This document shows positions 1 through 64,000 of a stretch of DNA of 64,000 nucleotides, piece after piece. Origin of the DNA: Fibrobacter sp. (GTDB lineage Bacteria > Fibrobacterota > Fibrobacteria > Fibrobacterales > Fibrobacteraceae). The stretch lies in contig JAFPWY010000007.1 in assembly GCA_017412605.1 (NCBI GenBank), positions 1 through 64,000 on the forward strand. Reading direction: 5' to 3'. The notes under the pieces were generated by a model. It saw only the letters and a list, made by a program, of their open reading frames with translations. It searched no databases and was not told the origin of the DNA. How positions within the stretch are numbered: the stretch's first letter is position 1; each line of letters opens with the position of its first letter. A program made the position numbers and the translations under genes.

Positions 1-2450
1 AGCTTTTCGTCCATGAGGGACTTGTCGGCGCTCGGGAATTCGCAGAGGTGCACGCTCACCGGAGCGTTGGCATCGACTTCGCGAACGAGAATCTGGTAGA
101 TTTCTTCGGCGAGGAGCGGGAGGAACGGAGCGAGAATCTTGGAGAAGTCCACCAGCACCTTGTACATGGTAGCATAGGCGGCGTTCTTGTCACCATCGTT
201 TTCGCTCTTCCAGAAACGGCGACGGCTGCGGCGCACGTACCAGTTCGTGAGGTCATCGACCGCGGCAATCACGGCGGGCACCACGTTGTACAGGCGGTAA
301 GCCTTCATTTCCACTTCGACCTTGGCAGCGAGATCCTGCAATGTTGCAAGCATCCAGCGGTCAAGTTCATTTTCGCTCTTGACTTCCTGACCCGGGTGCC
401 AGTTGAGCTGGCCCTTGGCGGCGTCGGCGTTGTGGTTAGAGACAAAGAATGCCACAGCGTTCCAAAGCGGCAACATCACCTGCTTCACGATGCCCTTCAC
501 GCCTTCTTCACTGAAGCGGAGGTCTTCAGCCTTCAAAGCGGCAGAGTTGATCATGAACAAGCGGATAGCGTCGGCACCCGTGCGTTCGATGAGGTCGTTC
601 GGGTCCGGGTAGTTGCGCTTGGACTTACTCATCTTGGAACCGTCTTCGGCCAAGATAATACCGTTCACAATCACGTTCTTGAATGCCGGCTTCTGGAACA
701 AAGCGTTAGAAAGCACGGTCAGCGTGTAGAACCAGCCACGAGTCTGGTCGAGGCCTTCGGCGATGAAGTCGGCCGGGAAGCTGCGTTCTACGAGTTCCTT
801 GTTTTCGAACGGGTAATGGCGGCTGGCATACGGCATAGAACCGGATTCAAACCAGCAGTCGAAAACTTCCGGCGTGCGGCGGTAAACCTTGCCGTTCTTT
901 TCAATCGTGAGCTTGTCCACAAAGTGCTTGTGCAGGTCATCGAGCTTCACGCCGGTGAGCTGCTGCAGTTCTTCGATGGAGCCCACGGCAATCATGTCGC
1001 CGTCGTCGGCAATCCACACCGGAATCGGCGTACCCCAGAAGCGGTTACGGGAAAGGTTCCAGTCGCGTGCGCCTTCGAGCCACTTGCCGAAGCGTCCGTT
1101 CTTGATGTGGTCCGGAACCCAGTTCACCGTCTGGTTGTTCTCGACCATCCATTCCTTCAAAGTCTTGGTCACGCCTTCCTTGCTCGTGACAGGGGCGTCG
1201 ATCTTGAGGAACCACGTCTTGAGGGCGCGGTACAGCAGAGGCACGCCGGTACGCCAGCAGTGCGGATAGCTATGCACGAAGGTCTCGTGCTTGAACACGC
1301 GGCCCTGTTCCTTGAGGTAGGCGATAATGCTCTTGTCGGCTTCCTTTGCGCCGAGACCCTTCCACATCGGGACCTTGTCCGTGAACTTGCCTTCGGTATC
1401 GAGCGGGTCGAACAGGCCAAGCCCGATGGAAGCACCGAGCTGGAAGTCCTCTTCACCGAAGCTCGGAGCGATATGCACCGCACCGGCACCGTCTTCGGTA
1501 CTCACGAAGTCGGCCGGGTAAATCTTGTAACGCTTTTCAAGTTCTTCCTTGCTGGCGTAGGCGTCGCTCAGGTGGAACAGCGCCTCGTAGCTCAAACCCA
1601 CGAGGTCGGAACCCTTGCAGGTATCCACGATGTTGGGGTTCTTGAAGTAGGCGGCGGTACGCGTAGCGGCACACCAGTACTTCTTGCCGTCCTGTTCAAC
1701 CAGGTTGTAGTCCATGTCCGGGCCAACCGCAATCGCGAAGTTGGACGGGAGCGTCCACGGAGTCGTCGTCCACACGAGGATGCTCGTGTCCTTGAACTTG
1801 GCGTTGTCCGTGATCAGCGGGAAAATCAAAGTGAGGGACGGGTCCTGACGGTCCTTGTAACCCTGGTTCGTCTCGAAGTTCGAAAGCGGGGTCGCGAGAG
1901 CCGGGCTGTAAGGCTGGATGCGGTAGCCCTGGTAGATGAGGCCCTTGTCGAAGCACTGCTTGAACACCCACCACACAGATTCCATGAACGTCTTGTCCAT
2001 GGTCTTGTAGCCCGTGTCGAAGTCGACCCAGCGGCCCATGCGGCGAACGGTCTTCTTCCATTCGCTGGTATATTTGAGCACCTTGCCGCGGCAAGTTTCG
2101 TTGAACTTATCGACACCGAGTTTCTGGATTTCGGCAACGCCAGCGAGACCGAGTTCGTTCTGCACGAGGGATTCAATCGGAAGACCGTGGCAGTCCCAAC
2201 CGAAACCACGCGGAACCTTCTTGCCCTTCATGGTCCAGTAACGCGGAACGATATCCTTGATGGTACCGGCAAGCAAGTGACCGTAGTGCGGAAGGCCCGT
2301 TGCAAACGGAGGGCCATCGTAGAAAGTGTACGGTTCAGTTTCCGGACGGCTATCAAGCGACTTCTTGAAGCTTTCGTCCTTGTCCCACAGAGCAAGAACA
2401 CGCTCTTCGATCTGCGGGAAAGTCTCTTCTTTCTTTACTTCACGGAACAT
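1..2450 (-). CDS. ileS: Isoleucyl-tRNA synthetase, C-terminus cut by window edge
   Basis: Class I aminoacyl-tRNA synthetase that charges tRNA-Ile in the cytoplasm. The minus strand reads from ATG at 2450 with no stop before base 1, so about 817 residues are visible and the end of the anticodon-binding region is missing. The N-terminal class I signature is PPFATGLPHYGH (HYGH in place of HIGH), and the KMSKS loop appears as DGSKMSKSKR. WVDFDTGYKTMD and SVWWVFKQ are typical IleRS sequence. A GAGGTAA ribosome-binding site lies just upstream of the ATG. A very long open frame on the opposite strand is only a codon-bias shadow. The family call is secure; only the C-terminal zinc/tRNA region cannot be assessed. 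Confidence 0.97.
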   Translation of the reverse strand, partial: MFREVKKEETFPQIEERVLALWDKDESFKKSLDSRPETEPYTFYDGPPFATGLPHYGHLLAGTIKDIVPRYWTMKGKKVPRGFGWDCHGLPIESLVQNELGLAGVAEIQKLGVDKFNETCRGKVLKYTSEWKKTVRRMGRWVDFDTGYKTMDKTFMESVWWVFKQCFDKGLIYQGYRIQPYSPALATPLSNFETNQGYKDRQDPSLTLIFPLITDNAKFKDTSILVWTTTPWTLPSNFAIAVGPDMDYNLVEQDGKKYWCAATRTAAYFKNPNIVDTCKGSDLVGLSYEALFHLSDAYASKEELEKRYKIYPADFVSTEDGAGAVHIAPSFGEEDFQLGASIGLGLFDPLDTEGKFTDKVPMWKGLGAKEADKSIIAYLKEQGRVFKHETFVHSYPHCWRTGVPLLYRALKTWFLKIDAPVTSKEGVTKTLKEWMVENNQTVNWVPDHIKNGRFGKWLEGARDWNLSRNRFWGTPIPVWIADDGDMIAVGSIEELQQLTGVKLDDLHKHFVDKLTIEKNGKVYRRTPEVFDCWFESGSMPYASRHYPFENKELVERSFPADFIAEGLDQTRGWFYTLTVLSNALFQKPAFKNVIVNGIILAEDGSKMSKSKRNYPDPNDLIERTGADAIRLFMINSAALKAEDLRFSEEGVKGIVKQVMLPLWNAVAFFVSNHNADAAKGQLNWHPGQEVKSENELDRWMLATLQDLAAKVEVEMKAYRLYNVVPAVIAAVDDLTNWYVRRSRRRFWKSENDGDKNAAYATMYKVLVDFSKILAPFLPLLAEEIYQILVREVDANAPVSVHLCEFPSADKSLMDEK

Positions 2451-2475
2451 GGGTTACCTCTTGGCCTTCGGCCAG

Positions 2476-2550
2476 GCTGTGAGCCATGAGCAGTGAGCAA
2501 CGAACAATTTCAAAAGCCCATAGCTCAAAGCTGACAGCTCACGGCTGTAT
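2476..2550. repeat. Intergenic word-like repeat patch
   Basis: This patch between ileS and the sugar transporter is built of short recurring words (GAGC, AGTGAGC, AGCTCA) and is preceded by the small palindrome GGCC-TTC-GGCC at 2463-2473. The stretch GCAGTGAGCAACGAAC at 2490-2505 recurs with one change at 20078-20093. It shows no coding signal. It belongs with similar patches at about 19.24, 20.04 and 29.40 kb. Confidence 0.5.
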
Positions 2551-2620
2551 AATTTTTCGGGCGTAAAGATAGAAAAAGGCGAGCGCAGCGGCAAAACGGA
2601 CGGGACACATAGTAACAACT

Positions 2621-2635
2621 ATTCCAACTTGGAAT
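2621..2635. promoter_or_regulatory. Perfect dyad, candidate operator of the sugar transporter
   Basis: ATTCCAA-C-TTGGAAT is a perfect 7-bp inverted repeat 90 bp upstream of the sugar transporter start codon. It lies in an AT-rich stretch that also contains TATATT around 2687-2693. The dyad is a direct observation; the operator function is inference. Confidence 0.4.
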
Positions 2636-2724
2636 AAATTCTCCACAAAAACAAAGCCTAAAACGTGGTCTTTTTCACGCCAAACAGATATATTACTTAC
2701 GAAACCTTAAACCAAGGGGACAAC

Positions 2725-4116
2725 ATGTCCAATGCAAAATCGAATTTCGGGCATATCATCCTGATTACGCTTTCCGCAGCTATTGGCGGATTTCTCTTCG
2801 GCTTCGATTCCTCCGTCATCAACGGGGCGAACGGGGCCTTAAAAATTCACTTCAACGCGACGGACTACCAGCTCGCCTGGGCTGTCTCGCTCGCCCTCAT
2901 CGGCGCCGCGGTCGGCGCCTACTTTGCCGGACGCTTGGCAGATTCCTTCGGCCGTGTCCGCTGCATGCTCGCAGCATCTGCACTCTTCCTGGTGAGCGCC
3001 ATCGGTTCCGGCGTCCCTTTCGGCATTCCTGACTTTATCGTATGGCGCGTCATCGGCGGCGTGGGTATCGGCGTGGCAAGCATCATCGCCCCCATCTACA
3101 TCGCAGAAACGGCACCGGCCCATCTGCGCGGCCGTCTCGGCTCCATGCAGCAGTTCGCCATCGTGATAGGCATCTTCGTGGCCCTGCTCTCGAACTACCT
3201 CATCGTGCGTATCGCGGGTTCTGCAAACAACACATGCATCGCCGGGTTCAAGGCTTGGCAGATCATGTTCTGGGTCGAAATCATCCCGGCGGCGCTGTAC
3301 GGTCTTGCCGCCATGCGTCTCCCGGAATCCCCCCGTTACCTTGTCTCCAAGGGCCGCCTGGAAGAGGCCAAGGAAGTCCTCGCCAAGATCGACTCCGAAG
3401 GCGTGGACAAGGAAATCGATGCCATCCACGAGACCTTCAAGAACGAAAAGCCCGCAAAGCTTGCGGACCTGCTCGAAATCGTCGGCGGCAAGAAGCGCAT
3501 CGCCCCGATTGTCTGGGCGGGCCTCGGACTTGCCATCTTGCAGCAGCTGGTGGGCATCAACGTGATTTTCTACTACGGCACAATGCTCTGGCAGAGCGTG
3601 GGCTTCGGTGAAAGCGACGCCTTCCTCACGAGCGTAATCTCGAGCGCCATCAACCTGATCATGACCATCGCCGCCATCATGCTCATCGACAGGATTGGCC
3701 GCAAGCCGCTACTCCTCATCGGTAGTATAGGCATGGCTGTCACGCTGGGAACGCTCACCATATGCTTCCTCAGCGCTAACCCCGACGGAAGCCTTCCCAG
3801 CGCAGCCGGCGTCATCGCATTGATTTCCGCGAACCTCTACATCACGTTCTTCGCGGCATCGTGGGGCCCGGTCATGTGGGTGATGTTGGGCGAAATGTTC
3901 AACAACCGCATCCGCGCCGTGGCCATCGCCATCTGCGGCCTTGCCCAGTGGGGCGCAAACTTCATCGTGACCTGGAGCTTCCCGGTGCTTACCGGCAAGG
4001 ACGGCATCGGAGTCGGGCCCACCTACCTGATTTACACCTTCTTCGCCGCGTTCAGCATATTCTTCGTCGCGAAGTTCATCAAGGAAACCAAGGGCAAAGA
4101 GCTCGAAGAAATGTAA
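2725..4116 (+). CDS. Sugar:H+ symporter, MFS sugar porter family
   Basis: Inner-membrane transporter of 463 residues, the usual length for the XylE/GLUT-type sugar porter family, with about 12 hydrophobic segments. Diagnostic motifs are GRLADSFGR after TM2, PESPRYL before the central loop, and QQLVGINVIFYYG in TM7. The start at 2725 is chosen because AAGGGGACAAC lies immediately upstream; a longer reading from 2665 would start inside the promoter region and adds non-conserved residues. It likely brings in a mono- or disaccharide released by the extracellular hydrolases, but the substrate cannot be read from sequence. It is monocistronic and followed by a rho-independent terminator. Confidence 0.9.
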   Translation: MSNAKSNFGHIILITLSAAIGGFLFGFDSSVINGANGALKIHFNATDYQLAWAVSLALIGAAVGAYFAGRLADSFGRVRCMLAASALFLVSAIGSGVPFGIPDFIVWRVIGGVGIGVASIIAPIYIAETAPAHLRGRLGSMQQFAIVIGIFVALLSNYLIVRIAGSANNTCIAGFKAWQIMFWVEIIPAALYGLAAMRLPESPRYLVSKGRLEEAKEVLAKIDSEGVDKEIDAIHETFKNEKPAKLADLLEIVGGKKRIAPIVWAGLGLAILQQLVGINVIFYYGTMLWQSVGFGESDAFLTSVISSAINLIMTIAAIMLIDRIGRKPLLLIGSIGMAVTLGTLTICFLSANPDGSLPSAAGVIALISANLYITFFAASWGPVMWVMLGEMFNNRIRAVAIAICGLAQWGANFIVTWSFPVLTGKDGIGVGPTYLIYTFFAAFSIFFVAKFIKETKGKELEEM

Positions 4117-4137
4117 TCCTCCCCCCAAACAAAAAAG

Positions 4138-4166
4138 GAACGCCTCATCTTTGGGGCGTTCTTTCT
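4138..4166 (+). terminator. Rho-independent terminator after the sugar transporter
   Basis: GAACGCC (4138-4144) pairs with GGCGTTC (4155-4161) and is followed by TTTCTTTT. It lies 22 bases after the transporter stop codon. Confidence 0.8.
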
Positions 4167-4207
4167 TTTGCAGTGAAAGCGATTTATCGTTCCGCTCGGC
4201 AGGACAA

Positions 4208-4549
4208 TTACTTTGCCCTGAGATCGGCGATTTCCTGCTCCAGTTTCTTGTTGTAGCCGTCCTGCATGGCACAGGCGTTTTTCAGGTTGTCAATTTCACC
4301 AGCCTGTTCACCCACCTTGGCCTTCAATTCTTCACACTCGGCAGCAAGGGCTTGTTCAGATTCGATGTGCTTCTTGAGTTGGCCCATCAGGTCTTCGCTG
4401 GCGGCACGGGACTGCTCGGCAACGCCCTCCGCATTCTTGATGGCGGTGTCATCTGCATTCTTCTGCACTTTCTTCTGTACTTCCCTAGCCGCGAGGAACG
4501 CGACACAGGCACCGACGGCGACACCGGCAAAAAAACTTTCAGGTTTCAT
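4208..4549 (-). CDS. Small membrane-anchored coiled-coil protein, hypothetical
   Basis: A 113-residue protein of unknown function. Residues 5-20 (FFAGVAVGACVAFLAA) form one short hydrophobic N-terminal segment. The rest is charged, with a heptad-like pattern (EDLMGQLKKHIESEQ, LEQEIADL) suggesting a coiled coil. The arrangement resembles YtxH-type small envelope proteins but no family signature is visible. The start is supported by GCGAGGTAAAAG directly upstream. It sits alone between the sugar transporter and azlCD. Confidence 0.7.
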   Translation of the reverse strand: MKPESFFAGVAVGACVAFLAAREVQKKVQKNADDTAIKNAEGVAEQSRAASEDLMGQLKKHIESEQALAAECEELKAKVGEQAGEIDNLKNACAMQDGYNKKLEQEIADLRAK

Positions 4550-4611
4550 CTTTTACCTCGCTTTTTCAGGTTCTTTTTGAACAATATAAACAAAAAAAGC
4601 GAAAAAAGCCA

Positions 4612-4932
4612 CTATTGCAACAAAAGTGCGGCGCCATCCACGCCCAAAACGGTCAAGCAGGCCACAATGGCCACCACGACCAGCCCCCGTCCGAACAAAC
4701 TCGCGATTACAGCCGTCACCAGGGCCGCGACACCGGCCACCCTGCTATCGGTCGCATAGAAGATTGCGGGCACCATCATGGCACTCAAAACGGTATAGGG
4801 CACGTAGTTCAGGAAGGACTTCCAGAAACGGCTTTCCAGCTCGCCCTTGAGCAAAATAAACGGCACCGTGCGCAACAGGTACGTGACACCGGCCATCACG
4901 AGCAGATATTCGAAATACGTCTTCAAGTCCAT
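4612..4932 (-). CDS. azlD: Branched-chain amino acid export subunit AzlD
   Basis: A 106-residue integral membrane protein with three to four hydrophobic helices; the AzlD-family pattern YLLRTVPFILL near residue 18 is visible. In the family it is the small partner of AzlC in a branched-chain amino acid exporter. The start at 4932 is chosen because its ATG overlaps the azlC stop codon (TGATG), implying translational coupling. A longer in-frame reading into azlC would be out of keeping with the family length. Confidence 0.85.
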   Translation of the reverse strand: MDLKTYFEYLLVMAGVTYLLRTVPFILLKGELESRFWKSFLNYVPYTVLSAMMVPAIFYATDSRVAGVAALVTAVIASLFGRGLVVVAIVACLTVLGVDGAALLLQ

Positions 4933-5654
4933 CAGCGGGCCTCCTGCGACGATTTCTTGGCCGGGGCATCGTCTATGGGGAACAGCGCGGCACATACCAG
5001 CGAAGCGACCACAGCGCAAATAATAATGGCAAAGCCAGCGCCTACGTCACTGAGCACAGGAACAAACTTGAACGCAAAGCTGAGCGCGACCGCAATCAGC
5101 ACGGCAACAAGCGTGGGGCGGTGGGACTTCATCGCAGGCACCACGATGGCGATAAACATGCCGTACAGGGCTACCCCCAGGGCGTTCACCACCATATCGG
5201 GCAATATCTGGCCGCAGACGGCGCCCGTAAGCGTACCGCCGCTCCAGCCCAAGTAAGGCAGCACCATGAGCCCCAGGAAATATTTCGCATTGACTTTTTC
5301 CCGCTGCGACATGGCAAGCGCATAGATCTCGTCGGTAATCCCCGTGCTCAAAAGAATGCGCTTGAACGTACCGAAACTGGGAGCCACCTTCTGCGAAAGG
5401 GAAATGGCCATCAACGAATAGCGCAAGTTGATGAACAGGCTCGCTACGGCCATCTCAATAAGCGTCCCCGTCGCAGACGCCATGATGTTAAGACCGGCGA
5501 ACTGCCCTGCCGAAGTCAAGTTCGTCATGGAAATGAGCGTCGCCAGAACCCACGAATGCAAAAGCGAACCCGCATTGATACCAAAGGCAAAGGACACCGC
5601 GAAGTACCCAATTCCTATAGGAAGTCCGTCTTTTACACCTTTCGCAAATTTCAT
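4932..5654 (-). CDS. azlC: Branched-chain amino acid exporter AzlC
   Basis: A 240-residue membrane protein of the AzlC family. It has the typical N-terminus FAKGVKDGLPIGIGYFAVSF and the segments SMTNLTSAGQFAG and TDEIYALAM. With AzlD it should form an inner-membrane exporter for branched-chain amino acids. The start at 5654 places the protein at the usual length; in-frame codons further upstream lie in an AT-rich leader. It is the first gene of the azlCD operon. Confidence 0.88.
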   Translation of the reverse strand: MKFAKGVKDGLPIGIGYFAVSFAFGINAGSLLHSWVLATLISMTNLTSAGQFAGLNIMASATGTLIEMAVASLFINLRYSLMAISLSQKVAPSFGTFKRILLSTGITDEIYALAMSQREKVNAKYFLGLMVLPYLGWSGGTLTGAVCGQILPDMVVNALGVALYGMFIAIVVPAMKSHRPTLVAVLIAVALSFAFKFVPVLSDVGAGFAIIICAVVASLVCAALFPIDDAPAKKSSQEAR

Positions 5655-5729
5655 GGCCCAAATATAGCAAAAATCTATAAGAATACTATGCAAATATGCA
5701 AATAAACGCAAAACACAAGAAAGGGTGCA

Positions 5730-5763
5730 CAAAAAAAAGGGCCCGCCGAAGCGGAACCCTTTA
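5730..5763 (-). terminator. Rho-independent terminator of the GH5 gene
   Basis: Read on the minus strand, AAAGGG-TT-CCGC-TTCG-GCGG-G-CCCTTT is followed by a run of T residues (the A run at 5731-5738 on the plus strand). It lies 20 bases after the GH5 stop codon. Confidence 0.85.
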
Positions 5764-5782
5764 ATTTCTTTTTTTAGAAGGA

Positions 5783-8491
5783 TTAGCGAATCGTGACGCG
5801 AGCAGCCTTGACTTCGCTACCGCGGACGACGCGGACCACGTAGCTACCCTTGCTCAGCTTGTCGAGGGCAACAGTGTTGGCGCCAGCGTTCATGGAAGCG
5901 GAGATGTTCTCGACAACATGACCCATCATGTCGAACACCTGGACACGGACTGCGCCGGACTTGTCAAGGTTGACAGAGAGGTTGTTGCCCTGGACACCGA
6001 TCCTGATCGTGCTGGAGACGAGGCGAGCGCCCTTGATGGACGTGACAATGTTCACGCACTGCAGGTCATCGATGTAGAGGAAGTCCTTGGACGGCTGTTC
6101 ATTAGACTTAGCCCAGCCCAGAACTTCCCAAGCCATCTTCGTAATGGCGGCATAGTTCAGGTCCTTAGGTTCGCCCCAACCATCCTGAGTGAATTCTTCC
6201 AACTTGTAGGTGGCAGTCTTCCATTCATCGGAAGCAGAAGTCTTGACATAGTGATAGTCGTAGTCCGTCACGGAACCATCCTGAATCTTGAAGCTATGTG
6301 CAGCACCCTTATAGCGGTAAGAGAGAGCGGAGCACTGGCTCAGATCAATACCCTTAGTCGTGTCGGCGTTCGTGTTCAAGCCGAGGGCGACAAACGGCCT
6401 TTCTTCATAGGTACCCGGATTCACAACGATTCCCTTCAGGCCGACGAAGCCAGCAGTACCGTTGGACGGATCGTCCGTACCCGGGAACACCACGACATAA
6501 CCCGGAAGAGCCGGATCATAGACGTTCGTGATAGTGGAGAGACCACCCGGAACGCTGTCGTTATAGGCATACCAAGTACCGGTCGTCTTCAGGACTTCAT
6601 CACCGTCTTCAACATCGTCGATATCCACGACAACCACAGTCTGGGTCGTCGGAGCCGTTCCGCTGGAGGAGTTGGCAACCGGGCCGGGGCCAACGCCAGA
6701 AGAAGAAGAGCCAGCAGGAGACGAGGTCGGGCCAGCAATAGAAGAAGAGCTGGCCGGAGCTTCCAGAGTGGAAATAGCCGTGATAAAGGCGCCATTGCAG
6801 CGGATGTCATCCACATAGAGGTAATCGTAGAGCGGCTGGATTTCGGAAGCCGGGCGGTCAACAACGCCGTTCACTTCCCAAGCCAAGCGGTTGGCCTTGC
6901 CCAAGTTGCTCTTCAAATCAGTAATCTGGGGTTCAGACCAAGTGGTATGCTGCTGGAACATATCCGGGGTCAATTCAACAGTCTTCCATTCACCCGATGC
7001 TTCGGCATCGACAAAGTGGAAGTTGTAGTTGGTGATCGTGGAGAGTTCAACGCGGAAGTTATGAGCAGCACCCTTGTACTTGTAGGAAATGGAGGTGCAC
7101 TTTGCAAATTCAGTAAAGTTCGCGGTATCCTTCGTCAGGTTCAAGCCCATGGCGACGTACGGAGCCCACTTGTAAGAACCCTGGTCAATATAGATGCCTT
7201 CCATACCGGCCATGAACTTGGAATCATTGCCATCCTTAGCGGCAATAAGCACGTCGTAGGTTTCCTTGCCGAAGTCGTTGGTGAACTTCGGGTTCGAAAT
7301 CTTCGTCGAACCACGACCATCCTTGTCGTCATCGGAGTCGGCCCAAGCAGACCAGAAGCCTCCCGTGTAGGTGTAGCGGTCGCCGTCTTCCATATCGTCG
7401 ATGAGGTCCGTCGTGGCACCATCGGCAACACCGGTGGAGAATCCGTCATCACCCGTATCGGAACCAAGGTGGTTGCCAAGACCGCAATCGGAATAAGACG
7501 GGCTCTTGTTCATCCAGCCCTTCACCATGTTACCGGAGTTGGAGTACTTCAGACCCTGGTTCAGAGTAAGGGTCGTAAAGGCTGCGGACTGTTCGGCAAT
7601 AGCGGAGGCAGACCAGTTCGCCCAGGAAACACCTTTCTGGCTCATCCAGTCAACCCAAGCCTGGCTAGCAGACTGGTTCGGAGAACCGTTACCATCAGCA
7701 CTGACGGTACCCCATTCCGTAGCGAACACGGGGACACCAGAGTTCATAGCAGATTCAGCAGCGGAAGCATAGCCACCATCCTTGGAGTGCGTCGCAGCGT
7801 AGAAATGGAGCGTACAACCGTAGTTCTTGTCGCTGATGCCCGCACCAGCACATTTGTCCGGCTGGCTGGACCATCCCGGGCTACCCACGAGGATGAGGTT
7901 GTCGGAATGCTGACGAATCACCGGAATCACGGCGTCCGCATGGGTCTTGACAGAGCCCATGTCCGTTCCTTCCGGTTCGTTCCAAATTTCGAAAATCACG
8001 TTGTCGGTCTGACCGAATTCCTCGGCAGCCCAAGCAAAGAATTCCTTGGCATCGCTAGTGTAACCATTAGCACCTTCAGTATGCCAGTCAAGGATAATGT
8101 AGATGTCGTTTTCAACGGCGGCACGAACAAGCTTGCTAACCATGGCCTTCTGGTCGTTCTTACCACCCTTTGTATAGGAACGGCCATGGCTGTCGAACTT
8201 TTCGTCACCAACGCCGAGGGCGAAACGAAGCACTTCGATTCCCATGTCCTTCACCATGAGGCCCATTGCCTGGGCAGTATAGTACACCAAGGAACTATCT
8301 GCGCCCGAGCTCCAGAAGAGACTCATACCTCTGACCTGGACGGCCTTGTCTTTGTAAGCAGGGCAAGAACCGGACAGTTTTCCGCCGTTTGCCTTAAGTT
8401 CGCCGTAGGTGCTCACAGGACCAACCCTGCTGGGCTTTACAGCGAAAGCCGCCAAAGCGGCAAGCATCATCGTTATAAAAATTTTTTTCAT
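5783..8491 (-). CDS. Secreted GH5 cellulase with two beta-sandwich modules and C-terminal sorting tail
   Basis: A 902-residue secreted glycoside hydrolase family 5 enzyme, probably an endo-beta-1,4-glucanase. Residues 1-17 form a signal peptide. The catalytic domain (about 25-340) shows DWHTEG, the acid/base Glu172 in IWNEPEG and the nucleophile Glu259 in FATEWGTV. Two related modules of about 170 residues follow, each starting with a DD(M/V)EDGD motif and resembling CBM11-type beta-sandwiches. They are separated by a Ser/Pro/Gly linker of Fibrobacter style. The last 85 residues (VQVFDMMGHVV, LSKGSYVVRVV) look like a type IX secretion sorting domain. A LacI-type operator-like palindrome lies about 200 bp upstream. 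Confidence 0.92.
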   Translation of the reverse strand: MKKIFITMMLAALAAFAVKPSRVGPVSTYGELKANGGKLSGSCPAYKDKAVQVRGMSLFWSSGADSSLVYYTAQAMGLMVKDMGIEVLRFALGVGDEKFDSHGRSYTKGGKNDQKAMVSKLVRAAVENDIYIILDWHTEGANGYTSDAKEFFAWAAEEFGQTDNVIFEIWNEPEGTDMGSVKTHADAVIPVIRQHSDNLILVGSPGWSSQPDKCAGAGISDKNYGCTLHFYAATHSKDGGYASAAESAMNSGVPVFATEWGTVSADGNGSPNQSASQAWVDWMSQKGVSWANWSASAIAEQSAAFTTLTLNQGLKYSNSGNMVKGWMNKSPSYSDCGLGNHLGSDTGDDGFSTGVADGATTDLIDDMEDGDRYTYTGGFWSAWADSDDDKDGRGSTKISNPKFTNDFGKETYDVLIAAKDGNDSKFMAGMEGIYIDQGSYKWAPYVAMGLNLTKDTANFTEFAKCTSISYKYKGAAHNFRVELSTITNYNFHFVDAEASGEWKTVELTPDMFQQHTTWSEPQITDLKSNLGKANRLAWEVNGVVDRPASEIQPLYDYLYVDDIRCNGAFITAISTLEAPASSSSIAGPTSSPAGSSSSGVGPGPVANSSSGTAPTTQTVVVVDIDDVEDGDEVLKTTGTWYAYNDSVPGGLSTITNVYDPALPGYVVVFPGTDDPSNGTAGFVGLKGIVVNPGTYEERPFVALGLNTNADTTKGIDLSQCSALSYRYKGAAHSFKIQDGSVTDYDYHYVKTSASDEWKTATYKLEEFTQDGWGEPKDLNYAAITKMAWEVLGWAKSNEQPSKDFLYIDDLQCVNIVTSIKGARLVSSTIRIGVQGNNLSVNLDKSGAVRVQVFDMMGHVVENISASMNAGANTVALDKLSKGSYVVRVVRGSEVKAARVTIR

Positions 8492-8689
8492 AACATCCTT
8501 TCCTTCTAAAAAAGTGGATTCACCTATCCCAACCTAAAAATAGATATTATTTGCAAATCTTCCTTGTAATTTATTTTGATACATTTCAACGGGTTACGAC
8601 CAAATTGCCCAAAAAGGTTCAAAATCAAGAAAAACCTAATTTTTTTAACAATTTATCACCCAAAATCCGTGATTTGTGTCACCGTTACC

Positions 8690-8705
8690 TTGTGAGCGCT
8701 CGCAT
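8690..8705. promoter_or_regulatory. LacI-type operator-like palindrome upstream of the cellulase
   Basis: TTGTGAGCGCTCGCAT matches the symmetric LacI/GalR half-site pattern TTGTGAGC-GCTCACAA at 14 of 16 positions. It sits about 200 bp upstream of the GH5 start codon in an otherwise AT-rich 340-bp intergenic region. The match is seen in the sequence; regulation is inference. Confidence 0.45.
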
Positions 8706-8776
8706 AGGAAAAAAACATTTTACACACAAGCCACATAGACCTGCGTCACAATTTATAATGAACACCGATGTGCATA

Positions 8777-8804
8777 CGAAAAAACTCCGCCGGAGCGGAG
8801 TTTT
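8777..8804 (-). terminator. Rho-independent terminator after the small secreted protein gene
   Basis: AAAACTCCGC (8781-8790) and GCGGAGTTTT (8795-8804) form a perfect 10-bp stem with a CGGA loop. On the minus strand the stem runs into a T tract. It ends the transcript of the gene at 8834-9271. Confidence 0.88.
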
Positions 8805-8833
8805 CAAAAACGTTTGAAAAGACGAGACAACGA

Positions 8834-9271
8834 TTAGTTTTCGTTGTTGTGCATTTCGATCTGTTCGCGGTCCATCGTGTGCTGCAAGTATTCCTTGAAG
8901 TCACGGTCGATGTTCACGCCGTCGAAGTCGATGTCGTCGTTTTCCAACACGAACACGGCGCTCGGGTTATCGAGCCAGCCGACCACGTCCACGCCTTCCA
9001 ATTTCATGGACTTGTCGCCCGCGGCCTGTGCTACGTATTCGATCTTGGACTTAGCAACCCAACCCTGACCGCAAGCGCCCTTGACGAGCACGGAAGTGTC
9101 ACCTTCCTTAAGGATGGTCAGTTCGTCATTGAAGCCCGCGGTGCAGACGACAGAACCGCCGTCCTTTTCCTTGGTCAGATCAACGTCACCAATCTTAGAC
9201 TTGACTTTCTTGCCTGCAGCAAAGCTAGAAGCGACCAACAGGGCAAGAGCAATAAACAACACCTTTTTCAT
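8834..9271 (-). CDS. Small secreted protein, hypothetical
   Basis: A 145-residue protein with a clear signal peptide (KKVLFIALALLVASSFAAG). The mature part is acidic, with two Cys residues (VVCTAGF, GACGQGW) spaced as for one disulfide. The pattern TSVLVKGACGQGWVAKSKI resembles an SH3-like fold. No named family is recognised. The start at 9271 is preferred over one nine codons upstream because AGGAAAG precedes it and the signal peptide then begins at once. It is monocistronic with its own terminator and divergent from mltG. Confidence 0.75.
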   Translation of the reverse strand: MKKVLFIALALLVASSFAAGKKVKSKIGDVDLTKEKDGGSVVCTAGFNDELTILKEGDTSVLVKGACGQGWVAKSKIEYVAQAAGDKSMKLEGVDVVGWLDNPSAVFVLENDDIDFDGVNIDRDFKEYLQHTMDREQIEMHNNEN

Positions 9272-9366
9272 AACTTTCCTCAGTTTCATGAAAAACATTC
9301 AACAATGCTATACGAATATACCTTTTATTTTTCGATTCGGTTGTTTTTCTTTTATTTTTTTACTCA

Positions 9367-10374
9367 ATGAAGAAGATTTTTTTTATTTCGACCCTTATCT
9401 TGGTCATTTTGGCGATTTTTGCCTGTTTTCAAGCAAAAACGCGCCTTAATGCCCTCTCCGGCAACGAAAAAACGGTGCTTTTGGAAATCCCGAAAGGCAG
9501 TTCGGCGGCAAAAGTATCGCAAATTTTACATAAAAACGGCATCTGGACCGACGATTTGGCGTTCCAATTGTGGTGTCGTTTGTACAAACCGAACCTGAAA
9601 GCGGGCTGGTACGAGGTTCCCGCCAAAAGTTCACTTGACGAAATCATCGCACTTTTCGAAAGTGGCAAGAACGCCGTAAAGAGGGTGACCATCCCCGAAG
9701 GCCGCGCTTCGTGGGAAATACCGTCGTACCTGATGAAGTCGTTCCCGGACCTCGATACGAACCGCTGGAACGCATTGATCCACGACCCGAAGTTCACCCA
9801 GTCGCTAGGCGTAAGCGCAAAATCGCTCGAAGGCTACCTGTTGCCCGACACCTATCCCTTCGCTGTAGACGCCGACGAAGAGGCCATCATCAAGCAGATG
9901 GTCGCCGCAAATCTCAAGCTCCGCGAGCAATTCAAGGACATGGAAGGCACGATGTGGGAAACGCTGGGAAGTTGGCACAAAGTGCTCACACTGGCTAGCG
10001 TGGTCGAAGAAGAAACCGGCAAGACCGACGAGCGCCCGCTCATCGCGGGAGTGTTCCACAACAGGCTCCGCATCGGCATGCCGCTTGGAGCAGACCCGAC
10101 CGTCCGGTTTATTTTCAAGAACCTCACCGGCCCCATTTACAAGAGCCAGCTGAACAGCAACAGTCCCTACAACACGCGCAAGTTCAAGGGTCTCATGCCC
10201 GGCCCCATTTCTAATCCTGGGCGCAAGGCCATCGAAGCAACGCTCAAGCCCGCAAAGACGGACGCGCTCTACTTCGTCGCCAAGGACGATGGATCGGGCA
10301 CGCACTTCTTCAGCAGCAACTTGAAGGACCACAACAAGTACAAGGATATCGCCGCGAAGAACCGCGGGGAATAG
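9367..10374 (+). CDS. mltG: Endolytic murein transglycosylase MltG
   Basis: A 335-residue YceG/MltG family enzyme that cleaves nascent glycan strands at the outer face of the inner membrane. Residues 3-20 form one TM anchor. A LysM-like region follows (GSSAAKVSQILHKNG), then the catalytic domain with LEGYLLPDTY (155-163) and the active-site Glu214 in ASVVEEETG. NSPYNTR, GLMPGPISNPG and FVAKDDGSGTH are conserved family blocks. The start codon lies in a T-rich stretch without an evident Shine-Dalgarno, which is unusual for this window. It is convergent with the patatin-like gene. Confidence 0.95.
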   Translation: MKKIFFISTLILVILAIFACFQAKTRLNALSGNEKTVLLEIPKGSSAAKVSQILHKNGIWTDDLAFQLWCRLYKPNLKAGWYEVPAKSSLDEIIALFESGKNAVKRVTIPEGRASWEIPSYLMKSFPDLDTNRWNALIHDPKFTQSLGVSAKSLEGYLLPDTYPFAVDADEEAIIKQMVAANLKLREQFKDMEGTMWETLGSWHKVLTLASVVEEETGKTDERPLIAGVFHNRLRIGMPLGADPTVRFIFKNLTGPIYKSQLNSNSPYNTRKFKGLMPGPISNPGRKAIEATLKPAKTDALYFVAKDDGSGTHFFSSNLKDHNKYKDIAAKNRGE

Positions 10375-10397
10375 CAGAACAAATAAGGCAAAGCGAC

Positions 10398-12722
10398 CTA
10401 GAACAGGTTGTAGTTCCCGATACGGACAAAGTACTTGTAGTCTTTGAATTTATTCAGATCGCCCGCCGTATCGAAGTCAACGATACGCGACATTCCAAGA
10501 AGGACGTTGATCGACCTGTATTTCAAGCGGAACGTGGGTTCAAGCACAATCTTGTTGTCGCCTAAAGCCACCAACGGGTTGCTCTCGAAATCACGAACAT
10601 AGGCGCCAAAGAGCCACAATCCGCTCCCGTCGTAATGCAGGGCGGCGCTCATGCGCAGCAAGCCGTAATGGTGCGAAGCCAGCGACGAGTTGTACCATTC
10701 CGTGCTCCACGGCGTCGCCTGCGGCTGAAGCCTGTAGCAGTTTCCCACCACAGCATATTCAAAATCCTGCGGGTACACGTAGCCATAGCCTTCCTCGTGA
10801 TACTGCTCGAATCCTCCCGCAGCGCCAAAGATGAACGTTGCGAAATTCCTCGGAGATACGGCATAGTATGCATCGAGTTCGCCTTTCCAATAGATGGGAA
10901 TGAAGTCGGCACGCCCCAAGTCAAAGCCGATAGACTGCAACCCCAGGTCCGCATTTAACGCATAGCCATCCGTGGAGAACCACTTGTCGCGCATCCCTGA
11001 AACGAACTCGTAATGCAGGCTGGGCGACACAGGATAGGTGTTAAAGAAACGCTCTTCATAAGCAAGCGTATCCATCTCGAATTCCCTGTTGCCAAACATG
11101 AAACCCAGAGAGACGGCCTGCGCAGAACTCAGCGCATACGTAGCTCTTGCCGAAAGGTCACTCCGCCGTTCCGAATAAATACGGTCCTCGCGAGGAAGTT
11201 CGTTGTTGAAGGACTTGAGCGGATGAACCTTCTGCCACTCATAGGCAAACGAAAGACTCCAGTTCCGGCTCCACAGCCTGTCGATGTTGAAGTGCGGAAG
11301 CAAGCCATAGCCGGCGGCACCCCAGAAGGCACCGACATTCACGCTAAACTCCATCTGGTTGACAAAGCGTACTCCCATTTCGGCGTAAGCATTCGGACCA
11401 AACGCATTGGAACCAAAACCACCGGCAGCGATATCGAACACTGGTGAGGAGGAAGCCCCGACAACAAGGTCTCCGTTCGAGTGCATTTCGAACGACAGCG
11501 AATCATAGACGGGATTTTGCAAGAGGGCATAAGCGAACGTACGCGGGGCAACCATGCCCGTATCGCTATCGTTCCAATACGATTTCGCGACAACATGCTT
11601 TTCCGCAGACAGGCTATCGAACGTGGGGTTATAGCGGAACCACGGATACACCTCAACCTTGGTCGTTTCGTAATCCACCTTCCGGTCTTGCGGGAAGGGC
11701 AATACTCCCAAGCGTTTTTCCATAGCAGAAAAACCTGCCTGGATAAGAGCATTGTGGCGGGAGTCCGCAATAGAATGCGCACGCACGATTAGACCCGGAC
11801 GATTGTTCAATCCCTCGGCGGCATACTTTTTCAATGCCCGTTGCCAGGGGTTTCCCGTCAACTCGGCACGGATCGGATCGGCAATGGCGATAATGGCAAA
11901 TTCATCCGGAGAATCTTCAGCCGGCAGAGCCAAGTATGGGCACACCTCGCCGGACTCGGCATTCCCTGGCAAGGGAAGGGTTTTCAGGACACTCTCAATT
12001 GTGGAGTCTATCGCTCCATCACAACCGAGTACGGAAAACGGAATCTTGGATTTAACAGACTGGCGATACAAGCTCTCCTGAAAGCGCAAATTCGCCAAGG
12101 ATCGTTCAATTCCCGCTGTATCCAGAATCAGAGGTTTGGATTCACGATATGGAGCACCGGAGGAATCCGAACGCAAGGCAAAGCGGTACCTGAGGCTAGG
12201 CATGCCATCCAAGGAAATGGGCCACTCAAAAGCATTCCACTCCGTTTTTGCGGCAATGTTGTCATGACCGATATACGGTTTGAAATCGTCTTCCAAGAAA
12301 AGCCGCTGCATATCATCCAGGCGCAAGCCCTTGCTCCACATGAATCCGACCCAGGCGCCCCACGACGTACCCACAATAGAATCAACCGGAATGTGGTATT
12401 CCTCGATGGCGTAAAGCACACCCAGATAGAACCACGGCGAATTTTCGCCACCACTCAAGTACAATACCGATTTCAAATTCTTCGAAGGTTGCGCCACGTT
12501 CTCGGGAGAAGGAACCGGCACCGACGAATCAACAGGTGCTACAGAATCAGCAGGAGCCGAAGGTTTGGCAGACGCTACAGAATCAAATGAAGCCAGCACG
12601 GAATCCGCAGAAACTTCGTCCGCACCGAAGGCGAGCGAAGTCAACGAAACAGCCAAGACGCACATGATGCGCACGAGGCTTTTCCCAAACAAATTAACCA
12701 AGGCGTGCTGGATTGGAGACAT
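10398..12722 (-). CDS. Patatin-like protein with C-terminal outer-membrane beta-barrel
   Basis: A 774-residue secreted protein. It has a signal segment (VRIMCVLAVSLTSLAFGA), a Ser/Pro/Val linker, and a patatin-like domain with the nucleophile elbow GTSWGA (Ser120) preceded by SGGENSPWFYLGVLYAIEE. A long C-terminal half of amphipathic strands ends YFVRIGNYNLF, as in a beta-barrel. The order signal-patatin-barrel resembles type Vd (PlpD/FplA) patatin autotransporters. The usual GGGxR/K oxyanion loop is altered and no DGG catalytic-Asp motif is obvious; GCDGAID is the only candidate. The start at 12722 is chosen for the GGGGA five bases upstream. It overlaps the preceding PilT-like gene by 29 bases. 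Confidence 0.75.
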   Translation of the reverse strand: MSPIQHALVNLFGKSLVRIMCVLAVSLTSLAFGADEVSADSVLASFDSVASAKPSAPADSVAPVDSSVPVPSPENVAQPSKNLKSVLYLSGGENSPWFYLGVLYAIEEYHIPVDSIVGTSWGAWVGFMWSKGLRLDDMQRLFLEDDFKPYIGHDNIAAKTEWNAFEWPISLDGMPSLRYRFALRSDSSGAPYRESKPLILDTAGIERSLANLRFQESLYRQSVKSKIPFSVLGCDGAIDSTIESVLKTLPLPGNAESGEVCPYLALPAEDSPDEFAIIAIADPIRAELTGNPWQRALKKYAAEGLNNRPGLIVRAHSIADSRHNALIQAGFSAMEKRLGVLPFPQDRKVDYETTKVEVYPWFRYNPTFDSLSAEKHVVAKSYWNDSDTGMVAPRTFAYALLQNPVYDSLSFEMHSNGDLVVGASSSPVFDIAAGGFGSNAFGPNAYAEMGVRFVNQMEFSVNVGAFWGAAGYGLLPHFNIDRLWSRNWSLSFAYEWQKVHPLKSFNNELPREDRIYSERRSDLSARATYALSSAQAVSLGFMFGNREFEMDTLAYEERFFNTYPVSPSLHYEFVSGMRDKWFSTDGYALNADLGLQSIGFDLGRADFIPIYWKGELDAYYAVSPRNFATFIFGAAGGFEQYHEEGYGYVYPQDFEYAVVGNCYRLQPQATPWSTEWYNSSLASHHYGLLRMSAALHYDGSGLWLFGAYVRDFESNPLVALGDNKIVLEPTFRLKYRSINVLLGMSRIVDFDTAGDLNKFKDYKYFVRIGNYNLF

Positions 12723-13695
12723 ATTTCCCCGCATCTTCGCGATTCACATAACCCGAACGTACAAGGCCGGCAAGGCAATCATCCATCAACAGCATGCCTT
12801 CCGACGCCGACGACGCGATAATCGAAGGCAGCTTGAAATGTTCACCGTTTCGAATATGAGTTGCCACATTCTGCGTATTGTACAGCACTTCCCAGGCAGG
12901 AACAATTCCTTTCTCGTCGGCTGTGGGCAACAGGCGCTGCACCACGACGGCCTTGAGCACTGCAGCGAGCATTGTACGAACAAGCGCACGCATCTCGGGA
13001 GCAGAGGCGGACAGAAGAGCTTCCAACACGCCCACGGAGTTACCCGCCGTCACGTTCACCACGACAAGCGAACCCGCTTCGGCGGCGGCAAGCATCGGAA
13101 GCAGATTCTCCGGCTCAAAGTCACCCATCCAGAAAAGGTCCGTTCCGCTGCGAAGCGCTTGGTCCATCCGCGCCTCGATCTTTACCGTTGAATCCTTGAG
13201 GACCAAGCTTTCCCCGGTATTGATGTTCAACTCTTCTTTCCCGACGAAACTTGTGCGCAGCATCCCAGCGGAGCAAAGCGTACTCACGTAAGCCGAAGCC
13301 GTCGTCGTCTTGCCGCTGCAAGCCGGGCCGCCGAACACGACCAGCCCGGAACTGAAGCCGAGCAGGTTGTTCATGTTCTCCGGGACACCGAGTGCGGAAA
13401 ACTCCGGACACTGTTCCAAAATCGGGCGAAATACGGCGGCATTGCCTCGCGCCTCGCGGAAATAGCGGACACGCCAATGGGTGTTCACCCACGGGCCGCC
13501 CACCAAGGAACCGCTTTCGTTATCCTGGGCACCCAAAAAATCAACAATAGCCCCCGACTCAACGACAGGCGCATCGGGAATTGTGCACACACGGCCTGCC
13601 AGGCGCACTGCGGGCGAAAGGCCTTCCGACACAATCACTTCGCTTGCACCAATGTTCAAGGCATAATCCAAAAGAGCTTCTATTTCTGTAGCCAT
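12694..13695 (-). CDS. PilT-like secretion/retraction ATPase homologue
   Basis: A 333-residue PilT/GspE-superfamily protein lacking the N-terminal GspE-type extension. Walker A is GGPACSGKTTT. The segment SGTDLFWMGDFEPENLL is in the Walker B position but differs from the canonical DVILVGEMRD. The start at 13695 follows GAGGTGCACT and avoids overlap with the upstream gene. It is the fourth gene of an operon with an ABC-2 exporter and a second PilT-like protein. No pilin or secretin genes lie nearby, so a pilus role is not shown. Membership in the ATPase superfamily is secure, function is not. Confidence 0.78.
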   Translation of the reverse strand: MATEIEALLDYALNIGASEVIVSEGLSPAVRLAGRVCTIPDAPVVESGAIVDFLGAQDNESGSLVGGPWVNTHWRVRYFREARGNAAVFRPILEQCPEFSALGVPENMNNLLGFSSGLVVFGGPACSGKTTTASAYVSTLCSAGMLRTSFVGKEELNINTGESLVLKDSTVKIEARMDQALRSGTDLFWMGDFEPENLLPMLAAAEAGSLVVVNVTAGNSVGVLEALLSASAPEMRALVRTMLAAVLKAVVVQRLLPTADEKGIVPAWEVLYNTQNVATHIRNGEHFKLPSIIASSASEGMLLMDDCLAGLVRSGYVNREDAGKYVSNPARLG

Positions 13696-13706
13696 AGTGC
13701 ACCTCG

Positions 13707-15374
13707 TCATTTAGCCGGGCGGTAAGATGCGAAGCGCCTGTTGTCGTAAGCGCGCTTCCAAGCCTCGAAGCCGTCGATGTAACCGGATTCCACGCATTTC
13801 TGCAAGGAGTCGTCCAAAGTAATGCCCTGATCATGCTGGCTGCTGATAGCCGCCGCGATCTGCGAGAAATCGTTCTTGCGAATCATGTTTGCGACCGTAG
13901 ACGTAACCTTCATCGCCTCGCACGCGAGGATGAGCCCCTGATTTTGCACGACAGGCACAAGCTGCTGCACAATCACGCCCTTGAGCTGTTCGGCAAGCGT
14001 ATAGGCAAAGTTTGTGCGCGACGCTTCCGGCACAGAAGCCAACAGGCGCGACAGCAATGCATGGATGTTGTTGCCTGTCGTCACGGCGAACACGAGAGCA
14101 CCTGCGTTGGAGGCCTGCAGCAACAGCGAAAGTTCTTCCATATTCTCAAGATGGTCGAACAAGATGACATCGGCACCGTTGCTCACGGCCAGCTTGATGC
14201 CCTCGACACCCGAATGCACATGCAACCCGACCTCGCGTTGAGCCACGGCTCCTGTCGTGTTGCGAAGCAATCTCTCGATGGGTTTCTCGATGGTCTGGAT
14301 ATAAGCCTCGCGACTCCGCATGATGGTTTCGGCATACGTGAGCATCGTAGTCGTACGCCCGCTGAACGACGGGCCCGCAATGAGCACAAGACCGCTAGAC
14401 AGTTCGGCAAAGCTTTCGCAGAACGGAGGCAAATAGAGGCTTTCAAGCGAGGCCGATTCCGCCTGGATAATGCGGATGGACGCACTCGGAACACCTTCGA
14501 ACCAGGTCACCGAAAGACGGATACGCCCGACACCCGGTACACCGGCCGTCTTGCTGAAATTTTCACCCTGAGAAATCTTGTAGCCGTCATCGAAACAGTC
14601 GCCCACCTCGTCAAGGCGCCTCGAAAGTTCGTCGACGCTCATGACATCCTCGGTCACGGGAACAATATTTCCCGACTGGCGCATGGCCACCTGGCGGTCC
14701 GGATAAAGATAGATGTCCGTCGCATTGAACTTGCGGGCAAAGGCTATCATCTCGGAAAGCGGCGTCGTAGGAGCAAGCGTTTCGGGAGCCTGAACAGGAG
14801 CACCCTCGCCACTTTCTACAGCAAAACGTTCGGGCAAAGCACTGGGAGCTTCCTCACCCGCTGCCGCAGCAGGGGCCTGGGCCGCAGGAGCCGGCGCTTC
14901 AGGTTCCGGCTCGACTGTCGTCGGCTTGAATTCAGCAAGCTGCGTGGATTCGAGGCCGGCAACCGCCTCGACCTCTTTTGCCGAAATGGAGGATTTACCG
15001 TAGATGTCGTTGCCCTCGATCTGGAGGCCGCCGTCATTCGAGGCGGGTGCGGGCTCCTTCGGAGCCTCCGCCTTCGCCGCAGGCTTGGCGGCCGACCTCG
15101 CCTGCTCTTTCGCCTTTGCGGCATCCTTTTCCTTCGCGGCAGCTATGGCCGCAGCATTCGCAGCGGCGGCACTTTCAGCCTGCGCATTTTTCGTTTCCAG
15201 GTCGCGCACGTAAGCGAGGACCTTCTGGTAGACGGCAGGCTTCAAGAGCCCCGCCTCGACTAGCACCTGCCCAATGTCCTTGGAATCCGTGGTCTTGTCG
15301 CTATAAGCATTCACCTGGTCCTGGGTCACAAGCTTGTTGTAGACAAGGACCTTCGCCATGTACTGATTTCTCAT
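13707..15374 (-). CDS. PilT/GspE-like ATPase homologue with degenerate Walker A
   Basis: A 555-residue protein. Residues 1-60 resemble the MshEN/GspE N-terminal domain (IGQVLVEAGLL). Residues 60-205 are a low-complexity Ala/Pro/Glu/Lys linker. Residues 205-540 form a PilT-like ATPase core. The P-loop reads AGPSFSGRTTT, so the Walker A Lys is replaced by Arg. The Walker B region is ADVILFDHLENMEE, where the family has ILVGEMRDxET. It may be an inactive or regulatory paralogue paired with the ATPase just downstream. Its ATG overlaps the upstream permease stop codon (ATGA), supporting the start and coupling. Confidence 0.78.
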   Translation of the reverse strand: MRNQYMAKVLVYNKLVTQDQVNAYSDKTTDSKDIGQVLVEAGLLKPAVYQKVLAYVRDLETKNAQAESAAAANAAAIAAAKEKDAAKAKEQARSAAKPAAKAEAPKEPAPASNDGGLQIEGNDIYGKSSISAKEVEAVAGLESTQLAEFKPTTVEPEPEAPAPAAQAPAAAAGEEAPSALPERFAVESGEGAPVQAPETLAPTTPLSEMIAFARKFNATDIYLYPDRQVAMRQSGNIVPVTEDVMSVDELSRRLDEVGDCFDDGYKISQGENFSKTAGVPGVGRIRLSVTWFEGVPSASIRIIQAESASLESLYLPPFCESFAELSSGLVLIAGPSFSGRTTTMLTYAETIMRSREAYIQTIEKPIERLLRNTTGAVAQREVGLHVHSGVEGIKLAVSNGADVILFDHLENMEELSLLLQASNAGALVFAVTTGNNIHALLSRLLASVPEASRTNFAYTLAEQLKGVIVQQLVPVVQNQGLILACEAMKVTSTVANMIRKNDFSQIAAAISSQHDQGITLDDSLQKCVESGYIDGFEAWKRAYDNRRFASYRPAK

Positions 15375-16174
15375 AAGAAATCCCTCCGGCTAAACCACCA
15401 GCTGGCCACCCCGAGGAACACGCACACGTAACCCAGTGCATACAGGGAATTCCACAGCAGATAAAGGTCCGGCAGAGCAAGCCCGTGGACCACGTAAGAA
15501 GAAATGTTGAACCGGTACAGCCCGGGGAACACCGCATGCAGCGCCACCGCGATTTTTTCAAGAATCGCCGACGAGGCATCCCCCATCTCGCCCATGCGGT
15601 TGGCAAAGCGCACCTGCTCCAAAAGTTCATCGCTCAGGTGTCCGGCCAGGTACACACCCATCGTGAAAAGGGCACTGAGAACCGTACTGCTGAAACTGCT
15701 GAACAAGAGCGCAACGGCGATGACGATTGCCATCTCGCAGAAGATCAGGTAAATGGCGGTAAGGAGGTAAAGCGTCGGTTCTGCTTTCGTCAAGAACAGA
15801 ATGACGTAGTAGACTCCCGTGAGCAAAACCAGGTGAACGGCCACCACAGCAAGCAGGCCGAAATACTTGCCGATGACAAACGAGGCTCGGCTGATAGGCT
15901 TCGAAAGAAGCGTGAGCACCGTCCGCCGCTGGATTTCCTTCTGTACAAGGCTAATCCCCACGAAAATGGAAATCAGGAGGCAGGAAAGGTTCATCACGGT
16001 AAGCGTGGTGGACTTGATCACGTAGGCGCGGTCGAAAACGGACCATTCGCCCAGCACTATACTGAACAGGGCAAGTCCAATAGCCAGCAAGACAATGTTA
16101 TAAAGGATCTTGTCGCGAATAGATTCGCGGAACGTATTGAGGGCGATAATGCCTATATGCTTAAGCGTCTGCAC
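15371..16174 (-). CDS. ABC-2 type exporter permease
   Basis: A 267-residue membrane protein with six hydrophobic segments. It has the ABC-2 family block VQKEIQRRTVLTLLSKPISR after TM2, as in permeases for multidrug, polysaccharide or gliding-type exporters (NosY/GldF-like). The start is probably GTG at 16174, nine bases after GGAGG; a TTG two codons earlier would sit too close to that site. It overlaps the ATPase gene by 14 bases and clearly partners it. The substrate is unknown. Confidence 0.85.
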   Translation of the reverse strand: MQTLKHIGIIALNTFRESIRDKILYNIVLLAIGLALFSIVLGEWSVFDRAYVIKSTTLTVMNLSCLLISIFVGISLVQKEIQRRTVLTLLSKPISRASFVIGKYFGLLAVVAVHLVLLTGVYYVILFLTKAEPTLYLLTAIYLIFCEMAIVIAVALLFSSFSSTVLSALFTMGVYLAGHLSDELLEQVRFANRMGEMGDASSAILEKIAVALHAVFPGLYRFNISSYVVHGLALPDLYLLWNSLYALGYVCVFLGVASWWFSRRDFL

Positions 16175-17084
16175 GGGCAATTTCCTCCGTCAAAATATCT
16201 TCCAGGCTCGGTCGCTTGTGTTCCATCTTCTCTACGGCAATCCCGTTCGAAAGACAGAAGGTCAAAAGGCGGTCGCGAGCCGCATCGTCTGCGCACACCC
16301 ACTCCTGCGGGTGCCCCGTCGGGGCAACGCCCTCGGGGAGGTCGTTCTGGAGTATCGCGGTGCGCGTGCGCACGTGATACTCCACCCCGCATGATTCCGT
16401 AATCTCGTCGATGCTGCCCTCGCGGACAATCTTCCCATCGACGATCATCGCCACGCGGTGGCTGATAGATTCCACATCGCTGAGCAAGTGGCTGGAATAG
16501 AAAATCGTGACTCCGTCGCGGTTGAGTTCCTGGATGGCCTCGCGCACGTCGCGGCGACCCATCGGGTCAAGCCCGCTCATCGGCTCGTCCAAGATCAACA
16601 ACTTCGGCTTGGCAAGGACGGCCTGGGCAATGCCCACACGCTGCATCATCCCCTTGGAATACGAACGCAGGCGCCGGTCGATCCAGTCCTTGTCGGCATG
16701 CAGGAGCTCGAGTGCCCATTGGATACGGGAATTCAGCAGTTCCCCATCAAGGCCAACGAGACGCCCATAGAACTTGAGCAGTTCACGTCCAGTCAGGTAG
16801 TCGTAAAAGTAGGGCTGTTCCGGGGAATAACCGATAAAACGGCGGCTCTTCACGTCGCGCGGCGAAATCCCGTTCACCAGGACCTTTCCCGAATCAAAAT
16901 TCAACAGGCCGGTCAGCACCTTGATGGTCGTCGACTTGCCCGCCCCGTTAGGGCCGATAAAACCGTACACCTGACCCGATTCCACATTGAAACTCACATC
17001 CTTGAGCGCAAGCTTCGGCTTCATCAAGAAGCCGCTGCGGTACGTCTTGTGCAAATGCTCAATCTGTATCATGAAATCACCCAT
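16161..17084 (-). CDS. ABC-2 type exporter ATP-binding protein
   Basis: A 307-residue ATPase with Walker A GPNGAGKST, signature YSKGMMQRVGIAQ, Walker B LLILDEP and the H-loop in YSSHLLSDVE. The C-terminal ~85 residues form the extension typical of ABC-2 exporters (CcmA/NatA class). The start at 17084 follows AAGGTGAGT; ATG at 17072 is an alternative with GGTGA upstream. Gene order is small membrane protein, ATPase, permease, then the two PilT-like proteins, all close or overlapping. Confidence 0.92.
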   Translation of the reverse strand: MGDFMIQIEHLHKTYRSGFLMKPKLALKDVSFNVESGQVYGFIGPNGAGKSTTIKVLTGLLNFDSGKVLVNGISPRDVKSRRFIGYSPEQPYFYDYLTGRELLKFYGRLVGLDGELLNSRIQWALELLHADKDWIDRRLRSYSKGMMQRVGIAQAVLAKPKLLILDEPMSGLDPMGRRDVREAIQELNRDGVTIFYSSHLLSDVESISHRVAMIVDGKIVREGSIDEITESCGVEYHVRTRTAILQNDLPEGVAPTGHPQEWVCADDAARDRLLTFCLSNGIAVEKMEHKRPSLEDILTEEIARADA

Positions 17085-17096
17085 ACTCACCTTCAC

Positions 17097-17387
17097 CTAA
17101 GCCTTGTCCTCGGGTTCTTCGCTAGAACCGCTCCCTTGGAACGCACGTTCCTCGGCTTCCTGGATCTGGCGCTTCCTACGTTCGGCAATGCGTTTCTTGT
17201 TCAACACGAAATAAATCGCCGCACCCACCACATAGAACGCGATACCCGAATAGAAAATGGGATTAATGGAGGTTCCCTCCAATCCCGGAAACACGTTAAG
17301 AATCAAACTGTGGCCGAAAAGGCTCAGAAGGACGAGCACAAAACCAAGCGCCCGGAGCACATAAGTCACGATGACCAGTTTTTGCAT
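17097..17387 (-). CDS. Small two-helix membrane protein, hypothetical
   Basis: A 96-residue protein with two hydrophobic helices (about 3-30 and 45-64), then a strongly basic stretch (NKKRIAERRKRQIQ) and an acidic tail. No family is recognised. The start at 17387 is preferred because GAGGT lies seven bases upstream; the ATG two codons earlier overlaps the ribosome-binding site. It is the first gene of the ABC-2/PilT-like operon, ending 12 bases before the ATPase start. Confidence 0.7.
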   Translation of the reverse strand: MQKLVIVTYVLRALGFVLVLLSLFGHSLILNVFPGLEGTSINPIFYSGIAFYVVGAAIYFVLNKKRIAERRKRQIQEAEERAFQGSGSSEEPEDKA

Positions 17388-17493
17388 AGACATACCTCAA
17401 AAACGCACCTTTCGGGTGCATCTTCTTTGTTATGAAAAATACACAATTATTGGCGGATGTGGCACGTAACCGAGGAAAAATGCCGGGAAATAC

Positions 17494-17521
17494 GCAAAAC
17501 AGACCGCATCGCGGTCTGTTC
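17494..17521 (-). terminator. Rho-independent terminator of the AspT-type transporter gene
   Basis: AACAGACCGC (17498-17507) pairs with GCGGTCTGTT (17511-17520) around a 3-base loop. On the minus strand it runs into TTTT. It lies 20 bases after the transporter stop codon. Confidence 0.85.
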
Positions 17522-17540
17522 CCATGACATGACGGACAAG

Positions 17541-19226
17541 TTAGGCCATTTGCAGGAGCAGTATGGCAAGGACCTGACCGCTCAGGATACGCAGCAGCAT
17601 GGTAAGCGGGTAGACCGAGGCATAGCCGATGTTCACCGCCTCGCTGTCGGCCTGGCCATTCGCGAACGCAAGTGCGGGTGGGTCGGTCGTGGCGCCGGCA
17701 AGCACGCCGCACAGCGAAAGGTAGTTCACCTTGAAAACCAGATGACCGATTGCGGCCATAACGGCAAGCGGCAAGAAGGTAATCAACGCGGCAAGCGCCA
17801 TATAGTGGAAGCCATCCCCGTTCAAGAGCACATCAAAGAACTTGATGCCGGCATTGAGTCCTACACAGCTGAGGAAGAGCGTAAGGCCGAATTCGCGGAG
17901 CATGAGGTTCGCACTGTTTGCCATGAAGAAGTTAAGCGGGCCAATCTTGCGTTTACGGCTAAGCAGGATAGCGACAATGAGCGGACCGCCGGCAAGCCCG
18001 AGCTTGAGCGGGGTCGGCATGCCCGGAATCGCAATCGGGATGCTCCCGACAACGACCCCAAGGAAAATGCCCAGGAAGGCAGGCAAAATTTCGGGATGGT
18101 CGAGTGCCGTAAGCGAGTTGCCCAATTCCTTCGCAGCAGCCTCGATTCCCTCGGTAGTGCCGACAAGCCTTAACTTGTCTGCAAACTTGATGCGCAAATC
18201 CAGACGTCCCGTGAACTTGAACCCGCTGCGAACTACGCGGCTCACGTTCACTCCATAGCGTTCCGCAAGGGCGAGCGAGCCGATTGTCCGGCCCAAAACC
18301 TTTTTGTTCGTCACAAGAACCGTCTTCACAATTATCGTGCGCCCTGTATCTACCGCCGTTTCTTTGGTTATGGGCTTTTCAAGCCGTTTGCCAATGATTT
18401 TCTCCATGATGGCAACCGCATCGGGCATGCCCACAATATGCACTTTGTCGCCCTCTTCTATAACCGTCTTCCCGTTCGGGGTGAAAATATCACTGCCGCG
18501 CATGAGGCGCGTGATGACCACCCCGCTCGAGACCAGGTCCGGGATATCCTTAAGCTGGATTCCGTACAGGTTCCGGTTCTCGACCATCAGGCTGCATGAC
18601 TCGATTTCGCTCGTATTGGCCGCGATGTCGGCCGCATAGTCCTTCGCCGCCTTGGCCGGATCTTGCCTAAACACAATACGGGCCAAGATCATTACGAGGA
18701 TAATCCCTATGACACCGAAAGGATATGCAACAGCGTACCCGATACCCGTCAACGACGCATCCACCCCGGCCGCGGCAAAGGCAGAATTCGCGGCCCCCAA
18801 AGAAGGTGTGTTTGTGACAGCGCCGCAAAGCATACCGACAAGCACGGGTACGTTGTTATGCATATCCGTAAAGAAGTAAAGACAAAGCGTCACGACAATG
18901 CCCAGCAGCACCACGCCCGTCGAGAGAATGTTGAGCACAAGGCCGTGACGGCGTATGGAATCCATGAAGCCCGGTCCCACTTGCATACCGATCGTGTAGA
19001 CAAAGAGGATGAGGCCGAACTCCTGGATAAAGTGGAGCACGTTTCCCTCGACCCGAAGCCCGAGATGTCCAAACAGGATGCCTACGAATAGCGCACCCGC
19101 CCCGCCAAGGCTAATTCCCTTGACCTTGATTTTGCCCAACATCAGGCCGATAGCCGCGGTGAACGCAATCACGACAACTTGTTGCCCGACCGAGGGCTTG
19201 GTGAATAAGTCGATAAGCCAAGTCAT
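17541..19226 (-). CDS. AspT/YbjL-type antiporter with two RCK_C domains
   Basis: A 561-residue inner-membrane transporter of the AspT/YidE/YbjL (aspartate:alanine exchanger) family. It has two sets of about five helices flanking a cytosolic pair of TrkA_C/RCK_C domains (about 190-370, with SSGVVITRLMRGSDIFTPNG and ADKLRLVGTTEGIEAAAKEL). The repeats GAVTNTPSLGAANSAFA and GATTDPPALAFANG are the family's re-entrant motifs. The start at 19226 gives the normal N-terminus; an in-frame extension to 19277 runs into the intergenic palindromic repeat and is not credible. The substrate is probably a dicarboxylate or amino acid. Confidence 0.88.
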   Translation of the reverse strand: MTWLIDLFTKPSVGQQVVVIAFTAAIGLMLGKIKVKGISLGGAGALFVGILFGHLGLRVEGNVLHFIQEFGLILFVYTIGMQVGPGFMDSIRRHGLVLNILSTGVVLLGIVVTLCLYFFTDMHNNVPVLVGMLCGAVTNTPSLGAANSAFAAAGVDASLTGIGYAVAYPFGVIGIILVMILARIVFRQDPAKAAKDYAADIAANTSEIESCSLMVENRNLYGIQLKDIPDLVSSGVVITRLMRGSDIFTPNGKTVIEEGDKVHIVGMPDAVAIMEKIIGKRLEKPITKETAVDTGRTIIVKTVLVTNKKVLGRTIGSLALAERYGVNVSRVVRSGFKFTGRLDLRIKFADKLRLVGTTEGIEAAAKELGNSLTALDHPEILPAFLGIFLGVVVGSIPIAIPGMPTPLKLGLAGGPLIVAILLSRKRKIGPLNFFMANSANLMLREFGLTLFLSCVGLNAGIKFFDVLLNGDGFHYMALAALITFLPLAVMAAIGHLVFKVNYLSLCGVLAGATTDPPALAFANGQADSEAVNIGYASVYPLTMLLRILSGQVLAILLLQMA

Positions 19227-19239
19227 AGAGAATTTGAGG

Positions 19240-19300
19240 TCGGCACTTCGTGCCTTTGAGGTGTGAGGTCGCGGCAAAGCCGCTTTGAGGATTGTTGAAA
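19240..19300. repeat. Intergenic palindromic repeat patch
   Basis: Two small perfect palindromes, GGCAC-TTC-GTGCC (19242-19254) and GCGGC-AAA-GCCGC (19271-19283), lie within repeated TTTGAGG words. They are of the same type as those at 2463, 20131 and 29405. The patch separates the AspT-type gene from the FISUMP lipoprotein gene and has no coding signal. Confidence 0.5.
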
Positions 19301-19353
19301 GTGATTCTTATTTGAGTAAATATAAATCCAAATTTTGAAATTCGAATTCAGAA

Positions 19354-19908
19354 TTATTCTTTTACGCAGCGGACGGAAGCGAAGATGTTCCTGTTGAAGT
19401 GCTCGTAAGCAACGCTCGAATCCGTGACGCGCACCAGGTAGGCCCTGGAATCATCGTATGCTTCGGCCGTCCAGAAACTTGCGCTTGCGCCCTTGTCGGC
19501 GAACTTTCCGTCGTAGTACTTGAAGCCCGCGAACTGCATATTGAACACATCGGCCTTCTTGAGATCATCCACCTCGGCAGTACCGAAGGCATCCTTGAAC
19601 TCCTGGCGCGTCGGCAAGCGCCATCCGGTCGGGCAGACGGAACCGGATGCGGCATCCCAAGTATAGAGTCGCCCCGTGCTCACACAATTGTCGTGATTGT
19701 TGTCGTAGCAGGTGCTGGAATCGGGACTGTACAGCGCCAAGTTCTCCGCCATCCAAACCTTGTCACCGATGTCAAGAACAGAGTAGGTCTTCTCGGGGCA
19801 AGCAAGTCTGTGCGTCTTGGCATCGTAGGTGCAGTCGCGGTTGTCCTGGCAAGCAATCATGGCAAATGCGACGCAGGCAACGGCAATGGTGACAATCATG
19901 TTTTTCAT
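19354..19908 (-). CDS. FISUMP-domain lipoprotein
   Basis: A 184-residue lipoprotein with signal sequence MKNMIVTIAVACVAFAMIA and lipobox Cys about residue 20. The mature part is one FISUMP (Fib_succ_major) domain: DIGDKVWMAENLAL, GRLYTWDAASG, CPTGWRLPTRQEF, FWTAEAYDDSRAYLVRV and ASVRCVKE are hallmark blocks. Four Cys residues may form disulfides. These domains are abundant on Fibrobacter surfaces; the function is not established. The start at 19908 follows AGGAGT and gives an immediate signal peptide. Confidence 0.9.
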   Translation of the reverse strand: MKNMIVTIAVACVAFAMIACQDNRDCTYDAKTHRLACPEKTYSVLDIGDKVWMAENLALYSPDSSTCYDNNHDNCVSTGRLYTWDAASGSVCPTGWRLPTRQEFKDAFGTAEVDDLKKADVFNMQFAGFKYYDGKFADKGASASFWTAEAYDDSRAYLVRVTDSSVAYEHFNRNIFASVRCVKE

Positions 19909-20039
19909 AGTTTTACTCCTCATATTGTGCCGCACGGGGCGGACTTTTCTGTGTTCGCGCCCAAAGATAGAAGCATCAATTCATATTGTCTAATAGATTA
20001 TTTGTATACTATTAATCATTTTTTGTTATTGATTAGGCG

Positions 20040-20178
20040 TGAACATGAGGAGCGAGGCTCGGGGCTCGAAGCGCGAGGCAGTGAGCAATGAACTATGAGG
20101 TACGAGGCGAGTGGCTAGTGAATAAGAATCACGCACTTCGTGCGTCAATATAAGACGGCGAAACCGTGATATTTCTCC
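20040..20178. repeat. Intergenic word-like repeat patch
   Basis: A non-coding stretch made of recurring words (GAGGCTCG, GCGAGGC, CAGTGAGCAATGAAC) with the palindrome ACGCAC-TTC-GTGCGT at 20131-20145. It continues directly into a tandem repeat. No gene is seen from 19909 to 20238. Confidence 0.5.
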
Positions 20179-20220
20179 CTAGATCCTAGTCTCTAGATCC
20201 TAGTCTCTAGATCCTAACCT
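20179..20220. repeat. 14-bp tandem repeat, three copies
   Basis: CTAGATCCTAGTCT at 20179-20192 and 20193-20206 is exact. The third copy, CTAGATCCTAACCT at 20207-20220, has two changes. It lies 19 bases beyond the stop codon of the GGGP-synthase-like gene. Confidence 0.9.
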
Positions 20221-20238
20221 CAATGTATTACGAAATTT

Positions 20239-20994
20239 TTAACCCTTGATATGAATTGCAGAGGCGAATTCTTTCAAGAGAGCAGGATCTTCGACCTTTT
20301 CCCACAGCGTTCCAGTCACGATGATGTTTGCGCCGGCAGCCACACGGATGGCTGCGGTCTGCGGGTCCTTGATGCCGCCACCGGTTATGATGGTCATCTC
20401 GGTCGCCTTGCGGGTGTAAGCAATGTGTTCAACCGGGACAGGCTCTTCGGCGCCGCTACCGGCTTCGAGATATACATAGCGCATGCCCATGAGTTCTGCA
20501 GCGATAGAGTTCACCATGCTGAGCTTGGGCTTGTTCGCGGGCACAGGCATTGTGCCGCTGATGTATTCCACCGTCGTGCGCTTGCCGCTGTTGATGAGCT
20601 GGTAGGCCGTCGGGATGGCTTCCATGTTAAGCGCACGCACAAGCGCGCCACCACGCACCTGTTCATCGATCAAGTAGTTCGGGTTACGCCCGCTCACGAG
20701 CGTCATGAAAAGCATTGCGTCAAAGCCGGGCACAACCTGCGAGGCTCCACCAGGGAATAAGACCACAGGCAGATCCACATGCGCCTTAAGAGCAGCCACC
20801 TGCTTGGGAAGCGTAAAATTCCCCAAATAGGAACCACCCACCAACAAGAGGTCGGCTCCGTTCTCGGCGGCCATGGCGCCAGCCTTCACGAAGGCAGCCT
20901 CGTCCGAAGTATCCGGATCCAACAACACGGCGAAAAGGGCCCCGCGTTTTTCGATTTCGGCATTCAAACGAGTTTCGGTCTTTCCGAGTTTCAT
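20239..20994 (-). CDS. Geranylgeranylglyceryl phosphate synthase-like (PcrB/GGGPS family) protein
   Basis: A 251-residue TIM-barrel prenyltransferase-family protein. Family blocks include FAVLLDPDTSD (substrate Mg site), LLLVGGSYLG, VVLFPGGASQV, LNMEAIPTAYQLINSGKRT, YLEAGSGAEEPVP, TIITGGGIKDP and NIIVTGTLWE. It resembles the larger group II enzymes known from archaea and Bacteroidetes, which join a polyprenyl diphosphate to sn-glycerol-1-phosphate. No G1P dehydrogenase gene is nearby. The start at 20994 follows AGAGGTTATT. Confidence 0.85.
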   Translation of the reverse strand: MKLGKTETRLNAEIEKRGALFAVLLDPDTSDEAAFVKAGAMAAENGADLLLVGGSYLGNFTLPKQVAALKAHVDLPVVLFPGGASQVVPGFDAMLFMTLVSGRNPNYLIDEQVRGGALVRALNMEAIPTAYQLINSGKRTTVEYISGTMPVPANKPKLSMVNSIAAELMGMRYVYLEAGSGAEEPVPVEHIAYTRKATEMTIITGGGIKDPQTAAIRVAAGANIIVTGTLWEKVEDPALLKEFASAIHIKG

Positions 20995-21821
20995 AATAAC
21001 CTCTTGCGACAAAACTATTACGCCCCAAAAAATAACTTTATAAAACGGGGATTAGCCAAAAAAAACGAGCGAAACGCACCATTAATGAGAAAAATCACAA
21101 AAAAACGGATTTCTGGGCCAAAATTAGGGAAAAAAACGCCGAGTCTCGAAAAAAAAATGCAGGGAGGCGCCGCAGCAAATCACTAAAAAGTGAACCAGAG
21201 CTTTCTTTTTGGGGAGGTGTATACAGAATCCCTGGGCTGCAGCGCCAAACCCTACAATGATTAACAACAACCATCTCACAAGTATGGCACGCACAATATA
21301 AAAAGAAAAATCCAAATAAGACTCTTTTTACGAAAATGTAACCAAAAAAAATCTTTTAGCAAACAAATTCGCAACTTTGTTCGTTTTCTCGTCTGTTTGT
21401 AATTTATTGATTACCATTCAGGCCATATTTTACCGCAAATCGGCCGTATTTGAGCATTTTTCCGACAAACAAGGACTTTGTTAGCAAACATCATCAACAA
21501 TCAGTCAACATTTACAAAAAAATGTGCTCTTTTTTTCACAGATTCAATGCTATTAAAATGTTACTTTGAATGGAATGGAAGGCAAAATTTCCGATGGAAC
21601 GAATCCGGAAAAAACCGGATGCGGTAGTCGCCCCGACACGCTCCGACAAGAGCACCCCCCTTTTCCCGATCCAACCACCGGTCGAGGGGAGAAAATTTCC
21701 CCGGTACACCAAATTTTTGGCCCAAAACTATCATTTTTGAAGATTGTTGTAAACCGTGCAACGAAAACTTTACGTTACAAACGGTCACCCGTTCCTTGAA
21801 TTATTAATTTTTAATAGATTC
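20995..21821. other. Long AT-rich non-coding region with repeats and hairpins
   Basis: No convincing gene is seen over 827 bases. The sequence is rich in A and T runs. TTAGCAAACA occurs at 21356-21365 and 21481-21490. Two hairpins lie near the following gene: ATCCGG-AAAAAA-CCGGAT (21603-21620) and GGGGA-TCCCC (21686-21702). It probably carries the promoter and a long leader of the TIGR02147-type regulator operon. Confidence 0.45.
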
Positions 21822-22703
21822 ATGAGCATGATAGACGTACTGGACTACCTTGAGTATCGCGAATACCTGAAGGACTGGTTTGTCGAAAGCAAAAAGGACA
21901 ACCCGTTCACTTCGTATCGCTATTTGGGCCAGAAAACCGGAGTCGACCCGGCCTGGCTTGTCCGCGTATTCCAGAAAGAGGGGCACCTGAACGAAAGCAC
22001 CCTCCCCGTATTCATCCGTCTCTGCGGCATGGACGACCGCCGCGCCGAATATTTCAAGACCCTTTACCGTTTTAACAAGACAAAGGCCAAACAGACCCTC
22101 TCGGAACTGTATTACAAGCTTATGGAGCTCCGTTCCTTGGAGACCAGGGTCCTTTCGCAGCCCGAACTCGCCTATTTCGGCAGCTGGGCCTGCGCAGCGC
22201 TCCGCGCCCTTATCGGAATTTCGAAAGACACCAGCAACCTGGACAAGCTGGCCAAGCAGCTCAGCCCGACCATCAGCCAGGACGAGGCCCGCAATGCGCT
22301 GGGCATCCTCAAGCAGCTGGGTCTCGTCGTCCCGGACGACAACAACGGCTGGAACATCACCGACCAGATTTTGAGCACCGGCGGCGAAGTCAAGAGCCAA
22401 GCCGTCAGAAGCTTCCACAGGCGAACAATCGAACTTGCACAGGAATCGCTGGACCGCCACAAACCGGAGGAACGCGACATTTCTTCGACGGTCTTTACCG
22501 CAGAAGAAGCCGATTTGCCAGAAATCAGACATCGCATAGAAGAATTCCGGCGCGCACTTATGAAATTTGCCTGCCGCAGCGAGCGGGCCGACCGCGTCTA
22601 CGCGCTCAACGTGGCCCTGTTCCCCCTGTCCGAAAAGGTGGACGATCCGTTTGTATGCCCTGACAAAACACAAAACAGCGAAAACAAGGGAGGTAAGCCA
22701 TGA
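21822..22703 (+). CDS. TIGR02147-type Fibrobacter transcriptional regulator
   Basis: A 293-residue protein of the TIGR02147/DUF4423 family, a paralogous family known mainly from Fibrobacter. The N-terminus MIDVLDYLEYREYLKDWF and the helix-turn-helix-like TSYRYLGQKTGVDPAWLVRV are typical. ARNALGILKQLGLV looks like a wHTH, and ETRVLSQPELAYFGSW precedes it. It is likely a DNA-binding regulator of the lipoprotein gene with which it overlaps (ATGA). Two Met codons at 21822 and 21828 are possible starts, neither with a good Shine-Dalgarno. Confidence 0.85.
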   Translation: MSMIDVLDYLEYREYLKDWFVESKKDNPFTSYRYLGQKTGVDPAWLVRVFQKEGHLNESTLPVFIRLCGMDDRRAEYFKTLYRFNKTKAKQTLSELYYKLMELRSLETRVLSQPELAYFGSWACAALRALIGISKDTSNLDKLAKQLSPTISQDEARNALGILKQLGLVVPDDNNGWNITDQILSTGGEVKSQAVRSFHRRTIELAQESLDRHKPEERDISSTVFTAEEADLPEIRHRIEEFRRALMKFACRSERADRVYALNVALFPLSEKVDDPFVCPDKTQNSENKGGKP

Positions 22704-24208
22704 GTCTCTCCCGAAAAAATATGTATCTTGGAACTATGCACCAAGCATCTTCAGGCTTGAGGGGAATAGCCCTGAAATCGGTAGCCGGACTCGTACTGGG
22801 TCTCGGCCTTTGGGATTGTACCTCGGACGACATGGCCGGAGGAGGCCCCAGCGGCACAGAAGCCGGCAACGCCATTACGGCCACTCTGTATAACGATAAC
22901 GGCGCCTTGGCAAGATACGCAACAGTAACGCTCATCAAGCGCAACAGCCTCAGCGGCGAAGCGTATGCTTATACAGCCGTAGCGGATTCCAACGGCGTGG
23001 TCGCCATTGACAGCGTCGACGTGGGAGACTATATCATGGAAGTCGCCCTGGAAGGAAACGCCGCCCAAATCGAAGTCTCGGTGGAAAACACCAAGGACAC
23101 CATTTCACTTGGCGAGCACAAACTCCAGAAGACCGTTTTTATGAGCGGTTCGCTCTCAGACTACGGCTGCGACGACTGCGAGAATGCATTCGGCACACTC
23201 AAGTTCTTTGGCCTCAACCACGCCACGAACGTGACCAACGGAATGTTCGCCATCGGAGGACTTCCTGCCGGTAACCTGAACTTCGCGTTCATTCCGAACT
23301 ACGGGCCCAAGCTCGATACGATTATCCTGCCGACTGTCAAGGCAAAAGCCGGCGACTCGATTGTCAAGGAACATGTGGTTCCCACACCCGAGCCCCAGGA
23401 CACCACAACGGCGGATACAACGGAAGAAGATACTATCGTAAAACCCGAAGGACCTCTCGAGACCCTCCTAATAGACGACTTCTCCGATGGAGACAATATC
23501 CACGAGATGGGAGAAAGCATTGCCAACTCGCTGAATTCAAGCGGAGAATGGTACCTCATCCCTGCCGACGGCAAGATGGGCAACGGAGTCATTTCAATCG
23601 AGCCGAAGGTGACGACCTACACCAACCCGTTCCTGGATATCATCGAGACCGTGGAAAACGAAAACAAGCAGGTGCATTTCAAGGTGACATTCCCGGACTC
23701 GGCTTATCGGGCATATCCACCGACATACACCGATACGGCGGCCTTCTGGATGAACCATCCTTCGTTCAAGTTCATGGATTCGGCCAGCTGGGTATCACAG
23801 TGGTGGACCACCTTTGGGCTCGAAATCGGCGAGCTGGGTAAAAGCTACGACCTTTCGGGAGTCGACTCCATCGTGTTCGAAGCCTGGGGAACAGGTTCCT
23901 GCACGTTCGAACTCATCGATGAAAGCTCCAAGTACACCAATGCGAACACAGGCTACGGGAACCACGGTTACTACAACAACTTTGGTGGTTACAGCGATCC
24001 GCGCGAACTGATTATCGGCTCCATGGAATTCGACCTGCCCGCCAAGAAGTCGCTCGTCGCAGTCGCCGTCGCAGACCTCATCCCAGACGCCGAGAAGCGC
24101 AAGAAAGTCAGCATGATTTCTTGGGTGTTCCATGACGATACGGAGTTCTTCTTCGACAACCTGAAGTTCGTCGGGTACGATCTGGAAAGCATCTGGACAA
24201 AGGAATGA
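22700..24208 (+). CDS. Putative secreted or lipid-anchored carbohydrate-binding protein
   Basis: A 502-residue protein of unknown function. A hydrophobic segment ends LGLGLWDC, an imperfect lipobox with Asp before the Cys. Residues 55-145 look like a carboxypeptidase-regulatory-type beta domain (ATLYNDNGALARYATVTL), then a Thr/Glu/Pro linker. The C-terminal half opens with LIDDFSDGDN and ends FFFDNLKFVGYD, the pattern of CBM11/galactose-binding-like domains. Its start overlaps the regulator stop (ATGA) and its stop overlaps trmB (ATGA). A regulator-surface protein pair is a common Fibrobacter arrangement. Confidence 0.75.
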   Translation: MSLSRKNMYLGTMHQASSGLRGIALKSVAGLVLGLGLWDCTSDDMAGGGPSGTEAGNAITATLYNDNGALARYATVTLIKRNSLSGEAYAYTAVADSNGVVAIDSVDVGDYIMEVALEGNAAQIEVSVENTKDTISLGEHKLQKTVFMSGSLSDYGCDDCENAFGTLKFFGLNHATNVTNGMFAIGGLPAGNLNFAFIPNYGPKLDTIILPTVKAKAGDSIVKEHVVPTPEPQDTTTADTTEEDTIVKPEGPLETLLIDDFSDGDNIHEMGESIANSLNSSGEWYLIPADGKMGNGVISIEPKVTTYTNPFLDIIETVENENKQVHFKVTFPDSAYRAYPPTYTDTAAFWMNHPSFKFMDSASWVSQWWTTFGLEIGELGKSYDLSGVDSIVFEAWGTGSCTFELIDESSKYTNANTGYGNHGYYNNFGGYSDPRELIIGSMEFDLPAKKSLVAVAVADLIPDAEKRKKVSMISWVFHDDTEFFFDNLKFVGYDLESIWTKE

Positions 24209-24936
24209 GCGGAGCCCGGTCCGTAACATCGAACCAGGAATCCGTCCACAAGGACCTCGCAAAAATTGTACGCAAATATGCAAGGACGCAGTACATGCGT
24301 CCTATTGCTTTACATACGCAAGAGGCTTTTGACGAAGCCAGGGAAAAGATTTGCACCTGGGATAGGCGAAGCGACATCGCCTCCATCCCCGTCGTACTGG
24401 ATTCGGGGTGCGGTACAGGCGAAAGCACCATACACCTCGCACGCAAGTTTCCCGACTGCGCGGTTATCGGGATTGACAAATCCGAAGCGCGCGTTGGCAA
24501 AGGTTTTGGTGCGCGGAACGCTGACGCCGAAGGAATCCCTCCCAACGCATTCTGGATACGCGCCGAGCTCCTGGACTTCTGGCGGCTGGTGCTGGACAGC
24601 CACTGGGACGTACGCTACCACGCCGTCTATTACCCGAACCCGTGGCCCAAGCAGTCCGAAGGCACACGCCGGTTCCACATGCACCCGATATTCCCGACCA
24701 TGATGCAGCTCGCCCCCGTCACGGAACTCAGGACAAACTGGGAAATCTACGCACAGGAATTCCGCGATGCGGTGAACATTCTCGGCGAGGAGAGTAGGTC
24801 CATTCCCGAGCTAGAGAGTTTACGCGGCATCCGGGCAGAATTATCCCCCCTCCAGCCGGACAGCCCGGAAACAGCCTTCGAAAGAAAATACGCCGCAGCG
24901 GGTCAACCGCTGTGGCGCGTAATAGCTAAGCGCTAG
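24205..24936 (+). CDS. trmB: tRNA (guanine-N7-)-methyltransferase
   Basis: A 243-residue SAM-dependent methyltransferase that forms m7G46 in tRNA. The SAM-binding motif is LDSGCGTGEST, the acidic loop is IGIDKSEARV, and the TrmB signature is YYPNPWPKQ. ELRTNWEIYAQEF is a conserved C-terminal block. The four-base overlap with the preceding surface-protein gene makes it the third gene of that operon, an unusual neighbour for a tRNA-modification gene. Confidence 0.9.
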   Translation: MSGARSVTSNQESVHKDLAKIVRKYARTQYMRPIALHTQEAFDEAREKICTWDRRSDIASIPVVLDSGCGTGESTIHLARKFPDCAVIGIDKSEARVGKGFGARNADAEGIPPNAFWIRAELLDFWRLVLDSHWDVRYHAVYYPNPWPKQSEGTRRFHMHPIFPTMMQLAPVTELRTNWEIYAQEFRDAVNILGEESRSIPELESLRGIRAELSPLQPDSPETAFERKYAAAGQPLWRVIAKR

Positions 24937-24952
24937 GGACCGAAGGCCCGGC

Positions 24953-26227
24953 CTACATTTCGGAATTCAGCCAGTTCAGGAAAGCCTTGGTCTGCTTCGT
25001 GAAGTTCACGAGGACTTCGGCATCGCGCACGACGATGAACTCGGACAGACCATAGGTGGGCGTGTCGTACGACCAGTCGTAGGTGTAGCCGAGGCGAGTC
25101 CACAGGCGCTTGGAAGACTTCTTCTCATACTTCGCCGCCGTCTCGTCGAACCAGTTCTGGAACCAGATCATGAACGCCTCGTCCTTCTTGCCGAACGGGG
25201 ATTCCGCAGATTCTTCTGTAGCCGGCTCGTAGCTTGCCACGGACTCTTCGCCCGAATTGTCATCGGCAAAGCTGGCACGCATGACATTGCTCGTCGGGTC
25301 GGGCACATAGGCCGGACGAACGACGTCCTTCGGGTCGACCCACACGGTGCTGAAGTAGGTGAGCGTCGTGTCGAACGAGTAGCCCATCAACTGGTGCAGG
25401 CGGCGCGTCCAATTGCGCACGGAAGTCTTGTTCTGGTTGAACCACTTGCGGAATTCCTTGTCGGCAACAGTCCACAAGACCTCGTCCCCGAGCTTGATTT
25501 TGCGGCCTTCCTGGAAGCGTTCCGGATCGTTGTGCCATACGACAAGGAGAATCTTGGAGCGGTCACCATTCCAAGTGACCATGTCGGAAAGCGTGTCCAG
25601 CGAGATGAGAGGCTGGATCTGGTCGCTGCCGGTAGAGGCGGCCTGCTGGATTGCCGACTTGAATGTCTCGACAACGAGCGAGTCCTTGTTGGCAAACGAG
25701 ACCTCGCCACCCTGGCTATCGACAATGTTGCAATACGGAATTGAGGCAGGAGGCACAGCGACATTCCAGCGATCGAACACTTCTTCGATCAGGAGGTCGT
25801 TATGCGTGAAAAGCTTTTCATCTCCCACAAAGGAAATCACAATCTTGCAGAAGCCCGAATCCGGAATGACAACCGTCGTAGGAACAGCCCCAGTCGAAGG
25901 GTCGCTCTGGTCCAGCTTCAAATTGAATTCGTCTTTCCAGCACTGGTAGTGATAAGAATAGAGCGTAGCCGGACCCGGCTTCATCGTACTGAAGAATATA
26001 TTGTCCTGGTCGTTGCTCCAGGTCGGCTTGACCAAAATCGTGGAATCGCCGAGTTTCATTGTCTGCGGAAGCCCTTCGCTACAGAACGTGGCTGCCTGGC
26101 GGAACACGCCAATAACACCCGTTTGCTTACGGAATGTTTCAGGATTGTTGACCTTTGGCCCCTGGGTGCAAGACATCAGGGTTAGGGCAGATGCGGCAAG
26201 AATGGCTAAGGAGAAAATTTTTTTCAT
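24953..26227 (-). CDS. Lipoprotein of unknown function
   Basis: A 424-residue lipoprotein: MKKIFSLAILAASALTLMSC with the lipobox LMSC at residues 17-20. The mature protein is rich in Trp and acidic residues. It carries two similar segments, EFRKWFNQNKTSVRNWTRRLHQ and an equivalent around residue 365 (MIWFQNWFDETAAKYEKK), each followed by a YSFD/YDWSYDT strand, suggesting an internal duplication. Both halves contain LGDEVLWTV/FIVVRDAEVLV-type strands. No family is recognised. It is convergent with trmB and separate from the M6 protease gene. Confidence 0.7.
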   Translation of the reverse strand: MKKIFSLAILAASALTLMSCTQGPKVNNPETFRKQTGVIGVFRQAATFCSEGLPQTMKLGDSTILVKPTWSNDQDNIFFSTMKPGPATLYSYHYQCWKDEFNLKLDQSDPSTGAVPTTVVIPDSGFCKIVISFVGDEKLFTHNDLLIEEVFDRWNVAVPPASIPYCNIVDSQGGEVSFANKDSLVVETFKSAIQQAASTGSDQIQPLISLDTLSDMVTWNGDRSKILLVVWHNDPERFQEGRKIKLGDEVLWTVADKEFRKWFNQNKTSVRNWTRRLHQLMGYSFDTTLTYFSTVWVDPKDVVRPAYVPDPTSNVMRASFADDNSGEESVASYEPATEESAESPFGKKDEAFMIWFQNWFDETAAKYEKKSSKRLWTRLGYTYDWSYDTPTYGLSEFIVVRDAEVLVNFTKQTKAFLNWLNSEM

Positions 26228-26315
26228 GCCCTAAATATATGTTTTTGATTTTTTTAAAGCAACATTTTTTGTGCGGCAAGGGCACCCGCACAAAGATATT
26301 TGGACCAAATGAACC

Positions 26316-28193
26316 CTAGCGGGGCGTGACAAGGCGGCTAGAAACCAGTTTTCCACCGGCCTCAACCCGGACCAGGACCGGCCTCTTTGCCCACGACGAG
26401 ACGTTCACTTGAGCCGATTCCCCGTCAAAACTGGACTCGAAAAGGCATCCTCCCAGCGCATCGAATAGTTTTAAGCGCTTGACACCCGGAACGGATATAT
26501 GGATATTCAGCACTCCCTCGTGAATCTGCATATGCGTAGACACGAACTGGCGGGGCGGAATGACATCGGACTTTCCCTTCTTGCTGGAAGACGACTTTTT
26601 GCTAGAAGACGACTTCTTGCTGGAAGACTTCGAAGACGAACTCTTTATATCGGGGCAAGCGGGAACCCCTTTGTCCTGGGACAATAAAAAGCACACTAGG
26701 GTATCCCCGTAGACCTTCAAATCGAAAACGCCGGGAACCACCGTTTTCCCTTTCTTATTTACATACGTGAAATCCGCGTAATAGGTATTTTCTTCATCCA
26801 GGACCTGCTTTACATCTATAAGGATATGCTCGGCATCCTGGTTCGGCGAATTGGTCATGAACTGGTATTCATCGTAATTGACATACCAGATAAAGACACC
26901 ATTCTTTCCCTGAATCCCGCTATACTCGGATTCCGAAATCTTAGAGTCAAAACCGACAGCGGGACGGTACTCAATGACATAGTATTCGTCTCCGTGATTC
27001 GGGTTCGTGATGGAATAGGCATGCATGGCAGATAGAGGCTCAAGCATGTAGGGCCGATCCAGACTGTCATTGAAGAACTCTTCCAAGAACATCCATCCCA
27101 TGGACTCGCGTTCGAATGCGGAAAATGTAGGCGGGAAGCGGCCTCCACCATTACGCGTACCGAGCGCCATCAAATCGAAGGGGAGCGGGCCAACGGTCGC
27201 ATAGCCGTCCGAATCGATTCCGTAGAGATCGTAAAGCCCAAGCACATGGCTGAACTCGTGGGCAAAGGTTGCCAAGCGGTTAAGCTTGTTAGTCGTTTCA
27301 TCCTTCTGCGCCACAAACGCATAGCTATCAAAAGTATAGCCCTTGGTCTCGTACGTCTTCTTGATGAGAGACCTCATGGTGTATTGATGCGAAAAATAAT
27401 TGGCATTGTAAGTAGACGCATCATCGTTTGTCAACGGATGCATCAGCATAAAGGGACATACTGGCTCATACTTGACGGCATTCTTCTTAAAGTCCGAGCG
27501 TTCCACAAGCATGTCCAAGGCTTCGGTCGTGAATTTGCTTTCGTCCTTGTACTCGGAAAATTTGCCTGGAAGTGATATCGGGTAAACATCGAATGTCGGC
27601 GTGAATTTTCCGCCAGAGCTTTCGATAAAGTAATCCTTCAAGCTCCCCACATGGCCGTCATCGCTATAGCCCTTCTTGTTGAGCTTTTTATAGACGGCAG
27701 CCGAATCAAAAGCCTTGTGATCGGACGTGCTCACCAGCATCACGGGAAAATAGCGTTCGCCCGTCACGAATGAATTTATGCGCTTGTTGGCGCGCAACAA
27801 TGCTGCCGGCCTGATTACTGAGGGGGCAAGAGTCTCGGGAAATCGGCCTCCATTCAAAGCCTTGTGCTTCGAATGGACCTCGCTTTGGTTCAAAGATTTT
27901 AGGAATTTCAATTCGTCGGGAGTTCTTTCCGCCGCATCCCTAGCAATAAATTCGGAAGGCTTGCCATCGGCATCCACGTACACATAACTACCGTCTCCAT
28001 TTCCCATGACGAGGATTCCGTCGGTCGTCTTGGCAAAGTGGTAATGCTCGTCACCATAGTGGCGGATTGTCACGGTAGAGCCGTCTTTCTGCGTATAGAC
28101 AACAGGCTCAGGATTAGCCGGAGCGGCCAAGGACAGCGCCGGAACAAAAACAACAAGCATACAAAGCGACAAAAAAAATCTACTCAGGTTCAT
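26316..28193 (-). CDS. Secreted M6-family (immune inhibitor A-like) metalloprotease
   Basis: A 625-residue secreted zinc protease. The signal peptide ends SLAAPA. The prodomain includes ADGKPSEF and the LKFLKSLNQ helix. The catalytic motif HEFSHVLGLYDLYG places the zinc ligands His312 and His316, catalytic Glu313 and Asp322. A Ser/Lys linker (SSKSSSKKSSSSKKSSSSKK) follows. The last ~80 residues (RLKLFDALGGCLF, VLVRVEAGGKLVSSRLV) resemble a C-terminal secretion sorting domain like that of the GH5 enzyme. It is monocistronic and divergent from hisEG. Confidence 0.9.
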   Translation of the reverse strand: MNLSRFFLSLCMLVVFVPALSLAAPANPEPVVYTQKDGSTVTIRHYGDEHYHFAKTTDGILVMGNGDGSYVYVDADGKPSEFIARDAAERTPDELKFLKSLNQSEVHSKHKALNGGRFPETLAPSVIRPAALLRANKRINSFVTGERYFPVMLVSTSDHKAFDSAAVYKKLNKKGYSDDGHVGSLKDYFIESSGGKFTPTFDVYPISLPGKFSEYKDESKFTTEALDMLVERSDFKKNAVKYEPVCPFMLMHPLTNDDASTYNANYFSHQYTMRSLIKKTYETKGYTFDSYAFVAQKDETTNKLNRLATFAHEFSHVLGLYDLYGIDSDGYATVGPLPFDLMALGTRNGGGRFPPTFSAFERESMGWMFLEEFFNDSLDRPYMLEPLSAMHAYSITNPNHGDEYYVIEYRPAVGFDSKISESEYSGIQGKNGVFIWYVNYDEYQFMTNSPNQDAEHILIDVKQVLDEENTYYADFTYVNKKGKTVVPGVFDLKVYGDTLVCFLLSQDKGVPACPDIKSSSSKSSSKKSSSSKKSSSSKKGKSDVIPPRQFVSTHMQIHEGVLNIHISVPGVKRLKLFDALGGCLFESSFDGESAQVNVSSWAKRPVLVRVEAGGKLVSSRLVTPR

Positions 28194-28270
28194 TATAAAG
28201 CCTCACGCGCTCAAAAATACATACTTATTCACGACGAGAGGCAAACTGACCCCACTATTTTCTACATTTA

Positions 28271-28291
28271 CCTCGTAAAAATTACACGAGG
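28271..28291 (+). other. Hairpin sequestering the hisE ribosome-binding site
   Basis: CCTCGT (28271-28276) pairs perfectly with ACGAGG (28286-28291), and the latter is the Shine-Dalgarno of hisE seven bases before its ATG. The pairing is visible; a role in translational control is inference. Confidence 0.4.
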
Positions 28292-28297
28292 TCAACT

Positions 28298-28558
28298 ATG
28301 ACATTTGAAGAAATGTACGCACTGGCTTGCCAGCGCAAGAAGGAAATGCCCGAAGGCAAAGGAACCACGGAACTCTTCAAGAAGGGCCCGCACGCCATCG
28401 GCAAGAAGCTTGTGGAAGAAGCCGCAGAAAGCTGGCAGGCAGCCCGCTTCGAAAGCCGCGACGCCCAGTGCCTCGAACTTTCGCAGGTGCTCTACTATGT
28501 GGCCGTGATGATGGCCGAAAAAGGTTTAACCCTCGAAGAAGTGTACGCAAAACTATGA
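28298..28558 (+). CDS. hisE: Phosphoribosyl-ATP pyrophosphatase
   Basis: An 86-residue MazG-fold enzyme catalysing the second step of histidine biosynthesis (PR-ATP to PR-AMP). Family residues are seen in KGPHAIGKKLVEEAAESWQA (EExxE metal site) and LELSQVLYYVAVMM. It is encoded as a stand-alone domain rather than fused to HisI. Its stop overlaps the hisG start (ATGA), so the first two pathway steps are translationally coupled here away from other his genes. Confidence 0.93.
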   Translation: MTFEEMYALACQRKKEMPEGKGTTELFKKGPHAIGKKLVEEAAESWQAARFESRDAQCLELSQVLYYVAVMMAEKGLTLEEVYAKL

Positions 28559-29394
28559 TCAAGGTAGCTCTCCCCAACAAGGGCATGCTTTTCGAGCCCA
28601 CGCAGGAACTTTTGAAGGCCTGCGGTTACAAGGCAACCAAGCCCTACAAGACTCTTACCCAGCTCGACACGAAGAACGGCATCGAATTCTTCTTCCTGCG
28701 TCCGAGCGACATTCCCATGTACGTGGGCCGCGGCATCATCGATGCAGGCATCACCGGCATCGACTTCAACGCCGAAGCGAAGAGCCCCGCGGTGAAGGTG
28801 CTGGACCTGCCCTTCGGAGCATCCAAGATGTGCGCCGCCGTCCCGAACGACAGCCCCGTGCAGAGCCTTGACGAGCTCAAGGACAAGACGATCGCCACGA
28901 GCTTCCCGCACATCGTGGAAGCTTTCTACAAGAAGCCGATGGACTTCGTGGTGCTCGAAGGCGCCGTCGAAATCTCGGTGAGCCTCGGCGTGGCCGATGC
29001 CATCGTGGACGTGGTGGAAACCGGCACGACGCTCAAGCAGGCCGGGCTGCGCATCGTGGGTGACCCGCTGTTCAGGAGCAACGCTGCGCTGTTCTGCAAC
29101 CCGCAGAAGACCGAGCTCGAAGAAGTCAATACGCTCATCCGCCGCATCCAGGGCAAGCTGGTCGCGCAGTCCTACATGATGATCGAGTACGACTGCCCCG
29201 CCGAACTGTTGCAGAAGGCATGCGAAATGACTCCGGGCCTCGACGCCCCGACAGTCACCAAGCTGCACGGCCGCGAGTGGTACTCCGTGAAAGCCATGGT
29301 CCCGCAAGAAGAAGCGAACGCCATCATGGACCGCCTCTGGGACGTGGGTGCAAGGAGCATCCTGCTGTTCGGTATCAAGAGCGCCAGAATTTAG
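28555..29394 (+). CDS. hisG: ATP phosphoribosyltransferase, long form
   Basis: A 279-residue enzyme catalysing the first step of histidine biosynthesis. Key blocks are ALPNKGMLFEPTQELL, FFFLRPSDIPMYVGRGIIDAGITG, and the PRPP-binding loop DAIVDVVETGTTLKQAGL. The C-terminal HisG_C regulatory domain (KLVAQSYMMIEYDCP to ILLFGI) shows it is the long, feedback-inhibited form needing no HisZ. The start is fixed by the ATGA overlap with hisE; an earlier in-frame reading lies inside hisE. Confidence 0.95.
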   Translation: MIKVALPNKGMLFEPTQELLKACGYKATKPYKTLTQLDTKNGIEFFFLRPSDIPMYVGRGIIDAGITGIDFNAEAKSPAVKVLDLPFGASKMCAAVPNDSPVQSLDELKDKTIATSFPHIVEAFYKKPMDFVVLEGAVEISVSLGVADAIVDVVETGTTLKQAGLRIVGDPLFRSNAALFCNPQKTELEEVNTLIRRIQGKLVAQSYMMIEYDCPAELLQKACEMTPGLDAPTVTKLHGREWYSVKAMVPQEEANAIMDRLWDVGARSILLFGIKSARI

Positions 29395-29540
29395 ACGAAA
29401 GAACGCCGCTCCGCGGCTACAGACGAAAGACGAGAGATTGCTTAAATAGAAATCCTCACCTTTCTTCTGTAGAAATTCTGCCGTCACACAAAATTTCACC
29501 TTTCTCTTTCGTCTATCGTCTTTCGTCTATCGTCTAAAAA
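29395..29540. repeat. Intergenic repeat patch between hisG and the EAL-HDOD gene
   Basis: Contains the palindrome GCCGC-TCC-GCGGC (29405-29417) and the words AGACGAAAGACGAGA (about 29422-29436) and TTTCGTCTATCGTC repeated at 29507-29534, which are mutually inverted. No gene or clear terminator is seen. It is the same style of sequence as the patches at 2.5, 19.2 and 20.1 kb. Confidence 0.5.
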
Positions 29541-30776
29541 ATGCATTCTCTCGCTTATTTAGCACGCCAGCCTATTCTTGACCGTGAAGGCAAGATTTAC
29601 GCCTACGAACTTCTGTTCCGTGACTCGCCCACAAGCGACATCGCCGTCATCTCGAGCGATGTCCAGGCGACAGCCCAAGTACTTGAAAACGTCCTCAACA
29701 ACATCGGCTTCCAGCGACTCATCGGCGAACACAAGGCATTCATCAACTGCAGCCGCCAGATGCTGCTCGACAACATCTTCGGACTTCTGAATCCCGCGAC
29801 ATTCGTCCTGGAAGTCCTCGAGGACGTGGAAGTCGACGACACGCTCGTCCGCGCCGTGGAACGTTACAAGGCCAGGGGTTTTGAAATCGCGCTCGACGAC
29901 TTCGTCTACAACGAGGATTACCTCCGCCGGTTCGAACCGCTGTTCAAGTACGTCTCGTACGTGAAGATGGACATCGCGGACAACAAGCAGGAATCGCTCG
30001 AGAAGGCAGCACAGTTCTTCAGACCGATGAACATCAAGATCCTCGCCGAGAAGGTCGAGGACGAAGCGACGTTCAAGAAGTGTCTCGCCGACGGCTACGA
30101 CTACTTCCAGGGTTTCTTCTTCGCGAAGCCCGAACTGGTGACCGGCCAGAAGATTGACGCGACCTCTGTCGCCATCCTGCGCATACTGCTTTTGCTCCAG
30201 TCGCGTCCGAGCCTGGAAGAACTGTGTGAACAGCTCGACAAGACCCCGGACATCGCGGCGAACCTGCTCAAGTTCGTGAACTCGGGCACCTCCGGCGAAG
30301 GCAACGGCATCAAGACCGTGAAGGACGCCATCGTGTGGGTCGGCATGAGCCACATCCACAAGTGGCTGATGCTCATGCTCTACGCGCGCCCGGAACTCGG
30401 CATCTCGCCGCAGAGCTCGCCTCTTTTCCAAAGCGCAGCGCACCGCGCAAAGTTCCTCGAGATTGTCGCAAAAGTCATCGAGCCGACGAATTCCCTGTTC
30501 GCAGCGAAGGCATTCATGGTCGGGCTCATCAGCCGCATGGACGCGCTGGTCCGCGCCCCGCTCGAGACCATCCTCCCCGAGTCCCCTGCCGACGACGAGA
30601 TGAGCGAATCCCTGCTCAACAGGAAGGGCAGGCTCGGCACGCTGCTCCGCCTCGCGGACGCCGTGGAGCTCGACGACCGCGAAGCCATCCTCATGGCTAT
30701 CGAAGAACTGAAGATTTCCACCAAGCAGCTGAACCGCTGCATCAACGAGGCATACAGTTGGGCAAATGAATGTTGA
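29541..30776 (+). CDS. EAL-HDOD (YuxH-type) signalling protein
   Basis: A 411-residue cytosolic protein. Residues 1-200 form an EAL-type domain: ARQPILD, YELLFRD (EAL variant), INCSR, FVLEVLED, IALDDF, VKMDIAD, LAEKVE and YFQGFFFAKP. Residues 205-400 form an HDOD domain (DKTPDIAANLLKFVNSG, IKTVKDAIVWVG). Most metal-ligand positions of active EAL phosphodiesterases are present, though DDFG is DDFV. Proteins of this architecture act in c-di-GMP-linked signalling. The gene overlaps recR by 11 bases. Confidence 0.88.
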   Translation: MHSLAYLARQPILDREGKIYAYELLFRDSPTSDIAVISSDVQATAQVLENVLNNIGFQRLIGEHKAFINCSRQMLLDNIFGLLNPATFVLEVLEDVEVDDTLVRAVERYKARGFEIALDDFVYNEDYLRRFEPLFKYVSYVKMDIADNKQESLEKAAQFFRPMNIKILAEKVEDEATFKKCLADGYDYFQGFFFAKPELVTGQKIDATSVAILRILLLLQSRPSLEELCEQLDKTPDIAANLLKFVNSGTSGEGNGIKTVKDAIVWVGMSHIHKWLMLMLYARPELGISPQSSPLFQSAAHRAKFLEIVAKVIEPTNSLFAAKAFMVGLISRMDALVRAPLETILPESPADDEMSESLLNRKGRLGTLLRLADAVELDDREAILMAIEELKISTKQLNRCINEAYSWANEC

Positions 30777-31362
30777 ACCGCAAAGCCTAGAAGCGCTCAT
30801 CTCCGAATTCGCTTCGCTTCCCGGAATCGGACTCAAGACGGCACGCCGCCTTGCGTACCACATGCTGTCCCGCAACAGGGACGACATCCGGCGTTTTGCA
30901 GACAACCTCGTTAACGCATCGACATCGGTGCACCCATGCCCCAACTGCCACGCCTTCACCGACCAGGACTCCTGCCCCATCTGCGAATCCAGGGCTGGAT
31001 CCAAGACCATCTGCGTCGTCGAGAAGAGCGCGGACATTCTCCCGTTTGAACGCTCCGGCATATACAAGGGACTCTATTTTGTCCTGGGCGGCACCATATC
31101 GCCGCTGGACGGTATCGGTCCGGAGCACCTGCACCTGCCGCAACTCGTGGAACGCATCCGCGAGGAAGGCATCGAAGAACTGATATTTGCACTGGGCAGC
31201 AGTCCCGAAGCGGACAGCACGGTGCTGATGATTGACCGCATGCTCGCCGACTCCCCCGTAAAGAGGACACGTCTCGCCCGCGGCATCCCGATGGGCAGCG
31301 ACCTGGAATTTATCGACGAAGTCACCATGCTCAGGGCATTCGAAAGCCGAGGTGCACTATGA
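30766..31362 (+). CDS. recR: Recombination mediator protein RecR
   Basis: A 198-residue protein of the RecFOR pathway that loads RecA at gaps. It has the helix-hairpin-helix LPGIGLKTARRLAYHML, the zinc finger CPNC...CPIC (residues 50-65), and a Toprim domain with CVVEKSADILPFERSG, YFVLGGTISPLDGIGP and LARGIPMGSDLEFIDE. Overlaps on both sides (11 bases with the EAL gene, ATGA with ysxC) show an operon. Confidence 0.96.
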   Translation: MNVEPQSLEALISEFASLPGIGLKTARRLAYHMLSRNRDDIRRFADNLVNASTSVHPCPNCHAFTDQDSCPICESRAGSKTICVVEKSADILPFERSGIYKGLYFVLGGTISPLDGIGPEHLHLPQLVERIREEGIEELIFALGSSPEADSTVLMIDRMLADSPVKRTRLARGIPMGSDLEFIDEVTMLRAFESRGAL

Positions 31363-32003
31363 AGACCGACGAAAAGAAGACCAAGCAGGCTCCCGTCATC
31401 GTGGGCGGGTACGAAATCCGCTCCGCCGTTTTTGCCAAGGCGGCGGTCAACCTGCAAGGACTCCCGAAGGAGCGCCTGCCCCAGATTGCATTTCTCGGAC
31501 GCTCCAATGTGGGCAAGTCGTCGCTCCTGAACGCCCTCATGGGGGCCAAAAACCTCGTAAAAGTCAGTGCGGCCCCCGGAAAAACCCGCGAATTGAATTT
31601 TTTTAAAGTCAACAACGAATTTTTTCTTGTAGATTTACCAGGTGTAGGCTTTGCAAAAGTGAGCAATGCGAAACGCGACCAGATGTCGGACTTCATCCGT
31701 GAATACGTCGAGAAGTGCAAGGACCTCCGCGGGCTCGTTTACCTGGTGGACATCCGGCACGGGGGAACCCCCATCGACATAGAGACGGTAGAGCATATCC
31801 GAGCCACTGGATGCCCCGTCCTGGTTGTCGCAAGCAAGCGCGACAAGGTGAACCAGTCGGAATTCGCAAAAGGCATCAAGCTCATCAAGCAGCGCCTCGA
31901 ACTGGAAACCAATCCGATTTGCGTCAGTTCTCTGAAGAAAACCGGACTGGACGAACTTTGGGACGAACTCTTGGAAGCTATAAGGCAGGATGCAAGAAGT
32001 TAG
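31359..32003 (+). CDS. ysxC: Ribosome biogenesis GTPase YsxC/EngB
   Basis: A 214-residue TrmE-Era-EngA-EngB family GTPase needed for large-subunit assembly. G1 is GRSNVGKSS, G3 is DLPGVGFA, G4 is ASKRDKV (T/NKxD variant) and G5 is VSSLKKTG. The G2 region KVSAAPGKTRELNFF is characteristic of EngB. It overlaps recR by four bases and the mlaE-like gene by 14. Confidence 0.95.
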   Translation: MKTDEKKTKQAPVIVGGYEIRSAVFAKAAVNLQGLPKERLPQIAFLGRSNVGKSSLLNALMGAKNLVKVSAAPGKTRELNFFKVNNEFFLVDLPGVGFAKVSNAKRDQMSDFIREYVEKCKDLRGLVYLVDIRHGGTPIDIETVEHIRATGCPVLVVASKRDKVNQSEFAKGIKLIKQRLELETNPICVSSLKKTGLDELWDELLEAIRQDARS

Positions 32004-32862
32004 GAATTGGCAAAAGCTAACCATCTTCGGAAAAGCCTTCCACAGGTTTGGGCTTTTCCTGATGAAGCGAACGGTGGGCCAGCAGGTCGCGCTGTTCTTC
32101 CGCGCATATGCTTCGCTGTTCAACCGCAGCCGCAGCTTCAAGGCCGACACCAAGAACATCATCGCCCAAGCGTTCTTCACAGGCGTAGAGATTTTCCCCA
32201 TCCTGTTCATCGTTGCGACATTGTTCGGCGCCGTGGTCATCATGGAAGTACTTACCATGATGGGCAAGATGGGTTTCGACGACGTTATGGGAAGCCTCAT
32301 GGTCGTCGTGGTCATCCGCGAACTGGGCCCGATTCTTACCGCGTTCCTCATCGCCGGCCGTAGCGGTTCTTCGCTCACGACCTACATCGGCAGCATGGTC
32401 ATCAATTCCGAAGTGGATGCACTTGCAACCATGGGCGTGAGCCCCATCCGCTACCTTGTCATGCCGGGACTTATCGGCGGAACCATCTCGACATTCGTCA
32501 TGACCATCCTCTTCAGCGCGATCGCCATCGGCTGCGGATTCCTTGCCACCCAAGCATTCTCGTTCCTTATCGGCGACTTTATACACGCCAAGCTCACCTG
32601 GAGCTACCTCTCCTCGGAAATTCTTGACGCAATGTCTCTCACGGACTTCGTGCTTATCATCGTGAAGCCGCTCGTATTCGGATCGATCATCACCACCAAC
32701 GCCTGCTATCAGGCGCTGAACATCCCGCACGATATCCGCCAGGTTCCCAAGGCAACTTCCCGCTCCGTGATCAAGTCCTTCCTGTACATCGTCATTGCCG
32801 ACGTGTTTATGTCCATATTCTATTTCCTCGACTACATGAACGAGCTTTCGAAGATTATATAG
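31990..32862 (+). CDS. mlaE: MlaE-type phospholipid ABC transporter permease
   Basis: A 290-residue integral membrane protein of the MlaE/Ttg2B permease family. It has five helices and the blocks VVVIRELGPILTAFLIAGRSGSS and EVDALATMGVSPIRYLVMPG. It should pair with the ATPase next to it in moving lipid between the membranes. MlaD and MlaC are not adjacent in this window, so they may be elsewhere. The start at 31990 overlaps ysxC; Met at 32062 is an alternative. Confidence 0.9.
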   Translation: MQEVRNWQKLTIFGKAFHRFGLFLMKRTVGQQVALFFRAYASLFNRSRSFKADTKNIIAQAFFTGVEIFPILFIVATLFGAVVIMEVLTMMGKMGFDDVMGSLMVVVVIRELGPILTAFLIAGRSGSSLTTYIGSMVINSEVDALATMGVSPIRYLVMPGLIGGTISTFVMTILFSAIAIGCGFLATQAFSFLIGDFIHAKLTWSYLSSEILDAMSLTDFVLIIVKPLVFGSIITTNACYQALNIPHDIRQVPKATSRSVIKSFLYIVIADVFMSIFYFLDYMNELSKII

Positions 32863-32870
32863 AGGGAACC

Positions 32871-33689
32871 ATGCAGAACGCGACCGCACTACGAATAGAA
32901 GACCTGCACCTGAGCTACAAGGACCTTATCGGCGAACGTTTTTCCAAGCCCAAGACGCTGAGCTTCTTCGAAAAGCAGATGCACTCTCCTGAAAAGGAGC
33001 TTCTCTCTGGCGCCAACTTGACGCTGAATAGTGGCGAGACGCTTTGCATTGGCGGACCTTCGGGAACGGGCAAGACCGCCCTGCTGCGTGTCATCGCCGG
33101 ACTGAACCGCCCGCTGTCGGGAAAGTTCTACTATTTCGGGGAATATATCCCGCCCGAGCGTCACACGGCGCTTGAAATTGCCAAGAGACAAGTCGGGCTC
33201 GTGTTCCAGAACGGCGCGCTGATTTCGAACCTGCGCATCAAGGACAACATTGCGCTCCCCCTGCATTACCACAAGAGGGGAACGCCGAAAGAAATCGAGG
33301 ACAAGGTCAACATGGCCATGGACCTGATGCGAGTCCGAGCCCACGCCAACATGTTCCCGCACCAATTGAGCGTTGGCATGCAGAAGCGCGTGGCCATCGC
33401 AAGATCCTGGGCAATGGACCCGAAGCTACTCCTGATGGACGAACCCACGGCAGGCCTCGACAACTACAACCGCCGCAACCTGCTGCCGCTGATAGACAAC
33501 ATGCGCATCCTGTTCCGCACGTCCATCATCATCATCACGCACGATTTGCTGATGGCCAAGGAACTCGGCTGCAACATCTGCTTCCTTTACAAGGGGCAAA
33601 TCACGGAGCCAAGAACCTTCGACTACTGGCTCAATTCGGACACCGAAATTGCCAAGGTTCTTTTCCGCGACCTTCACCGCAACGCGTAA
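32871..33689 (+). CDS. mlaF: MlaF-type phospholipid ABC transporter ATPase
   Basis: A 272-residue ABC ATPase. Walker A is GGPSGTGKT, the signature is LSVGMQKRVAIARS (with Val in place of Gly after LS), Walker B is LLLMDEP and the H-loop is IIITHDL. An insert of about 20 residues before the core (FSKPKTLSFFEKQ) is unusual for the family. It lies eight bases after the permease gene. Confidence 0.88.
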   Translation: MQNATALRIEDLHLSYKDLIGERFSKPKTLSFFEKQMHSPEKELLSGANLTLNSGETLCIGGPSGTGKTALLRVIAGLNRPLSGKFYYFGEYIPPERHTALEIAKRQVGLVFQNGALISNLRIKDNIALPLHYHKRGTPKEIEDKVNMAMDLMRVRAHANMFPHQLSVGMQKRVAIARSWAMDPKLLLMDEPTAGLDNYNRRNLLPLIDNMRILFRTSIIIITHDLLMAKELGCNICFLYKGQITEPRTFDYWLNSDTEIAKVLFRDLHRNA

Positions 33690-33705
33690 AACTGAACGAC
33701 TTCAA

Positions 33706-34722
33706 ATGACCGATACCACCATGTTCCTTCCCCTACCAGACGATTTCCATGCCCACCTTCGCCAGGGCGACCTGATGCCCGGCTACGTACGCGATCTTGT
33801 TGCCCAGTTCGGGCGCGCCATCATCATGCCGAATACGATTCCCGCAATGACTAGCGCGAAGGCGATTGCCGAATACAAGGCACAAATCCTGGAAGCCGCG
33901 AAAGACGTGCGCCCGGATTTCGAACCGCTCATGACGTTCAAGCTGAACCCGAACTACACCGAGCAAGACCTGAAAGACATGATGGCGGTAGGCGTCGTTG
34001 CCGGAAAGTACTACCCCGCCGGCGTCACCACGAACAGTGCCGACGGCATCAGCGACTTCGAGGCGGTTTTCCCCGTCGTCGCGATGATGGAAAAATTGGG
34101 TCTCGTACTCTGCGTGCATGGCGAAGAGCCGGGCGAGTTCTGCCTAGACCGAGAGCCCGCGTTCATCAAGCGAGTGGAAACGCTTGCGGCAAAGTTCCCG
34201 AAACTGAAAATCGTCTTTGAACATTTGAGTTCCGCAAAGTCTGTCGAAGCGGTAAAGAAGCTGCCCGCAAACGTGGCGGCGACATTCACGGTGCACCACC
34301 TGATGATGACGCTCGACGACGTGGTCGGAGACTCCCTCAGGCCGCACCACTTCTGCAAGCCTTTGCCGAAGCGGCCTGAAGACCGTGCCGCCATCCGCGA
34401 AGCGGCTTTCAGCGGGAACCCGAAATTCTTTCTCGGCACGGACTCCGCCCCGCACCAGCTGGGCAAAAAGGAATGCCCGTGCGGGGCGGCGGGCGTCTAC
34501 AGCGCTCCCGTGGCCATCCCGCTGTTGGTACAGGAATTCGAGAAAGCAGGCCAACTTGACAAGCTTGCAAATTTCATCGGTGGTTTCGGTGCTGACTTTT
34601 ACGGAATCCAACGCACGACAAAGCAAATCGAAGTCGTGAAGGAACCGTGGGTCGTTCCCGCCGTAGTGAACGGCGTGGTGCCGCTTGCCGCAGGCCAGAC
34701 ACTCGAGTGGAAAGTCAAGTAA
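33706..34722 (+). CDS. pyrC: Dihydroorotase, class II
   Basis: A 338-residue zinc amidohydrolase converting carbamoyl aspartate to dihydroorotate in pyrimidine synthesis. The metal-site HxH is in DDFHAHLRQGD, the carboxylated Lys in AGKYYPAGVTTNS, further ligands in CVHGEEPGEF and FEHLSS, and the catalytic Asp in GTDSAPH. The start at 33706 matches the family length; MFLPLPDDFH at 33721 is an alternative. It follows mlaF by 16 bases. Confidence 0.95.
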   Translation: MTDTTMFLPLPDDFHAHLRQGDLMPGYVRDLVAQFGRAIIMPNTIPAMTSAKAIAEYKAQILEAAKDVRPDFEPLMTFKLNPNYTEQDLKDMMAVGVVAGKYYPAGVTTNSADGISDFEAVFPVVAMMEKLGLVLCVHGEEPGEFCLDREPAFIKRVETLAAKFPKLKIVFEHLSSAKSVEAVKKLPANVAATFTVHHLMMTLDDVVGDSLRPHHFCKPLPKRPEDRAAIREAAFSGNPKFFLGTDSAPHQLGKKECPCGAAGVYSAPVAIPLLVQEFEKAGQLDKLANFIGGFGADFYGIQRTTKQIEVVKEPWVVPAVVNGVVPLAAGQTLEWKVK

Positions 34723-34838
34723 GCTTTCCATAAAAAAAGAAACAGAGACTTTTGCGCGTCAGGGCAAATTTTTTTCAAATTTACGTTCCCCGACCCGCAA
34801 AAAATATACATTAAAAGCAAAAAACAATAGGTCTTTTC

Positions 34839-35603
34839 ATGGCATTTCTTCGATCGCTTTTCTATTACGTTTTTGTAGGCACAGGGATGTGCATTCTCGG
34901 CCTCCCCTTCATGTTCTTTAAAGGAAAAATTCTCGGGCGCTGGCAAGAAAGCACGCAAATCTGCATTCCCTTTTTCAAGGTGCTCTTCAAGATTACCGGC
35001 ATCAAGCTCGAAGTCGAAGGCAAGGAAAACATTCCCGACCACAAGCAGTTCGTGATTGTCGCAAACCACCAAAGTTTTTTGGACATCAATGTCATCTGGC
35101 CCTCTATCGCCATCACGGCGTTCATCGCGAAGGCAGACCTCTGGAAGGTTCCTGTTTTCAGCTGGGTACTCAACCATATCGGTTGCATTCCCGTGAACAA
35201 GAATCCCCGCAAGAACCTGAACATGGGAAGCGTCGTTAAGGACCGCCTCCAGCACGACTACACAATCTCGGTTTTCCCCGAAGGCCACCGCAGCGACGAT
35301 GGACGCATGCTTCCCTTCCAGAACGGAATTTTCCGCATGGCAAAGGAAAACGAATTCCCGCTGCTACCCGTCACACTCGTGGATACGGGTAAACGCCTTT
35401 CAAAAACCAAGTGGGCGCAGACTCCGGGCACCGTAAAGATTATCATCCATCCGCTGCAAACGCCGGAAACTTTCGCAAACAAGACAGCCAACCAGCTGCG
35501 CGACGAAATCCACGACATGATCGAATCCGCACTCCCCTACAAGCAGGCGGAAGCAGCCAACAAGAATTTAGACGCCGCAACAGGCGAATCCAAGGGGGCC
35601 TAA
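34839..35603 (+). CDS. plsC: 1-acyl-sn-glycerol-3-phosphate acyltransferase
   Basis: A 254-residue membrane-bound PlsC-family acyltransferase making phosphatidic acid. An N-terminal hydrophobic helix precedes the catalytic NHQSFLD (HX4D) motif. The substrate-binding FPEGHRS and the PLLPVTL block follow. The tail is Ala/Lys-rich. A 116-bp gap with TATACATTA upstream suggests its own promoter. Its stop codon directly abuts the rnr start codon. Confidence 0.93.
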   Translation: MAFLRSLFYYVFVGTGMCILGLPFMFFKGKILGRWQESTQICIPFFKVLFKITGIKLEVEGKENIPDHKQFVIVANHQSFLDINVIWPSIAITAFIAKADLWKVPVFSWVLNHIGCIPVNKNPRKNLNMGSVVKDRLQHDYTISVFPEGHRSDDGRMLPFQNGIFRMAKENEFPLLPVTLVDTGKRLSKTKWAQTPGTVKIIIHPLQTPETFANKTANQLRDEIHDMIESALPYKQAEAANKNLDAATGESKGA

Positions 35604-37949
35604 ATGGCACAGCAATTACCCAGTCAAGAACAGATTATCGCTATCCTCCGTGACGAACCGATGGTCGGGAGCCGCCTGCGCAGTGCGCTCGGGCTGCCCA
35701 AGAAACAGAAAATGGCATTCAAGCAGCTGCTCGCCGACATGGTGGAGCAGGGTCTTTTAAAACGCACGAGCCACAAGGAATACCAGCTCGGTGACGGAGA
35801 AAGCCTCGAAGAAAAGCGCGACAAGCGCATCAAGAAAATTGCGGAACAGCATCCCGAAGACAATCGCCGTCTGGGTGCCCGTAGCCGTCGCCAGAACGAC
35901 AAATCCACCGAGACCCGCGTCAAGCGCGGCATCCTCCACCAGACGGGCGAAGAAGAATGGGAAGTCCACGAACTCGATACCGGCAAGGTGTACGAGATGT
36001 GCCACCGTAGGCAAGCCCCGGGCAAGGAAGGCGAGACCATCAGCTTCACGCTGTACCCGCACCCGAAACTCAAGCACAGCTATCTCGCCAAGGTGGACCA
36101 CAGCGCCGATGCCCTGAACATCAGTTGGGACGAAGTCAAGACGAAGTTCATGAATGACGCGAACCTCCCCAAGGATTTCCCGCCCGCCGTGAAGAAATAC
36201 GTGGACAGCGTCAAGGAACCTTGCGGCAAGGATTTCAAGGGCCGTGTAGATTACAGGCAGACGACAATTCTCTGCATCGACCCCGAAGGCGCCATGGACC
36301 ACGACGACGCCATCAGCGTAGAACGCACGCCTAAGGGCGGCTACAAGCTGGGCGTGCACATTGCGGACGTGAGCTACTACGTACCTGAAGGAAGCGAACT
36401 CGACGAAGAGGCGCTGGAAAGGAGCTATACGCAGTACTTGCCGTGGACCGCCGTGCCGATGCTCCCCGAGAAACTTTCGAGCAACGTGTGCAGCCTGCAC
36501 CAGGGCGTGGACCGTTGCGCATTCACCTGCATGATGGAACTTGACAAGCACGCCAACGTGCTCAGCTGGGATTTCCACCGCAGCATCGTGAAGATTACCA
36601 AGTCCATCACCTACGAGCAGGCGATGGAGATGATGAAGGAAGGCGACGACGACATCAAGGCACTCGCTGAAGTGACCGCACTCCTCAAGAAGAACCGTAC
36701 CAAGGATGGCCTCCTGGAATTCCAGAGCACCGAATTCGGCTGCAAGTTCAACGAAAAGGGCGAACCCGAAAAGATTTACCCGCGCCTCACCGACGAAAGC
36801 AACTCGTGGGTCGAGGAATGCATGCTCATCGCGAACAACTGCTGCGCCAAGGAACTCAAGAAGCGTAAGCTCCAGGGCATCTACCGTATCCACGAAGCGC
36901 CGGACACCAAGGACATCATGGAACTGTACTACATGTACCCGGACCTGTTCAAGGATTCCCCGGTGATGCTCCGTGATCTGGGCAAGCCCCGCAGCGGCGA
37001 CACGAACCTGAACCCGACAGCATTCAAGCTGTACGAACACCTGGTGAAGCGCGCCGAGGGCGACGAGACGCTCACGAACCGCATTTTGCGCAGCATGCAG
37101 AAGGCGCACTACGACAGCAACAGCTTTGGCCACTTCGCGCTGAACTGGCAAGACTACGCACACTTCACTAGCCCCATCCGCCGCTACGCCGACCTTTGGT
37201 GCCACCGCGAACTGGCGCGCAAGGGCAAGGAAATCAACGCCGAACGCAAGAACAGCGTGATTGAAGTTTGCGATTTGATTTCGGCAAACGAAGTCAAGAA
37301 CCAGAAAATCGAACGCATCGCCATCAAGGTGTGCAGCTGCTGGATTTTGAAGAGCCGTATCGGCGACGATTTCGAGGCGACTGTCACGGGCATCGAGGAA
37401 TGGGGAATCTACGTTTCCATCGCAGACCCGATTGCCGAAGGGCTCGTGCGCTTCCGCGACATCGCGGGCGATGACTTCTACGTGTTCAACCCGGACCAAG
37501 GCCTTGCCTTCGGCAAGAAGAGCGGGCGCACGTTCCGCCGCGGCGACAAGGTGCTTGCGCGCCTTCTGAGGGTGGACCCTCTGCGCGGTCAGGCGGACTT
37601 CAGTATCATCGAAAAACTCAGTTCCGAACCGAAAAAGCGCCGCCGCCAGGGCGACCGAAGCAACGAGGATCGCGCCGACCGCGCCGCCGCGGCGGAAGCC
37701 CTCGGCTACGTAAGCCAGCCCGACTTCGACGATGAACCGGAATACGCTTCTGCAGGGAGCCACAGGAACCGCGGTGGTCGCAAGGGCAATTCACGCGGGG
37801 GCAAGTTCGACGCCGACGCCCCGAGTTTCGAACGTACCGGACGCGGGCCGCGCAACCGTGCCGAACGCCGTGCAGCCCAACAAGGCGACGATTTCCATGT
37901 AGCAAGCAAGCCGCGCAAGACAAAGGGCGGACGCTTCCGCAAGAGGTAA
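35604..37949 (+). CDS. rnr: Ribonuclease R
   Basis: A 781-residue RNB-family 3'-5' exoribonuclease. An N-terminal winged-helix region (LRSALGLPKKQKMAFKQLLADM) and cold-shock-like domains come first. The RNB catalytic core includes CIDPEGAMDHDDAIS (metal-binding Asp residues), LGVHIADVSYYV, MLPEKLSSNVCSL and HFTSPIRRYADLWCHR. An S1 domain (FEATVTGIEEWGIYVSI) and a long Lys/Arg/Gly-rich tail follow. ATG comes immediately after the plsC TAA. Confidence 0.95.
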   Translation: MAQQLPSQEQIIAILRDEPMVGSRLRSALGLPKKQKMAFKQLLADMVEQGLLKRTSHKEYQLGDGESLEEKRDKRIKKIAEQHPEDNRRLGARSRRQNDKSTETRVKRGILHQTGEEEWEVHELDTGKVYEMCHRRQAPGKEGETISFTLYPHPKLKHSYLAKVDHSADALNISWDEVKTKFMNDANLPKDFPPAVKKYVDSVKEPCGKDFKGRVDYRQTTILCIDPEGAMDHDDAISVERTPKGGYKLGVHIADVSYYVPEGSELDEEALERSYTQYLPWTAVPMLPEKLSSNVCSLHQGVDRCAFTCMMELDKHANVLSWDFHRSIVKITKSITYEQAMEMMKEGDDDIKALAEVTALLKKNRTKDGLLEFQSTEFGCKFNEKGEPEKIYPRLTDESNSWVEECMLIANNCCAKELKKRKLQGIYRIHEAPDTKDIMELYYMYPDLFKDSPVMLRDLGKPRSGDTNLNPTAFKLYEHLVKRAEGDETLTNRILRSMQKAHYDSNSFGHFALNWQDYAHFTSPIRRYADLWCHRELARKGKEINAERKNSVIEVCDLISANEVKNQKIERIAIKVCSCWILKSRIGDDFEATVTGIEEWGIYVSIADPIAEGLVRFRDIAGDDFYVFNPDQGLAFGKKSGRTFRRGDKVLARLLRVDPLRGQADFSIIEKLSSEPKKRRRQGDRSNEDRADRAAAAEALGYVSQPDFDDEPEYASAGSHRNRGGRKGNSRGGKFDADAPSFERTGRGPRNRAERRAAQQGDDFHVASKPRKTKGGRFRKR

Positions 37950-37950
37950 T

Positions 37951-38892
37951 ATGCCGAACTACAGGAAAATCGCCCTCTACGCCAGCTACCAGACCGGGAA
38001 AGACCTTCCCGGCTATGTGAAGTTCGCACTCAGGCACCTGGCCGCGACCGATTTCCATGTCGTGCTGCTGACAAACGAACGCGAGCTATCGAACGAGTCG
38101 TGCGAATTCATCGCCGATAATGGCATCGAGCTGTTCTTCACGCACAACCACGGTTTCGACTTTGGCATGTGGCACCGTTACCTCAAGCTCAAGGTCAACA
38201 GTCCGGCTGCAAACGGCACGCAAGACGCCATGGGCAATCTCGACAGGCTCCTTATCCTGAACGATTCCATTGTCTATTTCCAGAACAACTTCGAGAAGTT
38301 CTTCGACGAAGCCGAAAAGAGCAGCGCCGACGTGGTTTCGCTCACCAGCAGCAACGAATTCTTCCCGCACCTCCAATCTTTCTTCCTTTACATGAAGCAG
38401 CCTGCACTCGGGGCCTTCTTCATGCACCTCTTCGAGACGCCCGAGCAGGAGACCTTTGAGGCGACTGTCCGCAACATGGAAGTCGGCCTGAGCGGAAAAT
38501 TCGTCGAGGCGGAAGTCCGCATGGAAGCGCTCTACCCCACAACGGGCAGTCCGCTGTTCGCCTACAGGGACCTTGTTGAGCAAGGAGCAGGCTTCATCAA
38601 GCGCAAGTTACTGCAGCGAAGATTCAAGTTCAAGGAAAAATTGCACTTCATCCGCAACGGCGCAATCGAAACGCTCAACACCGACTACGCGGCCCTCATC
38701 AAGAAGGCTGGACTTGCGCCGGACTTCAGCGAAGACTGGATTCCCGAACTCCGTGAATCCTTCGTCAGGCACAAAGCCGATCTCGTCTGGGAAAACGCAT
38801 TCGACAAAATCGGATGGCCGCTGCTCCGCACAGCAATCAAGACAAAGTACAAGTTGTTACGGAAGCCCCTCAGGGGCGACGAGTACAAATAA
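37951..38892 (+). CDS. RgpF-like (rhamnan synthesis F) protein
   Basis: A 313-residue protein of the RgpF family, found in surface polysaccharide biosynthesis and probably a glycosyltransferase-like enzyme. Blocks are IALYASYQTG, FFTHNHGFDFGMWHRYL, LLILNDSIVYF, and DVVSLTSSNEFFPHLQSFFLYM. It starts one base after rnr. No other polysaccharide genes are nearby, so the target glycan is unknown. Confidence 0.78.
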   Translation: MPNYRKIALYASYQTGKDLPGYVKFALRHLAATDFHVVLLTNERELSNESCEFIADNGIELFFTHNHGFDFGMWHRYLKLKVNSPAANGTQDAMGNLDRLLILNDSIVYFQNNFEKFFDEAEKSSADVVSLTSSNEFFPHLQSFFLYMKQPALGAFFMHLFETPEQETFEATVRNMEVGLSGKFVEAEVRMEALYPTTGSPLFAYRDLVEQGAGFIKRKLLQRRFKFKEKLHFIRNGAIETLNTDYAALIKKAGLAPDFSEDWIPELRESFVRHKADLVWENAFDKIGWPLLRTAIKTKYKLLRKPLRGDEYK

Positions 38893-38910
38893 ACCCGTCG
38901 GCCCCCTTCG

Positions 38911-39810
38911 TCACTTCACTTTAAAGAAGGTGGTTACCTGGATGGAATCCTTTTCCTCCATCCCGTTTTCGTAATGCGTGAATCCCAAAGTCCAGGTAAC
39001 CGTAGTATCTGAATTCAACTGGCTAGCATTATTGAACAGATACACACACTCTTCAGCAGGCCGCTTGGCAGGCAAAGTCCACTCTGAAAATTTCTGGGCA
39101 ATCTGTACGAAGTATTTCATCTTGCGCACATCTGCCAACGGGAAACCGGAAAAAGAAAGCCTCGAATTGACCTTGATGCTGCCTTTCCCTCCCAACAGCG
39201 TGTCGCGCACGTCTAGGGTGTCAAAGAAATTGCGCATCGCAGTAGAATCAAACGGATTGCGTCCCGGTTCGTAAACAAATTCTGGCGGAATATAGTCGGT
39301 CCGACGATGCTCGCCATAGTTGACAAAAATCGTATCGGTCCTTGCCTTGTACGTTTTCTTGTACAGCGTGGCATAAACTGTATCCATGATGGTCACATAA
39401 TATTTGTTGGAATCAAGAGGGTCTATAGAGCCGATATATACCAACTGATAGCTATCGGGCTTCGGCTTAACCATTGGCACAAAGTCGTTCTTGCACGAAA
39501 AGGATTTTTCGTCAAAATCGCATTTCATAATGCTTGAATTTCGCGAAAGCGTGTCCAGACGACCCAACGAATCCCTATAAACAAGCGAAGTAACAGAATC
39601 TACAATCTCGACAACCTTCTCTACCGTATCCCTATAGACGACAACTGTATCGTGGAAAAAAATCGTGTCGACCGGCAAAGCAGCGCACAAGGCGGTATCG
39701 GGAGCTTCCCCGGTCGACTCTAAAGGAGACTCTGCCGAGCAAGCCGTGATGAGCGAGAGCACAAACATCACCAACGCAAACAGCAACAGCCTCAAAAACA
39801 CCCATTTCAT
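38911..39810 (-). CDS. Lipoprotein of unknown function
   Basis: A 299-residue lipoprotein with signal sequence ending LSLITAC (lipobox). The mature N-terminal region has repeated DT-V-Y-RD units (DTVVVYRDTVEKVVEIVD), probably an extended beta or coiled stalk. It continues into a domain ending in strands (TVTWTLGFTHYE, SIQVTTFFKVK). No family is recognised. It is convergent with the rnr block and upstream of the tandem terminators of yidC. Confidence 0.7.
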   Translation of the reverse strand: MKWVFLRLLLFALVMFVLSLITACSAESPLESTGEAPDTALCAALPVDTIFFHDTVVVYRDTVEKVVEIVDSVTSLVYRDSLGRLDTLSRNSSIMKCDFDEKSFSCKNDFVPMVKPKPDSYQLVYIGSIDPLDSNKYYVTIMDTVYATLYKKTYKARTDTIFVNYGEHRRTDYIPPEFVYEPGRNPFDSTAMRNFFDTLDVRDTLLGGKGSIKVNSRLSFSGFPLADVRKMKYFVQIAQKFSEWTLPAKRPAEECVYLFNNASQLNSDTTVTWTLGFTHYENGMEEKDSIQVTTFFKVK

Positions 39811-39962
39811 ACAAAACTCCTATCCCTGTCCAAAAAATAACACTTTCTCTGAAAAAAGGAATTATTTTATTTAATACGCACAAAAGCGTATTTGATATCA
39901 CGTAAATTCGTATTAACCTAAAAGTATGAACGAAAGAAATCCGTTTTCTCTAATTTATCCAA

Positions 39963-39990
39963 AAAAAACTCGCTAAAATGATTTAGCGGC
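39963..39990 (-). terminator. Second (distal) rho-independent terminator after yidC
   Basis: CGCTAAA (39971-39977) and TTTAGCG (39982-39988) form a perfect stem. On the minus strand it runs into an eight-T tract after one intervening AG. It lies beyond the first terminator, giving a tandem arrangement. Confidence 0.7.
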
Positions 39991-39994
39991 AATA

Positions 39995-40028
39995 AAACAA
40001 AAACCCAATAATCTCATTATTGGGTTTT
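39995..40028 (-). terminator. Rho-independent terminator of the rpmH-yidC operon
   Basis: AAACCCAATAAT (40001-40012) pairs with ATTATTGGGTTT (40016-40027) around a CTC loop. T residues follow on the minus strand. It lies 24 bases after the yidC stop codon. Confidence 0.88.
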
Positions 40029-40051
40029 ATTTTTTATACTAATTCTTTTTT

Positions 40052-41878
40052 TTACTTCACGATTTCAGCGTCTTGCACCTTCTTGCCATTGATGGTCTTG
40101 GGCGCAGAGCCTGTGTCGCGGCGGATAATCTTGTACTGGATAATGCTCCAGATGTTCGAAACGATCCAGTAGAGCACGAGGCCGGAGGGCATCACCGCAC
40201 TGAACAGGAACATCATCGCAGGCATCATCCACACCATCATCTTCTGCTGGGCAGGATCCATGCCGGCACTACCGCTCATGGTAACCTTCGTCTGGAAGTA
40301 TGTGGTAACCACCATGATAATCGGGAGCAGAGCGAGGCCCGACGGCATGAGGTACGGGATCGAGATGCCGCTCCAGATTACGTCGCTACGGCTGAGGTCA
40401 GAAATCCAGAGGAACGCGGGCATGCCACGGAGTTCGATGGCGCGGCCGAGCACAAAGAAGAGGCCCATGAAAATCGGCATCTGGATGAGCATCGGGAGGC
40501 AGCCGCCGGAGCAACTGGCGAGCGGGTTCACGCCGTTCTTGGAATAAAGTTCCATGATGGCGGCCTGCTTCTTCTGCGGATCGCTCCTGTACTTCACGTT
40601 GATTTCGTCGAGCTGCGGCTTGAGCTTGCTCATGGCCGAGGTGGACTTCATCTGCTTCACGGTGAACGGAGTCGTAATGCCGCGGACAATGAAGGTCACG
40701 AGGATGATGGCGACACCGTAGTTCGGAATCATGGAGAAGAAGAACTTGAGGAGCTTGAGCAGCATGGCGCAAATCCAAACAAACCACACGTCGGCACCGC
40801 ACCATTTCCAGCCGCTCACGATAACCTTCTCGTAACCCTTGCCGTAGGGAGAAACTTCGTCCCAAGAAAGCGGGAGGACCATAAAGTCGTAGCTGAGAGA
40901 ATCCGAACCGCGGAGTTCGTCGGTAACGGCAATCTTGTAGGTACCCGGATCATATTCGTTGTCGGCAATCTTCATCGGCTTCGCTTCGAGCGTTGCGGGA
41001 ACCGGGGTATCGAACTGCACAGCCATGGCGACATACTTGCGACGGATACCCGCCCAAGACATATTGCCGTCGTTGAACTTTTCAGGATCGCGAACCATTT
41101 CGCGTTCCACGCCGCTACCGGCGCTGTAAATCACTTCGCTAAAGAAGTAGCTCGTACCGCCAAAGCTCTTGCCCTTCGGGATAACTTCGGTTTCCTTCAT
41201 ACCGCCCTTCCAAGCCAGTTCGTAGGCTTCGGGCATGAAGCCGACAAAACGGTTCACCTGGCGCACGGCGGCGCCGTCCTTGGTAAATCCGTAGCTACGC
41301 ACGACCTTGTTGCCGTTGGCATCAGAGAACACGAACTCGACCGTAGCCTTGTCTTCGACAACAATCTTTTCGGGAGCATCAACAGCGAACATGGCTTCGC
41401 TCAAGTCGGCCTTGCCAAGCTTGAGGTCGAGGGCACCGAGCGCCGTATCCTGGATGAGTTCGGGGAAAGCGCCCGTAGAATCGGGAAGCGCCTTCACAAT
41501 AACGCTCTGCACCTTGCCGCCCTTGTTGCTAAGCGTCATGATGAACTTTTCGGTCTCGACAACGACCGTGCGCGGCTCAATAACAACCGGAGCAGGAGCC
41601 GATGCGGAATCCACGGCGGCAGAATCCGACGGGGCAGCGCTAGAATCCTCGGAAGAACCGGCATCGCCCAGCACCGGGGCGGCCTTGAGTTCGGGGGTCT
41701 TGGTCGGGAGCACCAGTTCGCTTGCAACAGAAGAATCCTTCTGCACTACCGCAGCAGCAGCCTTCTTCGCCTTGGCCTGGGCAGCAGCCTGGGCTTCGGC
41801 ATTGGAAGCGTTCGTCGTCATCCACCAGATGACAATCGCAGCGATAAGGATGGAACCGATAATTGTATTCTTGTTCAT
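40052..41878 (-). CDS. yidC: Membrane protein insertase YidC
   Basis: A 608-residue Oxa1/YidC family insertase of the inner membrane. The N-terminal TM1 (TIIGSILIAAIVIWWM) is followed by an Ala/Lys-rich stretch and a Ser/Ala/Pro linker. A periplasmic beta domain (about 110-340) and the conserved five-helix core follow, with PNYGVAIILVTFIVRGITTPF, MSKLKPQLDEINVKY, GVNPLASCSGGCLPMLIQMP and GLVLYWIVSNIWSIIQY. It overlaps yidD by four bases. Confidence 0.97.
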   Translation of the reverse strand: MNKNTIIGSILIAAIVIWWMTTNASNAEAQAAAQAKAKKAAAAVVQKDSSVASELVLPTKTPELKAAPVLGDAGSSEDSSAAPSDSAAVDSASAPAPVVIEPRTVVVETEKFIMTLSNKGGKVQSVIVKALPDSTGAFPELIQDTALGALDLKLGKADLSEAMFAVDAPEKIVVEDKATVEFVFSDANGNKVVRSYGFTKDGAAVRQVNRFVGFMPEAYELAWKGGMKETEVIPKGKSFGGTSYFFSEVIYSAGSGVEREMVRDPEKFNDGNMSWAGIRRKYVAMAVQFDTPVPATLEAKPMKIADNEYDPGTYKIAVTDELRGSDSLSYDFMVLPLSWDEVSPYGKGYEKVIVSGWKWCGADVWFVWICAMLLKLLKFFFSMIPNYGVAIILVTFIVRGITTPFTVKQMKSTSAMSKLKPQLDEINVKYRSDPQKKQAAIMELYSKNGVNPLASCSGGCLPMLIQMPIFMGLFFVLGRAIELRGMPAFLWISDLSRSDVIWSGISIPYLMPSGLALLPIIMVVTTYFQTKVTMSGSAGMDPAQQKMMVWMMPAMMFLFSAVMPSGLVLYWIVSNIWSIIQYKIIRRDTGSAPKTINGKKVQDAEIVK

Positions 41879-42138
41879 CTTTTTTCCTTGGGAGGCGGCA
41901 CAGGATCGTATCCGCCTTTACAGAATGGGTTGCATCTCAATACTCTAAAAACCGCAAGATAGAAACCTTTGAAGGGTCCGTGCACCCGCAGAGCCTCGAT
42001 TGCATACTGGGAGCACGTCGGCTGGAACCTGCACACACCCCGGAAAAAGTAGGGGTGAATCAACTGGTACAACCGGATCGGCAGCACAAGCGCCGCAGAA
42101 AGCGCATTCTTAACCTTTTGCCACATCCGCAGGCCCAT
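41875..42138 (-). CDS. yidD: Membrane protein insertion efficiency factor YidD
   Basis: An 87-residue protein with the signature GVCRFQPTCSQYAIEALRVHG and RVLRCNPFCKGGYDPVP, including the conserved Cys residues. It assists YidC-dependent insertion at the inner face of the membrane. The start at 42138 overlaps rnpA by 29 bases; Met at 42126 is a possible shorter start. Confidence 0.93.
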   Translation of the reverse strand: MGLRMWQKVKNALSAALVLPIRLYQLIHPYFFRGVCRFQPTCSQYAIEALRVHGPFKGFYLAVFRVLRCNPFCKGGYDPVPPPKEKR

Positions 42139-42472
42139 CCCATTCCATCTTATGAAAAATCTTCAGGGCAGATTCGCGAAGGCGTTCCGGGGACATCTCA
42201 CTGGCACTGTCGGTCACAACGACCATGGCCCACACGGGCTTCTTTATCGAGGGGACCATCCCAAAAAACAAAGGCCGCAAGACTCTGCGACACTTGTTGC
42301 GGTAAACCGCGTTACCGTTTTTCTTTTTTGCCAAAAAGCAGAAACGACAATAGCCGTCCGGGCTTTCAATCCACTTCATCGATAACGATGGAGAGCGGAC
42401 GAATTTCCCTTGGACGGCGACTTGCCGATAAGCGGGTTGCGTCGGCAGACGGTAAGAACGCAGAGTGGCTAT
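42110..42472 (-). CDS. rnpA: Ribonuclease P protein component, probable AUA start
   Basis: The basic protein cofactor of RNase P. The signature is AKKKNGNAVYRNKCRRVLRP (consensus KKxGnAVxRNrxKRxlR). The first in-frame ATG, at 42379, would remove the conserved N-terminal part LRSYRLPTQPAYRQVAVQGK, which continues in frame upstream. The only start with ideal spacing is ATA at 42472, seven bases after a perfect GGAGG; no in-frame ATG, GTG or TTG exists between the rpmH stop and 42379. With that start the protein has 120 residues, the normal RnpA length. A CTG at 42463 is a weaker alternative. It overlaps yidD. Confidence 0.88.
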   Translation of the reverse strand: MATLRSYRLPTQPAYRQVAVQGKFVRSPSLSMKWIESPDGYCRFCFLAKKKNGNAVYRNKCRRVLRPLFFGMVPSIKKPVWAMVVVTDSASEMSPERLRESALKIFHKMEWDGPADVAKG

Positions 42473-42487
42473 GAGCCAACCTCCGAC

Positions 42488-42643
42488 TTACTTCTTGTAG
42501 ACGGAATCGCTGACAGTGAGACGCTTGCGGCCCTTGGCACGACGGCGGCTCAAAACGGCGCGACCCCAGCGGTCTTCCATACGAGCCATGAAACCATGCT
42601 TGTTGACACGCTTACGATTGTGAGGCTGGAATGTTCTTTTCAT
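42488..42643 (-). CDS. rpmH: 50S ribosomal protein L34
   Basis: A 51-residue ribosomal protein read as [18 protein letters not shown] at the start and [14 protein letters not shown] near the end, a full match to L34. AAGG lies nine bases before the ATG. It is the first gene of the operon rpmH-rnpA-yidD-yidC; dnaA is not adjacent in this window. Confidence 0.97.
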
Positions 42644-42682
42644 TGTCTTAACCTTTATAAAAAAGCGAATTTTTGGAACTCA

Positions 42683-42710
42683 AATTTAGTAAAAAGCCTG
42701 TATAAATCAA
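42683..42710 (-). promoter_or_regulatory. Candidate promoter of the rpmH operon
   Basis: On the minus strand TTGATT (42710-42705) and TAAATT (42688-42683) are separated by 16 bases. They lie 40 bases upstream of the rpmH start codon. They resemble -35 and -10 boxes; the assignment is by eye. Confidence 0.4.
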
Positions 42711-42770
42711 GGGGTTAGAATGCACCGAAACCCCTTTTTGGGCATTTTTCACGACTTATTAACATTTTAC

Positions 42771-43987
42771 TCACTCCGCATCACCGGAAGCACGCATACG
42801 CCTGCGGGCTCGGGAGCCGGGACGGTTGCGGCGGAGCTTCTTCTTGAAGGGGGCCGGCTGCGTATCCCCCGCCTTCGCGACAGGGGCCTGTTTCACGACA
42901 GGTTTCTGCGCATTTTGGAACTTCTGGGGCTTCTGGGGGTTCTGCACCTTCTTTTCGCCGCCCTGCTTTTTCCCTTGGGCGTTTCCGGAATTTTCGCGGC
43001 GGGCCTTGTCGCGAGGCATCCTGCCGCGCGCATTGCGGAATTCGCTTTCGGGAGTTTCCTTTTGCGGGGGCGGGAGTCTGTCGCCACCAGCACGCGAATT
43101 TCCTCTTTCTTGAACTTCCCGAGCGCTTCCTGGCGGCGGTTCTGGCTCTTGTTGCCGTGAATGGCTGAGCACTTCACGCCCGCCTTTTCGAGCACGCGGA
43201 CAATCTTATCGGCACCATGTTTCGTGCGGCAGAAAACGAGCACTTTCTGCATCTCGGGGTGGCCGGCGAGCAGTTCCTTGAGAAGAGCTCCCTTGCGGCG
43301 CTTGTCAATGCGGTAAAGTTCCTGGTGGATGCGCTCGATGGGCGTACTCTGCGGAGCGACCTCGACGCGCACCGGATCTGCATGGAGAATCGATTTCGCC
43401 AAATCTAGAATGCTGTCGGGCATGGTCGCACTGAAAAACAGGTTCTGCCTGTTCTGCGGCAAGAGCGCCACCACCTTGCGGATGTCGTGGATAAAGCCCA
43501 TATCGAGCATACGGTCGGCCTCGTCCAGCACAAAGACTTCCAGCTTCTTGAGGCTCACCGCCTTCTGGCCGATCAAGTCGAGCAGGCGTCCCGGAGTCGC
43601 GACAAGCACATCGACGCCACGGATAAGGTTCCTCTTTTGCGAAGCGTCGTTCACGCCACCAAAAATACAGGCCGTCGAAATCGCCGTAAACTGTGCATAC
43701 TGCCTAAAGCACTCCTCCACCTGGATGGCGAGTTCGCGGGTCGGGAGCAGCACCAGCACGCGGCATGTCTTGGGGGCGCGGAAATTGCCCGACTCCAGCA
43801 GCCGCTGCAAAATGGGGAGCGCGAACGCGGCCGTCTTTCCCGTTCCCGTCTGGGCAATCCCCAGCAAGTCACGGCCTTCCAAAAGGCTCGGGATGGACTT
43901 TTCCTGGATCGGGGTGGGAGTTTCGTAGCCGACTGCACGAATGGCGCGCTGCAAAGGGTTAGCAAGGGGTAAATCCGCAAACATCAT
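42771..43987 (-). pseudogene. rhlE: RhlE-type DEAD-box RNA helicase gene with internal deletion and frameshift
   Basis: The frame from 43987 encodes a DEAD-box helicase: Q motif PTPIQ, AQTGTGKT, PTRELA, TPGRLLD, VLDEADRMLDMGF, FFSAT, VLVFCRTK. It runs to IRVLVATD near 43080. The next residues should be motif V (ARGxD) and motif VI (HRIGRTGR), but both are absent. The frame instead reads Arg/Pro-rich sequence to a stop at 42893. The natural-looking basic C-terminal tail (LPPPQKETPES to RRRMRASGDAE) sits in another frame ending at 42771. So roughly a hundred codons appear deleted at about 43080 with loss of frame. This is a real pseudogene or an assembly error. Confidence 0.75.
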
Positions 43988-44002
43988 AATAGGGCCAAAT
44001 AT

Positions 44003-44025
44003 AGAAAAACGGGGAAGCCCCCGTT
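44003..44025 (-). terminator. Rho-independent terminator after the BASS-alkD operon
   Basis: AACGGGG (44008-44014) and CCCCGTT (44019-44025) form a 7-bp stem with a 4-base loop. TTTTT follows on the minus strand. It lies 23 bases after the AlkD-family stop codon and just upstream of the helicase start. Confidence 0.8.
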
Positions 44026-44047
44026 AAATACATAAAAGAAGCAGGCT

Positions 44048-44800
44048 TTACTTCAGTGAACGCAGGATCGCCTTCTGCTCGTCGGTGATGCGATAGCTCT
44101 CACAGGCCTTCTGGATGGACTTCGCGTGAATCCACGGCGAAAGTTTGCGACCCTTGATGTAGGGGAATGCCGCTTCCCACTGCTTGGCGAGCGCCGTCGC
44201 AAAGTACCAGGCGATGACCATCTGCACGTAGTAGCGGTCGGTAGGGCGTGCCGCATTTATCGAAGACCTGGCGGCACCGGTATCGGAATCGTCGAACAAG
44301 TTCTCGTCTACCGCGGCGACCATTTCCAGGTGTTTCTTGTCGAAACGTTCGTCCAGGAAAAAGTTCATGAGCATGTTCACGCCGAAACGCACCGTGTAAG
44401 GTTCGCGCGACTTGAGCCAGGCCTTGATGCGAGCCAAAAAACGAGCCTCGTCCTTGAGCAACGCCTTCGGCGACTTGCCGTCGCAAACCGCCCAGTTGTC
44501 TATGTAGGGCAAGAACTGCTCGATACGGCGCAAGCACTCGTCAAAATCCTTGATGCGTTCCACCACAAAGAGATGGACCTGATTTTCTTCGAAACACTTG
44601 TGCGGAAGCTTGTCCAAAAAACTCGCGATATCTTTTGGCAAGGTTTTTGCGGCAAACTCCTTCGCAATCTTTCGCATCGTAGGCACGCGCACGCCGATAA
44701 TCCTTTTCTTGTCGATGTTCGGCAACAGCGATGCGTGAAAGTCCCTGTATTTCAGGTCCTGTTCGGCAAGGAGTCGCTTGACAAGTTCGGCGGGAGTCAT
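44048..44800 (-). CDS. AlkD-family DNA alkylation repair protein
   Basis: A 250-residue all-alpha HEAT-like-repeat protein of the AlkD family (DNA glycosylases for alkylated bases). Conserved blocks are IIGVRVPTMRKIAKEF, ENQVHLFVVERIKD, YIDNWAVCDGKSPKAL (the catalytic Asp region), YTVRFGVNMLMNFFLDERF and DRYYVQMVIAWYFATAL. One base separates it from the BASS-type transporter stop codon, so the two are co-transcribed. Confidence 0.88.
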   Translation of the reverse strand: MTPAELVKRLLAEQDLKYRDFHASLLPNIDKKRIIGVRVPTMRKIAKEFAAKTLPKDIASFLDKLPHKCFEENQVHLFVVERIKDFDECLRRIEQFLPYIDNWAVCDGKSPKALLKDEARFLARIKAWLKSREPYTVRFGVNMLMNFFLDERFDKKHLEMVAAVDENLFDDSDTGAARSSINAARPTDRYYVQMVIAWYFATALAKQWEAAFPYIKGRKLSPWIHAKSIQKACESYRITDEQKAILRSLK

Positions 44801-44801
44801 A

Positions 44802-45713
44802 CTATTCCGCCTTCGTTTCTTTCGGTTTGATTCTTGCGCTCAAATAGCTGAGCACCAAGTTCTGCCACACCACATAGCACGTAGGCGCAAGCGCCACGAC
44901 AGGGCCTGCGTACAAAGTCGCAATCCAGATGACGAGCGTCGTGTTTTTCTGACCCATGCTCTGCGCACTTTCAATCGGGCGACGGTTCCTTTCGACATAC
45001 CAACCGAGTGCATAAAGAAGAATGCAAAGAATCAGCGAAACGCCCGCCATCATCGGGAGTTTTCCGCTATTCCACAAATCCCAGAATCCCATCTCGCGGA
45101 TATCGTAACTCGCCTTGGCAAGAATCACGAACACGGAGAAAGTCCAGATGAACATCGTGTACTTCTGGAATTTGGCAGCGCGGTCAGCGAGTTCTGGGTA
45201 GAACGCGCGGAGGCCCAGCGCAAAAGCAAGCGGGATGCTAATGATGGGCTGGATGGTATTGAAAATCTTCATCGAAATGTCTTGCAGGCTCGCATCCGTG
45301 CCGGTCAAGTAACCGAACACAATCGGGATGGAGAAGCAAGCGATGAGGTTTCCACTCAAAAAAATCTTCAGGGCGAGTGATGCCGAACCGCCGAGCATCT
45401 TGGCCATCGCCGGGGCGGCATTTGCAGGCGGGCAGAGCGCGATGATAGCACCACCGAGCAACACTTCACGAGGCAGGCTGAACAATTCAACAATTCCCGC
45501 GAGGGCGGCAACAAGCAAAAGGCTAACTAGGAGAGCACGAATCTCTATCTTGAACGTGTAGCCGTGCGTTTGCGGAGGAATCTTCGTCACGAAAGTCAAA
45601 AACATCATCGAGCCGATCAAGAACGGCATCATCGGTGAAAGCACATGCGCCTGCGGGAGCAAAATCCCGAGGATAATCGCAACCGGCATGAGTATTGCAC
45701 GTAGATTCTTCAT
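44802..45713 (-). CDS. Bile acid:sodium symporter (BASS/SBF)-like transporter
   Basis: A 303-residue membrane protein with nine to ten hydrophobic helices. LGGAIIALCPPANAAPAMAKMLGG resembles the BASS/SBF-family discontinuous helix, and LSGNLIACFSIPIVFGYLTG follows. Substrates in the family include organic anions, pantoate and pyruvate; the substrate here is unknown. It is the first gene of the pair with the AlkD-family gene. Confidence 0.8.
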   Translation of the reverse strand: MKNLRAILMPVAIILGILLPQAHVLSPMMPFLIGSMMFLTFVTKIPPQTHGYTFKIEIRALLVSLLLVAALAGIVELFSLPREVLLGGAIIALCPPANAAPAMAKMLGGSASLALKIFLSGNLIACFSIPIVFGYLTGTDASLQDISMKIFNTIQPIISIPLAFALGLRAFYPELADRAAKFQKYTMFIWTFSVFVILAKASYDIREMGFWDLWNSGKLPMMAGVSLILCILLYALGWYVERNRRPIESAQSMGQKNTTLVIWIATLYAGPVVALAPTCYVVWQNLVLSYLSARIKPKETKAE

Positions 45714-45746
45714 AACGCGCCCAAATGTAGAAATTAGAGACGACCA

Positions 45747-46406
45747 CTACGATTCAAACGGACGGACTCGCAGCGTGACGCCCAAGTCTTCACAGGTTTT
45801 ACGGCAAATCTCGATTTTTTCTTCGGGCATCACCTTCTCGACGACGGTCATGACCACGTTCTTCACGTGGGCCTTCGCGAGCACGGCAAATTCCTTGAGC
45901 GCATCGTAAGACTTGATGCCAAACTTGGAGCGGGTCAGCGCCAAAAATTCCTCGGCATCTGGGGCGTTCAACGAAATCGAGACGGTATCGAAACGCCCTT
46001 CGAGTTCGGGCGTGATATCCTTGCCGTGAATCAGGTTCGCAAGGCCGTTCGTGTTGAGGCGCACCTTCAAGTTCGGATACTTCACCTTGAGCTTGTCAAT
46101 CACGCTGCATACGTCGTAAAGGCGTTCGAGCGGTTCACCATATCCGCAGAAAATCAGTTCGTTGATGACGTTAAGGTCATACGCGTCAAAAATTTCCATC
46201 ACCTGGTCGACACTCGGATCGCCACCCTTGAGCCAGAGCGTATTGCCTTCCATCATCTTTTTTGTCTGGCGCAGGCAAAACACGCAGTTGCACGGGCAAC
46301 GGTTCGTCATGTTCACGTAGATGTTCTTGCCGGTAATGTCGCCACTGTTGGCGATATCCAAATAGCCCGCCTGCCCGACGGTTCCTGTTACTGTATAAAC
46401 TATCAT
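45747..46406 (-). CDS. TatD-associated-type radical SAM protein
   Basis: A 219-residue radical SAM enzyme of the TatD-linked family. The [4Fe-4S] motif is in NRCPCNCVFC (Cx3Cx2C). Further blocks are NELIFCGYGEPLERL, VRLNTNGLANLIHGKDI and DTVSISLNAPDAEEF. Its substrate is not known. It starts directly at the stop codon of the pyridoxal-kinase-like gene (TAAATG). No tatD gene is adjacent here, unlike the family's usual context. Confidence 0.85.
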   Translation of the reverse strand: MIVYTVTGTVGQAGYLDIANSGDITGKNIYVNMTNRCPCNCVFCLRQTKKMMEGNTLWLKGGDPSVDQVMEIFDAYDLNVINELIFCGYGEPLERLYDVCSVIDKLKVKYPNLKVRLNTNGLANLIHGKDITPELEGRFDTVSISLNAPDAEEFLALTRSKFGIKSYDALKEFAVLAKAHVKNVVMTVVEKVMPEEKIEICRKTCEDLGVTLRVRPFES

Positions 46407-47237
46407 TTAGTCCTCCATCAAGTCGCGAAGGTACATCTCGACGCTTAAACCCCAATGCATGGGGACGTTGTTCTCTTCGCAGTAGCGGATGCACTTGGAC
46501 GCGAATTCGGCAGCCTTCTTCACCGACTCGTAGAAGTCGTGGCCGTTCAGGTACATGCCGGCAATCACCGCGCTTATCACGTCGCCCGTTCCGCTGCGGT
46601 CGCCACCGATGCGGTCGGCCATCACGATTTTCGGTTCTTCGCCCTTGCTGTAAACGAAATTCATGATCTGCTTGCTGCTGTAATGGATGCCCGTCACCAC
46701 AATGTGTTCGGGGCCCTGTTCGGCAAGCGTCTTGCACATGTTCTCGATTTCGACAGGAGTGAGTTTCCCGTCGCGGTAGTCGGAACCCGTCAAGGAGCAG
46801 AGTTCGGTGAGGTTCGGCGTGAGGATGTCGGCGTAGCTTACCAAAGCACGCATCTTTTCGCACAGGCTCGGCGTGTACGTTTCGTAGAGACGCCCGTAGT
46901 CGCCCATCACCGGGTCGACCAGCGTGAACACGCCGTTTTTCTTGAATGTCTTGATGAAGTCGATGACGATGTCCACCTGTTCCTCGGAGCCGAGGAAACC
47001 CGTCGCGATGGCATCGAAGCTCATGTCCAGATCTTTGTAGGTCTGGATGTAGTCGCGCATCTTGGAGGTGTAATCGTCAAAGAAATACTTGGGGAACTGC
47101 GTATGTGTCGAGAGGATTGCGGTAGGCACTGCGACCGCCTGGATTTTCATGGCCGAGATGACGGGAGCCATGACGGCAACCGAGCAGCGGCCGAATCCGG
47201 TGATATCGTTGATGAGGGCAATCTTCTTCTGTGTCAT
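46407..47237 (-). CDS. Pyridoxal/pyridoxamine kinase (PdxY/PdxK type)
   Basis: A 276-residue ribokinase-fold kinase phosphorylating B6 vitamers. Blocks are INDITGFGRCSV, AVPTAILSTHTQFP, ATGFLGSEEQVD, LVDPVMGDYGRLYETY and DILTPNLTELCSLTG. The catalytic anion-hole region is GGDRSGTGDVISAV. In related families such kinases can also act on hydroxymethylpyrimidine, which would suit the neighbouring CytX-type gene. It is 23 bases downstream of that transporter. Confidence 0.88.
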   Translation of the reverse strand: MTQKKIALINDITGFGRCSVAVMAPVISAMKIQAVAVPTAILSTHTQFPKYFFDDYTSKMRDYIQTYKDLDMSFDAIATGFLGSEEQVDIVIDFIKTFKKNGVFTLVDPVMGDYGRLYETYTPSLCEKMRALVSYADILTPNLTELCSLTGSDYRDGKLTPVEIENMCKTLAEQGPEHIVVTGIHYSSKQIMNFVYSKGEEPKIVMADRIGGDRSGTGDVISAVIAGMYLNGHDFYESVKKAAEFASKCIRYCEENNVPMHWGLSVEMYLRDLMED

Positions 47238-47260
47238 AGCAGTATAAATTTAAAAATTAA

Positions 47261-48475
47261 TTATGGGGTGTGGCGCGACAGGACTATCACACGGGCGGAG
47301 GCAAGTGCAGCCGAGACGATGACGGCGAGGAGCGTGGGGCCGAGCGGCACGGAATCGAGGCGTTCCGCTATCTGGTAAACGGCAAAGCCCGCAAGCCAAG
47401 AGAAAAGATTCCAGAGCCAAGCGCCGAGCGTGGCCGTGCGCCCTTTCGCGAAGTAGAAAGAGACGAGCAGCACAGCAGCCATAGGCGCAAACACCGACGC
47501 AATCAAGTACAAGAAGCTAATGTAGTGCTCCATGATTCCCGAGATAGCGAGGGCTGCGCTCAAAAGGCTCACGACAACGCCCGCAACTTTCGGGTTGATC
47601 TTGCCGTAAATAGCCTTGGAGGATTCGCCCGCGGAATTTGCTGCAAGGAAGTTCGTCGTGACGGTCGAGAGCACCACGATGATAATGCCCGGGATGCCGA
47701 GTCCTGCGAGGAGGATGGCCTGAGCGATATTGTTGTTCGCACCGATGCCCGCAATCTCGATTCCGAGAATGTACATCCAGAGGCTTGCGAACGTGTAGGC
47801 CGCCGCGGAAACGGCGGTCGCCTTCACCGGATTTTCCACGTCTTTCGTGTAGTCCGAAATCACCGGAAGCCAGGAGATGGGCATAGCGATGGAAATCTCG
47901 AAGATGTTCCAGAAGCCGAGCAGAGCCACGGAACCAGCGGCGGCCCCGGCGGCAATGCCGGCGACGGTCGTGCCCAAAGCATCGTTAATTCCAAACAACT
48001 TAACGGAAAGAATAGCAAGCAAAATGGCAAGCGCCGCCATCACGACCGTCGTCACGTTCGCAGAACGCCTGAGCCCCACAAAAACCCAGATAGCGATCAA
48101 GACCGCAAGAATAATGCAGGTCAGCGGAAAAGAAATGGGCAGGTTCAGGCCCGCCAAGGCAGAGGCTCCCTGCGCGTTCAGCACGGCCACCCATGCGAGC
48201 AGCTGGAATACATTCAACGCGGCAAAGAACTTGGAACCGTACTTGCCGAACGTCGAGGCCGTTGTTTCCATCGCGTTCAGGCGAACACGGGCGCCGATAA
48301 GGCCCACGAAGAACAGGAGGATGCCGCCCAGCACATGGCCGAGAATCAACGGGAGCCAGAGGGAACCCGGCGCAGACGCAGCACCGATTTCGATACCCGC
48401 CTCAATTTCGGAAACCGAGATGGCGACACCGAACCAGATGATTCCATTCGAAAAGAGACCCGTACGTTTTTCCAT
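47261..48475 (-). CDS. cytX: CytX-type (NCS1) vitamin-precursor permease
   Basis: A 404-residue inner-membrane protein of the NCS1 nucleobase/hydroxymethylpyrimidine permease family, with about 12 helices. IIWFGVAISVSEIEAGI, LGGILLFFVGLIGAR, WLPVISDYTKD and LAANSAGESSKAIYG match CytX-like members. No TPP riboswitch consensus is visible upstream, so thiamine control is not supported. Genomic pairing with the kinase suggests uptake and trapping of a pyrimidine or B6 precursor. Confidence 0.82.
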   Translation of the reverse strand: MEKRTGLFSNGIIWFGVAISVSEIEAGIEIGAASAPGSLWLPLILGHVLGGILLFFVGLIGARVRLNAMETTASTFGKYGSKFFAALNVFQLLAWVAVLNAQGASALAGLNLPISFPLTCIILAVLIAIWVFVGLRRSANVTTVVMAALAILLAILSVKLFGINDALGTTVAGIAAGAAAGSVALLGFWNIFEISIAMPISWLPVISDYTKDVENPVKATAVSAAAYTFASLWMYILGIEIAGIGANNNIAQAILLAGLGIPGIIIVVLSTVTTNFLAANSAGESSKAIYGKINPKVAGVVVSLLSAALAISGIMEHYISFLYLIASVFAPMAAVLLVSFYFAKGRTATLGAWLWNLFSWLAGFAVYQIAERLDSVPLGPTLLAVIVSAALASARVIVLSRHTP

Positions 48476-48608
48476 GCCGCACCTCCATGAGTTTAAAAAA
48501 GCGGCACAAAAATAAAAAAACGGGGGTTATAGTACAAGCCTAGAACCGATACTCCTTTTATATGGACAGTTATAGGAATTAATTATAACAAGAGTCCGAG
48601 CAACGAGA

Positions 48609-50231
48609 CTATTTGATATACATTTTTTGCAGAAGATTCCTGTAGCGCACGAAGTACACCCCCGGCTTCTTGGGCATGGTCTGTAAGGTTCCCAAATGGC
48701 GGCCCTGCAAATCAAAAACAGTTGCGGAACCCGGCATTTCTGCAGAGCGGGTTGGCCTCTCGGCGATAGACGTAACTTTCGAGCCATATTCAAAAGCGCC
48801 CAAATCCGGAGCTTTTCCCTCAAACGGGAACCCGACATCTTCGCCCTTGTCGATGGCACGGCTCCCTTTCTTGAGTTTCAAGAAGTCCACATCGGGCAGG
48901 CTGCCGTCATCATTGCGGGGGCCAAGCATTCCCGGAATCGTCGAAAGGTCTTCGCCGGTAACAGTCATGCTCGGATCATCGAGACTCACAAAGTCGTCCT
49001 CGGTCAAGTCCAAATCAAGATTCCACGTGTTGTTTTCGCCAGCCGGGCAATCCACATAGTGGTCGATGTCCTGACTAGAAATCTTCTCCCAGCATGTTCC
49101 GATTTGTGAGAGCTTGTTCGGGAAAGCGATGTTGTTCTTGAGCACGTGCGCTTTGTCGCCCAACATCGGAGCAACCTCGGCAAGGCGAGTCCTTTCATCT
49201 TCTGCATAGAGCGTTGATGCCATGCTAAAGGATCGGTCGCCATTTTTGTAGGAAGTGTTATTGATCCATGTGCTGCCGACGCTCGTGTAGTTTGCGTAGA
49301 ATCCGGAGGCAACATTGTTCCAGGCAACACAATTCCTGATGGTGTGCCTTCCCATATCGTTTCGGCTATATCCCATCTTGAATCCGTTGCCATTCCCGTT
49401 AGGCGGTTTGCTTGTTCCGTAATGGATGTAACCATTCCCCATGGCGTAGCTGTTTTCTACGACGACAGGAAATTCCTGGGCCAGCACATCATAACCGTCA
49501 TCGCTGTTCCACCAGGCGCGGCACCCGATGAACTTGGTAGTGTCGCCATCGTATTGATAATGTACGCCAAAGCCGTCGGCATTTTCGCCATCGCCCTGCC
49601 AATCGGTGGGGTCGTAGTTGTCGTGCGCATCGCAGTTCAAAAAGAGATGTCCGCCGCCGCCCGATGCGCCGTCGTGCGCGAAAAATCCCGGCCCGGCATT
49701 GTGGTGGCTGTCTATCTGCTCTAAGAAAATGTGCTTGCTCGCGTAGATGAAAATGCCCGAATTGGAATTGTGTATCATGGGCGTGTTGCGGACCTCGAAG
49801 CCCTTCAGATGCAGGTACTTTGCCGCAACCACAATCGGCGAGGTGTACATCGCCCCTTCGGGTGTGCCGTCACTATGCTCTTCGCCCGCGGCCACGGGGA
49901 GGTTGGTCGCGTCAAAAATCGGGCGCTCGCCCGGATAGCCCAGGTAATAGATGCGGTTGTCGTCGCTTTCACCGCTTGTGGTCAAGAGTATTCCCGCCGT
50001 CATCTTGTATCGTTCGTAAAAGACAGTGTCATGCAGGTCGTAAATTCCACCACGAATCCAGACGGTATCGCCCGCTTTTACCACTTCGTTCGCCTTGTTG
50101 AGCGTTGCGAAAGGCTTTTTCTCCGAGCCGGCATTGCTGTCCTTACCGTCGGGCGCCACATAGTAAACAGCTCCAAACGCCTGGGCGGCGCCCAAGGCAA
50201 GCCCCAAAGCAAACATGAGCCTGTTTCCCAT
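48609..50231 (-). CDS. Secreted PL9-like pectate lyase
   Basis: A 540-residue secreted right-handed beta-helix polysaccharide lyase resembling family PL9. The signal peptide ends AAQAFGA. YYVAPDGKDSNAGSEKKPF is the typical opening. Beta-helix turns include SNSGIFIYASKHIFLEQIDSH, GGHLFLNCDAHDNYDPT, GENADGFGVHY, RAWWNSDDGYDVL and NGFKMGYS, the last being a candidate region for the catalytic base Lys. The C-terminal part (ATVFDLQGRHLGTL, GVYFVRYRN) is a short sorting-type tail like that of the GH5 enzyme. The start at 50231 follows AGAGGTGTGT. Confidence 0.88.
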   Translation of the reverse strand: MGNRLMFALGLALGAAQAFGAVYYVAPDGKDSNAGSEKKPFATLNKANEVVKAGDTVWIRGGIYDLHDTVFYERYKMTAGILLTTSGESDDNRIYYLGYPGERPIFDATNLPVAAGEEHSDGTPEGAMYTSPIVVAAKYLHLKGFEVRNTPMIHNSNSGIFIYASKHIFLEQIDSHHNAGPGFFAHDGASGGGGHLFLNCDAHDNYDPTDWQGDGENADGFGVHYQYDGDTTKFIGCRAWWNSDDGYDVLAQEFPVVVENSYAMGNGYIHYGTSKPPNGNGNGFKMGYSRNDMGRHTIRNCVAWNNVASGFYANYTSVGSTWINNTSYKNGDRSFSMASTLYAEDERTRLAEVAPMLGDKAHVLKNNIAFPNKLSQIGTCWEKISSQDIDHYVDCPAGENNTWNLDLDLTEDDFVSLDDPSMTVTGEDLSTIPGMLGPRNDDGSLPDVDFLKLKKGSRAIDKGEDVGFPFEGKAPDLGAFEYGSKVTSIAERPTRSAEMPGSATVFDLQGRHLGTLQTMPKKPGVYFVRYRNLLQKMYIK

Positions 50232-50420
50232 ACACACCTCTATCAATCAGCCATTAGCATTCTACTGATAAACATTAGTATAATAAAAATTTCGACATAA
50301 TTTCAGAAAAAATCTCCTCCCATAAAAAAAAACTATAAAAAGCCATACGTATTTAATATTGGACTTTTCAAAATTCGCCTTCTATATTTGGCGGTACCAA
50401 ATCATTCATGCGGAGGTACC

Positions 50421-50528
50421 ATGAAAACGAATCCATTGTATAGAGCAGTCAAAAGGCAATGCAAGCGTCTATGTGTACTGATGCAGGCCGCATCAAGAAA
50501 CGCCCTTGTTATAGCGGAAATCGGCTAG
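50421..50528 (+). CDS. Small ORF (35 codons) upstream of metY, possible leader peptide
   Basis: ATG at 50421 follows GGAGGTACC, one of the best ribosome-binding sites in the window. It reads MKTNPLYRAVKRQCKRLCVL and on to ALVIAEIG, then TAG. The peptide is basic with two Cys residues and two non-start-region hydrophobic stretches. It ends 41 bases before metY. It could be a cysteine-sensing leader, a small protein, or chance. No family is known. Confidence 0.45.
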   Translation: MKTNPLYRAVKRQCKRLCVLMQAASRNALVIAEIG

Positions 50529-50569
50529 CCCTTGCAAAATAAGCCGAAAAAAAATGTGCGGAGAATTGA

Positions 50570-51802
50570 ATGAATTTTAATACGACTTTGTTGCATAAGG
50601 ATTTTGGTAGTGATCGAAGTACGGGCTCCACGCTTACACCCATTTACCAAGTGAGCGCCTTTTCGCAGGAATCCGCGGAAAAACTTGAAGCCGTCTTTAA
50701 CAACAGGGCACCCGGTTTTGCCTACACGCGCATCGGGAACCCCACAACAGATTCTTTTGAACGCCGCATCGCATCGCTCGAAAAGGGCGTCGGTGCGGTG
50801 GCGTGTTCTTCGGGCATGGCCGCGGTGACCATCTCGCTCTTAAATATTCTGCAGGCGGGAGACGAAGTGATCGCAAGCGCCGGGCTTTTCGGCGGAACCA
50901 TCGACTTGTTCCGCGACCTGGAAGCGTTCGACATCAAGACCCGCTTTGTCACGGAAGTCACGGCCGAAACGGTGCGTTCCCAGCTGAACGAAAAAACGAA
51001 GGCAGTGTTCACCGAGCTTATCGGCAACCCGAAACTGAACGTGGTCGATTTGAAGAGTGTCGCGGACGTGGCGCATCAGGGAGGCGTCCCGTTCATTGTC
51101 GACAGTACGACAGCGACCCCCTACCTTGTGCGTCCCTTTGATTTTGGCGCCGACATCGTGGTGCATTCCTCTTCCAAGTACATCAACGGGAACGGAAGTG
51201 CCATCAGCGGCATCATCGTCGACAGCGGAAAATTCAAATGGGATTTCGCAAGGTACAAGGGCTTGGAAGAATACAAGCGCTTCGGCAAGTTCGCCTACAT
51301 CGCCAAGCTCCGCAACGGCATCTGGCGTAACGTAGGTTGTTGCGTGGCACCGGCAACGTCGTTCCTCAACTCGCTCGGCCTCGAAACGCTCGGGCTGCGT
51401 ATGGATCGCCTTTGCAGCAATGCGCTCCAGTTGGCTGAATTCTTGCAAGGCTTCGAAGGCATCACCGTCAACTACCCCGCTCTCAAGCAGAGCCCTTATT
51501 ACGATTTAGTGCAGAGCCAGTTTGACGGCAAGGGCGGCGCCATTCTTACGATTGACGCAGGGAGCAAGGAAAAAGCTTTCAAGCTGATCAACAACTTGAA
51601 ATATGCGACCATCGCAACCAACATCGGCGACTTACGCACGCTCGTGATTCACCCGGACAGCACCATCTTTGCGCACGGAACCAAGGAACAAAAAGAAAAC
51701 GCCGGCGTATTCGAAGGCACCATCCGCGTGTGCGTGGGCATCGAGGATATCGAAGACCTCAAGGAAGATTTCGAACAGGCAATCAAGAACATTGATTTGT
51801 AG
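50570..51802 (+). CDS. metY: O-acetylhomoserine sulfhydrylase (MetY-type PLP enzyme)
   Basis: A 410-residue Cys/Met-metabolism PLP enzyme. Key blocks are FAYTRIGNPTTDSFE, CSSGMAAVTISLL, SAGLFGGTIDLF and VDSTTATPYLVRP. The PLP-binding Lys is in VVHSSSKYINGNGS. A long second half (FAYIAKLRNGIWRNVGC, and ATNIGDLRTLVIHP) favours O-acetyl-L-homoserine sulfhydrylase over cystathionine gamma-synthase. In that role it makes homocysteine from sulfide or methionine from methanethiol. It is close to the nitrogenase-like cluster but separated by other genes. GGAG lies six bases before the ATG. Confidence 0.88.
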   Translation: MNFNTTLLHKDFGSDRSTGSTLTPIYQVSAFSQESAEKLEAVFNNRAPGFAYTRIGNPTTDSFERRIASLEKGVGAVACSSGMAAVTISLLNILQAGDEVIASAGLFGGTIDLFRDLEAFDIKTRFVTEVTAETVRSQLNEKTKAVFTELIGNPKLNVVDLKSVADVAHQGGVPFIVDSTTATPYLVRPFDFGADIVVHSSSKYINGNGSAISGIIVDSGKFKWDFARYKGLEEYKRFGKFAYIAKLRNGIWRNVGCCVAPATSFLNSLGLETLGLRMDRLCSNALQLAEFLQGFEGITVNYPALKQSPYYDLVQSQFDGKGGAILTIDAGSKEKAFKLINNLKYATIATNIGDLRTLVIHPDSTIFAHGTKEQKENAGVFEGTIRVCVGIEDIEDLKEDFEQAIKNIDL

Positions 51803-51858
51803 GTTACTATATTGTCATTGCGGGCGTAGAGACGCAATCTTATCCGAAGAGGTTTCAA

Positions 51859-52428
51859 ATGAACTTAACTCTTGAACGCGCAAAAGAAATCAACAAGAAC
51901 CACGTCACCGAAGAAACGCTCATCATCCATTCACTCAACGTCGCTTACGCCATGGGAGCCATGGCGAAGCATTTTGGCGAAGACATAGACCATTGGGAAG
52001 GCGTGGGTTACCTGCACGATTTCGACTACCAGGAATTCCCGGAAGAACACCTGCAGCATACCGAAAAGGAGCTGCTCGCCGAAGGGGTCTCCGAAGAAGA
52101 TGTCCGCGCAATCTTGGCACACGGTTTTGAAATCGTGAATGATGTGGAACCCAAGACGAACATGGAAAAGAGCCTGTTCACCGTCGACGAGCTCACAGGA
52201 ATCATCCAGGCCTGCGCAAGAATGCGCCCCAACGGAATCTTGGATCTGGAAGTAAAAAGTTTCGCGAAAAAATTCAAGGACAAGAAATTTGCCGCCAAGT
52301 GCAATCGCGACTACATTCTCAAGGGTTGTGCGCTACTCGGCATGGACGTGAAGGAAGTCGCCGAAATCTGCATCGAAGGCATGCGCGAACACGCCGCCGA
52401 AATCGGGCTGGCGGGAAATGCGGGATAA
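51859..52428 (+). CDS. HD-domain hydrolase
   Basis: A 189-residue protein with an HD metal-dependent phosphohydrolase fold. LIIHSLNVAYAMGAMAKHFG supplies the first His, and GYLHDFDYQEF is the HD motif (HD with an extra Asp). AILAHGFE supplies the next His and TVDELTGIIQACARMRP a further acidic pair. The nucleotide or other substrate is unknown. GAGGTTTCAA lies just upstream. It follows metY by 56 bases and may be co-transcribed. Confidence 0.85.
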   Translation: MNLTLERAKEINKNHVTEETLIIHSLNVAYAMGAMAKHFGEDIDHWEGVGYLHDFDYQEFPEEHLQHTEKELLAEGVSEEDVRAILAHGFEIVNDVEPKTNMEKSLFTVDELTGIIQACARMRPNGILDLEVKSFAKKFKDKKFAAKCNRDYILKGCALLGMDVKEVAEICIEGMREHAAEIGLAGNAG

Positions 52429-52455
52429 AGAACAATTACCGCAAAAAAATTATTC

Positions 52456-53169
52456 CTACAATCCACCATAATCGGACTCGCCGCTAGACAATAGTCGCCC
52501 TTTGTGCATGGTATACACACGATCGCCGTACTTAAAACCATGCGGGTCGTGTGTCGCCACAAGCACCGAAGTTCCCGACCGTGCAAGGTCAGCCAAAAGG
52601 TCAAAGACAATCTTGCCGTTAGCTTCGTCAAGATTGCTGGTAGGTTCGTCCGCAATGATGATATCAGGCTTGTTGACCAACGCCCGAACGATTGAAGCCC
52701 GCTTAAGTTCACCCCCCGAAAGTTCCGCAGGCATCTCATTCACTAAATGAGCAATGCCGAGAGTTTCAAGTTTCGAAATGATATCGATATCTGTCGTATC
52801 TGCCAAACCGTAAGCCTCGATTTTCTTGCCGTCACGAATGGCCCGCGGAAGTAGGATATTTTCGAGAACTGTAAAATGCGGCAAGAAAACAGATTCTTGA
52901 GGTACATAACCAATCTTGTCGTTCCGGATTGCAGAAATTTCGGCATCCGAAAGATTTGCAAAATCAAATCCATTAAAGATGACCGTGCCTTTCGTAGGGT
53001 GATTGATTCCCGCAAGCAAAGAAAGTAACGTACTTTTCCCGCTTCCGGATTCACCGATTACTACTGAGAAATCACCGGACCAGGCAAAGAATTCTACATC
53101 TTCTACAGCATTAAATTCGTTGCCGCGCCGCGTATAGGTCTTGTATAAATTAGAGACGTTCAGAATCAA
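52456..53169 (-). CDS. LolD/MacB-type ABC transporter ATPase
   Basis: A 237-residue ABC ATPase of the class that works with FtsX-like permeases. Walker A is GESGSGKST, Q-loop YVPQES, signature LSGGELKRASI, Walker B IIIADEPTSNLD and the H-loop VATHDPH. It overlaps the permease stop by four bases (ATGA), and gene order is DUF4418, permease, ATPase. It probably powers extrusion or periplasmic mechanical work. Confidence 0.9.
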   Translation of the reverse strand: MILNVSNLYKTYTRRGNEFNAVEDVEFFAWSGDFSVVIGESGSGKSTLLSLLAGINHPTKGTVIFNGFDFANLSDAEISAIRNDKIGYVPQESVFLPHFTVLENILLPRAIRDGKKIEAYGLADTTDIDIISKLETLGIAHLVNEMPAELSGGELKRASIVRALVNKPDIIIADEPTSNLDEANGKIVFDLLADLARSGTSVLVATHDPHGFKYGDRVYTMHKGRLLSSGESDYGGL

Positions 53170-54362
53170 TGTTCTACCTCCCTCAAAGCGACGTAGGCAT
53201 CGATTTCACTCACCTTGTTCGCCACACCGTAAACAACAAACGGGCCAATTAAATGGAGCAACAGAATGATAACGGCATACACGGCCGCAATTTCAGCATT
53301 CTCCGGAACAATGAACGGAATATCGATATGTTCGTCAAGCCAAATCTTAAAAGTGAAAAAGAAAACGCTCGAAAATAGCAAGCCAATGTAAGTCCCCACT
53401 GCCGAAACAAGCAAGGCCTCGCCAAGCACAAGGATTTTCAAGCGCCTGCGGGTAGAACCCAGAATACGAAGGAGCGCATATTCGCGCTTGCGTTCACGTG
53501 TCGAAAGCGAAAATGAAATCACAATTGCTGCAGCGGCGATAACCAAGAAAAATGCAACAACAATCCATACAACCACCTGCATGACATTTGCCGGTTTTTC
53601 AAGCCCCGAAAACAAATCCTTGCGGCTAAAAATCTGCAAGCCGTCAAAACGGGCGTAAATTTCGCGACTGAGGCGTTCTGTATCGGAATCCGGGCGCAAC
53701 TTAATCAAAATGCTTGAATAGCCCACCGAACTAGAATCAAATCGCACTCCTTTGGTTTTAGCTGCACCACGAATGTCCGCAAGTGTCGAGACATCTACAA
53801 AAACGGCCTGGTCAAGCCCGTTGCCAATCGGTTCAAGCTTTGCGGCCACTGGATATTCACGGTCAAAGAATTTGATCGTCTTTTTTTCTCCCACGCTGAT
53901 TTCACTACCGACAACGATAGTTCCCTTTACCAACTTGTCTTCAAAAACTTCACGAATCCACGGTTGAATCACAAAGTCAGATGATGGGTCAAATCCGACA
54001 ATCCAGACTTTCTGATCGCAGCAGCTAGAACTGAGCGACGTCAAAAAATACTGCGGAGTCGCCACTTCGACATCGTCAAGTCCGCGTATAAATTCCAGCG
54101 AGCCCTGTGGCAAGTACGCATACTTGAAATCGCCCTGCAAAAGAATCGTCTGGTCGTCAACTTCGCTTCCCTGCGGAAAGACAATCACGTCGGCCCCGAG
54201 GCGCGACGATAAACGGTCCAAGCCCTTTGAAAGCGAAAGCGACAAAAGTCCGCCTACCAGAAGAACCGAAGCAAGCAAGGCGATCAACAACGAAAGCCCC
54301 AAACTCCTGAACGGGTTTCGCAGGTAATTTTCAACAATCAAATTAACATCAGTCTTGTTCAT
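53166..54362 (-). CDS. FtsX-like ABC transporter permease
   Basis: A 398-residue four-helix MacB/FtsX-type permease. TM1 (LGLSLLIALLASVLLVGGLLSL) is followed by a periplasmic MacB_PCD-like domain of about 200 residues and three C-terminal helices with STRERKREYALLRILGSTRRR, the FtsX-family cytosolic loop. The periplasmic domain carries a vicinal Cys pair in SLSSSCCDQKVW, which could bind metal or form a redox pair. It overlaps the DUF4418 gene by 14 bases. Confidence 0.88.
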   Translation of the reverse strand: MNKTDVNLIVENYLRNPFRSLGLSLLIALLASVLLVGGLLSLSLSKGLDRLSSRLGADVIVFPQGSEVDDQTILLQGDFKYAYLPQGSLEFIRGLDDVEVATPQYFLTSLSSSCCDQKVWIVGFDPSSDFVIQPWIREVFEDKLVKGTIVVGSEISVGEKKTIKFFDREYPVAAKLEPIGNGLDQAVFVDVSTLADIRGAAKTKGVRFDSSSVGYSSILIKLRPDSDTERLSREIYARFDGLQIFSRKDLFSGLEKPANVMQVVVWIVVAFFLVIAAAAIVISFSLSTRERKREYALLRILGSTRRRLKILVLGEALLVSAVGTYIGLLFSSVFFFTFKIWLDEHIDIPFIVPENAEIAAVYAVIILLLHLIGPFVVYGVANKVSEIDAYVALREVEH

Positions 54363-54759
54363 TTCGCCTCTTTAATTTCAAAAGAACAAAGTTCACCACC
54401 GAAAACAAGACGATTGCAGCACCAGTCAAGGCAAACACCGGAGCAGTCACCGCATGGCATGCCATATGGACATGCGGGCACGTCCCAACAATAATGGTCG
54501 GCACCAGCGAAACAAATACACCTATAGCAGTCGCTACCATAGAAAGAACCAGGTGAGCATTTTTCTTGATAATTGCAGCCCCCACAACAGCAGTCACCAG
54601 CAAGGCTATTCCAAGAACGGCTTCAATGCTTGCAGATGTTCCACAACGCATTCTAATGCCTCCCATAGATCCGCAAACCGGTAAAATCACCTGGGCAAAA
54701 GCAACCAGCAATACACCGAACACGAGATTTGCTATTACGAACAATTTATATTGATCCAT
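54349..54759 (-). CDS. DUF4418 membrane protein
   Basis: A 136-residue protein with four hydrophobic helices matching the DUF4418 family. Conserved residues are in PVCGSMGGIRMRCGTS and VGTCPHVHMACHAV, both with Cys pairs and His. Such genes usually sit next to an FtsX-like permease and LolD-like ATPase, as here. The function is unknown; the Cys/His content hints at metal or redox chemistry in the membrane. It begins 33 bases after the LysR stop codon. Confidence 0.85.
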   Translation of the reverse strand: MDQYKLFVIANLVFGVLLVAFAQVILPVCGSMGGIRMRCGTSASIEAVLGIALLVTAVVGAAIIKKNAHLVLSMVATAIGVFVSLVPTIIVGTCPHVHMACHAVTAPVFALTGAAIVLFSVVNFVLLKLKRRNEQD

Positions 54760-54792
54760 ATAACTCTCCTATTTTTTTTGTATAAATGACGG

Positions 54793-55758
54793 CTACGCAA
54801 TAAGGGAATCGCGCCCACTCGTATAAGCCTTCAAGTATTCTTCCATTTCGCGGATATAGATGCGGCAAATGGTACTCAACATGAAGTTTTTCTTGACAAT
54901 GTAACCGATTTCCATATTACGGTCGTTTTCACCGTTATCGTCCTTGAAGGGAACGGCAACATAATCGGATCCATTTATTTCTTCGCTGATAATTCCAGAA
55001 CAAAGCGTGTAGCCGTTAAGCCCCACCATAAAATTCAGCATGGTAGCACGGTCATTCGCCTTGATCGTCTTGTGATATTCATTTGTACTCAATATTTCTT
55101 CGGCGAAATAGTAATTTCCGCTTTCGCCCTGTTCAAACGAAAGGCACGGGTACTGCGAAAGATCTTCAAGAGTGACATACTGCTTGGATGCTAGGGGATT
55201 ATTTTTCCACATGTAGGCGTAAGCGTTGCAGACAATCAACTTCTGAAAAACGAGATCGTTTTCCTTGAGTAGATAAGTAATGTATTTCCGGTTAAAATCA
55301 CTCAGATAGATAATTCCGATTTCACTGCGAAGGCTTATCACATCATCGATGACTTCTTTAGTCTTTGTTTCACGGAGCGCAAAGTCGTAATCATCGATAT
55401 TGTAGCTTTTGACCATATTCATAAAGGACTTGACAGCAAAGGAATAGTGTTGCGTCGAAACAGCGAATCTTTTCTTCTTCTGTTCTTCCTTGCCATAGCG
55501 CTTTACAACCGATTTGAAATGGTTTATGAGCTCATTTGCGCGAGCTACAAATTCCTCGCCTTCGGGCGTGAGCGTCACGCCGCGATTCGTGCGGTTGAAA
55601 ATGGTAATGCCAATTTCTTTTTCCAGATCCTGGATTGCCGTTGTCAGCGATGGCTGCGATATGAACAGCATCTCGGCAGCCTTGCTGAACGAGCCCGTAT
55701 TGGCAATCCCGACGGCATAACGCAATTGCTGAAAAGTCAAAGTCTTTTTATAGTCCAT
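54793..55758 (-). CDS. LysR-family transcriptional regulator
   Basis: A 321-residue LTTR. The N-terminal wHTH is FQQLRYAVGIANTGSFSKAA to FNRTNRGVTLTPEGEEF. The effector domain runs from about residue 85 and differs from the typical LTTR consensus. The start at 55758 gives the usual N-terminus; an earlier in-frame Met adds eight unconserved residues. It lies between the nifB-nifX pair and the DUF4418 ABC module, all in one direction, so it is the most likely regulator of the nitrogenase-like cluster. The effector is unknown. Confidence 0.9.
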   Translation of the reverse strand: MDYKKTLTFQQLRYAVGIANTGSFSKAAEMLFISQPSLTTAIQDLEKEIGITIFNRTNRGVTLTPEGEEFVARANELINHFKSVVKRYGKEEQKKKRFAVSTQHYSFAVKSFMNMVKSYNIDDYDFALRETKTKEVIDDVISLRSEIGIIYLSDFNRKYITYLLKENDLVFQKLIVCNAYAYMWKNNPLASKQYVTLEDLSQYPCLSFEQGESGNYYFAEEILSTNEYHKTIKANDRATMLNFMVGLNGYTLCSGIISEEINGSDYVAVPFKDDNGENDRNMEIGYIVKKNFMLSTICRIYIREMEEYLKAYTSGRDSLIA

Positions 55759-55842
55759 GTAAAGCACCCCAATAGCGGGCAAAAAATATAGAACGCGTTT
55801 GTCGCTGCGTCCAATACATTTTTTTTAGGACTTTCTATAGAT

Positions 55843-56250
55843 TTAGACTATGCTTTCCCTTATTTTTAGGGCTCTTTGAGCAATCTTATTGCGATATAAG
55901 TTTATTTTAGCAATTGCGTCAGCAACCGGGAGACCGATATCGAACGCACGGACATTAAAGCGCGCCAAAGCCTGGATTGCCTGCGGGCCAATCTGCGAGC
56001 AAAGAACGTAATCCAGGTCGGATAGATTCCTTGCTGCCGTAAGCATCGACAAATGTTCCATATCGCGCTGGCCACAAGTGCCGTCCCCGCACGTTCCGTC
56101 ACAATGTTCCGGCTTTACGCGAACTTCGATCTTTTCAAATTTTCCGCTCGCATCATCGACTTCATAAATATCAAATGCGGCAGCATGCCCAAAGTGAACA
56201 TTGACATTCACGCCATCGTTTGTGGCTACTGCGATTTTATATTTAGCCAT
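55843..56250 (-). CDS. NifX/NafY-like cofactor-binding protein
   Basis: A 135-residue protein of the dinitrogenase iron-molybdenum-cofactor biosynthesis family. NVHFGHAAAFDIYEV is the diagnostic block, and DYVLCSQIGPQAIQALARFNVRAFD follows. A Cys-rich insert, EHCDGTCGDGTCG (Cys50, 54, 59), is present. In nitrogenase systems this domain carries NifB-co or is fused to NifB. Its ATG overlaps the nifB stop by eight bases, so NifB and its carrier are coupled here. Confidence 0.9.
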   Translation of the reverse strand: MAKYKIAVATNDGVNVNVHFGHAAAFDIYEVDDASGKFEKIEVRVKPEHCDGTCGDGTCGQRDMEHLSMLTAARNLSDLDYVLCSQIGPQAIQALARFNVRAFDIGLPVADAIAKINLYRNKIAQRALKIRESIV

Positions 56251-57115
56251 GAGAGAAGGTCTCCTTTACACGGATACGGTCCATGTAGATTTGCGCACCG
56301 ATATCGTAAACGCCGGGAACGCCTACGGCATCGGCACGGCAGTGGGAGCAATGTTTGAAGACGTTAATAAATACGCCCGCTTCTTCCTGAGCGATTGCAA
56401 GCGCCTTTGCACTCGGGGCGGGCAAATCCTTGAATCCGTTTTGCGGAATGAGCGGAATGATATTGTAGATGATTGCACCGGCTTCGCGGACGGTGGCTGC
56501 AACGTCTTCGATGTGCTTGTCATTGATACCCGGGCAAAGCACGGTATTTACCTTCACGAGTGTCCCGCTGGCGGCAACCTTGCGGATACCTTCCAGTTGG
56601 TTGTGAATAAGGATTTTGGCCGCTTCGACACCTGTATAGGTCTTGCCGTGGTAAAAAATCCTAGCGTTGATCATCGCCTCGATTTCAGGATCCACGGCAT
56701 TCACCGTGACGGTAAGGGTGTCAATTCCAACTTCAATGACTTCATCCGCCCTGTCGTTGAGCAAGAGCCCGTTAGTACTCATGCAACGGATAAGGTTCGG
56801 GAATTCCTTCTTGACAAGGCGGAACGTGTCCAGCGCAAAAGGGGTCGCCAGCGTATCGCCCGGCCCCGCAATACCCACGGTAGTAAGTTCCGGTACGTAT
56901 TCGAGTGCCTTGCGGATGTATCCGCAGGCTTCTTCAGGCTTGATAACCTTGCTCGTATTCCCGGGAACCTGCGCATCTTCGTTGATACGGCGGTCACAAA
57001 AACGGCATTCGATATTACATCCCGGAGCAACCGGCAAGTGAATGCGTCCTTTTCTGTTCTTGCACGCACCAAAGCATGGGTGTTCTCTAAAAACAGTTTC
57101 TTGATTTATTGCCAT
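56243..57115 (-). CDS. nifB: Nitrogenase cofactor biosynthesis radical SAM protein NifB
   Basis: A 290-residue radical SAM enzyme that builds the [Fe8S9C] cofactor core. HPCFGACKN is the conserved N-terminal block. The SAM-cluster motif is APGCNIECRFCDRR (Cx3Cx2C). AGPGDTLATPFALDTF, CMSTNGLLL and VTVNAVDPEI are typical. The C-terminal CSHCRADAVG provides ligands for the accessory clusters. The NifX domain is not fused but encoded by the next gene. The start at 57115 is preferred over one nine codons upstream (57142), but neither has a strong ribosome-binding site. It is divergent from the NifHDK-like operon. Confidence 0.94.
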   Translation of the reverse strand: MAINQETVFREHPCFGACKNRKGRIHLPVAPGCNIECRFCDRRINEDAQVPGNTSKVIKPEEACGYIRKALEYVPELTTVGIAGPGDTLATPFALDTFRLVKKEFPNLIRCMSTNGLLLNDRADEVIEVGIDTLTVTVNAVDPEIEAMINARIFYHGKTYTGVEAAKILIHNQLEGIRKVAASGTLVKVNTVLCPGINDKHIEDVAATVREAGAIIYNIIPLIPQNGFKDLPAPSAKALAIAQEEAGVFINVFKHCSHCRADAVGVPGVYDIGAQIYMDRIRVKETFSHG

Positions 57116-57308
57116 AGTCTCTGCTGAAAAATTGTTGAACATTTACCTAGCGTTCCGCAGCTTATCAGTTTTTTCTATGAAACAAGTGGGGTAGAATTTA
57201 AAAAGCCGAATAGCAAAATCCAAGACGAATCAGATGGCAAAAAAGACAAAAAAAACTTTTTTTGCGCTAGGTATAGATTGGAGCCAAATCCGACTATAGG
57301 GAGCATTT

Positions 57309-58287
<979 letters not shown>

Positions 58288-58298
58288 TGTGAGGGTTC

Positions 58299-59897
58299 AT
58301 GGCCAAGACTAATATTAATTTGAACATGACCTCAGTCGAAAACCGCGAGTATCGACTGGGTACGATTATCGGCTGGGACGGCAAGGCGAGCGACCTGATT
58401 AAGGAATCGGCCTATGACGAACGCAGCGCGAAAAAGCATGGCGGCTGCGCAGGCAAGGGCGTGGGTTGCAAACTTTGCGAATTGAGCTCTCCGCTGAACC
58501 AAGAGACTATGTGCTCTAATGCGATTGTGCAGTGCCAGGTGGGAAACCTTACGGACTGCGCCCTGATTGACCATTCTCCTATCGGTTGCAGTGGCGAAAA
58601 CTCCAAGTTTAACCTTTCTATGCATAACGGACTTCGCCGTCGCGGGAAGCCCCTGCAGAACACGCTGAACATCAGTACGAACCTGAAAGAAAAGGACATG
58701 GTCTTTGGCGCTTCTGAAAAGCTCCGCCAGACTATCCTTGACGCAAAGGAACGCTTTAATCCCAAGGCGATCTTCATTGGCATGGCGTGTGCAACCGCTA
58801 TTATCGGCGAAGACATTGATTCCATTGCCGAAGAAATGGAACCTGAGGTTGGCGTGCCTATCATTCCGCTGCATTGCGAAGGTTTCCGTTCCAAGCACTG
58901 GTCTACGGGTTTCGATGTCGCTTTCCATGGCGTTCTTCGCCAGATTGTGGAGCGCCATCCGACCAAGAAACAGAATGACTTGCTCAATATCGTTGCCCTT
59001 TGGGGTTCGGACTATTTCTCCGAAATGCTTGCTCCGCTTGGGCTGCGCGTAAACTATCTTCTGGATACCGCCTCTTTCGAAGAAATTCGCCAGGCCTCCG
59101 AAGCGGTCGCTACCGCTACCTTCTGCGATACGTTGGGCGGCTACATGGCGACGGCTCTTGAAGAATCTTTCGGCGTTCCGCAGATTGACGCTCCGCAGCC
59201 TTACGGAATCAAGGGAACCGATGCTTGGCTTCGCGCTATCGCAAAGGTTGTCGGCAAAGAAAAAGAAGCTGAAGAATATATCGAAAGCGAACACAAGCGC
59301 ATTGCTCCGAAGCTTGCCGAACTTCGCGAATTTTTCAAGGGCAAGAATGGTATCGTGATGACGGGTTCTGCATACGCACACGGCCTTATCAGTGTACTTT
59401 CGGAACTGGGAATCGGCCACGATGCAGCACTCGTGTTCCACCACGACCCCGTTTACGACGGTGGTGGCGAGCATCAGGACACCTTGAAGGAGTTGGTGGA
59501 AACTTACGGCGATATTCCGCACTATACCGTAAGTAAGACCCGCGCCTTCCAGCTTCCGCAGCTTTTGAAGCGCGCCAAGACGGACTTCTTGCTCATTCGT
59601 CATCCGGGTCTCGCCTCTGTCGCGGGCCATCTCGGATTCCCGACGCTTACCATGGGCGACGAGCATATTCCGGTGGGCTATCAGGGCATTCTCCGCATCG
59701 GCGAAATGCTGAAGGGCGTGATTGCTCGTACCAAGTTTAACCAGGTGCTCAAACGCAACGTGAAACTTCCGTATTCCGATTGGTGGCTTGCTCAGGACGA
59801 TCCGTTCTACCTGACGCACCATCCGGAAGCACTTGAGGATTTGCCGGAACCGAGAAATCTCAAGTTCAGCAAAGAAACTGCATCGAAAAGCGCATAA
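58299..59897 (+). CDS. NifD-like catalytic subunit of a nitrogenase-like reductase
   Basis: A 532-residue subunit. P-cluster-type Cys positions align as Cys72, Cys97 (DHSPIGCSG) and Cys164 (GMACATAIIGEDI). Cofactor ligands align as Cys276 (TATFCDTLGGYM) and His456 (GDEHIPVGYQG). The CEGFR block is kept at 193-197, but the positions of NifD Gln191 and His195 are Trp201 and Phe205, and NifD Arg96 is Asn105. An additional N-terminal cluster, GGCAGKGVGCKLC (Cys50, 57, 60), is not part of classical NifD. So it should hold both metal clusters but not reduce N2 in the known way. The closest functional idea is MarD of methylthio-alkane reductase (inference). Confidence 0.93.
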   Translation: MAKTNINLNMTSVENREYRLGTIIGWDGKASDLIKESAYDERSAKKHGGCAGKGVGCKLCELSSPLNQETMCSNAIVQCQVGNLTDCALIDHSPIGCSGENSKFNLSMHNGLRRRGKPLQNTLNISTNLKEKDMVFGASEKLRQTILDAKERFNPKAIFIGMACATAIIGEDIDSIAEEMEPEVGVPIIPLHCEGFRSKHWSTGFDVAFHGVLRQIVERHPTKKQNDLLNIVALWGSDYFSEMLAPLGLRVNYLLDTASFEEIRQASEAVATATFCDTLGGYMATALEESFGVPQIDAPQPYGIKGTDAWLRAIAKVVGKEKEAEEYIESEHKRIAPKLAELREFFKGKNGIVMTGSAYAHGLISVLSELGIGHDAALVFHHDPVYDGGGEHQDTLKELVETYGDIPHYTVSKTRAFQLPQLLKRAKTDFLLIRHPGLASVAGHLGFPTLTMGDEHIPVGYQGILRIGEMLKGVIARTKFNQVLKRNVKLPYSDWWLAQDDPFYLTHHPEALEDLPEPRNLKFSKETASKSA

Positions 59898-59914
59898 CAA
59901 GGGGATTTTCAACA

Positions 59915-61261
59915 ATGGCTACAATTCAAAAGAAAAAAAGTAATTCTATTTCAGACCCCCGATACGCTTGTGCGGTTGGTGCATCTCATACTGTTGTCGC
60001 TATTAAGGGTGCAGTTCCTATTGCCAACTGCTCTCCGGGTTGCCAGCTCAAGCAAACGGCATTCCTCACGTTCGAAAACGGTTTCCAGGGCAGCATTTAC
60101 GCCGGTGCCGGTAACATGCCGAGCGCAAACTCTACCGAAAACGACATCGTTTTTGGCGGCATCAAGACTTTGGATCAGTTGATCAAATCGACGCTCAAGG
60201 TGTTCGATGGCGACCTCTATGTCGTTCTCACCGGTTGCGTGGGCGGCCTTATCGGCGATGACGTTTCGAGCCTGGTTCGCGGCTATCGCGATTTGGGTTA
60301 CCCGATTGTATCTGTCGATACCGCTGGTTTCAAGGGCAACAACCTTTTCGGTCACGAAGAAGTCGTAAACGCAATCGTCGACCAGTTCGTAGGCGATTAC
60401 AGCGGCGAACGCAAAAAGGGTCTGGTGAATCTTTGGTTCGAAACGCCCTACTACAACCAGAACTGGCGCGGAGACTATCAGGAAATCGCCCGCATACTGC
60501 GCGGCGCAGGCTTTGAAGTCAACGTGCTGTTTGGACCCGAAAATAACGGTGTTTCGGACTGGTTGCGCATTCCCGAGGCCCAGTTTAACTTGGTTGTTTC
60601 GCCTTGGGTTGGCGTTCGAAACGCAGAACACCTCCAGGAAAAATACGGTCAGCCATTCCTGCATATTCCTGAAATTCCTCTAGGTGCCGAAGCGACTAGC
60701 GAATTTATCCGTAAAGTTGTCGAATTTGCCGGAATCGACAAGGAACAGAGCGAAAAGTTCATTAAGGAAGAAAACAGAATCTATTACTACTATCTGGAAC
60801 ACTTCTCTGAATTCTTCGCCGAATACTGGTTCGGTATGCCCAGCGAATTTGCAATCACTGCAGATTCCGCCTACACGCTTGCCTACACCAAGTTCCTTGT
60901 GGACCAAATCGGTCTTATTCCGCGCAAGGCAATCATCAGTGACGACCCTCCGCAGAAATTCCGCGAACAAATCGAAAACGCCTTCCATAACATTAGCGAA
61001 GGTGTCGATGTTGAGGTGGAATTCGAAGAAGATGGCTATCTGATTGAAAAATCTATTAAGGATGTGAATTTCTCTTCTGGAAAGCCTTTGATTCTCGCCT
61101 CTTCGTGGGAAATCAATATTGCCAACGAAAAGAATGCGCTACTTTTCGAAATTACTCCGCCTTCCAGCGAAACATTGATTATCAATCGTAGTTTCGTCGG
61201 TTACAAGGGCGCGCTGAATCTGCTCGAAAAGATTTATAGCACTTCTGTCGGTGGCAAATAA
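59915..61261 (+). CDS. NifK-like subunit of a nitrogenase-like reductase
   Basis: A 448-residue partner of the NifD-like protein. P-cluster ligands are seen as Cys19 (YACAVGA), Cys43 (CSPGC, with Cys39 as an extra) and Cys108 (LTGCVGGLIGDDV). The long N-terminal extension of Mo-nitrogenase NifK is absent. PIVSVDTAGFKGNNLFGHE corresponds to the NifK block after the third ligand. AAGGGGATTTTCAACA precedes the ATG. It ends the HDK gene trio; nifE and nifN homologues are not found in the window. Confidence 0.93.
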   Translation: MATIQKKKSNSISDPRYACAVGASHTVVAIKGAVPIANCSPGCQLKQTAFLTFENGFQGSIYAGAGNMPSANSTENDIVFGGIKTLDQLIKSTLKVFDGDLYVVLTGCVGGLIGDDVSSLVRGYRDLGYPIVSVDTAGFKGNNLFGHEEVVNAIVDQFVGDYSGERKKGLVNLWFETPYYNQNWRGDYQEIARILRGAGFEVNVLFGPENNGVSDWLRIPEAQFNLVVSPWVGVRNAEHLQEKYGQPFLHIPEIPLGAEATSEFIRKVVEFAGIDKEQSEKFIKEENRIYYYYLEHFSEFFAEYWFGMPSEFAITADSAYTLAYTKFLVDQIGLIPRKAIISDDPPQKFREQIENAFHNISEGVDVEVEFEEDGYLIEKSIKDVNFSSGKPLILASSWEINIANEKNALLFEITPPSSETLIINRSFVGYKGALNLLEKIYSTSVGGK

Positions 61262-61298
61262 ACAAATAAGTCAAACAAAATAGAACGAGGATACCTAT

Positions 61299-61340
61299 AT
61301 GTGTAGCACTTGTACTTTGGCTCAGGGCATTCTCCAATAA
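61299..61340 (+). CDS. 13-codon Cys-x2-Cys mini-ORF, candidate leader peptide
   Basis: ATG at 61299 follows GAGGATACCTAT. It encodes MCSTCTLAQGILQ and ends TAA, directly before a chain of RNA hairpins and 160 bases before the porin gene. Two Cys in the first five residues would let ribosome pausing report cysteine supply. The open frame and ribosome-binding site are seen; translation and the sensing role are inference. Confidence 0.45.
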   Translation: MCSTCTLAQGILQ

Positions 61341-61480
61341 GTCATCTGCATTTTGCTAGATGACATGTTGGGAAAGCCACGCACGAGCAATTCCCAGTAA
61401 ATAAGCCGATGCCTTTTTAGGCATTCGGCATTTTCCCAAACGCTCGCAGAATTTTATTCTGCGTGGTTATCCAACAATTA
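61341..61480 (+). ncRNA. Candidate structured RNA before the porin/ABC operon
   Basis: A hairpin GTCATCT/AGATGAC (61341-61364) comes first. Then a nested set follows: TGTTGG (61366-61371) with CCAACA (61471-61476), CCACGCA (61377-61383) with TGCGTGG (61460-61466), and CGAGC (61384-61388) with GCTCG (61442-61446). These enclose the hairpin GCCGATGCC/GGCATTCGGC (61405-61429). A competing perfect hairpin CGCAGAAT/ATTCTGCG (61445-61463) would break two of these stems. No known riboswitch consensus was recognised and no T tract follows. It may be a switch, an attenuator or a processing site in the long operon transcript. Confidence 0.5.
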
Positions 61481-61500
61481 TCAAAATAAGGAGATTTTCA

Positions 61501-62715
61501 ATGAATCTCACAAAAAACACCACAGCTAAAATCATTCTCGCCTCTGCAATCGCAGCATTCTCCGCAGAGTCCATTTCAGTCACCACGAAATCCGGCGTAA
61601 CCGCAACTCTCTACGGTTTTGCATCTCTTAACGCCGCCTACGAAGACTCGAAAAGCAACAACGGAAACTTCGCCAACTTCGTTGCGGCTTCGGACATCAC
61701 CAATGAAAACGACGGCGGTTGGCATTTGACCCCCAACCTGACTCGAATCGGGGTCAATCTTTCGAGCGGTGACGATTCGACATACTTCAAGGCAAACGGT
61801 AAGGTCGAAGTGGACTTCTACGGGGGTGGTTCCGCCAACAATCCCAATCCGCGCCTCCGTCACGGCTATGGCGAAGTTTCTTTCGGCAAGACTGGCTTCT
61901 CCATTTTGGGCGGTCAAACTTGGGACGTGATTTCTCCGTTGGTGACGCCGACGCTCAATGCCGGCGTTCTCAATAATTCCGGCGATGCGGGCCTGCGCAG
62001 GGCCCAGCTGAGACTCACCGAGAAATTCCCCGTTGCAGGAGGTTCCCTGGACATTGCCGCAGCAGTTGTCCGCACCATCGGCGAAAACCAGCCGTACAAC
62101 ACGACTTCCGCCTCAGAAACCGGTACCGATGCAGACATTCCCACATTCCAGGGACGCATCGGCATTGCAGTTCCCCTGTGGGTAAAAGACAAGAAGTTCG
62201 GCCTCGGCGTTTCGGGCCATTACGGCAAGGAAGAAATCGACCTGGATGACACTGGCGAAGCCAAGGACATTCCCACATGGTCTGCCAACGTAGATTTGAA
62301 CCTTCCCATCACTGGCACGATCGCCGTTCTTGGCGAAGGATTCATCGGCGAAAACCTGGATACATACGCCGCAGGCATCGGACGCGGTTTTACAGCCAAT
62401 GCCAACGATCCTGAAAGCGTAAAAAGCATCGAGGCCTACGGCGGATGGATTGCCTTGCAGGCCAAGTTGATTCAGAAATTGGCCGTTAATGCAGGTGCAG
62501 GCATTGACAAACTGGACCGAGACGACATCGAAACCGTTGGCGGCCGCGAACAGAACATTTCCGTTTTCGCAAACGCGACCTACAACTTAACCGACGCCTT
62601 CTCGCTCGGGTTTGAATACCTTCACATCCAAACGGATTACCTGACTGCCGGCACCCAGAAAGTAAAGGAAGCCGACCTGAACCGTTATCAACTTTCCGCA
62701 ACCTACGGATTCTAA
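61501..62715 (+). CDS. DcaP-like outer-membrane porin
   Basis: A 404-residue beta-barrel protein with an N-terminal signal (KIILASAIAAFSAES) and C-terminal Phe (LSATYGF). TATLYGFASLNAAYEDS, GKVEVDFYGG, PRLRHGYGEVSF and ILGGQTWDV match the DcaP-like porin family, whose members pass small organic acids. AAGGAGATTTTCA precedes the start. Its position between the HDK genes and the ABC importer suggests it admits the substrate or a related small compound. Substrate specificity is not readable from sequence. Confidence 0.83.
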   Translation: MNLTKNTTAKIILASAIAAFSAESISVTTKSGVTATLYGFASLNAAYEDSKSNNGNFANFVAASDITNENDGGWHLTPNLTRIGVNLSSGDDSTYFKANGKVEVDFYGGGSANNPNPRLRHGYGEVSFGKTGFSILGGQTWDVISPLVTPTLNAGVLNNSGDAGLRRAQLRLTEKFPVAGGSLDIAAAVVRTIGENQPYNTTSASETGTDADIPTFQGRIGIAVPLWVKDKKFGLGVSGHYGKEEIDLDDTGEAKDIPTWSANVDLNLPITGTIAVLGEGFIGENLDTYAAGIGRGFTANANDPESVKSIEAYGGWIALQAKLIQKLAVNAGAGIDKLDRDDIETVGGREQNISVFANATYNLTDAFSLGFEYLHIQTDYLTAGTQKVKEADLNRYQLSATYGF

Positions 62716-62731
62716 CAAAGGGAGATTTACA

Positions 62732-63766
62732 ATGAACCAGACAACAAATAAAAAACATAGCCGGATTGCTTTGGCATTCCTTTTCACTCTCGTCTGTGCC
62801 GCATCTGCTTTTGCCGCAGACAAGATTTCCATCGGTTACCTCTCTTCTACGGGTCAGGGAAAATTCTTCATCGCTAAAGATGCCGGCATCTTCGAGAAGA
62901 ACGGACTTGACGTGACCCTAGTGGAATTCTCGAATTCCGGTGACGGCATCGCCGCGGTCCGCGCGGGCAAACTCGACGCCGGTGCATTCGGTTCTCTCGC
63001 TCCGCTCATCCACATTGCACAAGGCGCAGACATCCGCGTCATTGGCGGTATCATGGGTGGCGACCAGGCTGTCATTACGCGCAAGGAAAACGCTGGCTCC
63101 GTCAAGAAGTTGAGCGATCTCAAGGGCAAGAAAATCGCGACGATTCGCTTGGGTACTGCCGATGCAATCGTTCGTGGCGGCCTCAAGAAAGAAGGCATCG
63201 ACTGGCACAAAGACGTGGCCATCGTGGAACTCAAGAATCCGCCTGCAGTAATCGAAGCTGTAAAGAACGGCAGCGTGTACGCAGGCGTCACTTGGGGTCC
63301 GCACGACCTCCGCGCCGAAGAAGCGGGCCTTTCCGTGGTGCTTCGCAGTAAGGACATCAATCCGGGCCACATCTGCTGCCGCCTGATTGCCTCGCTCCGC
63401 AAGATTGACGGTCGCGAAGATGTTTATAAGCGCTTGGTCAAGTCGCTAATCGAAGCCGAAGAACTGGTGCAAAATGACCACAAGAAGAGCGTGGAAATTA
63501 TTGCCAAGTGGATCAAGCTCGACACAGCCCTTGTCAACAAGGCGTTCTACAGCGGTCATGTCACGCAAGATACCGATCCGAACGTGAAGGGCGTCGAATT
63601 CTTCTGGGATTTCTTGAAGGATGCTGAATTCATCAAGTCCGACAAGAAGGTCGCTGAATATGTGCGTACCGACTTCTACCAGAAAGCCATCGCAGAACTC
63701 CGCAAGCAAAAGCCGAATTCCGAGTTCTACGCGAACGCTGAAAAAATATTCAAGTCCAGAAACTAG
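62732..63766 (+). CDS. SsuA/NMT1-like periplasmic substrate-binding protein
   Basis: A 344-residue binding protein of the nitrate/sulfonate/taurine (SsuA/TauA/NMT1) superfamily. The signal peptide ends AASAFAA. DKISIGYLSSTGQGKFFIAKDAGIFEKNGL is split across typical SsuA strand-helix elements; EFSNSGDGIAAVRAGKLDAG, LKGKKIATIRLGTAD and AGVTWGPHDLRAEEAG follow. A Cys pair, GHICCRL, is in the second lobe. GGGAGATTTACA precedes the ATG. It works with the ATPase 12 bases downstream; the permease is presumably beyond the window. Confidence 0.88.
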   Translation: MNQTTNKKHSRIALAFLFTLVCAASAFAADKISIGYLSSTGQGKFFIAKDAGIFEKNGLDVTLVEFSNSGDGIAAVRAGKLDAGAFGSLAPLIHIAQGADIRVIGGIMGGDQAVITRKENAGSVKKLSDLKGKKIATIRLGTADAIVRGGLKKEGIDWHKDVAIVELKNPPAVIEAVKNGSVYAGVTWGPHDLRAEEAGLSVVLRSKDINPGHICCRLIASLRKIDGREDVYKRLVKSLIEAEELVQNDHKKSVEIIAKWIKLDTALVNKAFYSGHVTQDTDPNVKGVEFFWDFLKDAEFIKSDKKVAEYVRTDFYQKAIAELRKQKPNSEFYANAEKIFKSRN

Positions 63767-63778
63767 AGGTGAGACAAC

Positions 63779-64000
63779 ATGAGTCAAACGCAAAGTGGTT
63801 TTGAAGCGACGAATCTCGGTTTTTCTTACGATGGCAAGGCCATCCTGAAAGACATCAACTTGAAAATAAATCAAGGTGAATTCGTGTGCCTGCTGGGCGA
63901 AAGTGGCAGCGGCAAAACCACCTTGCTGAATCTTTTCGCAGGCCTCACCAAACCAAATGAAGGGCGAATCTCCTGGAACGGAAAGGAAATCGAAAAGCCT
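63779..64000 (+). CDS. SsuB/TauB-like ABC importer ATPase, cut by window edge
   Basis: Only the first 74 codons are visible. They give the N-terminal strand GFEATNLGFSYDGKAILKDI and Walker A GESGSGKTT. The class (nitrate/sulfonate/taurine importer ATPase) is assigned from the neighbouring binding protein and the Walker A context. GAGGTGAGACAAC precedes the ATG. Confidence 0.88.
   Translation, partial: MSQTQSGFEATNLGFSYDGKAILKDINLKINQGEFVCLLGESGSGKTTLLNLFAGLTKPNEGRISWNGKEIEKP

Follow-up and report, generated by a model that had tools for sequence, protein, structure and literature searches.

The nif-like genes of a Fibrobacter genome probably encode a methylthio-alkane reductase rather than a nitrogenase

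The closest described system is the methylthio-alkane reductase (MAR) of R. rubrum, MarBHDK (PDB 9FMG and 9D9U). Lago-Maciel et al. (2025, PMC12552129) showed that, in its catalytic subunit RrMarD, Cys66, Cys91, and Cys158 bind the P-cluster, that Cys270 and His429 bind an Fe8S9C cluster containing neither molybdenum nor homocitrate, and that Trp195 and Phe199 stand in for Gln191 and His195 of NifD. They also found that the cofactor is rotated by about 48 degrees, and that Trp195, His194, and His375 lie 3.9–4.7 Å from the sulfide S2B. The substrates of the R. rubrum enzyme are dimethyl sulfide (DMS), ethyl methyl sulfide, and methylthio-ethanol; N2 is not reduced (PMC12552129). As regards Fibrobacter, a phylogenomic study listed nifHDK and inferred its lateral gain, with only four nif genes in F. 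succinogenes, where nitrogen fixation was not demonstrated (PMC4704652). A survey of 2012 found nitrogenase-like proteins in the Fibrobacteres and described a group that has the Cys275 ligand but lacks His442 (PMC3464626). No report tying MAR to Fibrobacter or to the rumen was found in the open literature, subscription papers being outside the scope of this search.

The DNA analyzed here is a stretch of 64,000 nucleotides (the window) from a Fibrobacter genome of 3.53 Mb that is 99.5% complete. The open reading frame at 58299..59897 (forward strand) has exactly the boundaries given in the initial annotation, and it encodes 532 amino acids from an ATG start. In a phmmer search of PDB chains, the top match of its product was R. 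rubrum MarD (9FMG_A, E 2.1e-185; 9D9U_A, E 6.5e-185), with 276 identical residues over the 498 aligned (55%). The next gene, at 59915..61261 (forward strand), encodes the beta subunit MarK, which matches MarK of 9d9u_C and 9fmg at E 2.8e-152, such that both subunits have a full-length, close match to a characterized counterpart. True nitrogenases come next, at E 1.1e-35 and weaker for MarD and at E 3e-16 for MarK. The product of 58299..59897 is therefore, with a probability of about 0.93, the MarD subunit of a MAR, that is, a nitrogenase relative that would cut methyl-sulfur compounds rather than fix nitrogen, a function attributed to it from the characterized enzyme with which it shares 55% of its residues. 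Identity, residue mapping, operon content, and the lack of NifEN come from the present analysis, while the cluster types, ligands, and reaction are taken from the work on R. rubrum.

An AlphaFold model of the MarD chain alone, made with a 22-sequence alignment, has a mean pLDDT of 78. Its closest folds are 9fmg_A, which is the best (Foldseek probability 1.00, TMt 0.94), and 9d9u. The pLDDT falls below 50 at residues 45–73 and 196–201, and, owing to the low confidence at 196–201, the predicted model is no independent test of the pocket.

The evidence on the active site is thus based on residue mapping. The initial annotation had proposed that Trp201 and Phe205 occupy the positions of NifD Gln191 and His195, and this proposal is borne out: residues 193–205, CEGFRSKHWSTGF, align without gaps both to RrMarD and to the block CEGYKGVSQSxGHH of NifD homologues in eight further genomes of this phylum. 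Since these eight NifD proteins keep the Gln and the His, the alignment is supported, and the Trp/Phe swap marks the MAR lineage and not the phylum. The cysteines that had been read as conserved ligands also hold, with Cys72, Cys97, Cys164, and Cys276 mapping to Cys66, Cys91, Cys158, and Cys270 of RrMarD, the P-cluster and Fe1 ligands of the solved structure. On the MarK side, C19, C43, and C108 align with the P-cluster residues C32, C56, and C121 of RrMarK, which completes the set of six P-cluster cysteines across the two subunits. More generally, the window MarD is identical to RrMarD at all the positions that the structure paper names: RrMarD C66, C73, Q74, C91, C158, H194, W195, F199, C270, H375, R428, and H429 correspond to C72, C79, Q80, C97, C164, H200, W201, F205, C276, H381, R434, and H435, respectively (12 of 12).

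The second cofactor ligand had been assigned to His456. When mapped onto the published description of 9FMG, this residue corresponds to RrMarD His450, whereas the published Fe8 ligand, His429, is His435 here. His456 was rejected as the Fe8 ligand on this basis, and in an alignment of 22 sequences, among them divergent paralogues and with identities as low as 32%, Trp201, Phe205, Cys276, Arg434, and His435 are invariant while His456 varies. The pairing of Asn105 with NifD Arg96 depends on the alignment: it follows from the ungapped offset from Cys97 (C+8), but HMMER sets a three-residue gap just before Asn105.

It had also been suggested that a hydrophobic aromatic pocket over the cofactor would suit a thioether rather than N2. 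The conclusion was broadly correct, in that the closest enzyme with a solved structure is a MAR, which has thioether substrates and does not reduce N2, but the structural reasoning was only partly right. The description of the pocket is too simple, as His200 and His381 correspond to the histidines that flank S2B in the solved MAR, where only the Trp is near enough to S2B for a hydrogen bond.

The Arg428-His429 pair on loop I has been proposed as a MAR hallmark, and it is present in the window protein as Arg434-His435. The pair is also found in paralogues only 32–38% identical to MarD and may thus not be confined to MAR. A signature of 19 positions is shared unchanged by 115 of the 128 rows aligned, but, as some rows are near-duplicates or further copies of the window locus, these are not 115 independent cases; judged from these rows, the Trp/Phe swap is far beyond chance. 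The residue swaps in the Fibrobacter MarD are real, yet they are already published for the MAR family.

Could these genes nevertheless encode a genuine nitrogenase of a divergent kind, whether Mo or Fe-only, and so fix N2, in line with the earlier reading of the Fibrobacter “nif genes”? The Fe protein lends itself to this reading, since marH (57442..58287, forward strand), which encodes an Fe protein of the NifH type with putative 4Fe-4S cysteines C98 and C133, scores 456.6 bits with TIGR01287 (nifH), above the equivalog cut-off of 394.35, and nifHDK is indeed listed for F. succinogenes (PMC4704652). However, the D and K proteins fall far under every nitrogenase equivalog cut-off in NCBIfam, the equivalents of Gln191 and His195 are Trp201 and Phe205, and the cofactor histidine lies in the MAR-type loop and not at the position of NifD His442. 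The R. rubrum enzyme, with identical residues, does not reduce N2. Compared with NifDK of Mo-nitrogenase, MarDK shares the fold, the P-cluster cysteines, the Cys275-equivalent ligand, and the Fe protein partner, but differs in lacking Gln191 and His195, in carrying the cofactor histidine on another loop, and in having only about 22% identity in the structural match.

The content of the genome points the same way. Family searches found only two PF00148 proteins, which are MarD and MarK, together with one strong NifH match, one NifB, and one Nitro_FeMo-Co protein; these searches of the 99.5% complete genome found neither NifEN nor any other DK pair. Without NifEN, on which FeMoco assembly depends, the genome has no usual FeMoco route, and this gene content as a whole excludes a Mo-nitrogenase and leads one to expect an Fe8S9C cofactor. 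A true nitrogenase was consequently rejected, for want of NifEN and of the Gln/His equivalents, and that reading is extremely improbable. Another explanation would be that the pair is not a reductase but a NifEN-like scaffold for cofactor assembly; NifE is the best NCBIfam match of MarD, though far below the cut-off, and NifEN also carries an Fe8S9C cluster. Yet the genome has no NifDK to receive a cofactor from such a scaffold, the identity of 55% is to an enzyme with demonstrated reductase activity, and both the Arg434-His435 pair and the full set of P-cluster cysteines match MarD, which makes a scaffold scarcely credible.

The MAR reading accords with the surrounding genes. Upstream, on the reverse strand, lies marB (56243..57142), encoding a NifB-like radical SAM enzyme, core only, presumed to act in Fe8S9C assembly; it reaches 265 bits with TIGR01290 over residues 18–277, under the cut-off of 343.65, and matches the NifB structures 7jma, 7jmb, and 7bi7 at E 1e-82. 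It is followed on the same strand by a gene for a Nitro_FeMo-Co domain protein resembling NifX and the NifB C-terminus (55843..56250; PF02579, 55 bits; matching TIGR01290 positions 329–437), a probable cofactor carrier, and by a LysR-family gene (54793..55782, reverse strand; PF00126), which is a candidate regulator of the cluster and has a weak likeness to CysB-family models among many LysR models. Downstream of marK, on the forward strand, are a probable outer-membrane porin gene (61501..62715), called from the appearance of its sequence and its position, with no Pfam or NCBIfam match, and a gene for an SsuA-family ABC substrate-binding protein (62732..63766; TIGR01728, 142.7 bits, under the cut-off of 163.5). 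In Fibrobacter loci, the porin gene keeps its place between marK and the ABC importer genes. The genes just past the end of the window, as read in locus L038, encode an ATPase, a permease, and then an LCM-family methyltransferase; this last, leucine carboxyl methyltransferase-like gene (L038:3359-4228) recurs near both DK clusters in Fibrobacter.

The Fibrobacter locus thus resembles that of R. rubrum in all the P-cluster and Fe8S9C ligands, in all the published pocket residues, and in the linked NifB-like maturase and Fe protein genes. It differs in that the NifB-like gene is on the opposite strand and is accompanied by a separate NifX-like gene, in having the porin, SsuA-type importer, and LCM methyltransferase genes downstream, and in its Fe protein, which is closer to NifH of Clostridium pasteurianum (1cp2, 444 bits) than to RrMarH (9fmg_D, 292 bits). 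Because MarH passes the NifH equivalog cut-off, nifH-based gut surveys would miscount MAR carriers as nitrogen fixers.

By analogy with R. rubrum, MarH, as an ATP-driven Fe protein, would deliver electrons to the P-cluster, located where MarD and MarK meet, which would relay them to the Fe8S9C cofactor; this cofactor would be made by the adjacent NifB-like enzyme without molybdenum or homocitrate and held by Cys276 and His435 of MarD. Trp201, His200, and His381 on the S2B side would bind the methyl-sulfide and donate protons, and the space filled in nitrogenase by Gln191, His195, and Val70 would be reshaped by Phe205 and Cys79/Gln80. Cutting of the C-S bond would give methanethiol and a small hydrocarbon. 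That the Fibrobacter enzyme has this C-S bond reduction chemistry of the R. rubrum MAR is, we infer, very probable. The methanethiol could in turn be converted to methionine by an O-acetylhomoserine sulfhydrylase-like PLP enzyme encoded at 50570..51802 (forward strand; PF01053; TIGR01326, 425 bits, under the cut-off of 495), and the linked porin and ABC importer may take up the substrate.

In R. rubrum, methylthio-ethanol is made from methylthioadenosine (MTA). Three family models, for MTA/SAH nucleosidase, MTA phosphorylase, and MtnA, each of which matches most control genomes, found no match in the Fibrobacter genome, although a divergent enzyme could escape them. The genome therefore has no evident source of methylthio-ethanol, which is a further difference from the R. 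rubrum system, and the natural substrate may not be the same; an external sulfur source is more likely. One variant of the main reading, compatible with it, is that a MAR-type enzyme with the same clusters acts naturally on an imported organosulfur compound other than DMS, ethyl methyl sulfide, or methylthio-ethanol. Along with the unmatched MTA salvage genes, the linkage of the SsuA-type importer, porin, and LCM-family methyltransferase genes to marHDK in Fibrobacter would fit this idea. All the published pocket residues are nonetheless identical to those of RrMarD, so the known substrates should fit, and volatile sulfides cross membranes unaided, so the importer may take up a different source of sulfur while being regulated together with mar. 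The variant is consequently possible but rather doubtful. Equally tentative is the wider suggestion that, in fiber degraders of several phyla, the rumen mar operon draws on scavenged, imported organosulfur compounds to make methionine, with methane, ethane, or ethylene given off as a by-product, its substrate being unlike that of R. rubrum as Fibrobacter has no MTA route among those models.

Within the phylum, 60 of the 168 genomes have a match at E 1e-10. In the genus of the window, 37 genomes match, and each listed match can be assigned from its identity and position to MarD, to MarK, or to a second DK pair; none looks like a true nitrogenase. The Fibrobacter “nif genes” of the two earlier studies (PMC4704652, PMC3464626) are probably mar genes. 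A scan of species genomes found close mar loci in Bacteroidales, including Segatella baroniae (71–83%), Ruminococcus flavefaciens (about 70%), Succinivibrio dextrinosolvens (67%), and clostridia (55–66%), and the marBHDK linkage recurs across phyla along with sulfur-related neighbors. A search of plasmids gave distant relatives only. In a midpoint-rooted tree of the best 80 loci, the Fibrobacter MarD rows form one clade within the Bacteroidota rows (support 100/100). This nesting among rumen Bacteroidota suggests a transfer between phyla in the rumen.

What is new here is modest, namely this nesting, the NifH-type Fe protein, the combination of an organosulfur-type importer with no MTA route found by the three models, and the probable identity of the “nif genes” with mar. 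The main use is one of re-annotation, in which the doubted minimal nitrogenase of Fibrobacter would become a MAR and the window genome is left with no nitrogenase. A predicted hydrocarbon-releasing C-S reductase is thereby placed in major rumen fiber degraders, which would link them to the sulfur and trace-gas metabolism of the rumen.

Comparison of related loci gave several further observations. The window MarD is 100% identical to that of L051, a Fibrobacter MAG, which, along with the identities to L060, places the window genome in Fibrobacter. With respect to L060, another Fibrobacter MAG, the flanking genes of 50570-63766 and MarH are 98–100% identical, yet MarD is 96% and MarK 93% identical; with respect to L052, MarDK is 98% identical and the NifX-like gene 79%. 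This mosaic suggests recombination inside the mar cluster. In Clostridium aminobutyricum (L130:7959-12479), a single MarK gene has a MarD gene on either side, one of them sharing 56% and the other 54% identity with the MarD of the window.

The second DK pair, which shares about 33% identity with MarD, is present in at least 11 Fibrobacteraceae genomes and absent from that of the window. It is found in L039:3621-13071 (DK, for example, at 5743-8533) and in L040, L041, L047, L049, and L050. In L039, it is flanked by a NifH-NifB pair on one side and, on the other, by the porin/importer end of marDK. As there is only one NifH and one NifB in this stretch of L039, it appears to share them with marDK. 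It keeps the P-cluster cysteines, Cys276, the Arg434-His435 pair, Trp201, and Phe205 and differs at Cys79 (Asp or Ser), His200 (Ile), and His382 (Tyr). Its neighbors include PLP sulfur enzymes, an LCM methyltransferase, and a TusA/rhodanese/DsrE-like protein. This second pair is a more novel lead than the window MarD. Finally, another genome of the phylum carries a more distant DK family (L042:7598-10542 and L043:6818-9738). It keeps the P-cluster cysteines, Cys276, and His435, while Trp201 is replaced by Pro or Val, Phe205 by Tyr, and Arg434 by Gly, so the loop I histidine is more widespread than MAR.
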